From Terriglobia bacterium (GTDB taxonomy: Bacteria; Acidobacteriota; Terriglobia; Terriglobales; Acidobacteriaceae), in contig JAIQGK010000009.1 of NCBI GenBank assembly GCA_020072645.1, positions 62,001-126,000 on the forward strand: a stretch of 64,000 bases of DNA. The letters run 5' to 3'. This document shows, piece by piece, positions 1 to 64,000 of the stretch. Positions within the stretch are counted from its first letter, which is position 1; every line of letters begins with the position of its first letter. The translations under genes and the position numbers were made by a program. The notes under the pieces were generated by a model that worked only from the letters and a program-made list of their open reading frames with translations, did not search any database and was not told the origin of the DNA.

Positions 1-218
1 CATTCCCCTGTAAATAGCCAAATCCGCCAAACATACGATTTTTATTGGCTTTTCTCGACTGCTCGCTTAACCGTCCATTGCTTAACACTCCTTTACTCGT
101 CACTCTCGCCTTCAGCCATCAACTTGATTTCGGCAACGCATGATGGGGCTGAAGATGAGCTAATCAGGCATTTCCAAATAAGTTATAGCTTTTCCGTCGC
201 AATGCATCTAATGGGGAG

Positions 219-1553
219 ATGCCGGACGATCCTTCTCAAACCGCTGCCAGCAGCCTTAATTCCAAATGGCCTGAATCCCTGCGGGCCCTCCGCCATCGCA
301 ACTATCAATTATTTTTTGCCGGCCAGCTCATATCCTTAATAGGCACATGGATGGACCAGGTCGCCGAGGCATGGCTGGTCTATCGCCTGACCGGCTCGGC
401 CCTGCTGCTGGGTACCGTTGCCTTCGCCTCGCAGATCCCGGTCTTCCTTCTGGCCCCTATAGGCGGCGCACTGGCCGACCGCGTTGACCGCCGCAAGATC
501 CTGGTCTGTACCCAATCCTCCATGATGCTGCTCACCTTCATGCTGGCTTGGCTTACGCTTTCCCATCGCGTGCATATCTGGCAGGTCGTCACCCTTGCAG
601 CTCTTACCGGCGTGGTCAATGCCGTCGATCTGCCGGCCCGCCAGGCTTTTGTAGTAGACATGGTCTCGCGCGCCGATCTGGTGAATGCCATAGCCCTTAA
701 TTCATCCATGTTTAATGGCGCGCGCGTAGTCGGACCAGCTCTCGCAGGAATCGTAGTTGCCGCCATCGGTGAAGGCTGGTGCTTCTTCGCCAATGGCGTT
801 AGTTTTCTGGCCGTCATCGCCGGCCTGGCGATGATGACAATCGACCGTCCGCGGATGGCAATTGAAGGATCGCCGCTGGAAAACATTATTGAAGGCTTCA
901 AGTTCGTCGGGCAAAGCGGCCCGGTTCGCGCTCTTATGATGCTGCTGGGACTGGTAAGTTTTACGGCCATGCCTTACGCGGTGCTCATGCCGCTCTTTGC
1001 CGATAAGATTCTCCATGGCGGCGCACAGGCCCTGGGTTTGCTCATGGGCTGCTCGGGAGTCGGCGCGCTCTGCGGCGCACTCACCTTGGCCATGAGAAAG
1101 AGTCTCAAGGGGCTGAGCCTCTGGGTAGCAGTTTCATGCGCCGGATTTGGCCTTGCCCTCCTGGTGTTTTCCTTTTCGCGGACGCTTTGGCTTTCCGCGG
1201 TTCTGCTGGTCCCGGCCGGCTTCTGCATGATGATCCAGATGGCCTCCTCCAATACGCTCATTCAGAGCATGGTGCCCGATCGCCTGCGCGGACGCGTGAT
1301 GTCCGTCTACGCCATGACTTTTATGGGTATGGCTCCCTTGGGCTCTCTTCTCGCCGGCAGCCTTGCGCACACGCTAGGTGCCCCGATGACCGTAGGACTT
1401 GGCGGTGTTGTAGCGATTGTGGGAGCAGGTTTCTTTGGATCAAAGTTGCCGACGCTGCGTCCTGCCGCGCGAGAGATGATTGTCGCCCAGCAGATTGCCG
1501 GAGGTGATCCCCCGCAGGAAATGACTGCCCCCGTGTTCAGCAAGAACGGTTAA
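219..1553 (+). CDS. MFS transporter, EntS/MFS_3-type exporter
   Basis: Predicted 444-residue inner-membrane drug/siderophore-type exporter of the major facilitator superfamily. The N-terminal RHRNYQLFFAGQLISLIG segment and the loop 2-3 motif A (GGALADRVDRRK, about residues 86-97) are typical of the MFS_3/EntS group; about 11-12 hydrophobic segments follow, and the last ~35 residues are a hydrophilic tail. The start at ATG 219 has a GGGGAG directly against it, so initiation is not well supported, but the next in-frame Met would cut the first helix. No partner gene is nearby; the next gene is convergent. The substrate cannot be told from sequence. The 218 bp upstream hold no gene I can support. 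Confidence 0.88.
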   Translation: MPDDPSQTAASSLNSKWPESLRALRHRNYQLFFAGQLISLIGTWMDQVAEAWLVYRLTGSALLLGTVAFASQIPVFLLAPIGGALADRVDRRKILVCTQSSMMLLTFMLAWLTLSHRVHIWQVVTLAALTGVVNAVDLPARQAFVVDMVSRADLVNAIALNSSMFNGARVVGPALAGIVVAAIGEGWCFFANGVSFLAVIAGLAMMTIDRPRMAIEGSPLENIIEGFKFVGQSGPVRALMMLLGLVSFTAMPYAVLMPLFADKILHGGAQALGLLMGCSGVGALCGALTLAMRKSLKGLSLWVAVSCAGFGLALLVFSFSRTLWLSAVLLVPAGFCMMIQMASSNTLIQSMVPDRLRGRVMSVYAMTFMGMAPLGSLLAGSLAHTLGAPMTVGLGGVVAIVGAGFFGSKLPTLRPAAREMIVAQQIAGGDPPQEMTAPVFSKNG

Positions 1554-1631
1554 GCCACGAATGAACTTAATTGCCCATTTACCAATTGCCAAATTTTTTG
1601 ATTCGTGTTCATTCGCGTGAATTCGCGGCTG
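1554..1631. repeat. Degenerate CACGAAT dyad repeat at a convergent junction
   Basis: Between the stop of the MFS gene and the stop of dinB, the short arm GCCACGAATGAAC (1555-1567) is mirrored by an inverted block at 1608-1631 (GTTCATTCGCGTGAATTCGC and onward) built from the same CGAAT/CGCGAAT units. The arrangement matches the other dyad repeats at 2152, 11808 and 62998 in style, though not in exact sequence. It may form a weak hairpin between two converging transcripts. Confidence 0.5.
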
Positions 1632-1633
1632 AA

Positions 1634-2110
1634 TTACTTGGCCATCTTCTTCAGCAGCACGATCTGGCCCGAGTGATACACCGCGTGCTGCGTCGCGCTC
1701 TGGAAAAGCCGGTAGAAGTTGTAAGTCCTGCCCGGGACAGTTGCTTCCAGACGCTCATCACCGAAACTCTTGATGGTTTCCATCAGCCCCAGATGCTCAT
1801 CGAAAAAGGTAGTAACGGCCTGCTTCCATGCTTGCTCGTTCGTGTCCTTCACCGGAGGCCAGTCCATTTCTTTGGGCATTGTCGACCAGGCCGGGATCGG
1901 AGTTCCCTGAATCGCGCCGGAAAAGAATTTGATCCATGCATTCACATGGACAACGATCTCCCAGATTGAATGTGCATTCGGAATGGGACGGGCTTTAGCC
2001 TTCTCAGCGGTAACGCCGTTCAGGATTTCGCGTACGGAGTCTCCATACCACGCTTCCCCGTTGATGGTGGAGGCAAGTTGATAAGCGATGCGATTGCATT
2101 CAGTATTCAT
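1634..2110 (-). CDS. DinB-family four-helix protein
   Basis: A 158-residue DinB/YfiT-type four-helix-bundle protein, a superfamily of metal-dependent enzymes often acting with bacillithiol or related thiols; the substrate here is unknown. The metal-binding histidines are visible: one in NAHSIWEIVVHVNAW (about residues 47-61) and an HxxxH in QHAVYHSGQI near the C-terminus. The frame is open to 2191, but those extra 27 codons are translated from a dyad repeat (CACAAAGGA units), so the Met at 2110 (MNTECNRIAYQL) is taken as the start. It lies downstream of fadE on the same strand, separated by the 2152-2232 hairpin, and may be independent of the fad operon. Confidence 0.85.
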   Translation of the reverse strand: MNTECNRIAYQLASTINGEAWYGDSVREILNGVTAEKAKARPIPNAHSIWEIVVHVNAWIKFFSGAIQGTPIPAWSTMPKEMDWPPVKDTNEQAWKQAVTTFFDEHLGLMETIKSFGDERLEATVPGRTYNFYRLFQSATQHAVYHSGQIVLLKKMAK

Positions 2111-2151
2111 AACAAAAACAATAAACCACAAAGGACAAACCAGAAACCGAT

Positions 2152-2232
2152 AACCACAAAGGACACAAAGGAACACGAAGATTTTTTGCACAGCGTGACA
2201 AACCTTCGTGTTTCTTTGTGTCCTTTGTGGTT
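2152..2232. repeat. 29-bp inverted repeat (CACAAAGGA family hairpin)
   Basis: Two 29-bp arms (2152-2180 and 2204-2232) are inverted copies with one mismatch around a 23-nt loop; each arm is built of ACAAAGGA units. A third, partial copy in direct orientation (AACCACAAAGGACA) sits at 2124-2137. It lies between the stop of fadE and the start of dinB and could act as a transcription attenuator or mRNA 3'-end stabiliser, or be a small mobile palindrome. No T-run follows either arm closely enough to call an intrinsic terminator. Confidence 0.75.
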
Positions 2233-2244
2233 AAAGCTCTTTGT

Positions 2245-4044
2245 TTAAGCCCGCACGTACTTCCCTGCCTCAATCATCCGCGCTGCAATCTGCTGGGTGA
2301 GGGCAATCACATTGAACGGCTCATGCTTGAACAGCCGCCGCAGGATGACCATCTGTGTGCGCAGCATGTCGCCTTCTGAAACCGCAGCGACAACTTTTTT
2401 CGCCGCTGCTTCAAGCTTATCCATGGAGTGTGTCAGGCTGACCTGGGCCATGGCGATAGCCAAAGCACACTTCGCTTCACCCTGACGCTCAACCAGCTTC
2501 TGCGTGCGCAGCACCACTGAATCCATGGCAAAGACTTCAATCACCATGTCTGCAATCGCGGAAAGAATTTCCTGCTGCTGTTCGATGGCCGCCATGTATT
2601 TCTGCACCGCCGCTCCGGCCAGCATCAGCGCGGCTTTCTTGGCGTTGCTGACCAGCGTGCGCTCGGCAGCCAGCGGGCCTTCCAGCGGCTCCGCTGAACT
2701 TGGGCCTGACATGATTTCGTCCGTTAACTTCTTGATTGCCGGCATGAGCGGCAACTGGCCTTTCATGGCGCGTTTTAGCAGCCAGCCGGTGATGATCATG
2801 CGATTAATTTCGTTGGTGCCTTCAAAGATGCGGTTCACGCGCGAGTCGCGATACGCCCGCTCCGCCGGATACTCTTCCACAAAACCATAGCCGCCATAAA
2901 TCTGGACAGTCTCATCCACAACGTAATCCAGCATCTCCGAGCCAAACACTTTCAGGATCGAGCACTCGACTGCATATTCTTCAATGCCCTTGGCCGTTTC
3001 TTTGTAAACGTCGGGCGAGTTCTTGTCGATCTCAGACATCGCCGCATCAATCATCCCCACCGTGCGATAGGACATGCATTCGCCCGTGTAAATTCCTGCG
3101 GCCATATTCGCCAGCTTTTCCTGGATGATCCCAAAATCCGCCAGCGTCTTGCCGAACGCCTTGCGCTGCTTGGCATACCCAATGGAATTATTGAGCGCAT
3201 TGCGCGCGCCGCCCACCACGCCCGCGCCCAGCTTGTAGCGCCCGATATTAAGAGTGTTGAAAGCGATTACATGTCCCTTGCCAATCTCTCCCAGCAGGTT
3301 TTCTTTGGGCACGCGGCAATCGTTCAGGATGATAGGCGTTGTCGACGATCCGCGGATGCCCATCTTCTTTTCTTCCGCGCCCGACTGGAAGCCCGGGAAG
3401 CCACGCTCCACAATGAAAGCCGAGAACTTCTCGCCATCCACCTTGGCAAAAATAATCACCACGTCGGCAAAACCGCCATTGGTGATCCACATCTTTTCGC
3501 CGTTCAGGATCCATTCTTTTCCGTCCGGCGATAGCACGGCTTTCGTGCGCGCGTTCATCGCGTCAGAAGCTGACGTGGATTCAGACAGCGCATACGCGGC
3601 AATCAATTCGCCCGTCGCGAGCTTAGGCAGATACTTCGCCTTCTGCTCCGGCGTACCGAAATAGACAATCGGCAACGTGCCGATTCCGGTGTGTCCGCCA
3701 AACGCTACGCTGAAGCTGCCGGAAACGGAAATATGCTCATTGATGATCGCGGACGCGATCTTGTCCATGTCCGATCCGCCGTACTGCTCTGGAATATCCA
3801 CGTTGGCGATGCCGATTTCACACGCCTTCTGGATCAACCCGCGCGTGACCGCGAACTCCTTGTGCTCAATCTTGTCCGCGTTGGGCAGGATCTCATTGCG
3901 GGCAAAGTCCTGCGTGGTCTGCGCAATCTGCTGGTGCTCTTCGCTCAGGTCTTCAGGGGTAAAAACCTGGTCAGTTGCGTGCTCGTCGATAAGAAAACTT
4001 CCGCCCGCCAGTTTGATTTTGTTTGGGACTGCTACTGTAGCCAT
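2245..4044 (-). CDS. fadE: Acyl-CoA dehydrogenase (FadE type, VLCAD-like)
   Basis: Predicted FAD-dependent acyl-CoA dehydrogenase for the first oxidation step of fatty-acid beta-oxidation, 599 residues. The N-terminal, middle (YALSESTSASDAMN, WITNGGFADVVIIFAKV) and C-terminal (RIFEGTNEINR with the catalytic-region Glu) acyl-CoA dehydrogenase domains are all visible. A ~170-residue helical extension at the C-terminus resembles that of VLCAD and Bacillus FadE and is longer than in short-chain enzymes. AAGGAG precedes the ATG at 4044. It is the distal gene of the fadN-fadA-fadE cluster; a 160-bp repeat-rich spacer separates it from fadA. The FadR-like operator at 9217-9238 probably controls it. 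Confidence 0.93.
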   Translation of the reverse strand: MATVAVPNKIKLAGGSFLIDEHATDQVFTPEDLSEEHQQIAQTTQDFARNEILPNADKIEHKEFAVTRGLIQKACEIGIANVDIPEQYGGSDMDKIASAIINEHISVSGSFSVAFGGHTGIGTLPIVYFGTPEQKAKYLPKLATGELIAAYALSESTSASDAMNARTKAVLSPDGKEWILNGEKMWITNGGFADVVIIFAKVDGEKFSAFIVERGFPGFQSGAEEKKMGIRGSSTTPIILNDCRVPKENLLGEIGKGHVIAFNTLNIGRYKLGAGVVGGARNALNNSIGYAKQRKAFGKTLADFGIIQEKLANMAAGIYTGECMSYRTVGMIDAAMSEIDKNSPDVYKETAKGIEEYAVECSILKVFGSEMLDYVVDETVQIYGGYGFVEEYPAERAYRDSRVNRIFEGTNEINRMIITGWLLKRAMKGQLPLMPAIKKLTDEIMSGPSSAEPLEGPLAAERTLVSNAKKAALMLAGAAVQKYMAAIEQQQEILSAIADMVIEVFAMDSVVLRTQKLVERQGEAKCALAIAMAQVSLTHSMDKLEAAAKKVVAAVSEGDMLRTQMVILRRLFKHEPFNVIALTQQIAARMIEAGKYVRA

Positions 4045-4055
4045 AAATCTCCTTA

Positions 4056-4172
4056 GATAGCTCCTAGCTGCTAGCTTCCAGCCATTAGCTCTTGGCCTTT
4101 GGCTCTTAGGTTAGAACTCAATACTTCCGCTTTCAGATCACCCGATCTCCCGATCACGGCGATCACCCGATC
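4056..4172. repeat. Low-complexity AGCTAG / CGATCACC repeats between fadA and fadE
   Basis: The spacer holds degenerate tandem copies of TAGCTnCTAGCT-like words (about 4056-4110) and then alternating GATCACCCGATC words (4136-4172). These are simple-sequence intergenic repeats with no coding potential. Their meaning is unclear; several short self-complementary words could fold. Confidence 0.55.
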
Positions 4173-4204
4173 TTCAGGACCCTGTGCCCTCTGTGGTGAA
4201 GAAC

Positions 4205-5383
4205 TCATGCAATGTTCTCGAATATCCCTGCCGCTCCCATGCCGCCGCCGATGCACATGGTCACGATTCCGTACTTGCCATTGCGTCGCTTCAGTTCGCG
4301 CAAGATCGTCGCCGTGAGCTTGGCTCCGGTGCATCCCAAGGGATGTCCCAACGCCACCGCCCCGCCATTGGGATTGATCTTGTTTATATCAAGCCCCGCT
4401 TCCTTGATCACAGAGAGCGCCTGCGCGGCAAATGCTTCGTTCAACTCAAATACGTCGATATCTTCCAGCTTCAGCCCTGCCATCTTCAGGACTTTGGGAA
4501 TCGCATACACCGGCCCGAGTCCCATTTCTTCCGGCAGATAGCCTGCCGTGGCAAACGCCACAAATCGCGCCATAGGTTTGATGCCGAGTTGCCGGGCTTT
4601 GTCACTGCTCATTACCACAGTTGCCGCCGCGCCGTCAGAAGTTTGCGATGAATTCCCTGCCGTCACGCTTCCCCGGGCATGGAAAGCCGGCTTCAAAGCC
4701 GCCAAAGCTTCTATGGTCGAATCAGCTCTCGGGCCTTCATCGACCTTAAAGACAATCTCCATCCGCTTTGGCTTGGAACCGTTGGGCGTGGTAAAGCTCA
4801 CCGGCACCGGCACAATCTCATCTTCGAACCTGCCGCCCTGAATCGCTGCGATGGCCTTCTTGTGGCTGTTCAGGGAGAACTCGTCGGCCTGCTGGCGCGT
4901 AATGCCATATCTCTTGGCCAGCCGCTCCGCCGTGAGTCCCATGGAAAGATAGCTGTCAGGATAGTTGTCCATCAGCCACGGATTGATCGAGACTTTGTTC
5001 CCGCCCATGGGAATCATGCTCATTGATTCCGTCCCGCCTCCGATGGCGACTTCTGCGCGGCCCGACGCCACAGAATCCACCGCCAGCGAAATCGCCTGCA
5101 ATCCCGACGAGCAGAAGCGATTGATGGTCATGGCGGAGACTTCCACCGGCAAGCCCGCGCGGAGTGACGCGATGCGCGCCACGTTCATGCCCTGCTCCGC
5201 TTCCGGCGTAGCGCAGCCAATGATCACGTCTTCGATTTCTTTTTTGTCGAGCTGCGGGATACGATCCAGCGCTCCCTTGATTGCGACAGCGGCCAGATCG
5301 TCCGGGCGCGTGGCGCGCAAGGTGCCTTTTCCTGATTTTCCTACAGGGGTACGAACCGAACTTGCTATTACGACTTCACGCAT
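4205..5383 (-). CDS. fadA: Acetyl-CoA acyltransferase (beta-ketothiolase)
   Basis: A 392-residue thiolase that cleaves 3-ketoacyl-CoA with CoA, the last step of beta-oxidation. The nucleophilic Cys lies in [14 protein letters not shown] (about residue 90). The His of [16 protein letters not shown] and the second Cys of [10 protein letters not shown] complete the active site, and the length is typical. The SD AGGAG lies 7 nt before ATG 5383 and inside the end of the preceding gene (8-nt overlap), which suggests translational coupling. It sits downstream of fadN and two unrelated small genes and upstream of fadE, recalling the Bacillus fadNAE order with an insertion. Confidence 0.94.
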
Positions 5384-5864
5384 TATGAACTCCTAACGTG
5401 GTTGCAAAGCCAAGTTCGTCAGAGGACCAACCGTTCAAATGCGACTTGGCTTCATTCAGAAGATGACTTAAATTCGCTTCAATTTCTTTGAACTCGACTG
5501 CCTTCTTGAGGGTCTTGTGCTTCCAGTACCTTCTGCCGTCTCGATCCTCTGAGGCACAAACCCACAGCGTGTAAGTAGGGTATTTCTCGCTCTCCAAGAA
5601 AATCTGAATCAATTTCCGAATTGAACCTTGATACCACTCCATCGATCTCTCCGGCCAATTGTGATAATTCTTGGACAACTTCATATGCCACTCTTCAGAG
5701 AAACTGACAAACAACGGATCAATTCGCAGCAACGGAGCTTCTAGCGCGTCCCATTCATCCGGTCTTCCGTAGAATCCGTTCGGCAATCCTTTATACCTTT
5801 CCAAACAATTTCTTTTCAAAACAACTGTGGACCGCAGGCGCCCTCGCCTGCGCACGATCCTCAT
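5376..5864 (-). CDS. Uncharacterised protein inside the fad operon
   Basis: An open frame of 162 codons that overlaps the preceding gene by 4 nt (ATGA) and fadA by 8 nt. I do not recognise a family. The body is rich in Trp, Tyr and charged residues ([36 protein letters not shown]), with no signal peptide or membrane segment, so it is probably cytosolic. The first ~13 codons come from a GC-rich palindrome (GCAGGCG...CGCCTGC, 5834-5852), so the true start may be a later TTG or Met and the coupled ATG may be fortuitous. The tight packing in a metabolic operon supports a real gene, but no function can be proposed. Confidence 0.6.
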
Positions 5865-6556
5865 TGCGGCGTCTGACTCGGCGTCTCTGTCGGAGATGGT
5901 ACCTGTTGCGGCGTGGCTGCTGGCGTCGCGCTCGGAGCCGCCACCGGTGTTGCATTCACGTTCGGCGTCGGCTGCGGCGTCGCAGTCGGAGATGAAGTTG
6001 CATCCTGCGGCGGAGTCGCAGCCGATGCCGGCACCGATGGAGCCGGCGTTGTTACCGAACTCGGCGTCGGACTCGCTTTGGCCTGCATGTTCATCGCGTT
6101 CTTGTCAGTTAGCCTGGCATCTGGGCCAAAGACAATCTGCAACACGCTGTTTTCGCTATCGCTCGCCACATCCTTCGGCACTGACACTGCATACACCCAC
6201 GTTGATCCCACAAACTTATCGCCCTGCTTGCTTACATCACACCGCGCGTAATCCGGCGCGCCCAGAATGATCTCAACTTCTGATTCGCTCATGCCCGCAC
6301 GCAGCGTATCGTATTGATGCATCCATCGCTCAGCAGGTAAATCGCTCGCATAGGGCAACCGGATGCTGGTGCGAAACTGGTCGTAGTTCCTGTACTTCGA
6401 GTTCCGCGCCACACAACGTTGCTGCTCTTCCTTGGCCACCTTCACGTTCTTTTGAAAACGCGCATTTTCTTTTTGCAGGAACTCATAGCCCACCACCATC
6501 AGCCATGCTCCCAGCAACACGATTACGCCTAGGATGACGAGTCCGCGTTTTTTCAC
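5861..6556 (-). CDS. Membrane-anchored BamE/SmpA-like protein with Pro/Thr-rich tail
   Basis: A 231-residue protein with one N-terminal transmembrane segment (LVILGVIVLLGAWLMVVGY), a central stretch (LRAGMSESEVEIILGAPDY, about residues 90-108) with the GMS..EV..ILG.P signature of SmpA/OmlA (BamE-fold) proteins, and a ~65-residue low-complexity tail of Thr, Pro, Ala and Gln. The GTG start shares one base with the TAG stop of fadN, so the two are translationally coupled. BamE-fold domains usually sit in envelope proteins; what one does within a beta-oxidation operon is unclear. The lipobox Cys expected of BamE is absent; the anchor here is a helix. The domain call is by motif only. Confidence 0.7.
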   Translation of the reverse strand: MKKRGLVILGVIVLLGAWLMVVGYEFLQKENARFQKNVKVAKEEQQRCVARNSKYRNYDQFRTSIRLPYASDLPAERWMHQYDTLRAGMSESEVEIILGAPDYARCDVSKQGDKFVGSTWVYAVSVPKDVASDSENSVLQIVFGPDARLTDKNAMNMQAKASPTPSSVTTPAPSVPASAATPPQDATSSPTATPQPTPNVNATPVAAPSATPAATPQQVPSPTETPSQTPQ

Positions 6557-9057
6557 TAGTTCCTCAGCGGCTTGCCGGTCTTCAGCGTGAACTGTATGCG
6601 TTCCTGTGTCTTCTTCTCGCCACAGAGCGACTTGAACCCTTCGCGCTCCAGATCGAGAATGTACTGCTCGCTCACCGGCGTTCCCGGCGTCACGTTGCCG
6701 CCGCAGATTACCTCGGCCACTTTGGTCGCCACCTTTACATCGTGATCACTGATGTATTCCGCCTGCTTCATTAGATGGATTCCCAGGCGCAACGTCGCAA
6801 GCGCGTTTTCTCCCGGCGCAGGGATGTCCATGCGCGGCACCGGTGGTCGATATCCGGCGCGGGCCAGCTCCAGCGCGCGATCTTTTGCGTCCGCCAGGAT
6901 GCGCTCACGGTTCATCGAAATTACATCGCCATCAGAAAGGAAGCCAAGACCGCGTGCTTCATACGCGGAAGTTGAGACCTTCGCCATGGCAATGGTCTCA
7001 AATATTCGCTTCATGCCTTCCATTACTTCCACTGACTCACCGCGACCATCGGGCCGAACGGCCTTCGCATTGTCCAGCGCGCGCAGCAGCATCTCTTTGC
7101 AGCCGCCGCCTCCGGGCAGCAGACCTACGCCAACTTCCACCAGTCCCATATAAAGTTCAGAATGTGGCTGGCGCGCTGCGGAATGCAGGTTGATCTCGCA
7201 GCCGCCGCCGAGCGTCATGCCAAAAGACGCCGTGACCACGGGGCGCGAGCAGAACTTGATGGCCTGCGTCATGCCCTGGAACTGCTTGATGGCCATGTCA
7301 ACTTCGTCCCACTCTTCTTCCTGCACGGCCAGCATCAGCATCATCAGGTTGGCGCCCACGGAAAAGTTCGCCGAGTCGCCGGTGATCACAAACTCTTCAA
7401 ACTGGTCGCCAATGCCGCCGGTCTTGAGTGACTGGGTGACCATCTGGACAATATCGCCGCCCAAAGCGTTCATCTTGGAATGAAATTCAATGCAGCCCAC
7501 ACCGTCGCCTAAATCAATGAGCGATGCGCCGGCATTCTTCTTGACCACACCGTTCGATTTCTTTGCGGTCGAGACAGACCATACGCCTTCAGCCACTTTC
7601 ACTGGCTGATACGTGCCTGTGCGCAGATCAAAGTAAGCGCGGCCGCTGGGCGATGAGGGATCGTCTTTGTACCAGGTCTTCGCGCCCGCGGCTAAAAGTT
7701 TCTCCGCATTGGCCGCACTCGGCTTGCCTTCCTTCTTCATGCGCGCGACAGTCGGCTCCACGCCGGCCAGGTCCCAGACCTCAAACGGTCCGACTTCCCA
7801 GTTAAACCCCATGCGCATCGCCTGGTCGATCTCGACCACGGTGTCAGCAATTTCAGGAATGCGATTGGCCGAGTATGTCCACAGATCGCTCAGCGTGGTC
7901 CAGATAAACTGGGTAGCTTTGTCACGAGGATCGCCGGCAAGAATCGTGCGCAGCCGCTCGCCCATGTCTTCAATGTTTTTTGCCAGCTCCAGCGCGGGAA
8001 ATTTCGCCTTCTGCACGGGATGGTACTCAAGCGTCTTCCAGTCAATGGCCTGGCGTTCTTCTCCCTGTGGGCCTTTGATCTTCTTATAGAAACCGGACTT
8101 CACCTTGTCGCCCAGCAGCTTCTTCTCCAGCATCTGCTTAAAGAAATCCGGCAGCTTCAGGTCAGAGCGCTCGTCCTGAACATTTTTGCTGAAGTTGGTG
8201 ACCACGCTGCCCAGCACGTCAAGGCCGACAAGATCGATAGTGCGGAACGTAGGCGCTTTGCTCCAGCCGCCGCTTGAAGTCAGCGCGTCCACCTCTTCAA
8301 TGGTCAGGTCCATCTCCTGCATAATGCGGAAGACATTCAACCCGGCAAATGTGCCGATGCGGTTGGCGATAAAGTTGGGCGTGTCCTTGGCCGTGACAAT
8401 TCCCTTGCCCATGCGCACGTCACAGAAATGCGCCACGGTCTCAATCGCCGCCGGGTCGGTTTCCGGCGTGGGAATAATTTCCAGCAGGCGCATATAGCGC
8501 GGCGGATTGAAGAAGTGCGTGCCAAACCAGTGGCGGCGGAAATCCGGGACGAATCCTTCCGCAATGCTGGCCACTGGGAGCCCGCTGGTGTTGGTAGTAA
8601 CAATGCTTCCGGGTTTGCGAATGCCTTCAACCTTGCGAAGCAACCCGCGCTTGATCTCCAGGTTCTCGGCCACCGCTTCAATGATCCAGTCCGCATCGGC
8701 CAGCAGCTTTATGTCGTCGTCAAACGTGCCGATAGTGATGAGCCGCTCCAGCCCTTTTTCAAAGAATGCCGCGGGCTTGGATTTGACCGCCGCTTCCAGT
8801 CCGCCTGCAACCAGCTTTCGGCGCGCAGCTTTGTCCGTGCTCTGTGCTGCGTCCGGCGTCACAATATCCAGCAGCACGCAGGGCACGCCGGCATTGGCAA
8901 AGTGCGCCGCAATGCGCGCACCCATGGTCCCGGCGCCGAGCACGGCAACTTTATTGATCCGCTGGTGCCCGGTCTTTTGGCCTTGAGGATTCTGGCTGGT
9001 TTGCGCTCCGTTTGAGCTGCGGGACTGCGGTGCCGCGGGAACTGCAACATTACTCAT
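6556..9057 (-). CDS. fadN: 3-hydroxyacyl-CoA dehydrogenase / enoyl-CoA hydratase fusion (FadN-like)
   Basis: An 833-residue bifunctional beta-oxidation enzyme. The NAD-binding 3-hydroxyacyl-CoA dehydrogenase domain comes first (KVAVLGAGTMGARIAAHF, about residues 36-53; then HFFNPPRYMRLLEIIPT), and the crotonase domain is C-terminal (ANFSVGANLMMLM, GGGCEINLHSAA, GLLPGGGGCKEML). This order matches Bacillus FadN and is the reverse of E. coli FadB. The frame runs open to 9141, but ATG 9057 (MSNVAVPAAPQ) has a good SD (CCAGGAGA) and is chosen. It is the first gene of the fad operon, with about 150 nt of leader behind the promoter/operator at 9212-9241. Confidence 0.93.
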   Translation of the reverse strand: MSNVAVPAAPQSRSSNGAQTSQNPQGQKTGHQRINKVAVLGAGTMGARIAAHFANAGVPCVLLDIVTPDAAQSTDKAARRKLVAGGLEAAVKSKPAAFFEKGLERLITIGTFDDDIKLLADADWIIEAVAENLEIKRGLLRKVEGIRKPGSIVTTNTSGLPVASIAEGFVPDFRRHWFGTHFFNPPRYMRLLEIIPTPETDPAAIETVAHFCDVRMGKGIVTAKDTPNFIANRIGTFAGLNVFRIMQEMDLTIEEVDALTSSGGWSKAPTFRTIDLVGLDVLGSVVTNFSKNVQDERSDLKLPDFFKQMLEKKLLGDKVKSGFYKKIKGPQGEERQAIDWKTLEYHPVQKAKFPALELAKNIEDMGERLRTILAGDPRDKATQFIWTTLSDLWTYSANRIPEIADTVVEIDQAMRMGFNWEVGPFEVWDLAGVEPTVARMKKEGKPSAANAEKLLAAGAKTWYKDDPSSPSGRAYFDLRTGTYQPVKVAEGVWSVSTAKKSNGVVKKNAGASLIDLGDGVGCIEFHSKMNALGGDIVQMVTQSLKTGGIGDQFEEFVITGDSANFSVGANLMMLMLAVQEEEWDEVDMAIKQFQGMTQAIKFCSRPVVTASFGMTLGGGCEINLHSAARQPHSELYMGLVEVGVGLLPGGGGCKEMLLRALDNAKAVRPDGRGESVEVMEGMKRIFETIAMAKVSTSAYEARGLGFLSDGDVISMNRERILADAKDRALELARAGYRPPVPRMDIPAPGENALATLRLGIHLMKQAEYISDHDVKVATKVAEVICGGNVTPGTPVSEQYILDLEREGFKSLCGEKKTQERIQFTLKTGKPLRN

Positions 9058-9211
9058 CTGGGCATCTCCTGGAAGTTGGGTGGCGCGGGCGAGAAGACGA
9101 GTCGTGAGACGTTCAGAATCATAACAGTTTTCCAGCACCAACCAGTGATAGTGGCAGACCAGCAGTACTAGGGAGACGCAGGCCGTATCTCGTCAATTGC
9201 AAGCACCTTTA

Positions 9212-9241
9212 AGTTTACTGAATGAACATTCATTCAGTCAA
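9212..9241 (-). promoter_or_regulatory. fad operon promoter with FadR/TetR-type operator
   Basis: On the minus strand, TTGACT (9241-9236) and TAAACT (9217-9212) are 18 nt apart and fit -35/-10 hexamers. Between them, overlapping both ends, is TGAATGAACATTCATTCA (9219-9236), the core of a palindrome with two perfect 10-bp arms (9217-9226 and 9229-9238) around 2 nt. From memory the Bacillus FadR box is TGAATGA-M-TA-N-TCATTCA, which this matches at all but one fixed position. A repressor here would occlude RNA polymerase, and acyl-CoA would relieve it. No regulator gene is present in the window. Confidence 0.8.
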
Positions 9242-9303
9242 GTATAACTTTTGTTTTCATCGAGTTCTACGCTCGCAAGCAATCTTTTCACCGCCTTTGA
9301 CGT

Positions 9304-9894
9304 CTACGTCAAATGAAACAGCCAAAGCGTATAACTCCCAATCTCATGCCATGCCGATTCCTGCCGTTTCCAAAAGTTAAGCGGTCTGGAATTGGGCCGC
9401 GGCGCGCCATAAGCAGTCACGCCTTCCCGCGCCAGCATCTGCTTGATGCGGAAAATGTGATAGCCATCGCTCACGGCCAGGCATGAATGCATGCTGTTGA
9501 CATACATAATGGTGCTGACGCGCCGAGCCGATTCAGCGGTATCGTCGCTCTGGGTTTCCGCGATGAGCTGGCTATCGGGAATGCCCAGGGTCTTCAGATA
9601 CTCGCGTCCTACCACGCCCTCACTGTAGCGGGGATCGCCGCCGGAGCCGCCGGTCGTGATCACGATTGGCGCCAGCCCATGATGGAAAAGCTGTGCGGCG
9701 CGGTCAAGGCGCGCTTTATACACCGGTGAAGGGCGGCCGTCATATTCAGCAGCGCCAAAAACAACGATAGCGTCAGCCGTGCGCGATTCGTCGTGGCCAG
9801 ATTGGTCCACAATCCGCCAGTAGATCACCGCTGCATAGCAGACCGGCAGCACCAGAAGCCACAACAGCCATTTCTTCCAACGCTTGGTCGCCAT
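9304..9894 (-). CDS. YdcF/SanA-family DUF218 membrane protein
   Basis: A 196-residue DUF218 (YdcF/ElyC/SanA) protein with one N-terminal membrane anchor (WLLWLLVLPVCYAAVIYW) and an extracytoplasmic domain. The family signatures are seen: ADAIVVFGAAEYDGRPSPV, the ITTGGSGGDPRYSEG turn and QSDDTAESARRV. Family members are linked to envelope integrity and envelope-precursor metabolism, but the biochemical activity is not settled. It lies 11 nt after the Sua5 gene on the same strand and is probably co-transcribed with it. Confidence 0.88.
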   Translation of the reverse strand: MATKRWKKWLLWLLVLPVCYAAVIYWRIVDQSGHDESRTADAIVVFGAAEYDGRPSPVYKARLDRAAQLFHHGLAPIVITTGGSGGDPRYSEGVVGREYLKTLGIPDSQLIAETQSDDTAESARRVSTIMYVNSMHSCLAVSDGYHIFRIKQMLAREGVTAYGAPRPNSRPLNFWKRQESAWHEIGSYTLWLFHLT

Positions 9895-9905
9895 GCGGAT
9901 TAGCC

Positions 9906-10550
9906 TCAGCCAAACCGGAGGAACTCAGCCAGATCGCTTTCAGGAATCGCACCTTGCCGCAGGACGGTAATGTGCCCGGGATCGCTCATGTTGATGATGG
10001 TAGAAGCCACCTCGCGCGGGCTCGTGCCGCCGTCCACAATCAAGCTAATGCTTTTGCCCAGCTGCTGACGCACTCCTTCCGCGGTGGTGCATTCGCTGGC
10101 TCCACTGATGTTGGCGGAGGTCGCCGTAATAGGCACGCCGGCCGTGCGAATTACTTCCACCGCAATGCGCGAAGCGGGCACGCGCAGCGCGACGTTGCCT
10201 GTATTCGCCGTAACCTTCAGCGGCAGCCGCGATGACGCTTTCACGATGATCGTCAGCGGGCCGGGCCAGTATTTGCGCGTGATTTCATAGAACACGTCCG
10301 GCAGCGGACGCGCCAGGTATTCCGCCTGCTCCACGCTTTCAATCAGCAGTGAAAGCGGCTTGTGACGGCTGCGGGTCTTTACGTCATAGATCAAGTCAAC
10401 CGCGCGGAGGTTAAATGGATCAGCGGCCAGCCCATAAAATGTGTCCGTGGGCATTCCAACGACCTGGCCTTGCTTGATGCGGTCAGCCACATAAGAAACC
10501 AGACGCGCGTCCGGCGTATCAGGATTGATTTTTAGAATTTCCGCAGACAA
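9906..10550 (-). CDS. tsaC: L-threonylcarbamoyladenylate synthase (Sua5/TsaC)
   Basis: Makes threonylcarbamoyl-AMP from Thr, bicarbonate and ATP for the t6A37 tRNA modification. A YrdC-like domain spans nearly the whole 214 residues: QGQVVGMPTDTFYGLAADP, the KxR substrate loop (KTRSRHKPLSLLI), KYWPGPLTIIVKA, ALRVPASRIAVEVI and ITATSANISGASE. It lacks the extra C-terminal Sua5 domain, so it is TsaC-like in size. The frame is open from a TTG at 10583, but a TTG at 10550 (followed by SAEILKINPDTPD) has a GGGGGA seven bases ahead and is preferred. TsaE, another t6A protein, is at 59739-60167. Confidence 0.92.
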   Translation of the reverse strand: MSAEILKINPDTPDARLVSYVADRIKQGQVVGMPTDTFYGLAADPFNLRAVDLIYDVKTRSRHKPLSLLIESVEQAEYLARPLPDVFYEITRKYWPGPLTIIVKASSRLPLKVTANTGNVALRVPASRIAVEVIRTAGVPITATSANISGASECTTAEGVRQQLGKSISLIVDGGTSPREVASTIINMSDPGHITVLRQGAIPESDLAEFLRFG

Positions 10551-10677
10551 TACTGAATCCCCCAACTGAGTATGCTCGAACAATTGTGTGACGGTTGCGT
10601 CCGTTAAATTGCCGCCCGTCGCCCTGACAAACGACTAAGAATAAACCAGCTACAGGGAAAAACCTAGACCTCTCTGG

Positions 10678-10956
10678 CTACATACATGGACCGCGGTGGC
10701 AGGCAATCAGATGGTGCAAAATTTCATAAGGCAACGCCAGCGCCAGCGGCGTACCCAAAAGTGCCCACAAGCCACGCCAGCGGAAGCGATAAATCGCAAT
10801 CCCACACAACACGAGCCAGTAAACCGGGAGGAGCAAGGCATACAGGAATGTAACAGGAGACTGAGCAAATTCGCTCAAGATGAAAGCGGCAAAGCATGCA
10901 AACGCAATCAGCGTTGCCTTGATTACATGAGCGCGCAGGCTGTCTTTTCGTGGCAT
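10678..10956 (-). CDS. Small membrane protein, unknown
   Basis: A 92-residue predicted inner-membrane protein with two or three hydrophobic helices (ATLIAFACFAAFILSEF, FLYALLLPVYWLVLCGIAIY, WALLGTPLALALPYEILHHL) and a short basic N-terminus. I do not recognise a family. It is divergent from the rRNA methyltransferase gene and upstream of tsaC on the same strand, 127 nt away. Hydrophobic-helix periodicity and position in an otherwise empty gap support it; the SD is weak. Confidence 0.6.
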   Translation of the reverse strand: MPRKDSLRAHVIKATLIAFACFAAFILSEFAQSPVTFLYALLLPVYWLVLCGIAIYRFRWRGLWALLGTPLALALPYEILHHLIACHRGPCM

Positions 10957-10993
10957 CTTACGTTACATACAGTCAGGTGGATTATGATCGGGG

Positions 10994-11839
10994 ATGATGA
11001 TACATGAAGCCGATTCCCGCCTTCGCCGCGTTTCCAGCCGCCAGAACGCTCTGGTCAAAGACCTGCGCAAAGCGCTTAGCCAGGGCGAGCCCACTGCAGA
11101 AGGCTATCTGGCCGTTGAAGGCCTGCGCATGCTTGAAGAAGCCATCCGCAGTGGTCTGCGCTTTCAGGCTGTGTTCTTCAGCGAGGCCGGCTCGGGCCAT
11201 GCCACGCGCCTGCTGCCGCAAATCGGCAGCCAAGTTGAAGTCCTGCTGCTGCCCGACGAAGTCTTTGTGAACGCCGTTAGTACTGAATCGCCGCAAGGCG
11301 TGGCCGCTCTGGTCAAACTCCGGCCGCATAAGTTTGAAGATCTGCTGGAGTCAGCGTCCGATTCCTTGCTCGTCGGCGTTGCCGGCATTCAAGATCCGGG
11401 AAATCTTGGGACAATCATTCGCTCCGCCGAGGCGTTTGGCGCGCGCGCAGTTCTGCTGGGAGAAAAAACCGTCAGCCTATTCAACTCCAAAGTCGTGCGC
11501 GGCTCCGCTGGGTCGTTATTCAGAGAACCGCTCTTGCGTGTGAAACTGGGCGAAAGCATCACTGCCCTGAAGCAGCGCGGCGTGCGCGTTCTGGCTACTT
11601 CGTCGCATAAAGGCAAGCCTCTGCATGAAGCTGACTTCACCGGCGCAGCAATGATCGTAGTTGGGAATGAAGGCGCAGGCGTGCCGCAAGAGATTTTGTC
11701 GTTGGCCGACGAGTTAGTAACGATCCCACATTCGCCGCGCGTTGAGTCGCTGAATGCAGGAATCGCTGCATCTATCTTGTTGTACGAAGCGGCTCGGCAA
11801 AGGCAGAAACTTACCGCAGATGAACGCGGATTTAGATGA
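10994..11839 (+). CDS. SpoU/TrmH-family RNA 2'-O-methyltransferase
   Basis: A 281-residue SPOUT methyltransferase with an N-terminal SpoU substrate-binding domain (SRQNALVKDLRKAL, YLAVEGLRMLEEAI) and the C-terminal knotted catalytic domain. Its three motifs are IQDPGNLGTIIRSAEAFGA (motif 1), IVVGNEGAGVPQEI (motif 2) and VESLNAGIAASILLYEA (motif 3, SAM pocket). It probably methylates rRNA ribose (RlmB/TsnR-like), but the target cannot be fixed. The last nine residues (LTADERGFR) are encoded by a dyad-repeat arm, so the C-terminus was set by repeat insertion. The stop overlaps the next start (ATGA). Confidence 0.9.
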   Translation: MMIHEADSRLRRVSSRQNALVKDLRKALSQGEPTAEGYLAVEGLRMLEEAIRSGLRFQAVFFSEAGSGHATRLLPQIGSQVEVLLLPDEVFVNAVSTESPQGVAALVKLRPHKFEDLLESASDSLLVGVAGIQDPGNLGTIIRSAEAFGARAVLLGEKTVSLFNSKVVRGSAGSLFREPLLRVKLGESITALKQRGVRVLATSSHKGKPLHEADFTGAAMIVVGNEGAGVPQEILSLADELVTIPHSPRVESLNAGIAASILLYEAARQRQKLTADERGFR

Positions 11840-12142
11840 CACCGAAACGATCCTTTGAGCTGATCGATCAGTACGCAAGAAAACAACATGCTTGTTTCTT
11901 GGCTGAGATGTTCTTGAACAGAACTAAAACCGAGTACATTCTTTGCTTTCGGCCCGCGGAAGCCGCGAACAATCCCGATCGATACACCTGCCGGTACATA
12001 CAGCTTGAAATCGGCACTGTGGAGACGCTTGAGCAAGCCACAGAACTCAACGAATCGACAAAAGCTCTGTTAGACAAGGAATTAGCCAATTTGAAATCAT
12101 CTAGATGATCCGCGTTGATCCGCGCGAATCTGCGGTAACCAC
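11808..12142. repeat. CGCGGAT-type inverted repeat arms flanking a small ORF
   Basis: The left arm (about 11808-11835, ...TTACCGCAGATGAACGCGGA...) and right arm (about 12107-12142, ...TTGATCCGCGCGAATCTGCG...) are inverted relatives and share TTACCGCAGAT plus GCGGAT units. Between them lies only the 90-codon ORF 11836-12108. A further degenerate stretch of similar words (GTGTAAATCAGTGCAATCAG) continues to about 12195. The same family recurs at 62998-63106. The layout resembles a small non-autonomous insertion or a REP/BIME-like element. Confidence 0.6.
11836..12108 (+). CDS. Small hypothetical protein, coupled to the upstream methyltransferase
   Basis: A 90-residue ORF whose ATG overlaps the TGA of the methyltransferase (ATGA). 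The predicted product is mixed alpha/beta and hydrophilic (FELIDQYARKQHACFLAEMF, YTCRYIQLEIGTVETLEQAT), with no signal peptide or membrane segment. I do not recognise it. It is bounded by the two arms of an inverted repeat, so it may be cargo of a small repeat element and not an ancestral operon member. Composition looks coding, but support is moderate. Confidence 0.5.
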   Translation: MTPKRSFELIDQYARKQHACFLAEMFLNRTKTEYILCFRPAEAANNPDRYTCRYIQLEIGTVETLEQATELNESTKALLDKELANLKSSR

Positions 12143-12206
12143 TTATTTTGGTGTTCGATCCGTGTAAATCAGTGCAATCAGTGTCATCAGTGGTAAGGTT
12201 TTTCTG

Positions 12207-13592
12207 ATGTCTTTGTTCCAGTCACTTCCCGACCAGCAAGGCAAGGGCGCGCGTCCTCTTGCTGACCGCATGCGCCCGCGAACGCTGGATGAGTTTGTCG
12301 GCCAGGAGCACATCGTTGGCCCCGGCAAGCCGTTGCGCCTCCAGATTGAACGTGACGATCCCGGCTCCATCATCTTCTGGGGGCCGCCCGGAACGGGCAA
12401 GACCACACTGGCACAGATCATCGCGCATGTAACCAAAGCGGAGTTCATCGAGTTTTCCGCCGTGCTCTCCGGGATCAAGGAAATCAAGCAGGTGATGGCC
12501 GACGCGGAAAAGGCTCGCGCTTACGGCACGCGAACCATCCTCTTCATCGACGAAATCCATCGCTTTAATCGCGCCCAACAAGACGCTTTTCTGCCTCATG
12601 TTGAACGCGGCAACATTCGGCTGATCGGCGCAACCACGGAAAATCCGTCATTCGAGATCAACGGCGCTCTACTCTCGCGCTGCCGCGTTTACATCCTGAA
12701 CCAGCTCACTGAAGAGCAGATTGTCGTCTTACTCCGCCGCGCTTTGGAAGACCAGGAACGTGGCCTGGGAAAAATGAATTTGCGCGCAGCCGACGAAGTC
12801 CTGCAACAAATTGCGGCTTACACCAGCGGTGATGCCCGCTCCGCTTATAACGTGCTTGAAGTTGCCGCTTCCACCGCCGGAGATACCGGCGAGATCACAG
12901 AACAGATCATCAAAGACACGCTCCAGAAGCGCGTCCTGCTTTATGACAAATCAGGCGAAGAGCATTACAACCTGATATCCGCGCTGCACAAGTCTGTCCG
13001 CAACAGCGACGCCGACGCATCTCTCTACTGGCTCGTCCGCATGCTTGAGTCCGGCGAGGACCCTCTGTACATCGCGCGCCGCGTAGTGCGCATGGCTTCT
13101 GAAGATATCGGCCTGGCCGCCCCGGAAGCGCTGAACCTATGCCTCTCAGCCAAAGACGCTATCGATTTCCTTGGCATGCCGGAAGGTGGTTTGGCCCTGG
13201 CGCAAGCTGTGGTCTATCTTGCGCTGGCGCCGAAATCGAATGCGCTTTACACCGCCTATGGCGCGGTCATGGAAGACGTAGAAAAGACAGCCGCTGAGCC
13301 CGTTCCGCTGCACATCCGCAACGCCGTTACAAAACTCATGAAGCAGGTCGGCTACGGCAAGGGCTACCAGTACGCGCACGATCTCGACGAAAAAGTCGCC
13401 GACATGGAGTGCATGCCGGATAACCTTCGCGGCCGCGAATACTATCACCCGACCTCAGAAGGCCGGGAAAAACTGTTGGCGCAACGGATGGAAGAGATCA
13501 AGCAGAGAAAAGAAGAACTGCATCGGGCGGATGAGACAAAACCAAAACCCTCAAAACTCAGAAGAAAAGAGGAAGAGGACAATTTTAAATAG
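12207..13592 (+). CDS. rarA: Replication-associated recombination protein A (RarA/MgsA)
   Basis: A 461-residue AAA+ ATPase of the clamp-loader clade that acts at stalled replication forks with SSB. Visible are RPRTLDEFVGQEHIVGPGKPL, Walker A GPPGTGKTTLA (about residues 53-63), Walker B TILFIDEIHRFN, sensor 1 IGATTENPSFEIN with the arginine finger region LLSRCRVY, and the MgsA C-terminal tetramerisation domain (EDIGLAAPEALNLCLSA, YLALAPKSNALYTAYG, IRNAVTKLMKQVGYGKGYQY). The length is slightly over the usual 430-450 because of a Lys/Glu-rich tail. ATG 12207 follows a weak AAGG. It looks monocistronic. Confidence 0.94.
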   Translation: MSLFQSLPDQQGKGARPLADRMRPRTLDEFVGQEHIVGPGKPLRLQIERDDPGSIIFWGPPGTGKTTLAQIIAHVTKAEFIEFSAVLSGIKEIKQVMADAEKARAYGTRTILFIDEIHRFNRAQQDAFLPHVERGNIRLIGATTENPSFEINGALLSRCRVYILNQLTEEQIVVLLRRALEDQERGLGKMNLRAADEVLQQIAAYTSGDARSAYNVLEVAASTAGDTGEITEQIIKDTLQKRVLLYDKSGEEHYNLISALHKSVRNSDADASLYWLVRMLESGEDPLYIARRVVRMASEDIGLAAPEALNLCLSAKDAIDFLGMPEGGLALAQAVVYLALAPKSNALYTAYGAVMEDVEKTAAEPVPLHIRNAVTKLMKQVGYGKGYQYAHDLDEKVADMECMPDNLRGREYYHPTSEGREKLLAQRMEEIKQRKEELHRADETKPKPSKLRRKEEEDNFK

Positions 13593-13617
13593 CTTCCAGA
13601 AAGCAAAATTGTGCGGC

Positions 13618-13637
13618 ACAGCCATTCTCGGCTGTGA
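13618..13637. repeat. Short palindromic hairpin CACAGCC...GGCTGTG
   Basis: A 7-bp perfect stem (13618-13624 with 13631-13637) around a 6-nt loop, 26 bp after the rarA stop. The next bases AAAATTCC do not give a clear U-tract, so it is more likely an intergenic palindrome than an efficient terminator. Confidence 0.4.
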
Positions 13638-13712
13638 AAATTCCCGGGTTATACTTGTCCAGTCCTTTGCGTGATGTGGCGGGCGCCAATTCACAAGCAA
13701 AGGAGAGTTACC

Positions 13713-13955
13713 GTGAAATCCCAATTTGAAGATCAGCCAATGTTCGTCCGTAGCAGCAAGCGCCGCCGTGGCTTTCGCTTCTGAAACCAACGTAAAACGC
13801 GGCTTTCAGAGCGCTCCGTGGCGGCATGAAAGAGCTACGAGAAAAGCTTGGAAGAAACGACCTTTGCCCATGCGGCTCAGGACGAAAATTTCAAGAAATG
13901 CTGTCTGACTTCCAGTCGCTATGACGGCACAAACCGAAATTACTTCAGCAGATAA
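13713..13955 (+). pseudogene. Frameshifted small SEC-C zinc-motif protein
   Basis: A GTG at 13713 with a good SD (AAAGGAGAG) opens a 23-codon frame (MKSQFEDQPMFVRSSKRRRG...) that stops at 13784. Downstream, a second frame encodes [19 protein letters not shown] (13826 on), the first half of a SEC-C zinc motif. After CGA AAA TTT the rest of the motif continues one base later as [12 protein letters not shown] (13893 on), to a TAA at 13955. An intact gene needs at least one and probably two frame corrections. Options are a decayed gene, an indel error in the assembly at AAAATTT, or +1 slippage of Phe-tRNA from UUU to UUC. SEC-C motifs bind Zn as in the SecA tail. Confidence 0.6.
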
Positions 13956-13957
13956 AC

Positions 13958-13989
13958 AAAGGCATCGGTGCAATCCCGATGCCTTTTTT
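13958..13989 (+). terminator. Rho-independent terminator
   Basis: An 11-bp perfect stem (AAAGGCATCGG, 13958-13968, with 13976-13986), a 7-nt loop and a run of six T (13984-13989). It lies 2 nt after the stop of the SEC-C frame, so the SEC-C locus is, or recently was, a real transcription unit. Confidence 0.85.
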
Positions 13990-14012
13990 GGCGAGGTTCG
14001 TTCTCGATCGAT

Positions 14013-14432
14013 CTAACTAAACCTTCTCTTGTGCTCCTTCAAAATGCACTTATCCATCACCACGAAAATTCCCGCCTTGCGCGCTTTCTCAGCCGCCTCT
14101 TCATGGATAACGTCCTCCTGCAGCCAGATCGCCGGAACCTTCAGCCGGATCGCCTCATCCACCAGATCGGGCACGTACTCAGACCGCCGAAACACGTCCA
14201 CCATATCGATCTTCTCTTCGATCTCGGCGAGAGAGCCAACCGCCTTTTCACCCAGAGAGCCCTTGATGGATGGATTGACCGGAATAATTTTGTAGCCATG
14301 GCTCTGCATATAGGCACTCACGCCATAGCTCGGGCGTAGTGGGCTATCTGAAAGTCCCACCACGGCAATCGTCTTGGTGCGTTTGAGTAGTTCGCCAATC
14401 TCGTCGGTCGCGGTTGTTTTCATGGTGTCCAC
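14013..14432 (-). CDS. CoA-binding protein (YccU type)
   Basis: A 139-residue Rossmann-fold CoA-binding domain protein of the CoA_binding_2/YccU family, function unknown. Family features: KTIAVVGLSDSPLRPSYGV (about residues 19-37, nucleotide loop), KIIPVNPSIKGSLGEKAVGSL, VDVFRRSEYVPDLVDEAI and IWLQEDVIHEEAAEKARKAG. The GTG start at 14432 has GGAG nine bases ahead; an ATG three codons later (14423) is the alternative. It stands alone between the SEC-C terminator and the next minus-strand gene. Confidence 0.87.
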   Translation of the reverse strand: MDTMKTTATDEIGELLKRTKTIAVVGLSDSPLRPSYGVSAYMQSHGYKIIPVNPSIKGSLGEKAVGSLAEIEEKIDMVDVFRRSEYVPDLVDEAIRLKVPAIWLQEDVIHEEAAEKARKAGIFVVMDKCILKEHKRRFS

Positions 14433-14529
14433 AGGTACGTTCTCCGGGAAAGCAGCATTCTATTCAGAAGCGTGCCATCGGCCTAAAGGTTTGTCATTGA
14501 CGGCCATCACATACGCAATAGCGCGGCGG

Positions 14530-15753
14530 CTACTCTTTTTTCGCTCCGCCTCGCGACGCCTTCTCCGTGTACAGTTTAGCCGCCACTTTGCGAATGGTGT
14601 CCGGAACATTCTTGTTATGGCGCAGGCTCTTCAGGTCATAAACGTGAAGTGTCTTGACCAGAGTGAGTGAAATATCCAATGGGCATCGTGGATTATTGGC
14701 CAAATTGCGCACTACGGGATAAAGCTTCAGGAAGCGCCGCTGGCGCGCAATCTCGCGAAAAACGTTCTCCTGCAGGTTTTTCGATCCCGCAAATGACTCC
14801 GCTTCAGCGTCCGTCAGCTTGGGCGATGACAGCACCGCATTCTGTACAAGCCGCGCCGTGTCCCGAATCAGCAGCGCCCGCTCTTCTTTTCCGCCAATAA
14901 ATCCCATCTTGATCCGCTGGCCTACGTTTAACTTTGAAATCCGCTGCAACACTGTGAGTTTTTTCTGCTCAGCAGCATCAAAATCGTCAATATTTTCTGG
15001 AGCAATGCCTCGCGCGACAGCGCCTTGCACCGCGCCCGCCTGAGCACCTGTTGAAGCGACAGCGGTTGCCGACTCTCCTACCTCCTCCCCAACACTCGCC
15101 GCCTCTGTCGTTACGACCTCTGCCGCAGGGTCTTCATCCTTCACCAGTTCAAAAGGCTTGTCTTCTTCCGAGGCAATTGCGGCGGCATGTTCCCGCTGAA
15201 ATGCCTCTAATGCAGCTGCGGATTCCGGGTCCGGAACAACTTCAAATTCTTCCAGTGTTTGTTCCGTCTGCTGCGGAACGGCCTCTGGTTCAGGGCTACC
15301 CCCCTGCAATTCCTGCGCTTCCTCCGGGGTCACATTCGCATTTCCCAGTAGCGCCTCAACCACGCCGGGCATGCTTCGCGCACGGGCGCTGGCCAGCAGC
15401 ATCTTTACCGTCTCGCGGGAAGCGGTGTCGGCAAGTTCCATCAACAGATTTTCTGGGATCGCTGGATTTTCGATGAGCGTCGGCATCAGCACCGGGCGGC
15501 GGTTTTCCGGCTGCCAGTAATACAGAAGGACTTCCGGCGTGGCCGTATCTTTGTTCAGTACTTCCAGCGCCGACTGCGCGTCCCATCCGGCCAGCGTCAT
15601 ACGGGCGTCTTGCCCAAACAGCGGATGTTGCGCCATGTAGACGAGCACTTCCAGTGTCTCATCGGCGGACAGCGGCAGAGCGCCCCGGGCGGCAGAGCGC
15701 ATCACGTTCACAGGCACTGCATTCTTTTTTATCAGTTCAAGAATAGGGGCCAT
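14530..15753 (-). CDS. Helical-repeat protein, unknown function
   Basis: A 407-residue protein without signal peptide or membrane helix. The N-terminal ~130 residues are short leucine-rich helical repeats (SADETLEVLVYMAQHP, ALEVLNKDTATPEVLLYYW, LIENPAIPENLLMELAD), like HEAT/DUF2336-style solenoids. A ~130-residue acidic Glu/Ala/Val-rich linker follows. The C-terminal ~140 residues form a second, conserved-looking helical region (KMGFIGGKEERALLIRD, YPVVRNLANNPRCPLDISL, LKSLRHNKNVPDTIRKVA). It may be a scaffold, but I cannot name a function. It lies downstream of prfB and lnt on the same strand, separated by a short inverted repeat. Confidence 0.72.
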   Translation of the reverse strand: MAPILELIKKNAVPVNVMRSAARGALPLSADETLEVLVYMAQHPLFGQDARMTLAGWDAQSALEVLNKDTATPEVLLYYWQPENRRPVLMPTLIENPAIPENLLMELADTASRETVKMLLASARARSMPGVVEALLGNANVTPEEAQELQGGSPEPEAVPQQTEQTLEEFEVVPDPESAAALEAFQREHAAAIASEEDKPFELVKDEDPAAEVVTTEAASVGEEVGESATAVASTGAQAGAVQGAVARGIAPENIDDFDAAEQKKLTVLQRISKLNVGQRIKMGFIGGKEERALLIRDTARLVQNAVLSSPKLTDAEAESFAGSKNLQENVFREIARQRRFLKLYPVVRNLANNPRCPLDISLTLVKTLHVYDLKSLRHNKNVPDTIRKVAAKLYTEKASRGGAKKE

Positions 15754-15769
15754 AGGCAGTATCTAGTAG

Positions 15770-15865
15770 TTAGTACTTGGTATTTAGCTTTGCCTGACTG
15801 ATCCATGCCGATCCTGAATGGCAACACAATAGCGAGCTTGCGGCTGACTACCAAATACTAAGTAC
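15770..15865. repeat. Inverted AGTACTTnGTATTT repeat that supplies the prfB stop
   Basis: TTAGTACTTGGTATTTAG (15770-15787) and CTACCAAATACTAAGTAC (15848-15865) are near-perfect inverted copies about 60 bp apart. The right arm overlaps the last codons and TAG stop of prfB (15858), so the repeat sets the end of that gene, as the CGCGGAT arm does for the 10994-11839 gene. Confidence 0.55.
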
Positions 15866-16965
15866 TGCTGGTTCCATCTCTCCTCGCCACAAGAAATGCC
15901 CGGATAAACGGTTTCAAGTCGCCATCCAGCACGCGGTCCACATCGCCTACTTCCATCTTGGTGCGATGGTCCTTGATCAATCTGTACGGATGCAATACAT
16001 ATGAGCGTATCTGAGAGCCAAAATCAATGTCCAGCTTGGAATCTTCCAGCTTCTTGCTGATGGCGCGCTTTTTCTCCAGCTCATATTCATAGAGCTTGGA
16101 CCGCAACATCTTCATGGCACGCTCGCGGTTCTTATGCTGCGATCGCTCGTTCTGGCACGCCACCACAATGTTTGTCGGGATGTGCGTAATGCGCACCGCG
16201 GAATCCGTGGTGTTCACGTGCTGGCCGCCCTTGCCGCCTGATCGATAAGTATCAATCCGCAGGTCTTCCGGCTTGATGTCCACCTGGATGGAGTCATCGA
16301 TTTCCGGCGAGACAAATACGCTGGCAAAAGATGTATGCCGGCGCTTGGCCTGATCAAATGGCGAAATGCGCACCAGCCGGTGCACACCGATTTCGCTCAG
16401 CAACTGCCCATAGGCATAGTCGCCGGTCACGGTAAACGTCGCTGACTTGATGCCGGCTTCTTCCGCGGGCTGATATTCGTTTACTTCGGTGCTAAAGCCC
16501 TGGCGCTCTGCCCAGCGCAGATAAAGCCGCAAAAGCATTTCCGCCCAGTCCTGTGATTCCGTCCCTCCGGCCCCGGGATGGATCGTGACAATGGCGTTGC
16601 GCATGTCATGCTCGCCGGACATCAGCGTTTGTGTTTCAAGCTTGTCGGCCACTTCGCGCAGCTGGTCGATTTCCTTGCGCAGCTCTTCCACCACGGCTTC
16701 GCCTTCGCGGGCCAGGTCAAAGTAAGCTTGAATGTCCTCTACGCGGCGGCCCAGATCGGCATCCATGGCCAGCGATTCTTCCAGACGCCGGCGCTGGCGC
16801 ATCAGCACCTGCGACTTTTCCTGATCGGCCCACACATTGGGATCGCCGACTTTCTTTTCGATCTCAGCTAATTGTTGGCGGAGTGAAGGGGCGTCAAAGA
16901 TAGCTCCGCAGATCGCGCACTTTATCGCGCACGGCGGTGTATTCGCGTTCTAATTCTTCGACCAT
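15858..16965 (-). CDS. prfB: Peptide chain release factor 2, with programmed +1 frameshift
   Basis: RF2 ends translation at UGA and UAA. The gene is in two frames. ATG 16965 opens 23 codons (MVEELEREYTAVRDKVRDL...) ending CTT TGA C (16899-16893); a +1 shift there joins GAC (Asp) to the long frame, giving about 368 residues, the normal RF2 size. The body shows the SPF anticodon-like tripeptide (ISPFDQAKRRHTSF) and the catalytic GGQ (SGGKGGQHVNT). An SD-like CGGAG lies just upstream of the shift site, as in the classical autoregulated prfB. The start is 5 nt after the lnt stop, so lnt-prfB is probably an operon. The C-terminal SST and stop come from a repeat arm. Confidence 0.96.
16893..16908 (-). 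other. prfB recoding site (CGGAG...CTTTGAC)
   Basis: On the minus strand, CGGAG (16908-16904) is followed after a short gap by TAT CTT TGA C (16902-16893). This is the established RF2 feedback signal: when RF2 is scarce, the ribosome at CUU slips +1 past UGA. The in-frame stop at codon 24 and the long frame starting at GAC agree exactly. Confidence 0.93.
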
Positions 16966-16970
16966 AACTT

Positions 16971-18572
16971 TTATGCGGGGCGGGCTTCAATCATGGTGGC
17001 AGCGCGGTAGCGCCAGCGCACAAACACCGCTAATAATGAGATTACCACACAAGCCCAGGCAAACACGTCGCCATAGCGGCTGTAAAAAGTAACTTCCGTT
17101 TCCGGAGAAAAAGGCGCGACCAGCGCGGTGCGCACGTTGCGCGGTGAGTGCTTCACCACCCGGCCCAGCGGATCAATAGAGGCCGTGGTGCCGTTGTTGG
17201 TAGCCACCAGCATCCAGCGATGGTTCTCCACCGCGCGCATTCTTGCCATTTGCAGATGCTGCGCCGGTGCGCCGGTTTCTCCGTACCAGAGGTCGTCGGA
17301 AATATTGATGAGTACCTGCGCGCCGTTCGCGGTAAACTCGCGGACTTCATCGGGAAAAACCGATTCATAACAGATGAAAACTCCCGCATGAACGCCGCCT
17401 AGATCGAATACCTTGCGCTGGCTGCCGCGGGCAAAGTCGCCCACCTCACGCGTGAGCTTGTTGGCAAAGAAGAGCAGACTTTGAAACGGCACGTATTCAC
17501 CAAACGGCACCAGATGGATCTTGTCATATTGGCCCACCATGTTCCCATGGGGATCCATCACCAGCGCGGAGTTTAAAAGCTGCTGCCTGCCGCCGGATTC
17601 ATGAGTTTCACCCACAGTACCGATCACCAGGTATGAATTTTTGTCCTGCGCCATTGCGACCAGCCATTGTTGCACACGCGGATCGTCGATGAAGAACGGA
17701 GCAGGCGATTCCGGCCAGACAATCAGCCCGGGACTATTGTCCTTGGGCGCCGCCTCCACGCTTTGCTTCACCAGCTCGGAAATCGTCTGGTCAAAGTATC
17801 TCGGAGTCCAATCTTTCTGGTCCAGCAACGGAACATTTTCCTGCATCAGTACGGCTTGATGCGTTGCCCTAAAAGGATCCGGCTTGGCAAAAATTCCTAT
17901 TTGCAGTGCGATTGCTGCCGCCACTGTCGCAACCAGCAGGTTCTTGCGGCGCTGCCCGCGAAGCAGTATTGCAGCCACCAGGGCGCAATTCACCAGCATC
18001 ACCGCAAATGACAGGCCGTAAACGCCGGCCACCTGCGACATCCGCGCAAAAGGGATATTGTCAATTTGCGCACCGCCCAGCGGGTTCCATGGATCGCCAA
18101 TCACTCGATCGCGAAAAAGCTCGATCGCTGTCCAGAAGACGGGCGCAAGCAGCAAGGGACGGCGGTTCCCTGTCGTCGATCTCCTCGCCATCATCACTAC
18201 CAGCGCAGCAAAAGCTCCGTGGTGCAGCCCCATGTAAATACAGAACGCAATGGTGATCAGCGTGGCTGCAACGCCGGGCAGCCGCCCATAAACGTGCATT
18301 ACGGGATATATCCAGTAACACGTTCCCGCGTACCAGACAATGCCGCTGGCCCAGCCGATCAAAAAACCCTGCCACACGGTGAACGGACGCAGAGACCTTC
18401 CTTCAGAATCGAACAGCTCGCCCTCGCCGCCGCGGCCTCGCAGCAGCGCATAAAGCAGCGGCGCCATGGCAATCCAGCATAGGAAATAAAGATTTATGTT
18501 GGGAAAAACGAGGATCTGCAGCGCGCTTGAAACCAACGCGAGTATCCAGGCTCTGGAAGGAATGTTCCGCAC
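16971..18572 (-). CDS. lnt: Apolipoprotein N-acyltransferase
   Basis: A 533-residue integral membrane enzyme that transfers the third acyl chain to the N-terminal Cys of lipoproteins, marking a diderm envelope. About six or seven N-terminal helices are followed by a periplasmic CN-hydrolase domain with the Glu-Lys-Cys triad: Glu in LIVWPESPAPFF, Lys in GQYDKIHLVPFGEYVPF, Cys in GVFICYESVFPDEV. One more C-terminal helix follows (VFAWACVVISLLAVFVRW). The start is GTG at 18572. It lies directly upstream of prfB. Confidence 0.94.
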   Translation of the reverse strand: MRNIPSRAWILALVSSALQILVFPNINLYFLCWIAMAPLLYALLRGRGGEGELFDSEGRSLRPFTVWQGFLIGWASGIVWYAGTCYWIYPVMHVYGRLPGVAATLITIAFCIYMGLHHGAFAALVVMMARRSTTGNRRPLLLAPVFWTAIELFRDRVIGDPWNPLGGAQIDNIPFARMSQVAGVYGLSFAVMLVNCALVAAILLRGQRRKNLLVATVAAAIALQIGIFAKPDPFRATHQAVLMQENVPLLDQKDWTPRYFDQTISELVKQSVEAAPKDNSPGLIVWPESPAPFFIDDPRVQQWLVAMAQDKNSYLVIGTVGETHESGGRQQLLNSALVMDPHGNMVGQYDKIHLVPFGEYVPFQSLLFFANKLTREVGDFARGSQRKVFDLGGVHAGVFICYESVFPDEVREFTANGAQVLINISDDLWYGETGAPAQHLQMARMRAVENHRWMLVATNNGTTASIDPLGRVVKHSPRNVRTALVAPFSPETEVTFYSRYGDVFAWACVVISLLAVFVRWRYRAATMIEARPA

Positions 18573-18631
18573 TGAGCAGATTTTAGCAAACTGAGGGACG
18601 TACTTTGATTCCTCGAACCCACAGGACTACA

Positions 18632-18769
18632 ATGCCTAGAGTGAGCTTCCTGGTGCACTACATTTTGCCGGTCTTCAAGTACCTGTTTTTTGCGGGACTG
18701 ATCGGCGCTGTGCCGGTAATCATTGTCACGGCTATAAAAACGGCCCAGAGCATGCTGGAAGAAGATTAA
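18632..18769 (+). CDS. 45-residue single-helix membrane peptide
   Basis: An ATG at 18632 opens 45 codons to TAA 18767-18769. The product (MPRVSFLVHYILPVFKYLFF, then AGLIGAVPVIIVTAIKTAQ) has a positively charged start and one long hydrophobic segment or two short ones, ending in an acidic LEED. AGGACT lies upstream as a weak SD. It lies 102 bp before the APC permease on the same strand and might be a small partner of it. No family is recognised. Confidence 0.5.
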   Translation: MPRVSFLVHYILPVFKYLFFAGLIGAVPVIIVTAIKTAQSMLEED

Positions 18770-18871
18770 AGATTAGGCGTCGAATCGGGTGACTTAAGGA
18801 ACTTGGATCGGCCCAGCGAATAAGCGCCGGCAGGCGCTTTGATTCGTTGTGGCGATTGTTTATTTTTCAAA

Positions 18872-21265
18872 ATGTCAGCAGGCTCAGGAGCTGTCCCACC
18901 ACTTTCGAACCGGGTCCGCATCGTCGTTGCGACCTCGGTCATGCTCACGTTCATTTCTTACTGGCGGGCCGCTGCCATCGTATTGAATGACCTGGGCTCG
19001 TCCGCTTTTTATGCCGGTGGCATCGCGGAGCAGGCTGTCGGCAAGTCAGCTCCATGGTTCATTCTGGGCGTTATGCTCTTCGCCTTCGCGGTGCGCTCGG
19101 TCTACGTGGAAAGCTGTTCCATGTTCACCCGCGGCGGCGTCTATCGTGTGGTGAAAGAAGCTCTGGGCGGGGCCTTCGCCAAATTCAGCGTTTCCGCGCT
19201 GATGTTTGACTACATACTCACCGGCCCAATTTCCGGCGTCGCCGCCGGGCAATATATCGCCAGCCTTATCAATGAGCTGTTTGCTACCGCGGATCAGCAT
19301 GGCTGGGTGCCAAAAGCCATGCACGTGATGTTCCATGGCACGCCGCAGATCGACGTGAACCATGCGGCTGCAGCATTCGCTCTGCTGGTGACCTGTTACT
19401 ACTGGTGGGAAAACATCAAGGGCATAGAAGAATCCAGCGACAAAGCGCTCCGGGTGATGCAGATCACCACGGTGATGGTCGTCATCCTGATGGTCTGGGC
19501 CTTTTATACCGTTTTCCATAATGGCGCATCTCTGCCTCCGCTGCCCATACCGCAGAATCTTCACTTCAGCGCTGAAGCGCTAGGCTTCTTAAAAAATACT
19601 GATTTGGGAAAATCTGTCGGCCTTTTTGGGATCCTGATAGCGTTCGGCCACTCTGTACTAGCTATGAGCGGTGAGGAATCGCTGGCCCAGGTGAACCGCG
19701 AAATTGCCAGCCCCAAGCTGCGCAACCTGAAGCGGGCAGCATTGATCATCGCGATCTTCAGCTTTGTCTTTACCGGCATCGGTTCCCTGCTGGCCGTGAT
19801 GATTATTCCCGATGAAGTCCGGGTACCCCTTTACAAAGACAACCTGATTTCCGGCATGGCCATGTACATGGTCGGGCCACATATTTTGAAGCTAGTATTT
19901 CGGGTATTCGTGGTAGTGGTCGGTTTTCTGATTCTTTCCGGCGCCATTAACACCTCTATCATCGGCTCCAATGGCGTGTTAAACCGGGTTTCTGAAGACG
20001 GCGTGCTTACAGACTGGTTCCGGCGTCCGCACCGGAGGTTTGGCACCAGTTATCGCATCATCAATCTGATTGTTGGGCTGCAGTTATTCACGATTCTTCT
20101 CAGTCGCGGTAACGTTTACGTCCTGGGTGAAGCTTACGCTTTCGGCGTGATCTGGAGCTTTACCTTCAACAGCCTGGCCATGCTGGTGCTGCGGTTCAAG
20201 TACAAGGGCGAACGCGGATGGCGTGTGCCGCCAAATATCAAGATACCGTGGCGTGGCGGGAAGGTTGAAATTCCTATTGGGCTCGCGTCCGTTCACCTGG
20301 TCCTGCTCTCCACCGCGATTGTGAATCTGTTCACCAAGCAGGTCGCCACCGTCGCGGGTCTTGCGTTTTCATTCGCTTTTTTCTTTATCTTTACCGTCTC
20401 TGAGAAGATCAATAAGCGCAAGTTCGCTCACGTGGAACAGCAGATGAAGGAGCATTTCCATCTGCTCCACCAGGAAACTATTGATCGGGAAGCGGTGCAG
20501 GTAAGTCCTGGAAACGTGCTGGTCACGGTGCGCGACTACAACACACTGAATCATCTGCGCTGGACGCTGGAAAACACCGACACCGGCGAGACTGACATCC
20601 TGGTCATGGAGGCACGCCTCACAGGCTATGGCAGCGCTGATCGCGATCTGGCCATGGAGCAGATCTTCAGCGACTATGAACAGACGCTCTTCACAAAAGC
20701 CGTCTCAATTGCCGAAAGCTACGGCAAGACCATATCTCTGCTGGTCGTTCCCGCCCGCGATGTCTGGTCTGCCATTGTTCAGACGGCCAACGCGCTGGAA
20801 TCTTCCGCCGTAGTGTCCGGGGTTTCCAGCAAGATGACCGGAGAAGAACAGGCTTTCCGTCTGGGCCAGGCATGGGAAGCCATGCCGGAGCCCAAGCGGC
20901 AGTTCGTGTTCCAGGTGGTGCGCGCCGACTCCACGGTGGAAAGCTACCGTATTGGCCCGCACACGCCCACCATGAAGACGGAAGACGTCCATCTGGTCCA
21001 CAAGATCTGGCTGGATATCAAAAGACTTCCAGGAACTGAAGACATTCACCACTCTGACATTGTGACGCTGGCCTTGACCCGTCTCTCGCGCGACTACACT
21101 GTTGATAAAGACGATGTCCTCAAAAACCTCAAGAAGGGTGTACGCGGCGCGCCACCAGCAACCAGCAGCTTCATCCGCGAGCCCGATGGCGACGGCAGTT
21201 CGCAAAAAAGAACCGAGGCTCCGCGTCGCGAACAGCCCATGCCGCCCGTTACGGGGCCCAAATAG
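18872..21265 (+). CDS. APC-superfamily permease with long cytosolic C-terminal domain
   Basis: A 797-residue amino acid/polyamine/cation-type transporter. Residues ~20-500 carry about 12 membrane helices, with APC-like features (AFGHSVLAMSGEESLAQVNRE in the helix-6 region; TRGGVYRVVKEALGGAFAKFS near helix 2-3). The remaining ~270 residues are a soluble domain (HFHLLHQETIDREAVQVSPG, ISLLVVPARDVWSAIVQTAN) that looks UspA-like and may sense or gate. The frame is open to 18839; ATG 18872 (MSAGSGAVPPLSN) is the likely start although the SD is poor. The substrate is unknown. Confidence 0.86.
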   Translation: MSAGSGAVPPLSNRVRIVVATSVMLTFISYWRAAAIVLNDLGSSAFYAGGIAEQAVGKSAPWFILGVMLFAFAVRSVYVESCSMFTRGGVYRVVKEALGGAFAKFSVSALMFDYILTGPISGVAAGQYIASLINELFATADQHGWVPKAMHVMFHGTPQIDVNHAAAAFALLVTCYYWWENIKGIEESSDKALRVMQITTVMVVILMVWAFYTVFHNGASLPPLPIPQNLHFSAEALGFLKNTDLGKSVGLFGILIAFGHSVLAMSGEESLAQVNREIASPKLRNLKRAALIIAIFSFVFTGIGSLLAVMIIPDEVRVPLYKDNLISGMAMYMVGPHILKLVFRVFVVVVGFLILSGAINTSIIGSNGVLNRVSEDGVLTDWFRRPHRRFGTSYRIINLIVGLQLFTILLSRGNVYVLGEAYAFGVIWSFTFNSLAMLVLRFKYKGERGWRVPPNIKIPWRGGKVEIPIGLASVHLVLLSTAIVNLFTKQVATVAGLAFSFAFFFIFTVSEKINKRKFAHVEQQMKEHFHLLHQETIDREAVQVSPGNVLVTVRDYNTLNHLRWTLENTDTGETDILVMEARLTGYGSADRDLAMEQIFSDYEQTLFTKAVSIAESYGKTISLLVVPARDVWSAIVQTANALESSAVVSGVSSKMTGEEQAFRLGQAWEAMPEPKRQFVFQVVRADSTVESYRIGPHTPTMKTEDVHLVHKIWLDIKRLPGTEDIHHSDIVTLALTRLSRDYTVDKDDVLKNLKKGVRGAPPATSSFIREPDGDGSSQKRTEAPRREQPMPPVTGPK

Positions 21266-21297
21266 CTACTTTTGATTGAACCGAATGGTGCTGCGGC

Positions 21298-21951
21298 CTA
21301 AAGCCGTTCGGCGATTCCTTCGGCAGCGTGGCTCTTGGCGGTATTTCCTGCCACCAATTTTTCGCGCACAAACGCCGCAATCTCTTCCGTAACATACGGC
21401 GGCGGCTGAATTTTGAAGATTGGCTTCCCTGCCAGCGCGTCCACCGATACCGTCTTCCAATTCGCCCTGGATTCAGATTGGTGCAGGATCACGCCATCAG
21501 CGCTCTCAAGAAACTCGCGCGCTGAATCCTTGAAGTCTTCCGTGTCAGCGTCGAGTACAGTGAGGTACAAGTCAGGACGCAGAAAGCGCATCACGCTGTT
21601 GGATTCCATGATCACGTTCTCCGCGCCGGCAATTTTGCGCTTGATATCCGGCATGGCCTCGCCCAAACGGCCTTGCCGCGTGCGGACCCAAAGTGATCGC
21701 TTCGCGCCGGCCACAAGAAAACGCGACGTATCGCTTTCACCGCTCAGGTCTTTCTCGTCACTCAAGGCGCGGAAATGGTCGTCGCCCGTATCGCAGTCGC
21801 AGGGTTTGCCATCGGCCGAGCAGATGCCATGACCGAACTGCGTGATCTTTAAGGCGGTCCAGTTGAACTCCGGAAGCGCGGCAATCAAACCGGCAACCAC
21901 ACTGGTCTTTCCCACGCTCCGAGAATGCCCGCCAATTACCACGATTGCCAT
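21298..21951 (-). CDS. P-loop NTPase of the BioD/CobQ/MobB type, unknown role
   Basis: A 217-residue protein beginning MAIVVIGGHSRSVGKTSVV, a Walker A of the GxxxxxGKT form seen in dethiobiotin synthetase and related NTPases. Downstream are a Cys-rich turn (GICSADGKPCDCDTGDD), an ENVIMESNSVMRFLRPDLY strand that resembles the Walker B/switch of MobB-like proteins, and ADGVILHQSESRANW. It was probably recruited for metal- or cofactor-linked work, but no substrate can be assigned. The frame is open to 22005; Met at 21951 starts directly at the first strand. It is convergent with the APC permease gene. Confidence 0.7.
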   Translation of the reverse strand: MAIVVIGGHSRSVGKTSVVAGLIAALPEFNWTALKITQFGHGICSADGKPCDCDTGDDHFRALSDEKDLSGESDTSRFLVAGAKRSLWVRTRQGRLGEAMPDIKRKIAGAENVIMESNSVMRFLRPDLYLTVLDADTEDFKDSAREFLESADGVILHQSESRANWKTVSVDALAGKPIFKIQPPPYVTEEIAAFVREKLVAGNTAKSHAAEGIAERL

Positions 21952-22048
21952 ACAGCTATTTTCGCAGGTTTTATGCGGTTTAAGAACACCCAAAATGGCT
22001 TGCATAGGCTAGAAACGGCTTTTTGCCGCAATGGCCTACAATTAAGTT

Positions 22049-23248
22049 GTGATTTCCTGGAGCGGGCGCTGGCCCGTCCGTTACCTTATTGCGACCATTA
22101 CCGTGGCGCTGCCCATCGCCGTGCTGGAAAAGCTGCGTCCGGAACTGAGCCAAACCAGCATTGCCCTGATCCTGGTCCTTCCGGTGATTCTGGTGGCGGT
22201 AACGCAGGGCCGTGGCCCCGCGCTCTACGCCTCCATCCTAGTCGGTTTGTCATTCAATTTTTTCTTTATTGGCCCCTACTATTCGTTCCTGATTACGCGC
22301 CCGGAAGACGTGGTGGGTTTTATTGTTTTTGTCACCACCGCTGTTCTGGTGGGCCAACTTTCGTCGCGCCTGGAAAAGCGTGTGCTGCTGACAGAGAAGC
22401 AGAGCAAAGAACTGGTGCATGTACGCGGCAAATTTGAGCGCGCCGCCGCTCAGGCTGCTGAAGCCGATGCTCTGCGCAAGAGCGAACAGCTCAAGACCGC
22501 GCTGCTCGATGCCGTGACGCACGACCTGCGCACGCCGTTGACCTCAATCAAGGCGGCCATTTCCACTATCCGCGCGGAGTCGGTATCGCCGGAAGTGCAG
22601 CGCGAACTTTTTGAAGTGATTGAAGAGGAATCTGACCGCCTGAACCATTTCATTCAAGGCATGATGGACCTGGCCAAACTGCAGGCGGGCGAGGTCACGC
22701 TGGCCAGCAGAAACGTTGCGCCGGAAGAAATGGTGGAAGATGCGTTTCTCCGCGCCGCGGGATTGCTCGAAGGTCACCCAGTGGAAGTCGCCATTGCCAG
22801 CGGCTTGCCTTCGCCGAAGGTCGATCCACGCTTGATTTCACAGGTAATTTTCACTCTGCTGGAAAATGCGGCTAAATATTCTGGCCCTTCCGCCAAGATC
22901 ACCGTCTCTGTGCGGCAGAAAGAAAACAACATCTGCTTCGCTGTTGATGATGAAGGTCCAGGCATACCGTCAGAACTGCGCGGGAAGGTATTTGATAAAT
23001 TCTTCCGTGCTGGAGTGCAGCCTGGGTTAGGCATGGGATTGGCCATCGCAAGAGGAATTGTGCAGGCGCACGGCGGCAAAATATGGATTGAAGATGGTCC
23101 AGAAAGAAAGGGAACGAGCGTGCAGTTCATGATTCCATTGCATGATGTGCCGCCCGGCCCGACATCGGAAAACAACGGTCCAGACAATGGCGATGTCGCC
23201 GTGGCTCCAGGATCTTCACGCATAGAAACGTCCGGTGAACGCTCATGA
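22049..23248 (+). CDS. Sensor histidine kinase, KdpD C-terminal-like (DUF4118)
   Basis: A 399-residue kinase with four N-terminal membrane helices of the DUF4118 type (LPVILVAVTQGRGPALYAS, FNFFFIGPYYSFLITRPEDV), a coiled linker, a HisKA box (AVTHDLRTPLTSIKAA, phospho-acceptor His) and a complete ATPase: N box LLENAAKY, G1 DDEGPGIPSEL, G2 GLGMGLAIARGIVQAHGG. It lacks the N-terminal KdpD and Usp domains, so it is a short KdpD-like kinase. The start is GTG 22049. It overlaps the response regulator by 4 nt (ATGA). No kdpFABC genes lie in the window. Confidence 0.9.
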   Translation: MISWSGRWPVRYLIATITVALPIAVLEKLRPELSQTSIALILVLPVILVAVTQGRGPALYASILVGLSFNFFFIGPYYSFLITRPEDVVGFIVFVTTAVLVGQLSSRLEKRVLLTEKQSKELVHVRGKFERAAAQAAEADALRKSEQLKTALLDAVTHDLRTPLTSIKAAISTIRAESVSPEVQRELFEVIEEESDRLNHFIQGMMDLAKLQAGEVTLASRNVAPEEMVEDAFLRAAGLLEGHPVEVAIASGLPSPKVDPRLISQVIFTLLENAAKYSGPSAKITVSVRQKENNICFAVDDEGPGIPSELRGKVFDKFFRAGVQPGLGMGLAIARGIVQAHGGKIWIEDGPERKGTSVQFMIPLHDVPPGPTSENNGPDNGDVAVAPGSSRIETSGERS

Positions 23249-23937
23249 CGGATGATCCCAAGAAAATTCTAGTCGTGGATGACGAAGCCCAGATCACCCG
23301 CGTATTATTGCGCGGCCTGGAATCAGCCGGATATCAGGTCCGCGTCGCGAATGATGGTCGTGCCGGCCTGGAAAGTTTCCGTACATGGCTCCCTGACCTG
23401 GTGATCACAGATCTCTCTATGCCCGGGTACACGGGGTTGGAGCTATGTGAACGCATACGCCAGTTGTCAGAAGTGCCTGTGCTGGTGCTCTCAGTCAAGG
23501 AAGATGAGCCAACTAAAGTAAAAGCGTTTGACCTTGGCGCGGACGACTATGTTTCCAAGCCGTTTGGCATGGCGGAACTTACAGCGCGTGTGCGAGCTTT
23601 ACTTCGCCGCTCGACGGCTCCCCCACAATCCGATGCCGCCTATGAAGCCGGGGATTTCAAGATCGATCCGCAGCAACGTTTGATTGAAGTCAATGGCAAG
23701 GCTGTGCACCTTACGCCCAAAGAGTACGACATGATTCGATACTTTCTCGCGAATCGCGGAAAAGTCCTCACCCATCGCGCCATTCTTACGGCGATCTGGG
23801 GCAGCAACAGCACGGAGCAGCCGGAATATCTGCGCGTTTTCATTGCCAACATCCGTAAAAAGCTGGAGCTGGATCCGCGCTCTCCCAGATACATCAAGAC
23901 CGAGCCATGGATAGGCTACCGGTTTGACCCGGAGTGA
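23245..23937 (+). CDS. OmpR/KdpE-type response regulator
   Basis: A 230-residue two-domain regulator. The receiver has the acidic pair (VVDDEAQ), phospho-acceptor Asp in LVITDLSMPGYTG and Lys in DDYVSKPFGMAEL. The winged-helix domain shows HLTPKEYDMIRYFLANRGKV, LTHRAILTAIWG and YLRVFIANIRKKLE. All catalytic residues are intact. It is translationally coupled to the kinase at 22049. With no kdp operon nearby its targets are unknown; the 51-residue membrane peptide 190 bp downstream is the nearest candidate. Confidence 0.92.
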   Translation: MTDDPKKILVVDDEAQITRVLLRGLESAGYQVRVANDGRAGLESFRTWLPDLVITDLSMPGYTGLELCERIRQLSEVPVLVLSVKEDEPTKVKAFDLGADDYVSKPFGMAELTARVRALLRRSTAPPQSDAAYEAGDFKIDPQQRLIEVNGKAVHLTPKEYDMIRYFLANRGKVLTHRAILTAIWGSNSTEQPEYLRVFIANIRKKLELDPRSPRYIKTEPWIGYRFDPE

Positions 23938-24129
23938 AAACTAGGAACCGAATCCATCGTGGCGGGGAGTGACAGAAGGACTAACGGTGCGCTCAACACT
24001 CCTATCAAAACCCGCCCAGAAGCAGCAAGAAAAAACTCCGCAATTTCATTCTCACCACGATTTCTTTCCGCACTCTTTATAAGTTCTTAATGCGATTGCC
24101 GATTACCGTGGAATTAGCGGGAGGCAATC

Positions 24130-24285
24130 ATGATGCACTTTCTTATAGTTTTTCTGGAGGCAGTATTCTTTATTGGTCTCGCCGGGTCAATGGTAGTGGC
24201 AATCATGGCTTTTGTTGGCGACTTTAGTGATTTCTTCGAAAAAGACAAGCCTGAAGGAGCTGCAACACAGGCAATTGGAGACTGA
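24130..24285 (+). CDS. 51-residue single-pass membrane peptide
   Basis: An ATG at 24130 with a strong SD (GGGAGGCAATC) opens 51 codons to TGA 24283-24285. The product has one long transmembrane helix (FLIVFLEAVFFIGLAGSMVV and a few residues more) and a charged tail (DFFEKDKPEGAA). A well-formed terminator follows 31 bp later, so this is a complete small gene. It lies behind the KdpDE-like pair. Size and topology recall small regulatory subunits such as KdpF, but no sequence match is recognised. Confidence 0.72.
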   Translation: MMHFLIVFLEAVFFIGLAGSMVVAIMAFVGDFSDFFEKDKPEGAATQAIGD

Positions 24286-24316
24286 AGAGGACGCGGCAAC
24301 TTCTTCTCTTCCCTGG

Positions 24317-24344
24317 GCGCACGGCTTCGGCTGTGCGCTTTTTT
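24317..24344 (+). terminator. Rho-independent terminator with UUCG loop
   Basis: GCGCAC (24317-24322) pairs with GTGCGC (24333-24338), extended by GGC/GCT to a stable TTCG tetraloop, and is followed by six T (24339-24344). It ends the transcript of the 51-residue peptide gene. Confidence 0.88.
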
Positions 24345-24357
24345 ACATTGGGACTTG

Positions 24358-25266
24358 CTAATAGATGGAGGGCTCGCCGGGCGGGCGCGTCTTCCACCGC
24401 CTGTGGACCCACAACCACTGCTCGGGATATTTGCGCGCATATCCCTCGATCACCTTGGTAAAAAGGGCCGTATTGGCGATTGCGTCGGCGTCATCATCAC
24501 CGGTCTTCGTGAGCTGCAGAGCCGGATCGAAGCGAATTTTATATTTGCCCAGCTCTTTGTCCCAGATGGTAAAAGCCGGCAACACGGCAGCACCGGTATG
24601 CAATGCCACGCGCGCAACCCCCGTAGCCGTGCATGCGGGAACGCCAAAGAAATCCACAAAAGCCCCTTGCGGGGGCGTCATATTCGTGTCCATCAGGATG
24701 CCCACCACTTCGCCGCGTTTCATTGAGGTGAGCAGACCGCGGGCGAAATCCTGCTTGCCGAATGTGCGATTGCCATGCAGCGTGCGATAACGGTCCACAA
24801 ACGCGTCCACGTAAGGATTGTCGAGCGGGCGCACCACAATATTCATGGGATTGCCATTGAGGGAATGTACGAATGAGCCAATTTCCCATCCACCGAAATG
24901 CGCGGTCAGGAACAATACGCCTTTGCCACGCGCGCGGGCCTCGGCAAAGTTCTGGAAGCCATCGTAAACAGCGATCTCTGAAACGGTTTCTTTGCGGTAC
25001 CGGGGGAACAACGCAAATTCAGCCAACTGACGGCCCAGGCCCCTAAAGAGTGTGCGCAGGATCTGAAGTTTTTCTTTTCGCGTGTTCTCAGGGAATGCCA
25101 GGTCCAGGTTGCGCAAGCCGACCTTGCGCAGCCGCCGGTGAACCGCATAAATAAAAATTCCAATGCCCTGGCAAAGACCTCGCGCCATTGGCCGCGGCAG
25201 CACGCCGATGGCTGCGGCCAGCAGCCAGACGGGAAAATATTCAAGCTTGTGGCGGAATGTGGGCAA
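24358..25266 (-). CDS. Lipid A biosynthesis acyltransferase (LpxL/HtrB family)
   Basis: A 302-residue inner-membrane acyltransferase that adds a secondary acyl chain to a lipid A precursor. Family features: one N-terminal membrane helix (FPVWLLAAAIGVLPR), LRNLDLAFPENTRKEKLQIL, the catalytic HxxxxE-type motif in FLTAHFGGWEIGSF, the VVRPLDNPYVD substrate region and YPEQWLWVHRRWKTRP at the C-terminus. It is good evidence for LPS or a related lipid A. It converges on the terminator at 24317. Acyl-chain specificity (lauroyl, myristoyl) is not readable. Confidence 0.9.
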   Translation of the reverse strand: MPTFRHKLEYFPVWLLAAAIGVLPRPMARGLCQGIGIFIYAVHRRLRKVGLRNLDLAFPENTRKEKLQILRTLFRGLGRQLAEFALFPRYRKETVSEIAVYDGFQNFAEARARGKGVLFLTAHFGGWEIGSFVHSLNGNPMNIVVRPLDNPYVDAFVDRYRTLHGNRTFGKQDFARGLLTSMKRGEVVGILMDTNMTPPQGAFVDFFGVPACTATGVARVALHTGAAVLPAFTIWDKELGKYKIRFDPALQLTKTGDDDADAIANTALFTKVIEGYARKYPEQWLWVHRRWKTRPPGEPSIY

Positions 25267-25426
25267 CTGGCGACGGTAACATCGCGAGAAAAATATTTCA
25301 AACCCCGCGTAACCCCCTGAGCCAATACAGACTCAATGTTAGGAGGTGTGTTCCCCACCTCAGGACTTACATTTCCCGAAGAACACCCAAGCCATTAAGA
25401 TGGTTGCGCACCAAAAGGAGAAGACA

Positions 25427-25972
25427 ATGAAGTTTTCCCACGCACTAGCCGCTCTTGCCATTGTTGCGATGTGTGGCTGCAAGGCCGGTACGCCCAGCAA
25501 GACCGAAAGCGCCGTAACGAATGAAGTCAAGCATGAAGTGACGATCGGCGGCAAAGACGTAAAGAATCCAATTGCCTATACACCAGACGCTGCGAAGGAA
25601 GGCGGCGAACACTTCCAGCATCATTGCCAAATCTGCCATGGACTGGACGGACAGAATACGGGGGTTCCTTTTGCCAGCAAGATGGATCCGCCAGTGGCTG
25701 ATCTCTCAGTCAAAGACGTGCAGGATTACACCGACGGCCAACTGAAATGGATCATTGAAAACGGCATCAAGCCTTCCGGTATGCCGGGATGGAAAGGAAT
25801 TCTGGAAGATGAAGAGATGTGGAACATTGTCCACTATATCCGCCATCTTCCCGCAAAGGGCAGCCTGGGCGCACCTCCCATTTTTAAGGAAGAAGAGGAA
25901 GAACACGAGCACATGAAAGGCGAGGCCGCTCACGACGATCACAACGCCAAGCCACATACGCACAAGCACTGA
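25427..25972 (+). CDS. Cytochrome c lipoprotein with His-rich tail
   Basis: A 181-residue single-heme class I cytochrome c. The lipobox (ALAIVAMCGC) gives a lipidated Cys, so the protein faces the periplasm on a membrane anchor. Heme binding is CQICH (in HHCQICHGLDG) and the axial Met candidate is in GIKPSGMPGWKG. The last ~35 residues are Glu/His-rich (EEEEEHEHMKGEAAHDDH), a probable metal-binding tail. ATG 25427 follows AAAAGGAGAAGACA and is preferred over the open frame from 25346. It is not next to an oxidase; its redox partner is unknown. Confidence 0.88.
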   Translation: MKFSHALAALAIVAMCGCKAGTPSKTESAVTNEVKHEVTIGGKDVKNPIAYTPDAAKEGGEHFQHHCQICHGLDGQNTGVPFASKMDPPVADLSVKDVQDYTDGQLKWIIENGIKPSGMPGWKGILEDEEMWNIVHYIRHLPAKGSLGAPPIFKEEEEEHEHMKGEAAHDDHNAKPHTHKH

Positions 25973-26004
25973 GCAGCTGAATTGCAAAGTGATTACGCAA
26001 AAAA

Positions 26005-26037
26005 GGAGCCTTGGTTTGGCTCCCTTTTGTTTTTTGA
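26005..26037 (+). terminator. Likely terminator after the cytochrome c gene
   Basis: GGAGCC (26005-26010), a 7-nt loop, GGCTCC (26018-26023), then a T-rich tail (CTTTTGTTTTTT). It lies between the convergent cytochrome c and SYLF genes. Confidence 0.7.
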
Positions 26038-26050
26038 AGACTTTCCGGAT

Positions 26051-26905
26051 TTATATTCGCACGGGCGGTGTTGGCGTTGGAGTGGGACTCGGCGTTGTTT
26101 CCGTGGCCGGAGCGGTTTCAGCTGCCGGAGCCGGCTCTGGCATCGGTGTCGGCGTGGCTGCTGGCGGATTTACCGGTGACGATGGTCGCGAACTGGGAGG
26201 CGGAGTCGACGGCATCGGGCTGCTCGAAGGAGCCACATCTGTCCCTGCGGCCCGTTTCACCGCGGCAAGAAATTTTTCAGCCGACTGCGGGGGTTGAACC
26301 GATCCCGTCAGAATGGTCTTGAAATCAACCTGGCGGCCATAAAGTTCGCCGGTCGCGTCTTCATCCTGTTTGATCACAGCGCCGTTAAAACTTATTCCGG
26401 CAAAAAGACCGCGCGCCCGCGAGTAGGTTAGGACTTCGGCTCGAAGCTTCCAGTCGGTGGAGCCTTCAGTGTGCCGTCCAACCGGACCGGCGGCCACGGA
26501 TGCATCGGCGCCAAGCTTGAACTTGTTCGTAAGCAGCGCTTGCATACCGCGATCATTCATCACCACCATCACCAGGTCAACGGCTTGTCCGCCAATCTGC
26601 AAGCCCACACTTCCGCCTGTTGTGGTCAATGGCGCTGGAGCGCTCCAGCCAGTCGCTGTGCGACAGGTTGCCATGCCGCGGCCATGCGCGCCGCCAACTA
26701 TAAATCCGCCCTTGAGCAGATTGGGCACCACTGCCACGCACTTTGCCGATCCAAGAATGTCTGAAGGAATGCCCTTATCGGGAGTTGCCATAATTTCGTC
26801 TAATACGGTGGCTGCCGTTTCCAGCCGGCTGGCCGCGGCTTCTGAAGCAAAGGCCCCGCTTGCAAGCGTGACTGCGCACAACACAACACGAAGCAGTGTT
26901 TTCAT
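26051..26905 (-). CDS. Secreted SYLF-domain (YSC84-like) lipid-binding protein
   Basis: A 284-residue exported protein. A signal peptide (MKTLLRVVLCAVTLASGAFA) is followed by a SYLF domain (residues ~25-200: IPSDILGSAKCVAVVPNLLK, GSVGLQIGGQAVDLVMVVMN, TYSRARGLFAGISFNGAVI). SYLF domains bind phosphoinositides or membrane lipids in eukaryotes; the bacterial role is unknown. The last ~70 residues are Pro/Ser/Thr/Ala-rich and resemble the tail of the BamE-like protein at 5861. ATG 26905 has a perfect SD (GAGGAGATT); the open frame to 27109 is leader. A strong hairpin with a T-run and a larger structured region lie in the 300-nt leader. Confidence 0.88.
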   Translation of the reverse strand: MKTLLRVVLCAVTLASGAFASEAAASRLETAATVLDEIMATPDKGIPSDILGSAKCVAVVPNLLKGGFIVGGAHGRGMATCRTATGWSAPAPLTTTGGSVGLQIGGQAVDLVMVVMNDRGMQALLTNKFKLGADASVAAGPVGRHTEGSTDWKLRAEVLTYSRARGLFAGISFNGAVIKQDEDATGELYGRQVDFKTILTGSVQPPQSAEKFLAAVKRAAGTDVAPSSSPMPSTPPPSSRPSSPVNPPAATPTPMPEPAPAAETAPATETTPSPTPTPTPPVRI

Positions 26906-26954
26906 AATCTCCTCAAAAATGATTTTAGTCGCTGGGAGCAGGTAAGAAGATGCG

Positions 26955-27109
26955 GAAAAATAATAAAGGGTTGGATACGGTGACCCTCGTGACCGTGTCC
27001 AACCCCGTCTCCCAGGTTCTGTGGTAGGTGAGTAGAGTATCCATCCACACCATTTTCGCGGCAAGTAACCGGGGTTCCTTCCCCACTGCCGCTTTGGACA
27101 TGTACTCAC
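26955..27109 (-). ncRNA. Candidate structured leader RNA upstream of the SYLF gene
   Basis: This segment between the LuxR-type gene's terminator and the SYLF gene is highly foldable. A closing stem GTGAGTA/TACTCAC (27028-27034 with 27103-27109) encloses GCGGCA/TGCCGC (27058-27063 with 27087-27092) and GGGG/CCCC (27071-27074 with 27081-27084). Downstream on the minus strand is a 14-bp stem with one mismatch (26968-26981 with 26992-27005), followed by TTTATTATTTTT, like an intrinsic terminator. The aptamer-plus-terminator order suggests a riboswitch or attenuator; I match it to no known class. The long stem has a G-U pair on the plus strand instead, so the transcribed strand is not settled. Confidence 0.5.
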
Positions 27110-27151
27110 GGAGATATCAAGTTAGTAAACACCAAAACTTTGTCTCTCGCC

Positions 27152-27188
27152 CAAAACAAAAGGCCCAGCAGACTGTTCCGCCGGACCT
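27152..27188 (-). terminator. Rho-independent terminator of the LuxR-type gene
   Basis: On the minus strand, a 12-bp stem with G-U pairs (27188-27177 with 27172-27161) and a 4-nt loop is followed by TTTTGTTTT. The wobble pairs form only in the minus-strand RNA, which fixes the direction. It ends the transcript 19 bp after the regulator stop. Confidence 0.85.
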
Positions 27189-27206
27189 CAAGATTTTTCT
27201 GGCGAT

Positions 27207-27863
27207 TTATTTGGAGGAGGTCACCAGCGAATGCGTAATTGCGTGCACTGAGAGTGCGATGCGGTTTTGCACGCCGACTTTGCGCATCAACTTGGCCACA
27301 TGCGCTTTTACGGTGCGCTCTTCGATCCCCAGCACCGATCCAATTTCCTTGTTTGAGCGTCCTACCACCAGCAGTTCAAGAACTTCTTTTTCACGATCGG
27401 TAAATGTAACCCTGCCCGCGGGAAAAATTCGTCCCGGGGAAGACGTTACTCGTTCGATAAAAATCGAAAGCACGCGACGCGGCGCCCAGACCGAACCAGC
27501 ATGCACGATCCGCATTGCCTGTATGAACTCCGCTGGGGATGCGGCTTCGTCCACGTAGCCTTTAGCTCCGGCGGCCAGCGCTTTCAAAATCGTTTCATCG
27601 TCAGCGCCGCTTCCCGTAACAATGATGCGGAGATCAGGACGCGCGGCTTTGAGGCCCGCCATTACGTCAAACAGGTTTTGTCCCGCCCTTGTTCCCAGAA
27701 GGACGAGGTCGATATCTTTGCGCGGACCCAATTCCGCCAAACTGCAGGAGACCAGTTCGAGGTCCGTCTCGGTATCGAACAGAGACTTCAGTCCAATAAA
27801 CCGAAGGGGATCACTCTCTACCACAGCTATGCGAATCGTTCTCTTCGATGCGCCTGCTTTCAT
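27207..27863 (-). CDS. NarL/LuxR-family regulator with degenerate receiver domain
   Basis: A 218-residue protein with a receiver fold (residues ~10-125) and a LuxR-type helix-turn-helix (FTDREKEVLELLVVGRSNKE, RTVKAHVAKLMRKVGVQNR). The receiver lacks the phospho-acceptor: where DVVLLD is expected it reads DLVLLGTRAG, Gly57 replacing Asp. The conserved switch Lys of GYLLK is Glu106 (GYVDEAASP). The acidic pair region (VVESDP) and Thr83 remain. It is therefore probably controlled by something other than phosphorylation, such as ligand binding or constitutive dimerisation. ATG 27863 has GGAAGGAG five bases ahead. No kinase is adjacent. Targets are unknown. Confidence 0.88.
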   Translation of the reverse strand: MKAGASKRTIRIAVVESDPLRFIGLKSLFDTETDLELVSCSLAELGPRKDIDLVLLGTRAGQNLFDVMAGLKAARPDLRIIVTGSGADDETILKALAAGAKGYVDEAASPAEFIQAMRIVHAGSVWAPRRVLSIFIERVTSSPGRIFPAGRVTFTDREKEVLELLVVGRSNKEIGSVLGIEERTVKAHVAKLMRKVGVQNRIALSVHAITHSLVTSSK

Positions 27864-28020
27864 CAAAACTCCTTCCAAGACCGTGGCGTGAATGTGGGTA
27901 TTGTAAGCAAAAAATAGAGCGCGCGACCTGAAAGTATCATGAACCTCAGCCCAAGCCCATTACTTAGCAGGGTACATGTACTGAAGTTGAAGCGCAAGGA
28001 TTGGGGAGTGCTGCTTCGGG

Positions 28021-28653
28021 TTACTTGCTGGCTTCCAGTCGACCACCCTCAGGACGCAGCAAAAACCCGTCCGCATGGCCCAGGGCAAAGCCGCGACGGT
28101 ATCCTTCACAGTAACCATTTTCGCCGGAGAGATTGTGCTGCTTCGGATAATTGGCACACCCGACAAAATGAAAGTCGACCTGAGCGGTGGAAGATTGGTC
28201 TGAGCCTCCCCGATCGAACCCTTCGTTGTAACCAGAGAGAAAGCCTTCATCAAAGTGGGTGAACCCGCCGGCCGAATTCGTATCTTCCAGGGAGGCTGAG
28301 ACAGACCGAAGCGTATCGACAGCCCGGAAGAGCCGTCCGGAATAGCCATCGCCGTAGCCGGCCTTCAAACCGGACGCAAAGCCGTGTTCAAACAAATTGC
28401 GTGGGCCAAATTGTGCGGAATAGCCTGATTTCAGTCCGTGGAAATCCTTGAGTTTGTGGCGTTGTGAACTACCCAGGCTGGCATCTGTATTGCCAATGTG
28501 GTAGCCCTCTTCATAACCGTGGCGGTATCCGTGAGCAAACGCTGAGTGCGAAAGCACCACGGCTGAACCGGACTCGCTCAAATGGAGATCCTGCGACCTT
28601 GCGGTAACGGCAACACCTGCGGCAAGAAACAGTATTAGCAGCAGACGCGCCAT
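28021..28653 (-). CDS. Secreted GY/GF-repeat protein
   Basis: A 210-residue protein with a signal peptide (ARLLLILFLAAGVAVTARSQ) and repeated G-aromatic units spaced about four residues apart: HGYRHGYEEGYHIG, EHGFASGLKAGYGDGYSGR, DEGFLSGYNEGFDRG, ENGYCEGYRRGFALGHADGF. Four such clusters are separated by 25-45 residue linkers. The 4-residue G[YF]xx spacing suggests glycine-zipper-like helices or a fibrous surface structure. There are two Cys in the mature part. No family is recognised. ATG 28653 is preferred to the TTG at 28662. It is divergent from the DUF3857 pair and shares their promoter region. Confidence 0.72.
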   Translation of the reverse strand: MARLLLILFLAAGVAVTARSQDLHLSESGSAVVLSHSAFAHGYRHGYEEGYHIGNTDASLGSSQRHKLKDFHGLKSGYSAQFGPRNLFEHGFASGLKAGYGDGYSGRLFRAVDTLRSVSASLEDTNSAGGFTHFDEGFLSGYNEGFDRGGSDQSSTAQVDFHFVGCANYPKQHNLSGENGYCEGYRRGFALGHADGFLLRPEGGRLEASK

Positions 28654-28988
28654 TGGGCCCAAAAACCTCCGGTTCCGTTCAGTCAGATGAACCTAAGTAA
28701 CCGCGGGATGTCAGCTTCCCTGGCGTCCCTAAGGTCTATTTACCTACTCCCTAGGTTTTTCGATGAATGGCTGGAAATCGTATGTAGCTGGATACTTATC
28801 TCACCTTAACCAATCATGAAGAGTTGAGCTGACTCTCCGGCTACGGCAGATTAAAAACCTGGGGGAAACGGAGCCGAAAGAGGAAGGCGACTTAACTGAT
28901 TTGCGATTTTCCCCGGGCGGTGAAACAGCCGCCTGGGGCACTCGTATTCTCCCCACAAAGGCTTAAGGTTCTTTCCCCGGAAGATGTT
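28654..28988. other. Divergent promoter region with leader hairpin
   Basis: This 335-bp gap between divergent genes probably holds both promoters; I cannot fix hexamers. A strong hairpin lies at 28911-28938 on the plus strand (CCCCGGGCGG pairing with CCGCCTGGGG, one G-U, 8-nt loop), about 50 nt before the start at 28989. No T-run follows, so it is a leader structure and not a terminator. It also argues that the longer open frame from GTG 28920, which runs through it, is not used. Confidence 0.55.
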
Positions 28989-31900
28989 ATGCGAAACCTG
29001 CTGCGTCACATGCCGCTGGTTTGTCTGCTGGTGTCGTCCCTGGCGCTTTGCGCGCAATCTCGCAACCCTTACGATCTAGAGCTGGAAAATCTGCGCTCGC
29101 AGTGGCCTTCAGCCGGAAAGCTGGAAAAGCTGGCGCTCCTGGACCATGTCCGCCGTTTGCGTGACTTTGCCGATGATCGGCGTCAAGTCCAGCTTTTCTT
29201 TGAGAATGTCGGGCAATCGGCTGGGGAAAATGATCTCGTCAGGAATGAAGCAGCTGCCTATATCGACGATCTCCGCACTTTCAAGGTGCCGGCACAACAT
29301 CAGGCGCAGCACTGGTATGCGGCTCCCGAATCCCGCCAGCGCATTCTGGCGGAAGCCCGCAACGCCGCCACAACCGGCGCGTCTTGCGAAACTCTGGCTG
29401 AGTTGGAGCATTTATCCGGTTCCGCTGAAGCCGCTGACCATATGTTGCAGGCAGCCGCTCTGGATCCCACAGCAACGCGCTGGCTCCGGGCCGCTCAATT
29501 TCTGGATGAACCTCTCCGCAAGTTTGCCGCGTTACGTAATGGCCTATCGCTGGAGCCTTCCAATGCGCGACTGCACGTGGAATTGGCGACCTATTACATC
29601 GGCCGCCAGCAATTGGAAAAAGCTCGTGACGTGCTCAACTCGGCGGCGGAAGCTGCACCGAATGATTTTGTCATCCGTGAACGCCGCGCCAGCTTGTTCT
29701 TGAATCTGGGTCTTCGTTCGCAGGCGCTGCCGGAACTGCGTCGTCTGGAAAAGCAGTGGCCTTCCCCGCTGTGGCTGCGCTCTCGACTTGCACTGGACTA
29801 CGAACAGATGGGACTTCTGGACGACGCCGCGCGGCTCGCTGCGTCCGTAGTGGCAGAAACTTCCGACAACCGCGAACAACTCGAGCTGCTGGCCCGCTTC
29901 CATGAACGCCGGCACATGAAATATGACTTGCAGGCGGATTACATCTCTCTTTCGCGACTGGAGCCGAACCAGCCAGATATATGGTCGCGGCTGGCGCAAG
30001 TGCAGATCGATTGCGGCGATGCTGAAGGCGGCAGGAAATCCCTGCTGCGGCTAGTTGCACTGGATGATGAAAACGCTGACGCCCACCGCCGACTGGCGCA
30101 GGTGGACGAAAACCTGCATCTTGATCGCGAAGCGCAACAGGAGTTGGCAAAAGCGTCCTCCGCCGCGCGTCCGGACACGCTGGCGAAGGACGCACAATAT
30201 CTGGTCAACCCGGCAATGGTGGTCAAGGACGCATTTGCCAAGCCGCCGGCGCCAGCCGATACAGCCCTGGCTGATATTCGCGTGCAGGAGCTTCTCGCCA
30301 GTGGCCTGGATCGCGTGCACGTTCAGCAGCTTTATTTTGTAGGATCGGATGCTGCACTCGATTCCCATCGCGTCAGCACAATTCGCTATTCGCCTTCCAC
30401 TGAAGAATTGCTCGTGATTCACGCGCGCGCGTGGAAGCCCAATGGTTTGGTACTGGACGCGCAGGAATTGGGCGATCATGAATATGCCGACACTCCGGTT
30501 TCAATGTATTACGACATGCGCCTGCACCAGCTTCGCTTTGCCGGACTGGAAAAAGGGGATGTGGTTGAGCTGGAGTATTCGCTCGTGCCCAAGCGCCGGT
30601 CCGCACCTTACAGCGGATATTTTGGCGAGCTGGTCTTGTTTGCCGGCCGCGGTCCGGAGCAGTTGAAGAGATACGTGCTGATTGCTCCCGCAGCGGAGAA
30701 AATTTTTGTTCACGCGGAAAAGATCGCTCCCGCAAGCGTTTCTGCCCGGGATGGCTCCCAGGTTTTTCTTTGGGAATCACGCTCAATTCCCGCATTGCCG
30801 CGCGAGCCGCGCAGTCCCGGCGTGACGGAAGTTTCTCCTTACGTGCACGTCTCCACCATGGGCGACTGGAAACAACTTGGCTCCTGGTATGCGGAGCTTG
30901 TTCGTCCTCAATTTGCGCTGGACCAATCGCTCCAGGATGAACTGGCGCGAGTGACGAACGGACTTCACACGGACAAGGAGAAGATTTCTGCCATCCAGGA
31001 ATTTGTCCTGCGCAGCACGCACTACGTGGCGCTGGAGTTCGGCATTTACAGTTATAAGCCTTATCCAGTCACGCAGATTTATGCCCGACGCTTTGGTGAC
31101 TGCAAAGACAAAGCCAGCTTGATGATCGCGCTGCTGCGGGCCGCAGGCATTGAAGCCGAGATCGCGTTGGTGCGCACTCGCTCCCTGGGCGACGTGGCGA
31201 CGGAACCGGCTTCCATCGCCGTTTTCAATCACGCCATTGTCTACGTGCCGAAATATGAATTATGGCTCGATGGAACAGCGGAATACGCCGGCCGCGAGCT
31301 TCCTCTGGAAGACCAGGGAGCCTTGTCGCTGACGGTGAGCCTGAGCGGCGCGGCGGAGATACGGCACATCCCCATGAGTCGCGCGGCGGACAACTACACA
31401 CGGCACGTCATCCGGGGCGAGCTCTCCGCGCAGGGCGTGATCCAGTTCAGCGGCTCGACCACAACCAGGGGTGAAGATGCGCCCGGATTGCGCCATGACC
31501 TGGCCGTGCGCGAACAACAGTTGGATATGTTTCGGCGCGAACTTGCCGAAGTCTTCCCCAGCGTGCAGGTAGATAGCGTTGCGGTCCACGGCGCTGAAGT
31601 ACTTTCCAGCAGCGTGAGCGTGGAGTTCCAGGGCGCGCTAAATTCGCCGCAATACAAGCGTGTGGTTTCCCTCCGTTCGTCATGGATGCCGCGCTCGTAC
31701 GTAGCTGCCCTGGCTGGAGCCAGCACACGCACACAGGATCTGGTCCTGCCTTCGCCATGGACCACGGACGAGGAAATTCACATCGCATTGCCGGAAGGTG
31801 CAGAAGTCACTTCCCTGCCACGCGACCAGAACATTACCGGGACTTTTGGCTCGCTTCGACTGCATTACAAGAAATCTGCGGGTGAAGTGATGGTACAGAG

Positions 31901-32018
31901 CCATATACAGTTTGAAAAAGCGCGTGTAAGCGCGCAGGATTATCCGGCCTTCCGCCAGTTCTGTGTCCAGGCGGAACACAGCTTCCGCAATGAAATCACA
32001 TTGAGTCTGCCGCAATGA
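28989..32018 (+). CDS. Secreted TPR / DUF3857 / transglutaminase-like protein
   Basis: A 1009-residue exported protein. A signal peptide (MPLVCLLVSSLALCAQS) is followed by ~400 residues of TPR-like helices (PSNARLHVELATYYIGRQQL, RLVALDDENADAHRRLAQVD), DUF3857 (about residues 440-620) and a transglutaminase-like core. The Cys-His-Asp triad is complete: Cys705 in FGDCKDKASLM, His748 in FNHAIVYVP, Asp761 in WLDGTAEY. A C-terminal beta-rich region follows. It is probably a periplasmic or surface protease/transglutaminase-like enzyme of unknown substrate. ATG 28989 gives the signal peptide start. The stop overlaps the next gene by 4 nt, making a tandem pair. Confidence 0.88.
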   Translation: MRNLLRHMPLVCLLVSSLALCAQSRNPYDLELENLRSQWPSAGKLEKLALLDHVRRLRDFADDRRQVQLFFENVGQSAGENDLVRNEAAAYIDDLRTFKVPAQHQAQHWYAAPESRQRILAEARNAATTGASCETLAELEHLSGSAEAADHMLQAAALDPTATRWLRAAQFLDEPLRKFAALRNGLSLEPSNARLHVELATYYIGRQQLEKARDVLNSAAEAAPNDFVIRERRASLFLNLGLRSQALPELRRLEKQWPSPLWLRSRLALDYEQMGLLDDAARLAASVVAETSDNREQLELLARFHERRHMKYDLQADYISLSRLEPNQPDIWSRLAQVQIDCGDAEGGRKSLLRLVALDDENADAHRRLAQVDENLHLDREAQQELAKASSAARPDTLAKDAQYLVNPAMVVKDAFAKPPAPADTALADIRVQELLASGLDRVHVQQLYFVGSDAALDSHRVSTIRYSPSTEELLVIHARAWKPNGLVLDAQELGDHEYADTPVSMYYDMRLHQLRFAGLEKGDVVELEYSLVPKRRSAPYSGYFGELVLFAGRGPEQLKRYVLIAPAAEKIFVHAEKIAPASVSARDGSQVFLWESRSIPALPREPRSPGVTEVSPYVHVSTMGDWKQLGSWYAELVRPQFALDQSLQDELARVTNGLHTDKEKISAIQEFVLRSTHYVALEFGIYSYKPYPVTQIYARRFGDCKDKASLMIALLRAAGIEAEIALVRTRSLGDVATEPASIAVFNHAIVYVPKYELWLDGTAEYAGRELPLEDQGALSLTVSLSGAAEIRHIPMSRAADNYTRHVIRGELSAQGVIQFSGSTTTRGEDAPGLRHDLAVREQQLDMFRRELAEVFPSVQVDSVAVHGAEVLSSSVSVEFQGALNSPQYKRVVSLRSSWMPRSYVAALAGASTRTQDLVLPSPWTTDEEIHIALPEGAEVTSLPRDQNITGTFGSLRLHYKKSAGEVMVQSHIQFEKARVSAQDYPAFRQFCVQAEHSFRNEITLSLPQ

Positions 32019-35000
32019 GATTGGCCACCCGCGCTCTTCCCATCCTGCTGTTCTGCTTAAGCGCGAGTGTGGGATTCTCACAGAGGGGCCAGACCACGCA
32101 TTCGGGCAAAACGGACGATTCCCTGCTCCAGAGTTTTTTTTCTGATTTCAATTTGTCCTCGGCAGCCGAGACATCCGGCGCGCGTTTGCGTCAAGCCCCA
32201 AAAGACACTGTGGCGCTCTTCATTCGCATGGAAACAGCCGAACTGCAGGAACGTCCTGAGATTGCATTGGACTCGGCTCTACGGCTTTGCGCCCTGCCTG
32301 CCGCGCCAGAACTCCACGATCTGGCATCGAACCGGGTCCTGCAGCACGCGGCCAATAGCTGGGCCTTCAACGTGGTCCTTCGCCGGATAAAATCAACAGC
32401 AACAATCCACAATGGCTGCGCTTTCAACCTGCGGCTGGCGCTGGTAGCAGCCGCTTCCGACGGCGCAAACATTGATCTGGACACCGCAGCTCATTCAAGC
32501 AGACTGCTCACGCGGTGGAGTGTTGCCGGCCCGTTTGGAAGATATAACAACGTTGACTTTGAGCGCCGGTGGCCGCCGGAAAGCGAGCGGCCTTTCCGCG
32601 ACCGATACTCGTCCCAACGGGACTTCGAGATCTTAAAAAGTGAACGTCGAGGGCGTGCCACTGCCAAGCAAGACTCTTCGCGCACAATTATGCCGGAACG
32701 GTTCTGGTTCCGCGACGGCATGATTGCTCTCCCAGAATACTTCCCCTCTACCGGCATTTTTTATGCAGCCAGTGATGTCGATCTGCCAGTCGCGACCACC
32801 ACATCTCGGCTCGACGTATTGAGTTCTGGCACCTATGAAGTTTTCATCGACGGTAAATCGCTATTGCTTCACGACGCACGTCATGCAGCCGCCCCAACCC
32901 GGGATTCAACTTCATTGTCAATGGCGGCAGGTCACCACCGCATCCTGCTCAAGTTTTCACCGGATGCGGCACCGTTGAGCGTAGCTCTGCATCCACAATT
33001 TGAAGTGTCGCCACAGAAAAAGATTGCCCTGCCGACGCCCCTGGCACCATACACGCAAGCGCTGGCAGCATATTTCCGGGGCGATTTTGCCGAGATGGCA
33101 ACCCTGCTCCGCGCGGACGCGCTTCGTGACACCGGCTATGGCAAGTATCTCCATGCGCTGCTCTATTCCGCGGCCGAAGAGCATTCACCCCGCGCGGACG
33201 CTGCATGGAAGGCGGTTGCCACGGCCCAACCAGGGGCCTTGCTGGCACGATTGAAATCGGACCAAAACGCTGCTGATCGAGGCCAGGCTGAATCCGTACG
33301 CACAGATGTAATGAGCATTTTGGCGGAGCGTCCTCAATCAGAAATGGCGCTGCAATTGGCTTTTAATCTTTCACGGCGCAATCAGGTGGATGGGCCGGCG
33401 CTGCTCGCGCGTTTGCTGGAGTCACATCCTTCCTGTGCCCGGCTCGCGGAAGCCGTTAAGTTCTATAACGCCGCCGCACAGCAGGACAAATCCCTCGCCG
33501 TTGAACAGCAAATGGCCTCGTGCGCGCCAGAGTCTTTGCAATATGCGCGGCTGCTGGCTGAATCAGGCCGCCACAGCGCCGCGGCAGCCTACCTTCAGCA
33601 GTTAGTTACCAGAAACCCTCTTCATCGCGCTGCCCGGCGAATGCTGGTAGAGCAACTGCTTCTGGATAACCAAATCAGCGCGGCCAAACTTCAAGCCAAA
33701 CAACTGCGTGAACTGGCTGCAAACGCCCGGGACTATGTGCCAGCGGTCAGAGACACGGGAGTGGCGCCGGATAGCAGGAGTGAACGCGCTGAGGCATTCG
33801 CCAACGGTGCAGAATTCTATGTTCCCTACCGTCGCGATGGCATAGAGATGGTCCGCAAATCGGCGCAAAGAAGTTTTTCTGGTGGCGACGCGGTAATCCT
33901 GCTCTCTGACAAAGTCGTCCGCATTCGCCGTAACGGTCCTGTTTCCGTGTATGTGCATCGCATTACACGCCCATTGAATAAAGAAGGCATCAGCCGGTAC
34001 GGAGAAGTAACGCTGCCGCGCGGAGCTGATCTGCTGGAGTTGCGCACAATCAAAGCCGATGGAGAGATCACTGAACCTGAACTGGCGCAGCAAAAACCAA
34101 CTATCTCCATGCCAGCGCTGGAGGCGGGCGACGCAATCGAGGAAGAGTACGTGCTGCATTATGCGGAGTTAGACCAGATGCCGGAAAGTGCCGGCACCCA
34201 TACTTTCGGGTCCTTCGCCGCGCCATTGCTTCATGCTCGCATGGTGCTGCTGAGCCCTGCGGAAAGCACGGTCAGTGTGAGAGAACAAGCCGGTCCCCCG
34301 CTGCCGCTGGTGGGAGAAAATAATGGAACGGTGATCCGGATATGGGAGCGCGATAACATTGCCCAGACGATCGCAGAATCGTTTCTACCTGCGATCAACC
34401 TACTCCCCACCGTCATGGTTACCTCAGCGGCAAAAACCCGCGATGGACTGCGCGATCAGTTGATCGACGTATCGCGAGCCGGCCTTCACGTAAATGAAGC
34501 GGCGGCGGAATTTAATCTTTCGCAAGCCGGTGGAGATTTTGAGAAAGCGAAGCGTCTGTATCGATTTGTGACCAGCAAGATCGATTCGACCGGTCCAGAC
34601 TGGGCCGCAAGCCCGGCCGAAGACACGCTGGACAATGGTCAGGGCAGCCGGACCATGGCTCTGCTGGCCCTGGCGCGCGCCGTTGGATTAAACGCAGAAC
34701 TGCTGCTGGTGCGGAAAATTGAGCAGGACTGCGGCAAAGAACTATCCTGCTACACCGAACCGCTGGTTCGGTTCTGGCTGCAGAGCCGCGAACCTGTGGA
34801 TGTTGATGCTGAATCCGATGATTTGCCTTTCGGCGCAATTCCGCCATCACTGGATGCGCGGGAAGCTCACCTTATCCCTTTGTTGGCAGGAGAAGAGAAA
34901 AAGCCAGAGATCGTGGCTTTGAATCCGCGGCTCGCAGATGAGAAGAGTATGGCGGAAGCCGACCTTTCATTTTCTAATAGCGACCTCTTAGCCAGCATCC

Positions 35001-35605
35001 GTGTGCGATTGGGCTCAATGCGTGCACAGGAGGTACGCAACCTGCTCCGTAGCGCGGGAGAACCAGAGAAGCAGGCATTCTTCGAGCAACTGGCAATGCG
35101 TATCTTTCCGGGCGCCGCGTCGATCACTGGAACCGCGGCGCATGAAAGTGATCCCGAGCAGCCCCTGAAACTTTCGGTCCGCTGTACGGTTCCGCAATTT
35201 GTTAATCGGCAGAGCGGCACAGCGGAAATCAATCAGCTGGCTCCTGCGCTGGGCCTGGCAACTCTGTACGCCAAGACCCCAACGCGCAAGTTCCCGCTCC
35301 TGATTGACTCATTATTCTTTGAAAGCACCATATTTCATCTGCATTTGCCGGATGCCATGGGAGTACATTCGCTGCCTGCCGACTTCACGGAGAAAACCGA
35401 ATTTGGCGAGTACGCGCTGAGCTTTGTGCGGATGCCACACCAGGTGGATATCCATCGCGACTTCCGCATTCCGGTGCAGGTCATCGCGCCGGACAAGTAT
35501 GGCGCGTTCGCAAACTTCGCAATGCGCATCGATGAAGCGGAACGTCAACGTATTTCACTGGAAAGCCGGAAAGATGCTGCCGCTCCGACTGTCTCTAAAA
35601 AGTAA
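32015..35605 (+). CDS. Secreted DUF3857 paralogue with inactive transglutaminase domain
   Basis: A 1196-residue partner of the preceding gene, coupled by an ATGA overlap. The signal peptide is ATRALPILLFCLSASVGFSQ. A jelly-roll-like region (about residues 165-330), TPR-like repeats (residues ~340-560), DUF3857 (~610-800) and the transglutaminase-like fold (~840-960) follow. In the position of GDCKDK the sequence reads NGQGSRT: the nucleophile is Gln876, and the FNHA His is also lost (TEPLVRFW). The fold survives without catalysis, so it may regulate or present substrate to the active neighbour. A duplication followed by loss of activity is the simplest reading. Confidence 0.85.
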   Translation: MRLATRALPILLFCLSASVGFSQRGQTTHSGKTDDSLLQSFFSDFNLSSAAETSGARLRQAPKDTVALFIRMETAELQERPEIALDSALRLCALPAAPELHDLASNRVLQHAANSWAFNVVLRRIKSTATIHNGCAFNLRLALVAAASDGANIDLDTAAHSSRLLTRWSVAGPFGRYNNVDFERRWPPESERPFRDRYSSQRDFEILKSERRGRATAKQDSSRTIMPERFWFRDGMIALPEYFPSTGIFYAASDVDLPVATTTSRLDVLSSGTYEVFIDGKSLLLHDARHAAAPTRDSTSLSMAAGHHRILLKFSPDAAPLSVALHPQFEVSPQKKIALPTPLAPYTQALAAYFRGDFAEMATLLRADALRDTGYGKYLHALLYSAAEEHSPRADAAWKAVATAQPGALLARLKSDQNAADRGQAESVRTDVMSILAERPQSEMALQLAFNLSRRNQVDGPALLARLLESHPSCARLAEAVKFYNAAAQQDKSLAVEQQMASCAPESLQYARLLAESGRHSAAAAYLQQLVTRNPLHRAARRMLVEQLLLDNQISAAKLQAKQLRELAANARDYVPAVRDTGVAPDSRSERAEAFANGAEFYVPYRRDGIEMVRKSAQRSFSGGDAVILLSDKVVRIRRNGPVSVYVHRITRPLNKEGISRYGEVTLPRGADLLELRTIKADGEITEPELAQQKPTISMPALEAGDAIEEEYVLHYAELDQMPESAGTHTFGSFAAPLLHARMVLLSPAESTVSVREQAGPPLPLVGENNGTVIRIWERDNIAQTIAESFLPAINLLPTVMVTSAAKTRDGLRDQLIDVSRAGLHVNEAAAEFNLSQAGGDFEKAKRLYRFVTSKIDSTGPDWAASPAEDTLDNGQGSRTMALLALARAVGLNAELLLVRKIEQDCGKELSCYTEPLVRFWLQSREPVDVDAESDDLPFGAIPPSLDAREAHLIPLLAGEEKKPEIVALNPRLADEKSMAEADLSFSNSDLLASIRVRLGSMRAQEVRNLLRSAGEPEKQAFFEQLAMRIFPGAASITGTAAHESDPEQPLKLSVRCTVPQFVNRQSGTAEINQLAPALGLATLYAKTPTRKFPLLIDSLFFESTIFHLHLPDAMGVHSLPADFTEKTEFGEYALSFVRMPHQVDIHRDFRIPVQVIAPDKYGAFANFAMRIDEAERQRISLESRKDAAAPTVSKK

Positions 35606-35627
35606 AAGGCCGGGCATTAACCCGGCC
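35604..35627 (-). terminator. Bidirectional-type terminator hairpin
   Basis: GGCCGGG (35608-35614) pairs with CCCGGCC (35621-35627) around 6 nt. On the minus strand it is followed by TTTTACTTTTT, so it ends the 35651-35929 gene. On the plus strand the tail is poorer (AATCTTTC), but it may still help end the DUF3857 pair. Confidence 0.75.
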
Positions 35628-35650
35628 AATCTTTCGCAAGCACGCGCCGC

Positions 35651-35929
35651 TTAGTAGCGATTGCCTCCCGCGACCGGCATATTGCGATAGCCGCCTTTTT
35701 CCTGGCCCATGCGCTCCAGGAACGTGGATGCCATATCGACAAACTTGCTGCCCTTTTCAATGTACTCAGGCATGCGGTGCCACAATTCTTCGAACTTTTC
35801 CGGATGCTCGGCGGCAAAAGTTGCTACGCCGATTCCGGCAACGGCCAGGCCCGCTGGCCTCCGTCCCGTCAGGAACAGAATTGCCCCCGCCGCAAAAGAC
35901 CCGATCATCAGCGTTTTCTTCCAATCCAT
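35651..35929 (-). CDS. Small membrane-associated protein, unknown
   Basis: A 92-residue protein with two short hydrophobic helices (LMIGSFAAGAILFLTG, AGLAVAGIGVATFAAE) and an amphipathic C-terminal part (HPEKFEELWHRMPEYIEKG, FLERMGQEKGGY). The pattern of a small two-helix protein with a charged tail suggests an inner-membrane peripheral factor; no family name is offered. ATG 35929 (MDWKKTL) has a strong SD (GGAGGGCGGAG). A Met at 35989 would add 20 residues with a weaker SD. Confidence 0.68.
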   Translation of the reverse strand: MDWKKTLMIGSFAAGAILFLTGRRPAGLAVAGIGVATFAAEHPEKFEELWHRMPEYIEKGSKFVDMASTFLERMGQEKGGYRNMPVAGGNRY

Positions 35930-36380
35930 TGCTCCGCCCTCCGTAATTATGTGTTCTGGCTGAAACTTTAATCTATTTTTGTCGCTCATGGAAGCCACCA
36001 CGCTTCATCTACCCGGTTCATTAGAACCGCAATTTCGTCATTCCGTTGCCCTTTCTGAAATACCACGCTGGGGATTTCCAGTGTTGCGGCTCGAATCATG
36101 AAATGATCGATGAAGAGGCGCAACAAATTAAGGAGAACCAGAAGGATTCCAACAGTGACCTTCAAAGCTCAGGTTGTTCAAGAAAAATTCAGACTGAAAG
36201 TCGGCGCGGCAAAAAAAGAAAGTGGGCGCCGGTATAGGGGCGACGCCCACGTGGGGGTACTGCGTATGTTGTTATTAAGATAGACGTAGGATCGGGAAAA
36301 AAGTTTCAGCTTTAATTGAAATTAACATAACTAAATATCCCAAAGTTAATAGAAAGCTGAGACTTGCGATGTTGATTGCG
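35930..36380. other. 451-bp intergenic stretch with one hairpin
   Basis: No convincing gene is seen. A 63-codon frame (36046-36237) is Lys/Ser/Cys-rich without an SD. A hairpin GTGGGCG/CGCCCAC (36222-36228 with 36244-36250) is followed on the minus strand by TTTCTTTTTTT and could terminate or process a small RNA. The AT-rich part (36295-36360) may be promoter sequence. Confidence 0.4.
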
Positions 36381-36410
36381 AAAAAAACCCTTCGCTTTAG
36401 GCGAAGGGTT
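36381..36410 (-). terminator. Rho-independent terminator of the sigma factor gene
   Basis: On the minus strand, AACCCTTCGC (36410-36401) pairs with GCGAAGGGTT (36395-36386) around 5 nt, followed by a run of T (36387-36381). It lies 39 bp after the sigma factor stop. Confidence 0.88.
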
Positions 36411-36449
36411 GGAGAGTAAGGAGAGAGAGGAGATACAATCGACGGCTTT

Positions 36450-36959
36450 TTACGACATGCGCGAAATCAGTTCTCGCATCTGCAAACGGGCCTGATGCAG
36501 TCCAAACTGCGATTCTTTTACATCCAAGCCAAGCAGGCGAGCAATTTTTTCATGGCTGTAGCCTTCAACATCGTGAAGGAGAAAGATCATTTTTTCTGTC
36601 GCAGGCAGTTCCACAACCGCGCGCTCAAGATGCACCCGCTTCACGTTGCCGCAAACGCTCTTGGTTTCCGCGGAGATGCTGCCGTTCAATGTGAGGGTGC
36701 CGATCGTGGTGAGTTCGCGGATCTCAGCCAGGAAGGCTTGGTCAATCTGTTCCGTCTTCGGCTCTGCCGATGACGCAAAAGCGCGAAGGAATGTGTTGGC
36801 GGAGAGCTGTTCAGCGGTTAGCTCATTGTCGGTCATCCAAAAAGCCAGGGAGTAAATTCGGTGGCAGTGCTCGCCATAGATCGCATCATAATTAGCTGTG
36901 CGATTTTCTCTTGCGGCAAGAATTCCAAGATTACTAATAATGCTTACGCTGCTAGACAT
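36450..36959 (-). CDS. ECF-type sigma factor-like protein
   Basis: A 169-residue sigma-70 family protein of the extracytoplasmic-function kind. Region 2-like sequence (YDAIYGEHCHRIYSLAFWMT, ELTAEQLSANTFLRAF) and region 4 (LPATEKMIFLLHDVEGYSHE, IARLLGLDVKESQFGLHQAR) are recognisable. Region 2 lacks the usual VQETF core, so promoter melting may be weak. The inter-domain part carries a single CGN element rather than a zinc site. No anti-sigma factor is adjacent. The start is ATG 36959. It has its own terminator, so it is monocistronic. Confidence 0.78.
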   Translation of the reverse strand: MSSSVSIISNLGILAARENRTANYDAIYGEHCHRIYSLAFWMTDNELTAEQLSANTFLRAFASSAEPKTEQIDQAFLAEIRELTTIGTLTLNGSISAETKSVCGNVKRVHLERAVVELPATEKMIFLLHDVEGYSHEKIARLLGLDVKESQFGLHQARLQMRELISRMS

Positions 36960-37282
36960 TTAACCTACCTCTTCTTCGGCCCGCTGCAGGGTCCCTTTTT
37001 TGATTACCGTCATTCTCTCGGCACTGTTACTACTGCAATCGAGATGCCCAAAGAACGCAGACGCCAGTGAAGTTTTGCAATGTAATTTAAGTTGTTGATT
37101 CTTAATGCGGAACAGCTCGTTTCTCAGGTGAGTAGAAGAATTCCACAGATTAGAGGATTAAGGCCCAATCCAAGCTGGATATAGTTTATAGGTATTTTGA
37201 TACCACTTTTGGATATTGAGGGTTCAAATGCAGTGAATGCCGGAAGGTAAATTTTACCGAATAACAGGCGTGATTGAACCGG
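36960..37282. other. 323-bp intergenic stretch
   Basis: An AT-rich gap between the sigma factor start and the methyltransferase stop, both on the minus strand. It should hold the sigma gene promoter, but no hexamer pair stands out. A small palindrome GGTAAATTTTACC (37246-37258) lies just after the methyltransferase stop. Nothing else is seen. Confidence 0.4.
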
Positions 37283-37957
37283 TCAGCGAACCATCAGGAC
37301 TTCACGGATATTGTCCCGGCCAAGGAAGAACTTACGGGAGGCAAAGTCCTTAAAGAGATTTTCAATGTGCCGGTTGTTGAAGATCCGTTGCAGCTTAAAG
37401 CCCTGAACTGGCTCAAGCTCAAGCGTATCTTTCTGGACGATATGGTGACGGGAATAGAGAGATTCCACACCTGCGTCCTTGGTGTGAAAAAAGGCGAGCA
37501 GGTATCCCTTGGGCTTCAGGATGGCCTGTAGGCGCTCAACCAAGGGCTTTACCAGGCTTTCAGGCAGGTAGTCAGCCACGTCCCAGAACAGGATTGCGTC
37601 AAACTGGTCAGCGCCATAATCAAGGTTTTCCGCAAAGAATTTTGTCGGATCAAACTGAAGCGTACCGTCTTCCTGCTTCACGCAGTAACTTTCGTCCTGC
37701 GATTCTCGCAAAATATCCTCATTAAAGAGGCGCACACCCATCTCTGTAAGCAAGGCAATGTTTGTAGGTGAGGTTGGTCCCAGATCAAGGACACAGGGTT
37801 TCTGTTCGCCGCTGCTGCTCAGGCTGCGCATGAATTCGCCCAGTCCAATGCAGGTGCGCCTGGTCCGTGGCGCAGATTTGCCACCCTCTTGAGGCTTGGA
37901 CTGAGAGCTGCCTGCTCCACGGAACCATCGCATTAAATTGTTACCGGAGGAGCTCAC
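37283..37957 (-). CDS. SAM-dependent methyltransferase-like protein
   Basis: A 224-residue protein with a class I methyltransferase fold: a motif I-like strand (CVLDLGPTSPTNIALLTEMG), FDAILFWDVADYLPESLV (motif IV area) and LKPKGYLLAFFHTKD (motif V-VI). The glycine-rich loop is degenerate, so SAM binding is probable but not certain. The N-terminal ~35 residues are basic and Ser-rich. It lies 17 bp after the bactofilin gene, so the two form an operon. The start is uncertain: GTG 37957 has a GGAG only one base away; ATG 37933 has none. Confidence 0.7.
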   Translation of the reverse strand: MSSSGNNLMRWFRGAGSSQSKPQEGGKSAPRTRRTCIGLGEFMRSLSSSGEQKPCVLDLGPTSPTNIALLTEMGVRLFNEDILRESQDESYCVKQEDGTLQFDPTKFFAENLDYGADQFDAILFWDVADYLPESLVKPLVERLQAILKPKGYLLAFFHTKDAGVESLYSRHHIVQKDTLELEPVQGFKLQRIFNNRHIENLFKDFASRKFFLGRDNIREVLMVR

Positions 37958-37974
37958 GCTCCTTTAACTCTACC

Positions 37975-38583
37975 TTATTTGCTATCTAAAAAGGAACCCT
38001 GCGAATCCGAGCTGGCGCTGTAGCTGGACGCGCTCGAACCCGATGACGATCCGCTGCCGGCGTTCATGCCTGCGCTGGCTGCGACCGCCAGCGGCTTACG
38101 TGCTTCCACTGGCTGGCTCTTTTCCTTGATATCGATGGCGCCCTTAAAGAATGCCCCATCTTCAATCACGATCCGTTGCGTGCTCACATCGCCGATCAGC
38201 GTGCAGGACTTGCGCAGCTCCACACGTCCGGTAGCGTTGATGTTTCCTTCAACCCGGCCATGGACGACCAGATCGCGCGCGGTAATGCCCGCCTTGATTT
38301 TTCCGTTCGGGCCAATGATCAGGCTATGGTCGCGTAGATCAATCGTCCCTTCGATTGAACCGTCCAGATAAAGGTCCTCACTGCCGGTGAGTTCGCCTTT
38401 GATCTGGACTGACTTGCCGATGTGCCCAACATCCGCGCGTTGCGGATCGCTGGCCTTCGGCGTTTCTTTATGTGGTGTGGGAATACTGGGTGCAGCGACA
38501 GCAGCTGGCGGGGGTACAGGCTGCGCAGGCTGGGTCGGATTCATGTTCATGGGCTTGTTGTCTTCAGGACGCGGTTTCCACAT
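37975..38583 (-). CDS. Bactofilin-family polymer-forming protein
   Basis: A 202-residue cytoskeletal protein. A Pro-rich disordered head (about residues 1-48) precedes the right-handed beta-helix core of the bactofilin (DUF583) domain: IGKSVQIKGELTGSEDLYLD, GSIEGTIDLRDHSLIIGPNG, LVVHGRVEGNINATGRVEL, IVIEDGAFFKGAIDI. A Ser/Ala/Gly-rich tail ends the protein. Bactofilins polymerise without nucleotides and act in cell shape, stalks or DNA-segregation scaffolds. It is the first gene of a two-gene unit with the methyltransferase. Confidence 0.9.
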   Translation of the reverse strand: MWKPRPEDNKPMNMNPTQPAQPVPPPAAVAAPSIPTPHKETPKASDPQRADVGHIGKSVQIKGELTGSEDLYLDGSIEGTIDLRDHSLIIGPNGKIKAGITARDLVVHGRVEGNINATGRVELRKSCTLIGDVSTQRIVIEDGAFFKGAIDIKEKSQPVEARKPLAVAASAGMNAGSGSSSGSSASSYSASSDSQGSFLDSK

Positions 38584-38920
38584 TTTGGCACCTTTTCTTT
38601 CGTTATCGCTCTCTTCAGAGAGACCTATTCTCTTGTCTTGGAACGCCTGTCGCAGATTTCAATCAGGAGTTTGACCGCTAGTTTACTGCTGTATTTCAAA
38701 ATCAAATAGTTACCGTAGGTGTGCGCCGGAAAGGCAATCTGGCGCTCATTCACGGCATTCTGCTGCCCAACTTTACGTGTTTACAATAAAGTAAACAGTA
38801 ACTATTTCACTACCTCCCGGGAGATTTCGTTCAAGTCCATATTTTTCAGTCTCTTAGATATTTCCAAGAAACCGGTGAAACTCTGGCCAGTTTGGCTGTC
38901 TGTTTGCTTTTAAGTTATGT
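38584..38920. other. 337-bp divergent intergenic region
   Basis: It lies between the bactofilin start and the structured leader of the next plus-strand gene. It is AT-rich and should contain the promoters of both units. A 64-codon frame at 38719-38913 has no SD and an unlikely composition. No operator is recognised. Confidence 0.4.
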
Positions 38921-39073
38921 GTCGACCGGACGGAATGTCGCGGCGCACGGGCGGAACCGAAACCAGGGGAACAGCGGTTCTGAACGCAAGTCGCGGCTAT
39001 TGAGCCAATGGGACTGCCTTTCCGAGAGGGTCGATCAATAAAAGGGGCGGCTGCAAAGCTGCCTCTTTTTTTT
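38921..39073 (+). ncRNA. Candidate structured leader RNA with terminator
   Basis: A GC-rich island within AT-rich sequence. A closing stem TCGACC/GGTCGA (38922-38927 with 39029-39034) encloses an 8-bp stem CGGAACCG/CGGTTCTG (38952-38959 with 38975-38982) and GGCT/AGCC with a tetraloop (38995-39006). It ends in an imperfect hairpin plus eight T (39041-39073), an intrinsic terminator, about 100 nt before the secreted-protein gene. Short words (ACGCAA, TTCCGA) faintly recall GEMM-I c-di-GMP aptamers, but GGGCAAACC is absent, so I leave it unclassified. A 28-codon frame also spans it (MCRPDGMSRRTGGTE...). Confidence 0.5.
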
Positions 39074-39171
39074 ACTTTACTCCTAAAATCGCCAGCAGTC
39101 GCCGCCAAAAGGTAAAATGCAACTAGCTGCTGCTTTTTCGGCTCTAAATAAGTACCCGCTTTTTGAATACT

Positions 39172-40071
39172 ATGAGTTACATCATTCCCCTGCGGCGCGT
39201 TGCGATGCTCCTGCTTTGTGCATGTCTGGGCATGGCATTGCACGGACAGACCACAGCGGACACTCTGCCGCCTCTGCCGAAGGACGCAAACCAGCTTGTC
39301 AGGGAAGCTATCAAGCACCAGATGGAGGCGGATGCCGCCGACCACACTCACTGGCGCTATCACATCCATAAAGAAGACGAAAAAGGTTCGCAGGACCGCG
39401 ACGTAATCGATACTAAAGATGGACAACTCGCGCGCACTCTCTTGATCAATGGACAGCCATTAACGGCTGAGCAGAGAGCCGCCGATGAAGCCCGCATGAA
39501 AAAACTGGTGGATGATCCTACCGAGCGGGCAAAGCGCGACAAACGCGCCAAAGACGATGAAGACAAGGGAGTGCAGATGTTTAAGGCAATCCCTGACGCG
39601 TTTATTTTCAAGTATGAGGGCGCCGAAAATGGCCAGGTCAGGCTCTCATTCTTTCCCAATCCTCATTACAATGCCCCAACACGGGAATTGCAGGTGTTCC
39701 GTTCACTGAGCGGGACGATGTGGATTGACCGGGCTGCACTTCGCATGTCGCGGCTGGACGGCTCCCTGTTTGAAGATGTGACCTTTGGCTGGGGACTGTT
39801 GGGCCGACTCAATAAGGGAGGAACATTTTCCGTAACCCAAAGCCGTGTAGGGGACGATCACTGGGAAATCGTTGCTCTTGATGTGAAGATGTCCGGCCAC
39901 GCGGTGATTTTTAAGACCATCAATGTTAAGCAACTTCAGCGTATGACTGGATTTCATCGGATCAGCGACGGCATGACCATCTCTGAGGCTTATCAGTTGT
40001 TGGAAAAGGGTGACTCCACCGTCTCTGCGGAGAACAATGGCGGCATAGCCAATTCTCCAGGCAAAAAATAG
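39172..40071 (+). CDS. Secreted hypothetical protein, LolA-like shape
   Basis: A 299-residue protein with a signal peptide (RRVAMLLLCACLGMALHGQ) and a mature part rich in charged residues early (ADEARMKKLVDDPTERAKRD) and beta-rich later (LQVFRSLSGTMWIDRAALRM, FEDVTFGWGLLGRLNKGGTF, WEIVALDVKMSGHAVIFKTI). The late part has the repeated strand pattern of LolA-like sorting proteins, a family known to carry lipoproteins or to bind hydrophobic ligands; this assignment is tentative. ATG 39172 is preferred to the TTG at 39163. It lies behind a structured leader and terminator and may be attenuated. Its stop abuts the stop of the convergent cytochrome gene. Confidence 0.65.
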   Translation: MSYIIPLRRVAMLLLCACLGMALHGQTTADTLPPLPKDANQLVREAIKHQMEADAADHTHWRYHIHKEDEKGSQDRDVIDTKDGQLARTLLINGQPLTAEQRAADEARMKKLVDDPTERAKRDKRAKDDEDKGVQMFKAIPDAFIFKYEGAENGQVRLSFFPNPHYNAPTRELQVFRSLSGTMWIDRAALRMSRLDGSLFEDVTFGWGLLGRLNKGGTFSVTQSRVGDDHWEIVALDVKMSGHAVIFKTINVKQLQRMTGFHRISDGMTISEAYQLLEKGDSTVSAENNGGIANSPGKK

Positions 40072-41499
40072 CTACTTCCCGGCACCCGGCGACAGTCCCA
40101 GATCAACCAGAGCTTTGGGATTTTTCTCATCGGACGCAACCACGTTGTGGCAAACACTGCAGTCCTGCGTAATTGTCTTTCCATCCGAGCTGGCATGTTG
40201 CTCATCATGGCAGCGGAAGCACCCGTTAAAGTCCGTGTGTCCCAGATTGTTGGGGTAGGTGCCCCACGTAATCTTCATTTCAGGAAAAACGTTGTGCTGA
40301 TAGACACTGAGCAACGCCTTTGCGCTGCTGGCCACCTCAGCCCGGCGTTGCGCATAGATCTCAGGATATGTTTTGCGGTAATAGTCCTCAAAAGCCACAG
40401 GAATCTTGGCGGCCGCATCCTGTCCGGTTGCGTAGGTTTGTTTCACAATTTCCAAACCTTCTTTCTTGGCAAAGGGCAGAGTGGGAGAAATGTCACCAAA
40501 GGACATGGCGCGATCAATCGCGCGCTCTGGAAGCTGGAAGGTGTGCGCTGGCCGATTGTGGCAGTCAATGCACTGCATGGCCCGCAGTTTCGTCGGGTCA
40601 GGCTTGGCTCCGGGCGCAGCAAAGACCGTCATCTTGCCGCCGGAAGTGTATTCGACATAAGGAATGTTTTGGCGGACGTCATCCGATGCGTAGTAGCGCA
40701 GGGTAACGCCTTCGCCCAGATGCGCGCCGTGAACGCCGGAACTGTGCGGCCCGCCAGTTCCAAGATGCATCATTAGAACAGTGTGCGTGAGCGTGTTCTG
40801 CTCGTCGGCGCCGTAACTGGCCAGATCGCGCATGCGGTCGCCAAAAAAACGGCGGCGAGCGTGGCAGGATTCACACGTCTCCGTGGCCGGACGAAGCCGT
40901 TCCAGCGGCTCCGGGATTGGCCGCGGGTAAGTGTTTAAAGCTATATGGACCACTTGCCTTATGCCATTCACCTTGGCGCGCATGAATCCGCTGGCTCCCG
41001 GCCCAACGTGGCAGCCAACACATTCAACTTTGGAATGCGCTGACACTTCATAGGCGGCGAATTCCGGCTTCATCACGTGGCAGGTCGCGCCGCAAAAATT
41101 GGGCGTTTCCATATAGCGCACGCTGCTGTAGGAAAGCTGGCTGGCGATAATGATATTAAGAAAGGTAGTTACTGCGATAAAGCCAAACAGCTTGCGCAGC
41201 TCTGGATTGCGGGGATCAATGGGCTCAAAGTGTGCCGGCAACTCGCCTCTTTTGCGCATCCCGCGCCTGCGCAGATAGATACCAAGAGGGATGAGAAGAA
41301 GACCGCCAACAAAAATTCCCGGCAACAGAAGGTAAACAACAATGCCCACGTAAGGATGCACGCTGCCACTGCGCAACGTAATGGGCAGAAAGACCAGCCA
41401 GGTGACGCCAGCGGCGGTGACCACCACAACGCCCGCCAGACTGATCAAGTTGTTTGAGAAGAAAACAACGGGTGAAAGCCATTCACGAAATGTTCTCAT
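40072..41499 (-). CDS. NapC/NirT-like membrane-anchored multiheme cytochrome c
   Basis: A 475-residue cytochrome with three N-terminal membrane helices (LISLAGVVVVTAAGVTWLVF, VGIVVYLLLPGIFVGGLLLI, FGFIAVTTFLNIIIASQL) and a periplasmic part with six heme motifs: CGATCH (a CX3CH form) then CVGCH, CESCH, CIDCH, CFRCH and CSVCH. NapC/NirT/NrfH proteins take electrons from quinol and hand them to periplasmic reductases; this one has two more hemes than the usual four and could itself be a terminal reductase. The reductase partner is not in the window. The start at 41499 is divergent from a radical-SAM gene, with two perfect CRP-like sites between them. Confidence 0.88.
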   Translation of the reverse strand: MRTFREWLSPVVFFSNNLISLAGVVVVTAAGVTWLVFLPITLRSGSVHPYVGIVVYLLLPGIFVGGLLLIPLGIYLRRRGMRKRGELPAHFEPIDPRNPELRKLFGFIAVTTFLNIIIASQLSYSSVRYMETPNFCGATCHVMKPEFAAYEVSAHSKVECVGCHVGPGASGFMRAKVNGIRQVVHIALNTYPRPIPEPLERLRPATETCESCHARRRFFGDRMRDLASYGADEQNTLTHTVLMMHLGTGGPHSSGVHGAHLGEGVTLRYYASDDVRQNIPYVEYTSGGKMTVFAAPGAKPDPTKLRAMQCIDCHNRPAHTFQLPERAIDRAMSFGDISPTLPFAKKEGLEIVKQTYATGQDAAAKIPVAFEDYYRKTYPEIYAQRRAEVASSAKALLSVYQHNVFPEMKITWGTYPNNLGHTDFNGCFRCHDEQHASSDGKTITQDCSVCHNVVASDEKNPKALVDLGLSPGAGK

Positions 41500-41596
41500 T
41501 CCGCCTGGAACTCCTCTGCGCCAAAACTGCTGCGCTGCTGCGATGTTTCATCGGATGATTGCGAAAGCAGTATATATAAGTCTGCAAGTTTGCGAA

Positions 41597-41612
41597 TGTG
41601 ATAAATGTCACA
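41597..41612. promoter_or_regulatory. CRP/FNR-family operator, TGTGA-N6-TCACA (site 1)
   Basis: TGTGATAAATGTCACA is a perfect match to the E. coli-type CRP core. It lies in the 235-bp divergent region, centred 105 bp from the cytochrome start and 130 bp from the radical-SAM start. A second perfect copy is 48 bp away. The regulator is not in the window. Confidence 0.72.
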
Positions 41613-41644
41613 AGACATTGACCATTAGAACGCCTAATCGGACC

Positions 41645-41660
41645 TGTGACTTCCATCACA
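41645..41660. promoter_or_regulatory. CRP/FNR-family operator, TGTGA-N6-TCACA (site 2)
   Basis: TGTGACTTCCATCACA, the second perfect core, is centred 82 bp before the radical-SAM start. Spacing of 48 bp between the two centres is close to, but not exactly, an integral number of helical turns. Paired sites suit shared control of both divergent genes. Confidence 0.72.
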
Positions 41661-41734
41661 TCACCGGTGGAAACGACCCCTTAAGATTGCTTTCATACAT
41701 TTTTGCGTCAAAGCCTTTTTAAGGATGGGTGGCA

Positions 41735-42817
41735 ATGAATACAAGTTTTGATCTGAACCGGTGCCCTTTAATTGTGATCTGGGAAACCACGCAGGCCTGC
41801 GATCTTGCTTGTTGTCACTGCCGTGCCTGTGCGCAGTCAAAACGTCACCCTCTGGAATTGACAACCATGGAAGCGGAGAAGCTGATTCGCGATGTCGCAG
41901 ACCTGAAGCCTCCAATCTTCATTCTGACCGGCGGCGATCCTTTGAAACGCTCTGACATCTTTTATCTGGTCCGCAGGGCCGTCGCCCATGGTCTGAAGCC
42001 GGCAATGACGCCCAGCGCCACACCGCTGCTGACGCGCGAAGCCATTGCCGACTTGAAGCGCGCCCATCTCTCCAGAATGGCAGTGAGTCTTGACGGCGCA
42101 AGTCCGGAATTGCACGACGCCTTTCGCGGCGTTTCCGGCTCATTTGCGCGGACACTGGAAGCAATCCACTGGGCCAATGAGTTCGGTCTTCCCATCCAGG
42201 TGAACACCAGTATTTCCAAACGGAACATAGGTGACCTGGAGAACATGGCGAACCTGCTGAAACAGTTCAAGCTGGTGCTCTGGAGCGCCTTCTTTCTGGT
42301 TCCGACCGGGCGCGCTCAGATGGCCGACATGCTTTCTGCCGACGAAGTAGAGCAGACATTCGCAACGCTGTATCGTTTCTCTAAGGAATTGCCTTTTAAG
42401 GTAAAGACAACTGAAGCGCAGCATTATCGCCGTTACATTATCCAGCAACGGCTCAAAAGCAAGGGACAAAATCCATTTGCAGCCGGAGAGAATGGATGGG
42501 AGAAGACCGTACCGGGACTCTTGCCGATCAATGATGGCAAGGGATTTGTCTTTGTCTCACATACCGGTGAAGTGTGTCCCAGCGGCTTCTTGCCAGTCTC
42601 TGCGGGCAACGTGCGCGTGGACAGCCTGACGGAAATCTATCGCAATTCTCCGGTGCTGACTGCATTGCGCGACACCTCCAATTTGCAGGGCAAGTGCGGC
42701 GTCTGCGAATTCAAGGAAATCTGCGGCGGTTCGCGCGCCCGTGCTTATGCGGTGACCGGAAATATGTTTGCTGAAGATCCCTGCTGCAACTACGTTCCTC
42801 AAGCACTGCATCGCTGA
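41735..42817 (+). CDS. Radical-SAM/SPASM protein (NirJ/AhbD-like, TIGR04053-like)
   Basis: A 360-residue radical-SAM enzyme. The CxxxCxxC cluster is C22, C26, C29 (ACDLACCHC), followed by ILTGGDPLKR and the core barrel. The C-terminus has a SPASM-type auxiliary cluster region (GEVCPSGFLPVSAGNVRVD, GKCGVCEFKEICGGSRARAY, FAEDPCC). Such proteins act on heme precursors (NirJ, AhbD) or on peptides; the SPASM domain leaves both open. No precursor peptide is seen, and the neighbouring multiheme cytochrome with shared CRP-like sites favours a heme or respiratory role. ATG 41735 is nine bases from AAGGA; GTG 41729 is the alternative. Confidence 0.82.
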   Translation: MNTSFDLNRCPLIVIWETTQACDLACCHCRACAQSKRHPLELTTMEAEKLIRDVADLKPPIFILTGGDPLKRSDIFYLVRRAVAHGLKPAMTPSATPLLTREAIADLKRAHLSRMAVSLDGASPELHDAFRGVSGSFARTLEAIHWANEFGLPIQVNTSISKRNIGDLENMANLLKQFKLVLWSAFFLVPTGRAQMADMLSADEVEQTFATLYRFSKELPFKVKTTEAQHYRRYIIQQRLKSKGQNPFAAGENGWEKTVPGLLPINDGKGFVFVSHTGEVCPSGFLPVSAGNVRVDSLTEIYRNSPVLTALRDTSNLQGKCGVCEFKEICGGSRARAYAVTGNMFAEDPCCNYVPQALHR

Positions 42818-43035
42818 GACGTGCGAACCATTTGCGGCGCCACTTAATTCTTCTGGATTAGGTCATCTCTTTCATCAGAGACACGGAATAAATCTCAATT
42901 CCGCAGCTCTCGTTTCTTGCACTGCTTAATACCAACGAGGCAAACCCGTGGCAACGCAGGTGATCTAAGTCTTTAGCGCTGCTTTAACTCTTCTTAAGGC
43001 CTGGAGATAAAGGCCAAAAACCAGGAGGAACGTAC

Positions 43036-43587
43036 ATGAAAAAAATATCTTTGATTACAGCAATTCTGTTGTTGTCGGCGGTTTGGGCTGTGGCGCAAAC
43101 CTCGCCAAGCAGCTCGTCTCCATCAACAACACCAGACACAAGCTCGCAAACGTCTCCATCGTCCACCTCACCCAGCCAACAACCGGCGACTCCAGATACC
43201 AGCTCAACCACGACCCAGACCACCACGACGCAAACCACCCAGACCTCAAACAATAGCAATTCCATTGAGGGCTGTCTGAGTGGCTCGGCTGGCAACTGGA
43301 CGTTGACAGATCAGACTGGTAAAACATGGCAACTTGCCGGCGACACTTCAAAACTGAGCGACCACGTTGGTCATCAGATTCGCATTATGGGAACGGACAA
43401 TAGCAGTTCAGCTTCCAGCAGCGGCAGCAGTTCGCCCAGCTCCAGCAGCGGCAGCATGGGCAGCTCAACCAATTCCAGCAGCGGCTCCAGTGCAACCGGA
43501 GCAGGCTCCTCTTCCGGATCTCAACCAACGTTTACGGTACAGAAAGTAAAAATGATTTCGAGCACGTGCTCGACCACCAGCAAGTAA
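43036..43587 (+). CDS. Secreted Ser/Thr-rich DUF5818-like protein
   Basis: A 183-residue protein: signal peptide (KKISLITAILLLSAVWAVAQ), a ~55-residue Ser/Thr/Pro/Gln linker, a small folded core (SIEGCLSGSAGNWTLTDQTG, TWQLAGDTSKLSDHVGHQIR) that resembles the OB-like DUF5818 domain, then a ~60-residue Ser/Gly linker and a short strand with a second Cys. The two folded-part Cys (CLSG and STCST) may form a disulfide. GGAGGAACGTAC gives a strong SD before ATG 43036. Small secreted proteins of this kind are common in Acidobacteriota; the role is unknown. Confidence 0.75.
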   Translation: MKKISLITAILLLSAVWAVAQTSPSSSSPSTTPDTSSQTSPSSTSPSQQPATPDTSSTTTQTTTTQTTQTSNNSNSIEGCLSGSAGNWTLTDQTGKTWQLAGDTSKLSDHVGHQIRIMGTDNSSSASSSGSSSPSSSSGSMGSSTNSSSGSSATGAGSSSGSQPTFTVQKVKMISSTCSTTSK

Positions 43588-43612
43588 CTAGGGAATCGCA
43601 AGAAACGAGCAG

Positions 43613-43644
43613 CCCCTGCGCCAAGGCGCGGGGGTTTTCTTTTT
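43613..43644 (+). terminator. Rho-independent terminator
   Basis: CCCCTGCGCC (43613-43622) pairs with GGCGCGGGGG (43625-43634), with one G-T wobble, followed by TTTTCTTTTT. It lies 26 bp after the DUF5818-like gene stop. Confidence 0.85.
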
Positions 43645-43658
43645 GTCGAGGATACAAA

Positions 43659-44792
43659 CTAGGGATTCACGTGCAGACGGCCATCGCGTAAGACAGTGCA
43701 TTTTCTGTTACGCCAGACAATCTTGTCACCCACAAAGCCGCTGATCCATACAAAGAAACCGATGACATCTTGCACCGGCAGCAACCACCATTGTTTTTGC
43801 GTGACCGGATCGTGAACAATGTTGCGGGCAGTGGCCCAAGCCGCGGACCCGCGCAGAATCATAGTTAGAAACAACACTGGCCAGGCGGGCGGGTAGGCAG
43901 CGCACAGCAAAAGCGCCAGAGGCAGCGGATAAGTGAATATCTGTCCCCAATAGCCCAGCGGACGCGAGCGGCGCGTGCTGCGTGCCCAGCGCATACGGTG
44001 TCCCAGGTTAGCCATCATGCTCTGGCTTCCAATGCGGTGTTCAATCACGTATGACGAGAATAAAACACCATGCCCCAGTTGGGCAGCGCGCTGGCCAATC
44101 ACAAAATCTTCTGCCAGAAACTCCTGCAGATAGCCAAAACCACCCATATCGTCAAGCACGCGGCGGCGGACAGCTACGGTGCAGCCCAGCGCGAAACGCA
44201 TACCCTCAATCATGCGCGCGACCAACACTCCACCCAGAAGTTCCGTATTCATTCCAATCGCTTCCAAACGCGACCACAAACTCTTTCCCGGAACCGCGCG
44301 GTAAGGGCAGCTGATCAGTCCGATGTGATTGTCCTGAAGCTCCTGGGCTAGATGAGAGAGCAGGCTGGGTGTCACGCGGACATCACTGTCACTCATTACC
44401 AGTACGTCGTAATTCGCTTCACGAACCATGCGATTCAAACTGAATGCCTTGGCATTGGGGATGGGAGACTCTCCCGTAATGATGAGCCGCGCGCTGATTC
44501 GTCCGCTAAATTCGGCGATGATGTTTTCCGCCACGGCCACGGCCGGGTCGTCCTGGCGATGGACGCCAAACAAAACTTCGTATTCGGGATAATCCTGCAC
44601 CATGAAGCTGCGCAGATTTTCTTCCAAGCCATCGTCATGACCGCAGAGGGGCTTAAGAACACTGATAGGCGGGTTGTTTCCGGGGGAAGGCAGAGTAGTC
44701 GACAAAAACCGCCGCGTGGCAACAAGAATTAGGACGCAGTAAACGAGTGAGCCGGTAAGCAGAACCGCCAATGCCGTTGCAAGGATTACCAT
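43659..44792 (-). CDS. hpnI: Family 2 glycosyltransferase, HpnI / ceramide glucosyltransferase-like
   Basis: A 377-residue membrane glycosyltransferase. N-terminal helix; SVLKPLCGHDDGLEENLRSF, the CGT/HpnI signature; VLVMSDSDVRV with the DxD-type metal site; FLAEDFVIGQRAAQLGHGVL; and RMRWARSTR as the (Q/R)xxRW motif; then three C-terminal helices. In hopanoid producers HpnI transfers N-acetylglucosamine to bacteriohopanetetrol, but ceramide-type substrates are possible. The gene overlaps the ArnT-like gene by 7 nt, so both act in one lipid or surface-glycan route. No squalene-hopene cyclase lies in the window, so hpnI is a best guess. Confidence 0.8.
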   Translation of the reverse strand: MVILATALAVLLTGSLVYCVLILVATRRFLSTTLPSPGNNPPISVLKPLCGHDDGLEENLRSFMVQDYPEYEVLFGVHRQDDPAVAVAENIIAEFSGRISARLIITGESPIPNAKAFSLNRMVREANYDVLVMSDSDVRVTPSLLSHLAQELQDNHIGLISCPYRAVPGKSLWSRLEAIGMNTELLGGVLVARMIEGMRFALGCTVAVRRRVLDDMGGFGYLQEFLAEDFVIGQRAAQLGHGVLFSSYVIEHRIGSQSMMANLGHRMRWARSTRRSRPLGYWGQIFTYPLPLALLLCAAYPPAWPVLFLTMILRGSAAWATARNIVHDPVTQKQWWLLPVQDVIGFFVWISGFVGDKIVWRNRKCTVLRDGRLHVNP

Positions 44793-46669
44793 AACGCGGG
44801 TTTGTTCTCCATGTGGGAGCCATCCGCAGTTTCGCCGGAAAGGCCATTGGTAAAAAGAAATTTGCCGCCACTTTCAGCAATCTGGTGGAACTGCGCGGGG
44901 CCGGCCAGGGCGCTCAGATGAGCGAGCCCGCTGCTGTCAGTGACCAGATAATAGCGAATTGTACCTGACCAGAGCCTCTTAAAGGCAGCGTCATCGATAA
45001 AAACAGGGGGGGAACCCGGCGCGTAAGAGCCATATTCAAGGTTATTGACACGCCCATTCAGCAGCAAAGCGCTCTTATTCGAATAAAACATAACTGAAGA
45101 AAAAGGATAATATGCGCCATCCACAATCAATTGTCCTGAGGGGGAATGGAGCAGCGCCTCGGCTATTGGTCGGGAAGAGAGATAAGGATCGAAGACTACA
45201 AGCGCCATCCGGCTCGCGTGTAAGAACAAAACCATCATCGCGGCCAGCGCTATGAATGCGCGGCGTCCACGGAGCCAGCCGCCTGCAGCACCGACTAGAA
45301 ACGCCATGCCCGCGAGTATGAGTGGAGCCCGCAGATAAGCGAATGACTGGAGCGTCAGGTCGCCCATGTGTCCAAGCGAAAGCGTGTAAGACTCAGGATG
45401 CTGCTGCAGGGCGCTGGAGATGTCGCCTGTGACGGGAACATGGCGAACGGCGAATAAGATTGCCCCAATCACCGCCGCAGCCGCGGTTGAAATCAACGCT
45501 ATTGTCCTGCTGCCTGCCGTGATGAGTTTTACTTCGCTATCCATTGCACAACCGAGCAGGAGCGCAAGCGCGGGATAGATCGGCATGGAATAGTATTCCT
45601 GCGTGGTGGAGAAGGTGAAAAACAGCATCAGAAATCCGGCCCAGCAGAGCGCGAGCAGGCGCGTGCGGCCGGCGCGATCTAGCGGCCTGTAGTTCAGTCT
45701 GACCGCCGCGGGCAAATAGGCGCTCCAGGGAAAGAGCCAGAGCAGATTCAGCAGCCAGAATGCCAGCCGGGGCACGGTGTTGTAGTCGCGCGGATAGCGC
45801 AGGTTTAAGAACCGTAATAGATGTTCATTGAAAAAATAGAACCAGAAGAAGCCGTGATATTCGCCGGGACCGCTGTGCATGCTGAAGTTGAAATAAGGCG
45901 GCATGCGCAATGTGGCCAGGACATGCCACGGCGCGGCGATGAGCAGCAAAATCAGGATTGTGGTGAGCGGGTGCAGGCGACGCCAGGTCTCGCGCCGAAA
46001 AAGCTGGCGCGTAATCGCCAGGTAGACCAATACTCCCCCTACAGGAACAACCAGCGCGAGCAACCCTTTCAACAGAACACCCACGCCCAGTGCAACGCCG
46101 ATCAAAGCAGTCCATCGGCGCGAATGGAGTTCTATTCCGTCTTCATTCATGGCGCGCTGGAATGCCATGAAACAAACGGTGATCGCAAGCGTGAGCATTA
46201 CATCGGGAATCAGAATACGAGTAAAAAGGAAGAGACCGATCGACGTTGCCAAAGCCAGTCCGGCATAGAAACCGGCGCGGCGACTGAAGGCCCACGCTCC
46301 GTAGCGTGCCGTGGCAAAGCAGAGAAGGACCGCAGCCAGAGCGGTGGGAATACGCGCCACCCAATCATGAACGCCCATTACGAGATAACAAATGGCAATG
46401 AGCCAATAAGGTAACGGCGCTTTTTCCATGTATGGTACGCCGTCCAAATGAGCGATGACCCAGTCGCCTGACTGGACCATATTGCGCGCCATCTGGCCGT
46501 GAACGGCGTCAACATCGTCCATTAAGGCGGGCGGAGAAATGATGCAACCAAAAAAGACAACAGCGGCCAAAATGAGCAGCACGATTTCATAATGCCGCCG
46601 CAGAGTTAACTGCTGAGCCGCAGGAACATTGATTGCTGATTCATCCTGCTGGGACGCGAGTTCTTTCAC
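44786..46669 (-). CDS. ArnT/PMT-type polyprenyl-phosphate glycosyltransferase
   Basis: A 627-residue integral membrane GT-C enzyme with ~11-12 helices. The first periplasmic loop carries the catalytic acidic motif (LMDDVDAVHGQMARNMVQS, VIAHLDGVPYMEKAPLPYW) characteristic of ArnT-like dolichyl/undecaprenyl-phosphate-sugar transferases, and a soluble C-terminal domain follows (PIAEALLHSPSGQLIVDGAY). It transfers a sugar from a lipid carrier to lipid A, a hopanoid or a glycan; which one cannot be told. It is first in a two-gene operon with the HpnI-like gene. Confidence 0.85.
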   Translation of the reverse strand: MKELASQQDESAINVPAAQQLTLRRHYEIVLLILAAVVFFGCIISPPALMDDVDAVHGQMARNMVQSGDWVIAHLDGVPYMEKAPLPYWLIAICYLVMGVHDWVARIPTALAAVLLCFATARYGAWAFSRRAGFYAGLALATSIGLFLFTRILIPDVMLTLAITVCFMAFQRAMNEDGIELHSRRWTALIGVALGVGVLLKGLLALVVPVGGVLVYLAITRQLFRRETWRRLHPLTTILILLLIAAPWHVLATLRMPPYFNFSMHSGPGEYHGFFWFYFFNEHLLRFLNLRYPRDYNTVPRLAFWLLNLLWLFPWSAYLPAAVRLNYRPLDRAGRTRLLALCWAGFLMLFFTFSTTQEYYSMPIYPALALLLGCAMDSEVKLITAGSRTIALISTAAAAVIGAILFAVRHVPVTGDISSALQQHPESYTLSLGHMGDLTLQSFAYLRAPLILAGMAFLVGAAGGWLRGRRAFIALAAMMVLFLHASRMALVVFDPYLSSRPIAEALLHSPSGQLIVDGAYYPFSSVMFYSNKSALLLNGRVNNLEYGSYAPGSPPVFIDDAAFKRLWSGTIRYYLVTDSSGLAHLSALAGPAQFHQIAESGGKFLFTNGLSGETADGSHMENKPALW

Positions 46670-47139
46670 CGGAGAAATACTGCCATCCCTCCTATCTTAC
46701 CTGTTGCGAATCGATCATCGCTTGCATGGAAAGTCTTGCTCCCGTCGAAAAGCGCATGCGCCCGAAATGAATACCTGTATAGAGTAAAAATTCATTCCGG
46801 TAAGCACTTTTAACTGATCACAGCGGAGTTTAAACATATAAATTGTAAAAAACTGTAAACCGTATTTGAGAGGGCAATGACCTTTGGTCTGATCCGGACG
46901 TGCCGATCTCCGAGCTCGCAACCCGGGCGCGTTAACTCTTTTTGGGCTAAGAAACGTAAAGGTTGCACCACAACACCAGTTCAGACGTAAGATGATCTCG
47001 TTGGCGTGAGATGTGCCATTTCGACGGGAAATGGCAATTCGGGACCCGCTACCTACCGCAACATTTCCACGGTAGCAGTGTTCCTGTTTTCAGCACCAGA
47101 AACGCGTGGCCGGCGTAAGGACATCACTGGAGTTTCGAC
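46670..47139. other. 470-bp divergent intergenic region with leader hairpins
   Basis: The part near 47140 folds well on the plus strand. TGCCATTTC (47014-47022) pairs with GAAATGGCA (47028-47036), and TACCG/CGGTA forms a second hairpin about 20 nt further on. These precede the start at 47140 by ~100 nt and may form a structured leader. The rest is AT-rich and should hold both promoters. No gene or known RNA class is seen. Confidence 0.4.
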
Positions 47140-47844
47140 ATGACCCTGTTGAAACGAAGAATAGCGGGAGCACTGGCGGTAATCAGCGTAGCTTCACTGA
47201 TTACATTTCTCCAGGTTGAAGCCAATCACGAAACCGACGACCAGATTGGCGAAGAAGCAATATGGAAAGCCAGCCCTGAAGACCTGAGCGCGATCAGCCA
47301 AGCCTGTAAAATGACCGATGCCTCGCGATATGGCGATTGCTTTATTGACCAGATGGGCGAGTACGCATCGTCTAACGCTGTAGCGTTCACGCAGATGCTG
47401 GCATCACAAAAGTCCTCGCGTCTGGGATATCTAACCGGCTCGCGCGAATACGGACTCGTGGACCTTGGATACGTGGTATATCCCGGAACCCAGAAATTGC
47501 ACCAGGGATGGATGCTGTTGAACGGAATGCCCGCGCTGATCAATCTGGATGATGTTACCGCGCTGCCGAAAGCAGCAATGGAAAAAGACGCTCAATACGC
47601 CGCTCTGCTCAGGAGCCATCCCCAGATGCAATTGGCGATAAATGATGAACAGCGCAAAGAGGCCACAGCGCCCCAAATTGAACGGCTGCCCAGCGAAGGA
47701 GAAAGGTTCGCAGTTCCCTACTCACTCCAGGATCCTTGTGCTGGGTGCGCTCCGCTGGCGCAAGCCATCTTTGGCTTTGACTTTAATGACGCAGGCAAAT
47801 TCATGGGCATAAAATTTCTGAGGGTTGAAAAATTCAATCCGTAA
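47140..47844 (+). CDS. Secreted or membrane-anchored hypothetical protein
   Basis: A 234-residue protein with an N-terminal hydrophobic segment (IAGALAVISVASLITFLQV) that is a signal peptide or anchor, and a soluble region with four Cys: CKMTDASRYGDCF (a possible loop disulfide) and DPCAGCAPL near the end. Other landmarks: GLVDLGYVVYPGTQKLHQG and FGFDFNDAGKFMGIKFLRVE. No family is recognised. It stands alone between a long leader and a palindrome that may end its transcript. Confidence 0.65.
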   Translation: MTLLKRRIAGALAVISVASLITFLQVEANHETDDQIGEEAIWKASPEDLSAISQACKMTDASRYGDCFIDQMGEYASSNAVAFTQMLASQKSSRLGYLTGSREYGLVDLGYVVYPGTQKLHQGWMLLNGMPALINLDDVTALPKAAMEKDAQYAALLRSHPQMQLAINDEQRKEATAPQIERLPSEGERFAVPYSLQDPCAGCAPLAQAIFGFDFNDAGKFMGIKFLRVEKFNP

Positions 47845-47874
47845 CGCCGGCATCGGTAGAAGGCTATCCTTTCC

Positions 47875-47908
47875 AGGATGTGAGATTTCTCACATCCTTT
47901 ATTTTTTG
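47875..47908 (+). promoter_or_regulatory. CRP-like operator and/or terminator palindrome (site 3)
   Basis: A perfect palindrome with 11-bp arms (47875-47885 and 47888-47898) contains TGTGAGATTTCTCACA (47879-47894), a perfect TGTGA-N6-TCACA core, centred 60 bp before the Pat-like gene. It is followed by TTTATTTTTTG, so it can also act as the intrinsic terminator of the gene ending at 47844. Both uses may apply. In E. coli the pat (yfiQ) gene is CRP-activated, which favours the operator reading. Confidence 0.68.
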
Positions 47909-47946
47909 CGGCTGGTAGGCTGGTCTTCAACAGAAGTTGGGGACCA

Positions 47947-50697
47947 ATGAGTAGTAATCTAGTAGACCTAATGCCAACATTGCCGGGAACAGACCAGCGG
48001 GGGCACGAATCCACGATACCTTCGTGGCCGCCGAGCCCACTGGCGCCAATCTTCCATCCCAGGACCGTAGCCGTCATCGGCGCCACGGAAAAGCCTGCCA
48101 GCGTGGGCCGCACTGTACTGCGCAACCTGATGGAGCAACCTTCCGGCGCGACTATTTTTCCCATCAACCCGCATCGCCCAAACGTGCTGGGAATTCGCTG
48201 CTATCCCAATATCGCATCAATCGGGGAGCAGGTTGACCTGGCCATTGTGGTTACCCCGGCAGCAACTGTCCCTGACGTGTTGCAGGAATGCGTGGCTGCC
48301 GGAGTGCGCAGCGCCATCGTCATTTCAGCCGGCTTTGCCGAACTGGGTGCCGACGGTAGAGCGCTGGAGAGCAAGATTCGCCAGGTGCTGGCGTCAGGAC
48401 ATCTGCGGCTGATTGGACCGAACTGCGTTGGCGTAATGAATCCGCGCACGGGACTGAACGCGACGTTTGCGCAGTCCAATGCCCTGCCCGGCAATATCGC
48501 TTTTTTGAGCCAGAGCGGCGCGCTTTGCACCGCCGTGCTGGACTGGAGCCGCAGAGAGAACGTTGGATTTAGCGGCGTGGTTTCAGTGGGGTCGATGCTG
48601 GACGTGAGTTGGGGCGACCTGATCTATCACTACGGCGATGACGCTTATACCTCGAGCATTCTGATTTACATGGAATCCATTCGCGACGCGCGCAGCTTTC
48701 TCTCCGCGGCGCGCGAAGTTTCACTGCGCAAGCCAATTATCGTGATCAAGCCCGGGCGCACAGAAGCGGCACGAAAAGCCGCGGCGTCGCATACGGGATC
48801 GATGACTGGATCGGATGAAGTATTTGAGGCTGCGTTTCGTCGCGCCGGGATTCTACGGGTGGCCAGTATCGGTGAGCTGTTTGATATGGCCGAGGTCCTA
48901 AGCAAGCAACCAAGACCCCACGGCCCACGGCTGGCAGTAGTTACCAATGCGGGCGGTGCTGGTGTGCTGGCAGTGGACGCGCTGCTGGCAAGCGGCGGAC
49001 AATTGGCAACGCTTTCACAAGACACGCAGGAAACACTCAATAAATTATTGCCGGCGGCGTGGAGCCATTCCAATCCGGTGGACACGCTGGGCGACTGCCT
49101 TCCGGAAATGTATGCCAAAGCACTACAAGCGGTAGCAGATGATCCCAACTGCGATGCTGTGCTCTCAATTCTTGCTCCGCAGGGGATGACCGAACCGGAG
49201 CAGGCGGCGGGTCTAGTGCGCAAGGCCGCAGAAACGATCAAGAAGCCGCTGATTGCAAGCTGGATGGGCGGCAGCCGCATGCAGCTTGCAGCCAACGTGT
49301 TGAATGAGGCCAGAATTCCCACGTTTGAATATCCTGACGCGGCCGCTCGAAGCTTTGCCTACATGTGGCGCTACACTTCGTACCTTCAGGCGCTCTATGA
49401 AACGCCGGTATTCGCCGGTGACCTTCCCGAAGATGGTCCGCGACGCGTGGCGGAAATTATCGCCAGCGCGGTGGCGAAGAATCGCACGATACTGACCGAG
49501 CATGAATCCAAGCAGGTGCTTGCGGCTTATGAGTTGCCGGTTACGCCTTCCAGGCTGGCATTTTCGGTAGACGAAGCGGTTGCAGCAGCGGAAAAGATCG
49601 GCTATCCCGTGGTGCTCAAGCTTAATTCTGAGATCGTTACACACAAATCCGATCGCGGCGGAGTGCATTTGAACTTGAAAGACGCAAGCGCAGTACAGTC
49701 GGCTTTCGCGCAGATTCAGGCCACTTTTGGCGAGGGCAGCTTCCAGGGAGTGACGGTCCAGCCGATGGTCAGCACAGCGGGCTACGAATTGATTCTGGGT
49801 AGCTCCACTGATCCGCAGTTTGGGCCGGTGCTGGTGTTTGGCCTGGGCGGCCAACTGGTAGAAGTATTGCGCGACAATGCGCACGCCCTGCCGCCACTCA
49901 CCACCACTCTGGCGCGCCGCATGATGGAGAATACCCGCATCCTGCAAGCGCTAAAAGGCGTTCGCGGACGCAAGCCCGTTGACCTGGAAAAGCTGGAGGA
50001 ACTGCTGGTCCGCTTTAGTGAACTAGTGGTGGAGAACCCCCGCATTGCTGACATTGAAATCAATCCGCTACTGGCCAGCGACGAAGGATTCATAGCGCTG
50101 GATGCCAGAGTGATCCTGCATCCGGCGACAATGCGGGATGCGGAACTGCCGCGCCCGGCGATCCGTCCTTATCCCAGCCAGTACATTTCCAACTGGGAAT
50201 CGCAGGATGGCACCAGCTTTACGCTGCGGCCGATTCGCCCCGATGATGAACCGCTGATGGTGGATTTCCATCACCAACTTTCAGAGAACAGTGTTTACAT
50301 GCGATTTTTCCTGCCGTTGAAACTCGACTTCCGCGTTTCCCATGAGCGGCTCTTCACCAAGTGCTTTATTGATTACGAGCGCGAGATCGGGTTGGTGGCG
50401 GAATACGCCGACGAAGAAGGCGCGCGGCGTATTGCCGGTATCGCGCGGCTGATCCGCAAGCACTCTGACAACAGCGCCGAGGTGGCGTTCCTGATCGCGG
50501 ACAAATTCCAGAACCGCGGGCTGGGCACGCACATGCTGGATACCACGATCCAGATTGCGCGCAAGGAAGGTATTGCAACGCTGGAGGGAGCTACGCTTTC
50601 CGACAATTTCAACATGAAAGACATGTTCATCAAGGCCGGTTTCCGCTTCGCCCCTCCTGAAGACGGAGTGGCCACGGCGGAATTGCAGTTAAAATAG
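47947..50697 (+). CDS. ADP-forming acyl-CoA synthetase / GNAT acetyltransferase fusion (Pat-like)
   Basis: A 916-residue protein. An N-terminal acyl-CoA synthetase (NDP-forming) alpha part ([54 protein letters not shown]) is followed by the beta part with ATP-grasp ([39 protein letters not shown]), and a C-terminal GNAT domain (about residues 755-916: [38 protein letters not shown]). It resembles the Pat/YfiQ protein lysine acetyltransferase, whose synthetase part is inactive for lack of the active-site His. Here His282 is retained ([10 protein letters not shown]), so acyl-CoA/ADP chemistry may be intact. The CRP-like site upstream agrees with Pat control in enterics. Confidence 0.87.
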
Positions 50698-50759
50698 CCC
50701 CAAAAACCGCGCCAAAGCTATATTTCTGGCGATGATTCGCGGGACTGGCCAATGGTACG

Positions 50760-50775
50760 TGTGAGGACAATCACA
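50760..50775. promoter_or_regulatory. CRP/FNR-family operator, TGTGA-N6-TCACA (site 4)
   Basis: TGTGAGGACAATCACA is a perfect core centred 58 bp before the ATG of the HdeD-like gene. A TATAAC (50803-50808) downstream could be the -10 hexamer. It is the fourth perfect copy in 10 kb. Confidence 0.7.
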
Positions 50776-50825
50776 TCCATGAATTGATCCGCAGCGCACA
50801 CTTATAACAGCGAGGGAGGCGGAAT

Positions 50826-51452
50826 ATGATCCGCTTAATGATCCAGAATTGGTGGTTGCTATTTCTGCGCGGCGTCCTGGCGATTGCTTTCGCCATTTTC
50901 ATTTTTGCTTTTCTGCCATTTGTGCCAGCACCTTTTTTGCGCCAGTTCGCATTTGCTGGTCTGGCCGCGATTTTCGCGCTGTTTGCTTTCGCCACCGGCG
51001 TTCTTACCATTGCAGCCGCAGTGCGCGGAGCAGGTCAGGGCGGCTCGTCATGGCTGATGCTGGCAGATGGCATTGCCGTGACAGCGGGCGGCCTCATTAT
51101 TCTGCTCGCCCCAGGCTCCACGCTGATGCGGGTGATCCAGTTAATCGCCCTTATCGCTTTGGTGGTTGGAGTACTGGAATTTACCGCCGGAATCCACCTG
51201 CGCCGTCATGTTACCGATGAATGGCTGCTGGTGAGTGGCGGCGTAATCTCGATTGCATTCGCGCCATGCCTGTTGTTGGCCAACGTTGGGACGGTGCAGG
51301 CAGCATTGACGTGGATCTCTATCTATGCGCTAGCCACCGGCGTGGCTATCATCGGCTTGGCATTGCGTCTGCGAAGCTTGCGAAATTCAATTCATGCATT
51401 GGCCGGGTCTAAACCAGAGGCTCGTGCCGTTAGTCAATCCAGAGTGATCTAA
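50826..51452 (+). CDS. HdeD-family (DUF308) membrane protein
   Basis: A 208-residue protein with six membrane helices in three paired DUF308 repeats (WWLLFLRGVLAIAFAIFIFA, GLAAIFALFAFATGVLTIAA, LADGIAVTAGGLIILLAPGS, LIALIALVVGVLEFTAGIH, LVSGGVISIAFAPCLLLANV). In E. coli HdeD protects against acid at high cell density; the bacterial-wide role is unclear. A strong SD (GAGGGAGGCGGA) precedes ATG 50826. A perfect CRP-like site lies upstream, and the fdh operon lies convergent downstream. Confidence 0.88.
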   Translation: MIRLMIQNWWLLFLRGVLAIAFAIFIFAFLPFVPAPFLRQFAFAGLAAIFALFAFATGVLTIAAAVRGAGQGGSSWLMLADGIAVTAGGLIILLAPGSTLMRVIQLIALIALVVGVLEFTAGIHLRRHVTDEWLLVSGGVISIAFAPCLLLANVGTVQAALTWISIYALATGVAIIGLALRLRSLRNSIHALAGSKPEARAVSQSRVI

Positions 51453-51456
51453 GAAT

Positions 51457-52227
51457 TTATACACCAAACAGGTTGGGCTGGGCCTTCTTGTAATTGTGCT
51501 CCTGAGCCCAAAGATTCAGCGAGACTGTCGCGAGTTCATCCACCACAGGAACCGCATTGCCGTTTTTGGAAAGATCGATCGACTTGATGTAGGTGTGGCA
51601 GGTATCACAGGCGTCCACGCGCACGTAGTCAAATTCCTGCGCGATGAACACCGGCAGGTGCTCCTTATTTTCCTCGGCGCAGTTGGGACATAGTACACGG
51701 CGGAAGAACCATTCCGTTCCACAGAGAGAGCACAACAAAAAGCGCTTTGCGCCGTCGCCTTCAGGACGGAGCACCGCTAATTGCGGCTTTGATCCGCAAA
51801 AAGGACACAGCGGCGGCGATGCCTCAGTGGAGGAAGTGTTCTTCTCTGCCAAATGCTCAGCGAATGGCTGAAGCAGCGCATTAGCGAAGAAGATGGACTC
51901 GGCGGAGAGTTCATGGCTTTCCACCTCATGCTGCCAGACGGCACGCAATAGTTCCAAACGATCTTGGGGAGACGCTTGTTCAAGCGTCGCGGCGGCGGCC
52001 TTCAGGTCCGCCGAGCCGGCTTCTTTCACCAGCGCGAGCAATGCGGCAAAATGGGGGACGAGCAGGGAGACGTCATGATTGGCGGAGGCAGCCACCGATT
52101 CATAGACGGTTTTTTGAAAGCGGACGAGGCGCTGATAAAACTTAAGCAGCTCAGTCACTGAAGACTGGCTTTGTAACAGCTCGCTCGTCCGCGCAATACG
52201 ACGGTCCCAGGAAAACCCAGACATCAA
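51457..52227 (-). CDS. fdhE: Formate dehydrogenase accessory protein FdhE
   Basis: A 256-residue cytosolic chaperone needed for maturation of Tat-exported formate dehydrogenases. An N-terminal helical part is followed by rubredoxin-like zinc/iron ribbons: CPFCGSKPQLAVLRPEG, LLCSLCGTEWFFRRVLCPNC, DACDTCHTYIKSIDL. The CxxC pairs are all present. It is the last gene of the fdh operon, 6 bp after the gamma subunit gene, and confirms that the cluster encodes a complex, periplasm-facing enzyme. Confidence 0.93.
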   Translation of the reverse strand: MMSGFSWDRRIARTSELLQSQSSVTELLKFYQRLVRFQKTVYESVAASANHDVSLLVPHFAALLALVKEAGSADLKAAAATLEQASPQDRLELLRAVWQHEVESHELSAESIFFANALLQPFAEHLAEKNTSSTEASPPLCPFCGSKPQLAVLRPEGDGAKRFLLCSLCGTEWFFRRVLCPNCAEENKEHLPVFIAQEFDYVRVDACDTCHTYIKSIDLSKNGNAVPVVDELATVSLNLWAQEHNYKKAQPNLFGV

Positions 52228-52233
52228 ATCCCT

Positions 52234-52899
52234 TTAATTCCTGCGGCCGGTGATCTTCTCATACCAGAGGCGATGATGCGTTCGCGCCCAACCGGTGGAG
52301 ACGTGCCCTTCAACCATGGCCTTCACGCTGCCCGGAGTCACCCAGACGCTCATGTAAACGTGGATGATGAAAGCAGCAATGGTGATCAGCGCCGTGGCTG
52401 AGTGAATAAAGACGGTGATCGGAAGCACCCAGTGGAGTTCGCGCGGCATTTTCTCCGGAATCCACATAATGATTCCCGTGATGAGAAGGATGAAGGTGCA
52501 GTACAGCATCACCCACCAGAACTGTTTCTGTCCGGCGTTGAAGCGGCCCTGCGGAGGCATTAGCTCATCGCGGTTCTCAGCATAGGCGCAGATATTTTTG
52601 TTCCAACGCTCGTCCTCGGGGATCTTCTGCATGTCGCGCTTCCACATGCGATGCATCCAGAAAATGGTAGCCAGATAGATCAGGCCGATCCATGGGTGCC
52701 AGTAGCGGATGGTTGCCGGGCCGCCCAGCACGTAAGCAAGCCAGTAAGCCAGCGGCGTAAAAATGGCCAGGCCTGTAAGCATGAGATAGGTGTAAGCAAT
52801 GGCGTTGATCCAGTGATAAGCGCGCTCAGCAAAGGTATAGCGCTGGACCTCATCTTCCGGTATTGCCGTGGTTGGACGCGCAATAATTCCGCCGCTCAT
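52234..52899 (-). CDS. fdhC: Formate dehydrogenase gamma subunit, cytochrome b
   Basis: A 221-residue membrane b-type cytochrome of the FdnI/FdoI class that carries electrons from the beta subunit to quinone. Four helices (about residues 30-60, 62-80, 125-145, 155-175) carry the heme His ligands (HWINAIAYTYLMLTG, YWHPWIGLIYLATIFW, FIHSATALITIAAFIIHVYM). The C-terminus (VEGHVSTGWARTHHRLWYEK) fits the cytosolic end of the family. Its start overlaps the beta gene stop by 4 nt. Confidence 0.92.
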   Translation of the reverse strand: MSGGIIARPTTAIPEDEVQRYTFAERAYHWINAIAYTYLMLTGLAIFTPLAYWLAYVLGGPATIRYWHPWIGLIYLATIFWMHRMWKRDMQKIPEDERWNKNICAYAENRDELMPPQGRFNAGQKQFWWVMLYCTFILLITGIIMWIPEKMPRELHWVLPITVFIHSATALITIAAFIIHVYMSVWVTPGSVKAMVEGHVSTGWARTHHRLWYEKITGRRN

Positions 52900-53807
52900 C
52901 GCTTCACCTCCTCAATCTTGTCAACTTCTTTTGGGCCGAAACGGATGTAGTGCATGAACACGCCGAACACACCCGCCACCAAGCCGATGCCGCCAAGCCA
53001 TTTCAGCGGGCCCTTCCACAATTTCACAAAGACAGGGACTCTTGGATCGGCGGGCAAACCGCCATAGTTCTCCGGATGTTTGGCATCGTTCAGCACGTAA
53101 ATTACGTGGGTGCCGCGGACGCCAGAAGGATCATAGACGCCGGCATCCGCGTGGCCGTTGCGTTTCAGTTGCGTGACGCGTTTTTCGGCTTCAAACTTCA
53201 TGTCTTCTTTGCTGCCAAAATGCAGGCAGCCCGTAGGACATGACTTAATGCATGCAGGTTCCAGGCCAGCGCCAACACGGTCAGAGCAGAGCGTGCACTT
53301 GTAAACTTTTTTGGTGGCTTCGTTGAATTTGGGGATGTTGAATGGGCAGCCGGTAACGCAATACTGGCAGCCAATGCAGTTAGCCTGGTTGAAGTCCACA
53401 ATGCCGTTGGTGTACTGCACGATTGCGCCGTCGGCCGGACAGGCGATAAGGCAGCCGGGCTCTTCACAGTGCATGCACTGATCTTTGCGCATGAGCCATT
53501 GCATGCCGCCATCGGTTTCAACTTCATTGAACTTGATCAGGTTCCAGAAGTTCCACGCCGTTTCCGGCATGGTCTGGTAAGTGTTATCGAAAGTGGTTTC
53601 GCGGAACTCATAGCCGTTCCACTCCACGCAAGCAACTTCGCAGGCTTTGCAGCCGATGCAGGTAGTGGTATCGATCAGCTTGCAAACGTCATAATCGCGG
53701 GAAGCTCCGGCGTGTGTGCTGCCGTCTGGCTGGCGATACTCCCCGCCCCCAGGCGTGCCGCCCGTGTGCCCGGAGATCGCTCTAATCTCCAAATTTCCAT
53801 TGCTCAT
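52896..53807 (-). CDS. fdhB: Formate dehydrogenase beta subunit, four [4Fe-4S] ferredoxin
   Basis: A 303-residue electron-transfer subunit. Four clusters are visible: CIGCKACEVACVEWN, CMHCEEPGCLIACPADGAI, CIGCQYCVTGCPFNIPKF, and CTLCSDRVGAGLEPACIKSC. A C-terminal membrane helix (WLGGIGLVAGVFGVFMHYI) anchors it, as in FdnH. There is no Tat signal of its own; it is probably exported with the alpha subunit. ATG 53807 has a good SD (GGAGATACGCC). It begins 11 bp after the alpha subunit gene. Confidence 0.93.
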   Translation of the reverse strand: MSNGNLEIRAISGHTGGTPGGGEYRQPDGSTHAGASRDYDVCKLIDTTTCIGCKACEVACVEWNGYEFRETTFDNTYQTMPETAWNFWNLIKFNEVETDGGMQWLMRKDQCMHCEEPGCLIACPADGAIVQYTNGIVDFNQANCIGCQYCVTGCPFNIPKFNEATKKVYKCTLCSDRVGAGLEPACIKSCPTGCLHFGSKEDMKFEAEKRVTQLKRNGHADAGVYDPSGVRGTHVIYVLNDAKHPENYGGLPADPRVPVFVKLWKGPLKWLGGIGLVAGVFGVFMHYIRFGPKEVDKIEEVKR

Positions 53808-53818
53808 GGCGTATCTCC

Positions 53819-56800
53819 TTAGACCTTCTCGACTTTCACCAGGAAGCCTTTGAACTCCGGTGTGTAAGCGTTCGGATCGATCACTGTGGGCGAGAGCTGG
53901 TTGGCCAGAGTGCGCTCGTTTTCCGGCCGGCCGTCATTGATTCCGCGATATCCCCAATGGATCGGAATGCCGATCTGGTAAGTTTTTTCGTTCTTTCCCG
54001 CCAGTTGCATGCCTTTGATACGTCCGGTGACCATGGCCTTGGCATAATAGCTGCTGCGCGCGCTGCTGATCTTGAGTTTGTCGCCACCCTTAATCTGCAG
54101 CTTGTCCGCCAGTTCCTTGGGAATTTCCACGAATGGCTCAGGAACCAGTTCCATGTTCATCTTGTTGTTCTTGGTCCAGTAGTGGTAGTGCTCCGTGAGG
54201 CGGTACGTGGTGCAGATGATGTCATAACCCTGCTCGGGCGTACCGTATTTGTCCGCAGGCGTGCTGTATTTCTTCACCACCGGGCTATTGGACTGTTTGG
54301 GATGGAGCGCATTGGCCACTGGACTCTCAATGGGTTCATAATGCTCAGAAAACGGTCCATCCGCCATTCCGGCCAGGGGGACAAACAGGCGGCCCAGGCC
54401 TTCCGGCGTCATAATGAATGGCCCCATGTGGTCCTTGGGGTTGGAGTCGGGCTTGAAGTCAGGAACATCATTGCCCGCCCACTTGCCCGTTGCCTGATTG
54501 AACCATACCTGCTTGCGGCTCGGGTCCCAAGGCTTGCCTTCAACGTCACAAGAGGCGCGATTGTAAAGCACGCGCCGATTCATGGGCCACGACCAGCCCC
54601 AGCCCGGATGGATACCGAGCCCGGAGGGATCGTCAGGATTGCGCCGCTGCGAGTTGGAACCGGCATCCGGCCACGAACCGCAATAGAGCCAGTTGCCGCA
54701 AGACGTGGTGCCATCATCCTTCAGCCAGGCAAAACCGGGCAACTGCTGACCGGCCTTCCAGTCGGAAGGAGTCTGCTTTTCATCGTGCAGATCAGCCAGC
54801 GCCTTGCCGTTAATCTCCTTGGCCACCTCAGTCAATGACGGGTTGTTTGGATTGGTGTAAGCCCAGGAAGCATTCAGGATGGCATCCGGGAACTTGCCGC
54901 CTTCCTTCTGGTACAGGGCGCGAACACCAAGGAATATCCGGGCCAGAATCTCCTGGTCCAGTTTGGCATCGCCTGGAGGCGGCACGGCGGCCCACTTCCA
55001 CTGCAACCACCGCGCTGAGTTCACGAAGGTACCGTCTTTTTCCGCAAAACCGGCGCAGGGAAGACGATAGACTTCAGTTTGAATCTTTTTCTTGTCGTCG
55101 TCAGAGATTCCTGGCGACTCCCAGAAACTGCTGGTTTCGTCAGGATAAATCTCGCCCACCACCAGCCAGTCCGCCTTCTTCAGCGCGTCAATGTTCTTTT
55201 GCGAATTCGGGCCTATGGCAACGCCGTTCATGCCGAAAGTCAGTAGCCCCTTGACCTTTCCCCTGTACATGTTGTCCCACTGCTCCACGAAAGAAAATTT
55301 GCGATCAATCTTGGGCAGATAGTGGAACGCGAAGTCGTTCTCTTTCTTAGCGGCGTCTCCGTACATTGCCTTAAGGAAAGAGACCGCGAATTTGGGAGTG
55401 TTCGACCAGTAGTTGAATGACTCCCAATCTTTCGGCTTTGAAGGCGTTGGGGTGATGCGCTTGAGATAGGTTGCCAGGTCGGTGTCAGCTGGAACGGGCA
55501 TCTTGAGATAGCCAGGCAGAATATCGAAAATGCCAGCCATATCCGTGGCGCCCTGGATATTGGAGTGACCGCGAAGGGCATTTACGCCGCCGCCGGCGCG
55601 CCCCACGTTCCCCAGAAGAAGCTGGGCCATGGCAGCGGTGCGGATGATCTGCGTTCCAAAGGTGTGCTGCGTCCAGCCAACCGCATAAATGATGGTGGCA
55701 ACCTTCTTCGTATCACCATCCTTGCGGATTGACGTGAACATGTCCCAAGCTTTGACGCATTGGTCGGCGGGAATACCGGTGATGCTTGACACCATCTCCG
55801 GCGTATAGCGTGAATAGTGCTTCTTCATCAACTGGAAGACGCAGCGCGGATGCTCGAGCGATATATCGTATGCGGTGTTCGGTGGAAGGGACGGTGGAGC
55901 GGGAGCGCCCGTTGTCGCCTTTGCGCCGGCAGGGCCGCCCCCGCCATGGCCCTGCCCAGTGGCCATTGCCACCGGATTCGCGGTTGCCTTGGCAGCCGTT
56001 TCCGCGCTTGCGGGGCCGTCGCCAGCCGCAATGGCCGCAGCCGCGGTGCCGGTCACGTTTCCTCCTTCTTCGTAGTTCCACGAAGAGACGTCATACTTCA
56101 TGCCCGCAGCATCGAAGCCGGAAAACACTCCGTCGTCTGCCAGCTTGAAGCCCTTCTTGATGATCAGCGGCGCGTTGGTAAAATTGGTTACGTATTCCTT
56201 GGCATAGCGGTTGTTCTGGATAGCATAGTTGATCAGGCCGCCCAGGAAGGCAATGTCTGATCCGGAGCGGATCTGGCAGAAGATATCGGCCTGCGAGGCC
56301 GTGCGCTGGAAGCGCGGGTCCACCACGATCAATTTCGCGTTCCGGACCTTTCTGGCCTCCACTACCCACTTAAAGCCGCAGGGATGAGCTTCAGCAGGGT
56401 TGCCGCCCATGATCAGCATCATGTCGGTGTTCTTGATATCTACCCAGCCATTGGTCATTGCGCCGCGCCCGAACGTTGGTCCCAAACTTGAGACCGTGGG
56501 GCCGTGTCAAACACGGGCCTGGTTTTCCAGGTAGCAGACCCCCAGGCTGCGCATGGTCTTTACGACCAGATAGTTGAACTCGTTCGTATCAGTGCATCCA
56601 CCGTTAAAGGCGATGCCCTCGCACCGATTTACGGTTTTCCCGTTGGCGTCGGTATCGACGAAAGTTTCATCTCGCGTCTTTTTGATGTGGCGCGCGATCT
56701 CGGTATACGCTTGGTCCCAGGAAATATCTTCCCATTGGGTGCCGCCGCGGCGGCGTACCTGCGGCTTCAATAGACGGCGATCATTCAGGATGTCCTGATA

Positions 56801-57085
56801 GAGCGACGCTCCCTTTGGGCACAGAGTACCGCGATTGATCGGATGATCGGGGTCGCCTTCAACGTGGACCACCTGCGCGGTCACGTTCTTGGCCTTATCG
56901 CCAAGCGTGTGAATGATCACGCCGCAGCTCACTGAGCAATAAGGACACGTGGACCTCGTCTCAGTGGTGCGGGCAATCTTAAGTTCTTTTGCTTGAGCCA
57001 GAACCGGGCGGGCGTCAAACCCTAAAAGAAGCGCAGCGGCGCTGCCGGTTCCGACTTTAAAGAATTCACGTCTCGATAAGCCCAT
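53819..57085 (-). CDS. fdhA: Selenocysteine formate dehydrogenase, catalytic alpha subunit
   Basis: A 1088-residue molybdenum (or tungsten) bis-MGD enzyme that oxidises formate to CO2 in the periplasm. Tat signal SRREFFKVG (start ATG 57085, SD CAGGAGGCC). Cluster motif CPYCSVSCGVIIHT. The in-frame TGA at 56507-56509 is residue 193, in RV-U-HGPTVSSLGPTFG, the position of Sec in FdnG and FdhF, so the two open frames are one gene. A low-complexity Ala/Gly/Pro insert (residues ~341-405) follows YEEGGNVTG. The MGD-binding C-terminal domain (FVEIPKELADKLQIKGGDKL) closes it. It is the first gene of the fdh operon; no selABC gene lies in the window. Confidence 0.95.
56478..56509 (-). promoter_or_regulatory. 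SECIS element and Sec UGA codon
   Basis: Reading the minus strand from TGA (56509-56507), 11 nt of spacer lead to an apical hairpin GGTCTCA-AGTT-TGGGACC (56495-56478): 7 bp with one G-U and a loop containing GU, as SelB requires. The spacer begins TGACACGGCCC, as in E. coli fdhF. This supports Sec insertion and not a pseudogene stop. Confidence 0.85.
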
Positions 57086-57251
57086 AGAGTTGGCCTCCTG
57101 CCAGGCGCATTTCACGAGCAAACTTGTGCGTTGGTTTAATTGTCCGGTCCGAATGCCGGGAACTTCCGTAAAGAATTTTCAAGACATGCTAGAACCCGCA
57201 AAGCAAAATGTCCATAAAATTTTTATAAAGAGAATTTCAGAGTGCCTGGAT

Positions 57252-57270
57252 ATCACATTGGCGGTGTGAT
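57252..57270. promoter_or_regulatory. Palindrome ATCACA-N7-TGTGAT before fabI
   Basis: A perfect 6-bp dyad in the 255-bp divergent region between fdhA and fabI, 70 bp before the fabI start. The half-sites are inverted relative to the CRP core (they face outward), so it is not a CRP site of the type seen at 41597. A repressor of fatty-acid synthesis or of fdhA is possible. Confidence 0.35.
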
Positions 57271-57340
57271 GCCTCAGTTACTCCCATTCTTGCGCGGTTC
57301 CTGTTATCCTGAGCGGTTTCACACGGGTGAGGGTTCCGTT

Positions 57341-58108
57341 ATGCTGAGCATGCAGGGAAAGAATGTGGTTATTTTTGGCGTGGCCAATAAACGCAGCATC
57401 GCGTGGGCCATTGCCCAGCGCTTGAACGACGCCGGCGCCAAGCTTGCCATTACCTACCAGAATGAGCGCATGAAGGCCGAGGCGCATGACCTGATCACTT
57501 CCCTGCCCGGAGCACAGGCTTTTCAATGCGATGTTTCCAGCGACGCCGAGATTGACGCTTTTTATGCCCAGCTCAAGCAGCACTTCGGCCAACTGCATGC
57601 CGTGGTACATTCCGTGGCCTATGCTCCCGCAGAGGAACTGAAAGGCGACTTTCTGAATACGTCGCGTGAAGGCTTCCGCATTGCGCATGACGTGAGTGTT
57701 TATTCTCTGATTGCGGTTACTCGCGCCGCCGCTCCGCTGATGACGAATGGCGGCAGCGTGATCACGCTTTCATACTTTGGCGCGGAGAAAGTTGTTCCAG
57801 GATACAACGTGATGGGCGTGGCCAAGGCCGCACTGGAAGCTACAGTGCGCTATCTGGCCAACAGCCTGGGCGAGAAGAAGATTCGCGTGAACGCCATTTC
57901 CGCAGGTCCCATCAAGACGCTGGCCGCGCGCGGCGTAGGCGACTTCAGCCAGATGCTCAAAAACCACGCCGAACATGCGCCTCTAAAAAGAAATGTGGAA
58001 CCCAGAGAAGTTGGCGACACGGCACTGTTCCTGGCTTCCGATCTCGGCTCCGGGATCACCGGAGAGACCATCTATGTGGACTGCGGCTACAACATCATGG
58101 GATTTTAG
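57341..58108 (+). CDS. fabI: Enoyl-ACP reductase (NADH), FabI
   Basis: A 255-residue SDR-type enoyl-ACP reductase completing fatty-acid elongation. NNVVIFGVANKRSIAWAIAQ-like N-terminus (KNVVIFGVANKRSIAWAIAQ), the FabI catalytic YX6K (YNVMGVAKAAL), and INAISAGPIKTLAARG-type loop (VNAISAGPIKTLAARGVGDF). ATG 57341 has a GAGGG SD; the open frame to 57242 is leader. Triclosan-type residue positions were not checked. It is divergent from fdhA. Confidence 0.93.
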   Translation: MLSMQGKNVVIFGVANKRSIAWAIAQRLNDAGAKLAITYQNERMKAEAHDLITSLPGAQAFQCDVSSDAEIDAFYAQLKQHFGQLHAVVHSVAYAPAEELKGDFLNTSREGFRIAHDVSVYSLIAVTRAAAPLMTNGGSVITLSYFGAEKVVPGYNVMGVAKAALEATVRYLANSLGEKKIRVNAISAGPIKTLAARGVGDFSQMLKNHAEHAPLKRNVEPREVGDTALFLASDLGSGITGETIYVDCGYNIMGF

Positions 58109-58143
58109 TTGTTTTTGAAATCCCGAACCGAACAGGACCTCCC

Positions 58144-58332
58144 ATGCCGCGCGCCAAAATCCTTATCACTTACATTGTGATTGACTTGTTCATCGTGGGC
58201 GGCGTGGTGTGGTGCGTATTTCAGCATGTGCCCGTAAGCAAGTATTTCTTTCCGGCAATCCTGCTTTTCATGGCAAATGGAGCGTGGCTGGTGGTGATAA
58301 CGGTTAGAAAGACTCCGCCGCGTCAGCGTTAG
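58144..58332 (+). CDS. Small two-helix membrane protein
   Basis: A 62-residue protein with two hydrophobic segments (ILITYIVIDLFIVGGVVWCV, FFPAILLFMANGAWLVVITV) and basic ends (MPRAK; RKTPPRQR). It lies 35 bp after fabI on the same strand and is probably co-transcribed. The family is unknown. The layout suggests both termini face the cytoplasm. Confidence 0.62.
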   Translation: MPRAKILITYIVIDLFIVGGVVWCVFQHVPVSKYFFPAILLFMANGAWLVVITVRKTPPRQR

Positions 58333-58344
58333 TATTCTGCTGTT

Positions 58345-59565
58345 TTACTTTTCGCCCACCCAGGTATTTGAGAGATCTGCATTGGTTACGCTGGCTACAA
58401 TGCTGTATCCCCCTTTGAATAAAACAGAGGGATCTTCGCTTGCGGAATTCACAATCTTAAAAGGCCGAGGCATGGTATCTCCCTGGACGCGAGTGCCAAC
58501 AACAAAGAACCCATTGACAGGGTCGCCGCCGACCGCAGTAACAAAGTAACCACCCTGGGCAAGCACCGCTGCTTGTGAAGGTATTGTGGCGAGGGTTGCC
58601 GAAAGAACTTGAGCTTCATAGACGTTATGGTCGCCGGTTAATCCATAAGAGACGTACTGCAACAAATCACCATTGAAGCCTAGAGCGGTAATCACATGTC
58701 CTTGTTGGCCCTGCTGTGAAGCAACAGACTGGAAGTCCGCCGCGGGAAGGGATTGGGTAGCAATCGGCGAAAACACGCTGGTTGATGCCGTCTTTACCGA
58801 GGATACCGCATAGGCATTATTGTCCGTCTGCATGTTTGCGGAAGTAACCACAGTATCAAAACCCAGCGCGAACACATCGGTCTGGAAATCGGAGAGAAGA
58901 CCTGACCGATACGTGGTGGTCACGCCTGTGGTTGGCGTGGAAAATAATTCAAAAAACCATGCGCAATTTCCGGGACTGCCGGCGGCTGAACAATAGCCTG
59001 CCTGCTCAAAACGCAAGGGCGATCCATAATTGCCCCATGTGGAGATTGCAGTGCCAAGGATATTGGTTGAAACAGTGTCAGTGTAACCATCCAGAATGGA
59101 TGCGCTATCTACTTGCTGAAAACGCAGATCGCCGGGCGATGGTGGATTTAATACGAGCTGTACTTCCCGGCTGGTAACCGATCCAACAGAATTTGTAACG
59201 GTAACGTGGAAAGTTGAGGCATTGTCTGTGGTTACCGTTGGCGGCGTGGTGTAAGCCGCTTCCGTCGCCCCGCTAATGGCTATTCCGTTTTTGCTCCACT
59301 GGTAGCTGGCGCCGTCAGTATCATTCACTGTCACGGAGAAAGTTGCGGTCTGTCCCAGCCGCGCGCCTTGCGATGACGGCTGGGTCGTAATGGCCAACCC
59401 CTGTGGCGCAGGTGGAGGCGGCGTAACACCGTGGCCTCCACCGCAGCCCGCGCAGATAAGCGCAAAAATGAGGGAGGCAACAAATCCACAAAAAGTTGAA
59501 GATCGAGTAGCAGCGTTCCTTTTATGATGAGAGGAAATATTGATGAAGGTTGATGTCGTTTCCAT
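58345..59565 (-). CDS. Ig-like-domain surface lipoprotein
   Basis: A 406-residue secreted protein. A long N-terminal region with a lipobox (LIFALICAGCGGGHGVT) is followed by a Pro-rich hinge, one Ig-like domain (ITTQPSSQGARLGQTATFSV, YQWSKNGIAISGATEAAYTT, STFHVTVTNSVGSVTS), and a ~270-residue beta-rich part (DSASILDGYTDTVSTNILGT, GFDTVVTSANMQTDNNAYAV) that may be a WD/propeller-like or adhesin fold. The N-terminal extension before the signal core is long (~20 residues). It is probably on the outer surface. The target is unknown. ATG 59565 is chosen over the TTG at 59577. Confidence 0.75.
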   Translation of the reverse strand: METTSTFINISSHHKRNAATRSSTFCGFVASLIFALICAGCGGGHGVTPPPPAPQGLAITTQPSSQGARLGQTATFSVTVNDTDGASYQWSKNGIAISGATEAAYTTPPTVTTDNASTFHVTVTNSVGSVTSREVQLVLNPPSPGDLRFQQVDSASILDGYTDTVSTNILGTAISTWGNYGSPLRFEQAGYCSAAGSPGNCAWFFELFSTPTTGVTTTYRSGLLSDFQTDVFALGFDTVVTSANMQTDNNAYAVSSVKTASTSVFSPIATQSLPAADFQSVASQQGQQGHVITALGFNGDLLQYVSYGLTGDHNVYEAQVLSATLATIPSQAAVLAQGGYFVTAVGGDPVNGFFVVGTRVQGDTMPRPFKIVNSASEDPSVLFKGGYSIVASVTNADLSNTWVGEK

Positions 59566-59738
59566 GGCCCGTTCCAAATGTACCCTCGGCTAAAAACTCT
59601 GGCTAGTTAACTAGCCCTTAGTTGCCGAAATATTCTCACTTAGACAGGACTATCCAGCATCAAGTTTTGCAAAGATTCGCAAGTTGATATTCCGGTGTGC
59701 AATAGTGGATGGAGACTTATCTGCGTCCTTTTGATCTG

Positions 59739-60167
59739 TCAGTCATCAGATCGAACTATGATCCGGCGATTGTCGCCACCTTCATGCTGAATGGTTATCT
59801 CTCGATCACGTTCACGCACAAAACGTTCGAACTTCTCTCCCCACTCGATGAGCAGGATACTCTTCGGCGACATGAGGTCGTCGAGCGCCAGGGTGTCGAG
59901 TTCGCGCTGCGTATCGATGCGATAAAGATCAATATGAAAGAGAGTCACTTGCGGCCCACGGTATTCATGGATGAGTGTAAACGTCGGGCTGGTGACATCA
60001 TCAGCTTTGGCCGCCTGGAAACCCTCGGCAATCCCTTTGACCATGGTGGTCTTTCCCGCTCCCAGATCGCCGCGCAGCAGCACGATGCTACCGGGCTTGA
60101 GCTCAGGGGCAATCCGACGCCCCAGTTCGGTGGTCTCTTCGGCAGAGTGGGTTTGAAAAGTCTTCAT
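59739..60167 (-). CDS. tsaE: tRNA threonylcarbamoyladenosine biosynthesis ATPase TsaE
   Basis: A 142-residue ATPase of the t6A-forming TsaBDE complex. Walker A GDLGAGKTTMVKGIAEGF, then VTSPTFTLIHEYRG, HIDLYRID and IEWGEKF, the standard TsaE order. ATG 60167 overlaps the nnr stop by 4 nt (ATGA); the longer open frame to 60209 lies within nnr. It is the last gene of the channel-nnr-tsaE unit. TsaC is at 9906-10550; tsaB and tsaD are not in the window. Confidence 0.93.
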   Translation of the reverse strand: MKTFQTHSAEETTELGRRIAPELKPGSIVLLRGDLGAGKTTMVKGIAEGFQAAKADDVTSPTFTLIHEYRGPQVTLFHIDLYRIDTQRELDTLALDDLMSPKSILLIEWGEKFERFVRERDREITIQHEGGDNRRIIVRSDD

Positions 60168-61894
60168 CTCTGGAGGTAGGCAAACTTGCTCAGGGATTCC
60201 TCTTCGCAAACCGCAAAGGCTTCGCCCAAGCAGTTAATGATATCTGTGGCGATCATGGATTGCTGACCGTAAAGCGACGCGGCAATGTCACCGGCAAGTC
60301 CGTGGAGATAGACAGCGCGCGCGACACCGAGCGCTGCCATCAGGTCGCGGGCCTCACCGACCTTGACTGCTATTTTTTCAGCGGCAATATTCGCCATCTC
60401 CGGATCCGATTTCTTTACCAGGTCCTTGATTTTCTTTCCTTCAGGATCATCGCCTGGACGCCATCCGACGGAAACTCCCTGCAAAGGCCTTTGCGCCAAG
60501 ACGGCAGCAACAATTCCAGTAAGCACGTCGCCTGAGCCGCCTTTGGCCATTCCCGGATTGCCGGTCAAGTTAATCCATACGTGGCCATGCGGGCTGGCAA
60601 TGACCGTGCGATGGCCTTTCAAAACGACGCAGGCACGCGTCAATTCCGCGGCGCGTCTAGCTGCCGCAAGGCGATTGGCCTGGATGACCGGGACAGGGGA
60701 GCCGATGAGCCGCGACATTTCGCCGGGATGCGGCGTGAGTACACGGAATGAATAGTCGTCGGCGTCCGGCTGGATTTCTTCACCATGCCCGGCAAAAGCA
60801 TTGATGCCATCGGCGTCAATGACCAGAGAGGTCGTGCAAATGCTCACAAAGTCACGGATGAACTCAGCCGTCTCCTCATTCTGCGAGAGTCCGGGACCAA
60901 GAGCGACCACCGTTTTGCCTTTCAAAAGCTGCTCGCGCCGCGCCAGAGCCAAAATCGAAACCGTGCCGTCCGCGGTCTCCTCCAGCAGTTCAGTCATCAG
61001 TTCCGGCGCAGACGCAGCGACGGCGTTCTGCACAGACTTGGGCGATGCCACGGTTACGAGTCCGGCGCCGGTCCTGAGAGCCGCAAGCCCAGCCATGGCC
61101 GGTGCGCCGCTCTTCCCTACTGAACCGCCGATGACCAGCACATGACCAAAATCCCCCTTATGCGCATCAGGACGGCGTTGCCAAGCCAGCGCCTGCACAT
61201 CGGCACTGGTTACAACGTCCTGACGCAGCGAGGCATGTTGTGAGATCAACTTAAGCGGAGAACCAATGTTGGCGATGGCAATGGGGCCATCCGTAAGATC
61301 GGCAAACACCAGAGCAGGCTTGGGAGCGGTGAAAGAGACGATGGCATCGGCATGAACAAAGGATGAGTAATCAAAAGCGCTCTCATTGGCGTCAGCGTCC
61401 ACACCAGACGGCAGATCAACAGACAGCACCCAGGCTGTAGCTTTGTTGATGCGAACGATCGCTTTTTTCGCTATGCCTTTGAGCGGAGGCTTGAAACCTG
61501 TTCCAAGAATCGCATCGAGGATGAGATCAGACTTCAAAGCCTGCTCGATCTCAGGCTTGCTGAAATCTTTTTCGTCGGCGACCCACGACGCGGACACGGG
61601 AAGCTTCTTGAACATTTCAGCCGCGTCGTCACGCAACTCGTCCGGATCTTTGGCCAATAAGACGACCGAAACTTTTTTCCCTGCTTCATGCAGCTTACGC
61701 GCCGCGACAAAGCCATCGCCGCCATTGTTGCCCTTGCCACAAACGGCACAGACGGAGTCGAAATCGAAATGCTTTTGAGCAAATTCGGCCACCGCTGTAC
61801 CGGCGTTTTCCATCAAGGTGAGCGACGGCACGCCGTACTTCTCTGTGGTGGCGCGATCAATGGCGCGCATCTCTTCCGCTGTAACGATTTTCAT
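60164..61894 (-). CDS. nnr: Bifunctional NAD(P)HX epimerase/dehydratase
   Basis: A 576-residue NAD(P)H-hydrate repair enzyme. N-terminal epimerase (NnrE) domain: MENAGTAVAEFAQKHFDFD, GNNGGDGFVAARKL, VLSVDLPSGVDADANESA. C-terminal ADP/ATP-dependent dehydratase (NnrD): GGSVGKSGAPAMAGLAALRT, LVIDADGINAFAG, LTPHPGEMSRLIG and GNPGMAKGGSGDVLTGIVAA. Both activities look complete. ATG 61894 overlaps the upstream channel gene stop by 4 nt; the frame open to 61972 is not used. Confidence 0.94.
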   Translation of the reverse strand: MKIVTAEEMRAIDRATTEKYGVPSLTLMENAGTAVAEFAQKHFDFDSVCAVCGKGNNGGDGFVAARKLHEAGKKVSVVLLAKDPDELRDDAAEMFKKLPVSASWVADEKDFSKPEIEQALKSDLILDAILGTGFKPPLKGIAKKAIVRINKATAWVLSVDLPSGVDADANESAFDYSSFVHADAIVSFTAPKPALVFADLTDGPIAIANIGSPLKLISQHASLRQDVVTSADVQALAWQRRPDAHKGDFGHVLVIGGSVGKSGAPAMAGLAALRTGAGLVTVASPKSVQNAVAASAPELMTELLEETADGTVSILALARREQLLKGKTVVALGPGLSQNEETAEFIRDFVSICTTSLVIDADGINAFAGHGEEIQPDADDYSFRVLTPHPGEMSRLIGSPVPVIQANRLAAARRAAELTRACVVLKGHRTVIASPHGHVWINLTGNPGMAKGGSGDVLTGIVAAVLAQRPLQGVSVGWRPGDDPEGKKIKDLVKKSDPEMANIAAEKIAVKVGEARDLMAALGVARAVYLHGLAGDIAASLYGQQSMIATDIINCLGEAFAVCEEESLSKFAYLQR

Positions 61895-62841
61895 GAGCGA
61901 GTGGCGGAAGCGTGGGCGGCAACAGATTCCAGCCGTGCCAGCTGTGCAGTTTCTCCCATGGCGATAAGGCAATCTTCCGCGCCTATAACTTCATGGGCCT
62001 GGGGGTTGAATCGGGTGCTGCCGTCCGCGCGGCGAATGGCAAGAATCATGATCCCGAATTTATGGTGTATACCTGAAGAGCCCACAGTTGCGCCCACCAG
62101 CGAAGAGCTTGCCGCGATCTTGATTTCTTCAATCAGCATCTGGAAGGTGCCGGAGCGATCACTGGTGATATCGAGAAAATCAAGCAGGTTGGGGCGCAGA
62201 AAACTCTGCGCGATTCGGTGACCCGCAGCCGCGTAAGGCGAGATCACCACATCGGCGCCCGCTGTTTTCAAGTGCTTCTCCGCGGCGACCTCACTGGCGC
62301 GGGCAATGATCTTGATGTGCGGATTCAGGCTGCGGGCGGTAAGCACGGTATAAATATTGGTTGCGTCCGTTGTGGTGGCGGCAACCAGCCCAGCGGCGCG
62401 ATCGATTCCGGCCTCGCGCAGAGTCTTTTCGCTGGCGGCATCACCCACCAGCACCAGCCATTTTGAGTCAAGCGCTTCTATGCTGGCTTCAGCGTTTTCA
62501 ATAATCACAAATGGACACGGCTTGCGCGCAAGCTCATTGGCCACGCTATGCCCCACACGCCCAGCGCCGCAGATGATGTAATGGTCCCTGAGACTCGCAA
62601 TGTCGCGTTCCATACGACGCCTTCCGAACACCTTGACTAACTCGAATTCTAGCAAAGCCTGCGTGAGCGACCCGATCATGAGAAAGACCAGCGATACGCC
62701 GGCCGTAATCAGGACCACGTTGAAGACCCGCCCCGCGTGGGAAAGAGGATGGACTTCCTGGTATCCGATAGTGCTCATGGTGATCACCACCATGTAAAAG
62801 CTGTCAAACCAGCTCCAGCCTTCAATGAAATGAAAACCCAC
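61891..62841 (-). CDS. Potassium channel with TrkA-N/TrkA-C domains, 5' end uncertain
   Basis: A 316-residue two-helix K+ channel. The selectivity filter STIGYQEVHP is a variant of TVGYGD. A second helix follows, then RCK/TrkA-N (YIICGAGRVGHSVANELARK) and TrkA-C. The first transmembrane helix is mostly upstream of the GTG at 62841: in the same frame the sequence reads LLKIFTTALLLLSAAGTV, but no ATG/GTG/TTG start is present. An ATG at 62936-62934 is one base out of frame (ATGAAC rather than ATGGAAC), so a single missing base would give the intact start MELDQEYPLNLHRF. The gene is probably frameshifted or misassembled at its 5' end. It opens the nnr-tsaE operon. Confidence 0.8.
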   Translation of the reverse strand: MGFHFIEGWSWFDSFYMVVITMSTIGYQEVHPLSHAGRVFNVVLITAGVSLVFLMIGSLTQALLEFELVKVFGRRRMERDIASLRDHYIICGAGRVGHSVANELARKPCPFVIIENAEASIEALDSKWLVLVGDAASEKTLREAGIDRAAGLVAATTTDATNIYTVLTARSLNPHIKIIARASEVAAEKHLKTAGADVVISPYAAAGHRIAQSFLRPNLLDFLDITSDRSGTFQMLIEEIKIAASSSLVGATVGSSGIHHKFGIMILAIRRADGSTRFNPQAHEVIGAEDCLIAMGETAQLARLESVAAHASATRS

Positions 62842-62997
62842 CGTCCCAGCCGCGCTGAGCAGCAGCAGGGCCGTGGTGAAGATTTTCAGCAGGCGAAAGC
62901 GATGGAGGTTCAGAGGATACTCCTGATCGAGTTCATTTTAGATCAAAAGAAGTGTCCACCACGGAGACAGCGAAGCCGGAGAAGGGCAAAGGCTTCT

Positions 62998-63106
62998 ACC
63001 GCGGATAAACGCTGATACACACGGATTAAGACCAGCGGTTCATCTGGGGGAATTCAACGTTTTGAGTTTTCCTGATCCGCGATCATCCGCGCGAATCCGC
63101 GGTAAG
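62998..63106. repeat. CGCGGAT-family inverted repeat
   Basis: ACCGCGGATAAACGCTGATA and following (62998-63027) faces an inverted relative at 63073-63106 (GATCCGCGATCATCCGCGCG and following, ending in CGCGGTAAG). The 45-bp centre is unrelated. It belongs with 11808-12142. It lies in the gap between the channel gene and the amino acid permease stop. Confidence 0.6.
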
Positions 63107-63158
63107 GCGGCCATGCCGCGAATTTACGGTGGTAGGGGTCCCTCGCTTCTCTCGGGAC

Positions 63159-64000
63159 TTACAACGCTCCGCGCTGCACGCGGCTGTGGCTGCGTCCATA
63201 ACCGAAGTAAATGGCCATGCCAATGACCAGCCACACGACCAGGCGCACCCATGTTTCCCAGGGAAGGTTCGCCATGAGGTAGCCGGAGATCAAAATTCCC
63301 ATGATCGGCACAAATGGGACCATTGGAGTCCTGAACGGACGCTCAAGGTTGGGATTGCGGCGGCGCACAATCCAGACGCCCGCGCAGACGATCACGAACG
63401 CCAGCAGAGTGCCAATGTTGACCATGTCGCCCAACAGGTTGATGGGCAGCGACGCGGCCAGGAAAGCTACGCACGTGCCAACCATGAGAGTTGAAATCCA
63501 TGGTGTGCGAAATTTTGGGTGCACGGTGCTGAAGACTCCCGGCAGGAGTCCATCGCGCGACATGGAGAAGAAGACGCGTGATTGTCCCAGCAACATGACC
63601 ACAATCGTGGAGCTCAAGCCCATGAGCGCGCCAATCTTGACCATCAGGCTTCCCCAGCCGACGCCGGTCTTGTCGATGCCAACGGCAAGCGCATCGCGCA
63701 CGTTGAGAAACTTGTAATTCACCAAGCCGCAGAGAACGCCAACGACCAAAATATAGAGAATGGTGCAGATCACCAGCGAACCAAGAATGCCGATCGGCAT
63801 ATCACGAGAGGGATTTTTGGCTTCCTGCGCCGCGGTGGAGACAGCATCAAAGCCAATATAGGCAAAGAAGATTACCGCAGCGCCGCGGCTCACTCCAGAC
63901 CATCCATACTGGCCCGAAACTCCCGTGTTAGGCGGCATAAATGGATGCCAGTTAACGGCCATTAGTTCCGGATGTTTCAGCAGGTAATATCCGCCCACAG
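63159..64000 (-). CDS. APC-family amino acid permease (CAT-like), 5' end cut by window edge
   Basis: The C-terminal ~280 residues of an amino acid transporter, cut at 64000, so no start is given. About eight helices remain, with IFFAYIGFDAVSTAAQEAKN (the CAT/YfnA family signature), MGLSSTIVVMLLGQSRVFFS and WIVRRRNPNLERPFRTPMVP. The family carries cationic or branched amino acids; specificity is not readable. A hydrophilic tail (GYGRSHSRVQRGAL) ends the protein. Confidence 0.86.
   Translation of the reverse strand, partial: VGGYYLLKHPELMAVNWHPFMPPNTGVSGQYGWSGVSRGAAVIFFAYIGFDAVSTAAQEAKNPSRDMPIGILGSLVICTILYILVVGVLCGLVNYKFLNVRDALAVGIDKTGVGWGSLMVKIGALMGLSSTIVVMLLGQSRVFFSMSRDGLLPGVFSTVHPKFRTPWISTLMVGTCVAFLAASLPINLLGDMVNIGTLLAFVIVCAGVWIVRRRNPNLERPFRTPMVPFVPIMGILISGYLMANLPWETWVRLVVWLVIGMAIYFGYGRSHSRVQRGAL

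Follow-up and report, generated by a model that had tools for sequence, protein, structure and literature searches.

Putative CRP-type operators of respiratory and redox genes in an Acidobacteriaceae genome and their candidate cysteine-rich reader

Described readers of the operator

CRP-type regulators that act without cAMP have precedents in HcpR1 and DdrI. In the available part of PMC5701242, HcpR1 of Desulfovibrio desulfuricans 27774 is described as a non-cAMP CRP/FNR protein whose R-E-R helix binds TGTGA-N6-TCACA; it regulates its own gene, has a site before napC and is suggested to be a haem-binding NO sensor. The probable reader of such operators in the genome studied here, regA, agrees with HcpR1, as far as that text describes it, in the R-E-R helix, the TGTGA operator, an own-gene site and a napC site, which are the defining HcpR traits considered; however, it differs in carrying four conserved cysteines and in having predicted sites with class II phase. 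Deinococcus DdrI, according to the part of PMC11253593 available, takes up a CRP-family DNA-binding conformation without cAMP. It resembles regA, by description only, in this cAMP-free type, and we know of no cysteine motif in DdrI.

E. coli FNR and regA have in common an N-terminal CxxC..C motif, the helix residues E-x-x-S-R, a universal stress protein gene adjoining their own, a cydA-type target and the -41.5 geometry (predicted on the side of regA); such a target and this geometry are well known for FNR. However, the cysteine spacing in regA is C-x2-C-x8-C, with no equivalent of C122 and with the fourth cysteine elsewhere, and R in place of FNR V208 points to CRP operators instead of FNR operators. 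The FNR operator TTGAT-N4-ATCAA occurred once in 468,433 bases chosen round TGTGA sites (permuted control 0). With E. coli CRP, regA shares the operator, R180/E181/R185 and central-metabolism targets, but lacks the cAMP-contact residues. The same holds for mycobacterial CRP and C. glutamicum GlxR, which we take to be the PDB matches of regA and of a second candidate, regB. The available part of PMC7739888 reports that M. smegmatis Crp1 induces cydAB.

Four operators in the window and the genome-wide set

The window, the whole stretch of 64,000 nucleotides that was analysed, contains perfect TGTGA-N6-TCACA cores at the four places given by the first-pass annotation. These are listed with their predicted -10 hexamers (from a spacing scan and the sequence) and target genes.

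40072 to 41499, minus strand: NapC/NirT-type multihaem cytochrome c gene, target (PF03264 5.7e-09, PF14522 6e-10)
41569 to 41574, minus strand: predicted -10 hexamer TATACT of the napC-like gene
41597 to 41612, minus strand: perfect operator with TAnnnT 30.5 bp from its centre, a class II placing relative to the leftward napC-like gene
41645 to 41660, plus strand: perfect operator with TAAGAT 29.5 bp from its centre, a class II placing relative to the rightward radical-SAM gene
41682 to 41687, plus strand: predicted -10 hexamer TAAGAT of the radical-SAM gene
41735 to 42817, plus strand: radical-SAM/SPASM gene, target (PF04055; start taken from orthologue MNTSFDL)
47879 to 47894, plus strand: perfect operator of pat; G003, G005 and G007 retain the extended palindrome TGTGAG....CTCACA
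47916 to 47921, plus strand: predicted -10 hexamer TAGGCT of pat
47947 to 50697, plus strand: Pat-like protein acyltransferase gene, target (PF13380, PF13607, PF19045, PF13549, PF13302)
50760 to 50775, plus strand: perfect operator of the HdeD-like gene, lacking a -10 hexamer at the class II distance
50826 to 51452, plus strand: HdeD-like (DUF308) membrane protein gene, target (PF03729 1.7e-08)

Their rarity by chance, estimated earlier from base frequencies, was borne out by dinucleotide-preserving shuffles (mean 0.01 per window; none of 100 reached four), and with one mismatch allowed the window holds 7 matches against 1.38 expected. All four are intergenic, with centre-to-start distances of 58-153 bp, in keeping with the 50-160 bp first proposed: site centres lie 105 and 153 bp from the napC-like start codon, 82 and 130 bp from the radical-SAM start (ATG at 41735), 60 bp from that of pat and 58 bp from that of the HdeD-like gene. 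In the divergent pair, each of the two sites is predicted to serve one gene, napC-like or radical-SAM. Domain matches describe the Pat-like protein as an NDP-forming acyl-CoA synthetase plus GNAT. Rfam gave no match on the window. Direct control of the fdh operon was considered and rejected, as the 320 bp upstream contain no site (best score -2.5 in G000), even though fdh adjoins genes with sites.

The expectation that more copies may exist failed for the window, which has exactly four, and held for the genome of this soil acidobacterium, where 39 perfect sites were found against 3 for the reversed control. As just 4 of these fall in the window and the set is spread genome-wide, the idea of a purely local regulon had to be abandoned. 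With 39 sites in the genome, the cluster is only mildly unusual (simulated P = 0.0009 for any 9.18-kb span with 4 of the 39 sites; P = 0.04 for 3 of 37 promoter regions once close sites are merged), the genome being modelled as one line in both simulations. Only the 6-bp spacer is enriched, with 39 sites against 23 summed over ten other spacers, and this, together with the shuffled windows and the reversed control, rejects a chance origin. Of 78 half-sites, 65 have C or T and 1 has A directly after TGTGA, a position free in the search pattern (P 2.8e-8).

Placement is far from mostly intragenic: 38 of the 39 sites are outside called genes, in the sense of not being contained in one (P about 1e-25, given 80% coding in the DNA examined), and 2 of the 38 overlap small gene calls of 60 and 28 aa (L036, L049). 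The gene caller was home-made and distances inherit its errors; start codons were corrected by hand, two in the window and one in L041. Genes with sites include gltA, icd, sdhC, cydA, acs, pat, Usp, rubrerythrin and radical-SAM genes, two of the last lying elsewhere in the genome. The first-pass view of CRP/FNR-type operators with a respiratory theme is thus upheld by where the sites lie relative to promoters, by their excess across the genome, by their partial conservation and by a regulator whose recognition helix fits, and the four palindromes look like real regulatory sites within a genome-wide respiratory/redox set of 39.

For 21 of the 39 sites a TAnnnT hexamer, the predicted -10 element, lies at a distance of 29.5 or 30.5 bp from the centre (21 hits in 78 site orientations, where other offsets average 0.75; the offset was found by scanning), and relatives show it at the same offsets in 29 of 110 against 0.91. 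This spacing would place the sites near -41.5, where class II activators of the CRP/FNR type bind, as deduced from predicted -10 elements instead of mapped transcript starts. The napC, radical-SAM and pat sites have this phase and the HdeD site does not, while 3 of the 21 phased sites (L041:6888, L051, L057) are not aimed at a called start within 300 bp. The sites are probably activating. A repressing role, in which a dimer at about -41.5 would overlap the -35 region, appears quite improbable; sites 53-60 bp before several starts could indeed block polymerase, but the fixed -41.5/-42.5 phase is what class II activation needs and repressor sites have no need of it.

The candidate regulator and its rivals

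The regulator was correctly supposed to lie outside the window, and the candidate regA is encoded on contig C5 (G000 C5:197435-198160). HTH_Crp_2 matches of regA and regB (69.6 and 73.9 bits) and an N-terminal beta-roll sensor place both in the CRP/FNR superfamily. The recognition helix of regA is the CRP-type SRETVSR; in the alignment it keeps R180, E181 and R185, which define the helix of E. coli CRP, and binding of regA to the enriched operator is predicted. One alignment covered 20 of 30 loci, and the counts of cysteine motif and site covered 37 of 37. C-x2-C-x8-C is present at all 37 regA loci: C-x2-C aligns with FNR C20 and C23, the third cysteine falls 3 residues after C29, the C122 column holds N, and another cysteine (LC.G) occurs at 34 of 37. 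Owing to the displaced third cysteine and the C122 column, an FNR-like cluster is not certain, and the AlphaFold model from three orthologues (mean pLDDT 53) is of too low quality to show whether the cysteines come together. A perfect site lies 61-83 bp upstream of regA in 8 of 9 genus genomes, and 19 of 37 loci have a site above the 99% null (8/9 in the genus, 11/28 outside). In four loci of relatives, G004, L065, L066 and L070, regA is within 3 kb of pat (0-2 genes between), an arrangement not found in the DNA stretches examined from G000, G001, G002, G003 and G007. Often encoded next to regA is a paralogue, which may be new, that keeps the sensor and dimer helix and ends before the helix-turn-helix. 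By appearance regA is a cysteine-rich, redox-sensing CRP/FNR relative not built for cAMP, and it probably reads the sites.

Conservation is partial, with a site kept at several orthologous promoters and absent from that of pat in 3 of the 8 genus genomes with full-length pat (G001, G002, G004). Across 80 of 119 phylum genomes (14 with regA at E below 1e-30; the 66 others taken by handle number after the three that belong to the same family), the median is 1.65 sites per Mb with regA against 0.40 without (P 0.0002, rough because the genomes are related), and zero-site genomes number 0 of 14 and 20 of 66. In the family, the 3 zero-site genomes among 60 all lack a close regA, and 8 genomes with no close match to regA or regB have 28 sites against 3 controls (median 0.73 per Mb). 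G093 and G074, with regA, have 1 site each, and sites occur without a close regA in G028 (7; 76% complete), G045 (9; 53% complete) and G031 (6 against 1 control; 100% complete). The 66 others still have 178 sites, with 22 for the controls; G071, G086 and G108, without a close regA, have 19, 14 and 9, which indicates other readers in the phylum.

A second candidate reader in the genome is regB (C5:206702-207415), about 8.5 kb from regA beyond apparent cytochrome bc genes (identified by eye). That it is the main reader in the genus seems unlikely, though its SRETVSR helix is identical and the genus genomes with a regA orthologue and no regB are the poorest in sites, which points to regB: G001 has 9 sites against 3 controls (1.84 per Mb) and G006 has 3 against 0 (0.81 per Mb), the rest 4.05-6.42 per Mb. 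Ten family genomes with a regB-like best match (classed by hand) have 86 sites against 7 controls; however, 32 with strong regA and no regB-type protein have 432 against 26 (median 2.98 per Mb), and regA has an own-gene site whereas the region upstream of regB reaches a score of just 1.9 in G000 but of 14.3 in G004. Since regB lacks the cysteine cluster, its signal would be something else.

A further rival is a cAMP-activated, carbon-status CRP, as in E. coli or mycobacteria. The operator is identical to the CRP consensus, the genome has two class III cyclase genes, and E. coli gltA and sdh are CRP targets. So are E. coli pat and acs in the available part of PMC8556138. Against this, all three R-E-x-x-x-R proteins among 13 HTH_Crp_2 matches (seven aligned, other helices read by eye) lack the full cAMP contacts: regA and regB have none of E72, R82, S83, T127 and S128 (in regA these columns hold L, E, a gap, A and Y) and L020 keeps E72 only, while L023, L024 and L025 keep E72 and R82 but have other recognition helices. 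Control by cAMP is therefore disfavoured and hardly probable. An HcpR-like haem/NO sensor, by analogy with HcpR1, would account for the operator, the R-E-R helix, the own-gene site and the napC target (PMC5701242, in part), but regA carries the 4-Cys pattern. Further, PDB chain 9day, presumably HcpR, is absent among the best 60 of 61 regA matches and matches regB weakly (1.8e-06), and such a sensor is very improbable.

Proposed regulon and its meaning

On balance we favour, with some reserve, the reading in which regA controls a respiratory/redox regulon spread over the genome, with the window sites among its class II-type activator operators. A regA dimer would bind through the SRETVSR helix, touch RNA polymerase at about -41.5 and turn on napC, the radical-SAM gene and pat, as well as its own gene and, outside the window, cydA, sdh, gltA, icd and acs. 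An iron-sulfur cluster, probably ligated by the four conserved cysteines of regA, would report oxygen or redox state. The paralogue regB shares the helix but not the cysteine cluster, and it probably responds to a different signal at sites that overlap with those of regA. It is conceivable, though rather doubtful, that this family has shifted the control of respiration and the TCA cycle by oxygen or redox state to the CRP operator, combining an FNR-type sensor with a CRP helix, and that the helix-turn-helix-less paralogue possibly tunes regA through inactive heterodimers. If so, this paralogue would be a built-in dominant-negative subunit of regA.

Acidobacteria are abundant in soil, and the open-licence literature searched yielded no paper on an oxygen- or redox-responsive global regulon in this group. 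For an Acidobacteriaceae genome there are now a named operator with 39 sites, a promoter geometry and two candidate regulators, all of them testable, and finding the CRP consensus in a genome of this kind is no ground for assuming cAMP control.

Operator sites and promoter geometry

The four perfect TGTGA-N6-TCACA cores reported in the first-pass annotation lie where it placed them, and shuffles of the window average 0.01 such cores.

41597-41612 and 41645-41660, two operators between the divergent napC-like (40072-41499, minus) and radical-SAM (41735-42817, plus) genes
47879-47894, operator upstream of the Pat-like gene (pat, 47947-50697, plus)
50760-50775, operator upstream of the HdeD-like gene (50826-51452, plus)

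The whole-genome scan proposed there returned 39 perfect sites in the source genome (6.44 Mb, 42 contigs) versus 3 for the pattern read backwards. Allowing spacers of 2-12 bp gave 62 in total, 39 with N6 and, by subtraction, 23 for the ten remaining spacers together. Genes were called with a codon-based script in 33 stretches fetched around 35 sites beyond the window. Placement favoured the expected enrichment near start codons over an intragenic distribution, as 38 of the 39 sites have no containing called gene while 80% of the fetched DNA is coding; two of these touch small calls (60 aa by 15 bases at locus L036, 28 aa by 5 at L049), and the sole site inside a gene lies in a 147-aa call. By hand count with corrected starts, 32/39 sites have a facing start within 300 bp. 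The base following TGTGA in the 78 half-sites is C in 39, T in 26, G in 12 and A in 1, a preference absent from the search pattern and therefore independent evidence for binding.

Scanning offsets over the 78 orientations of these sites gave TAnnnT 10 times at 29.5 bp and 11 times at 30.5 bp from the site centre, with 0.75 for each other offset. Such motifs accompany 21/39 sites, never in both orientations, and for 18 of the 21 a hand check placed a called start no more than 300 bp away in that direction; the offsets recur (17 and 12) in 110 orientations from relatives' loci, which are partly orthologous. Taking TAnnnT as the -10 element (-12 to -7) would centre the sites at -41.5 or -42.5, which is where class II sites of CRP and FNR lie. 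The napC-rSAM region carries two sites because each has the -10 phase for one gene, 41597 for napC and 41645 for rSAM. The pat site also shows this phase, and the HdeD-like gene's site has no TAnnnT at 29.5/30.5 bp in the same scan.

Candidate regulators and their co-occurrence with sites

Among 13 HTH_Crp_2 matches in the source genome, the recognition helix SRETVSR, read by eye, occurs only in two candidate readers, regA (C5:197435-198160) and regB (C5:206702-207415); the protein at L020 has VRELVSR. The suggested helix check was positive: in an alignment of seven HTH_Crp_2 proteins with E. coli CRP and FNR, R180, E181 and R185 are conserved in both candidates, and the cAMP contacts of E. 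coli CRP are conserved in neither. An N-terminal C-x2-C-x8-C is present at 37/37 regA loci, while the LC.G strand carries another Cys at 34/37. Orthologues of regA occur in 9/9 genus genomes (73-100%), with a perfect upstream site in 8/9.

Sixty family genomes hold 662 sites versus 44 controls. With regulator classes assigned by hand, 32 genomes with strong regA and no regB-type have a median of 2.98 sites per Mb, 10 with regB-type as best match 2.37, 8 with a weak match 1.28 and 8 with no close match 0.73; the last still hold sites, since 28 were found against 3 controls. The remaining 2/60 (G000, the source genome, and G004) have both regulators. Of the genus genomes, the two that lack regB hold the fewest sites, which counts against regA alone; regA and regB may therefore both use TGTGA-N6-TCACA. 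Phylum members without a close regA hold 19 (G071), 14 (G086), 9 (G108) and 15 (G114) sites; eight of the last are one recurring 16-mer, TGTGAACGCGTTCACA, perhaps a repeat element.

Conservation and target genes

Upstream scores are read against a null built on 343 upstream windows, with its 99% level at 14.6 and its highest value at 15.7, and orthologues were sought only in stretches close to pat and regA, so that missing genes may sit elsewhere. The expectation of sites upstream of orthologues held in part. It stood wholly or partly for rSAM (three perfect and one scoring 14.3, of four found), napC (2/2 found), the HdeD-like gene (four perfect and two degenerate, 12.9 and 14.8, of six found; the G002 copy has only 41% identity) and pat in G000, G003, G005 and G007, where the site is perfect; it failed for pat in G001, G002 and G004, whose upstream regions lack the site. 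The G008 pat site scores 12.9, and the G006 match is limited to the GNAT part.

Pfam was run on the window proteins and on 30 site-adjoining proteins outside it, some neighbours being left out; 8/30 gave no match. The targets comprise citrate synthase, isocitrate dehydrogenase, acetyl-CoA synthetase, AlaDh/PNT, cytochrome bd subunit I, a cytochrome subunit of Sdh and the window's NapC-type cytochrome. Two universal stress proteins, rubrerythrin, the window's Pat-like acyltransferase and three radical-SAM genes (window included) are added. Others have no obvious respiratory role (PAS histidine kinase, response regulator, GAF, TIR, TonB, HlyD, PagL, DUF3300, two dehydrogenases, dienelactone hydrolase). 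A site neighbour at L063 resembles a nitrate transporter by eye only. E. coli CRP targets include pat and acs, according to PMC8556138.

Four look-alike small, perhaps exported proteins lie close to sites (L031, L036, L042, L061); the three scanned (L031, L036, L042) have no Pfam match. Separately, the window encodes:

53819-57121, minus strand, formate dehydrogenase large subunit, a single frame interrupted by TGA in RV-TGA-HGPTV

This is the usual selenocysteine place. With its accompanying Fe-S subunit, cytochrome b and FdhE genes, the group looks like a selenocysteine Fdh-N operon.

The regA neighbourhood and the regulon

Gene order in G004 runs fdh operon, fdhE, hdeD, pat, Usp, one more gene, site, regA, short paralogue, two sites and cytochrome bc-like genes (by eye). 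One gene separates regA and pat at L065 and two at L066; outside the genus, at L070, they are divergent. Within the DNA fetched, regA is not close to pat in the remaining genus genomes, G000 included. Universal stress protein-like genes lie close to regA (L041, L161, L116), Pfam-tested for L041 only; in E. coli, fnr adjoins uspE (L163).

A regA paralogue without helix-turn-helix follows regA within 600 bp at 14/37 loci. It measures 145-197 aa from the longest start and stops past the dimerisation helix (two Cys-bearing copies aligned). The Cys motif is retained in 3 of these 14, and further Cys-bearing copies occur at L143, L144, L145, L151 and L153.

L071-L100, L120-L126 and L142-L158, loci covered for the helix-turn-helix-less regA paralogue

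The predicted CRP/FNR-family regulon is real and partly conserved, and probably activates its targets. HcpR1 of Desulfovibrio desulfuricans 27774 (PMC5701242) is a precedent in which this operator goes with a non-cAMP sensor and an R-E-R helix, so such regulators are already known; what looks new here is that the sensor is Cys-rich, that its partner gene is truncated, and the lineage.
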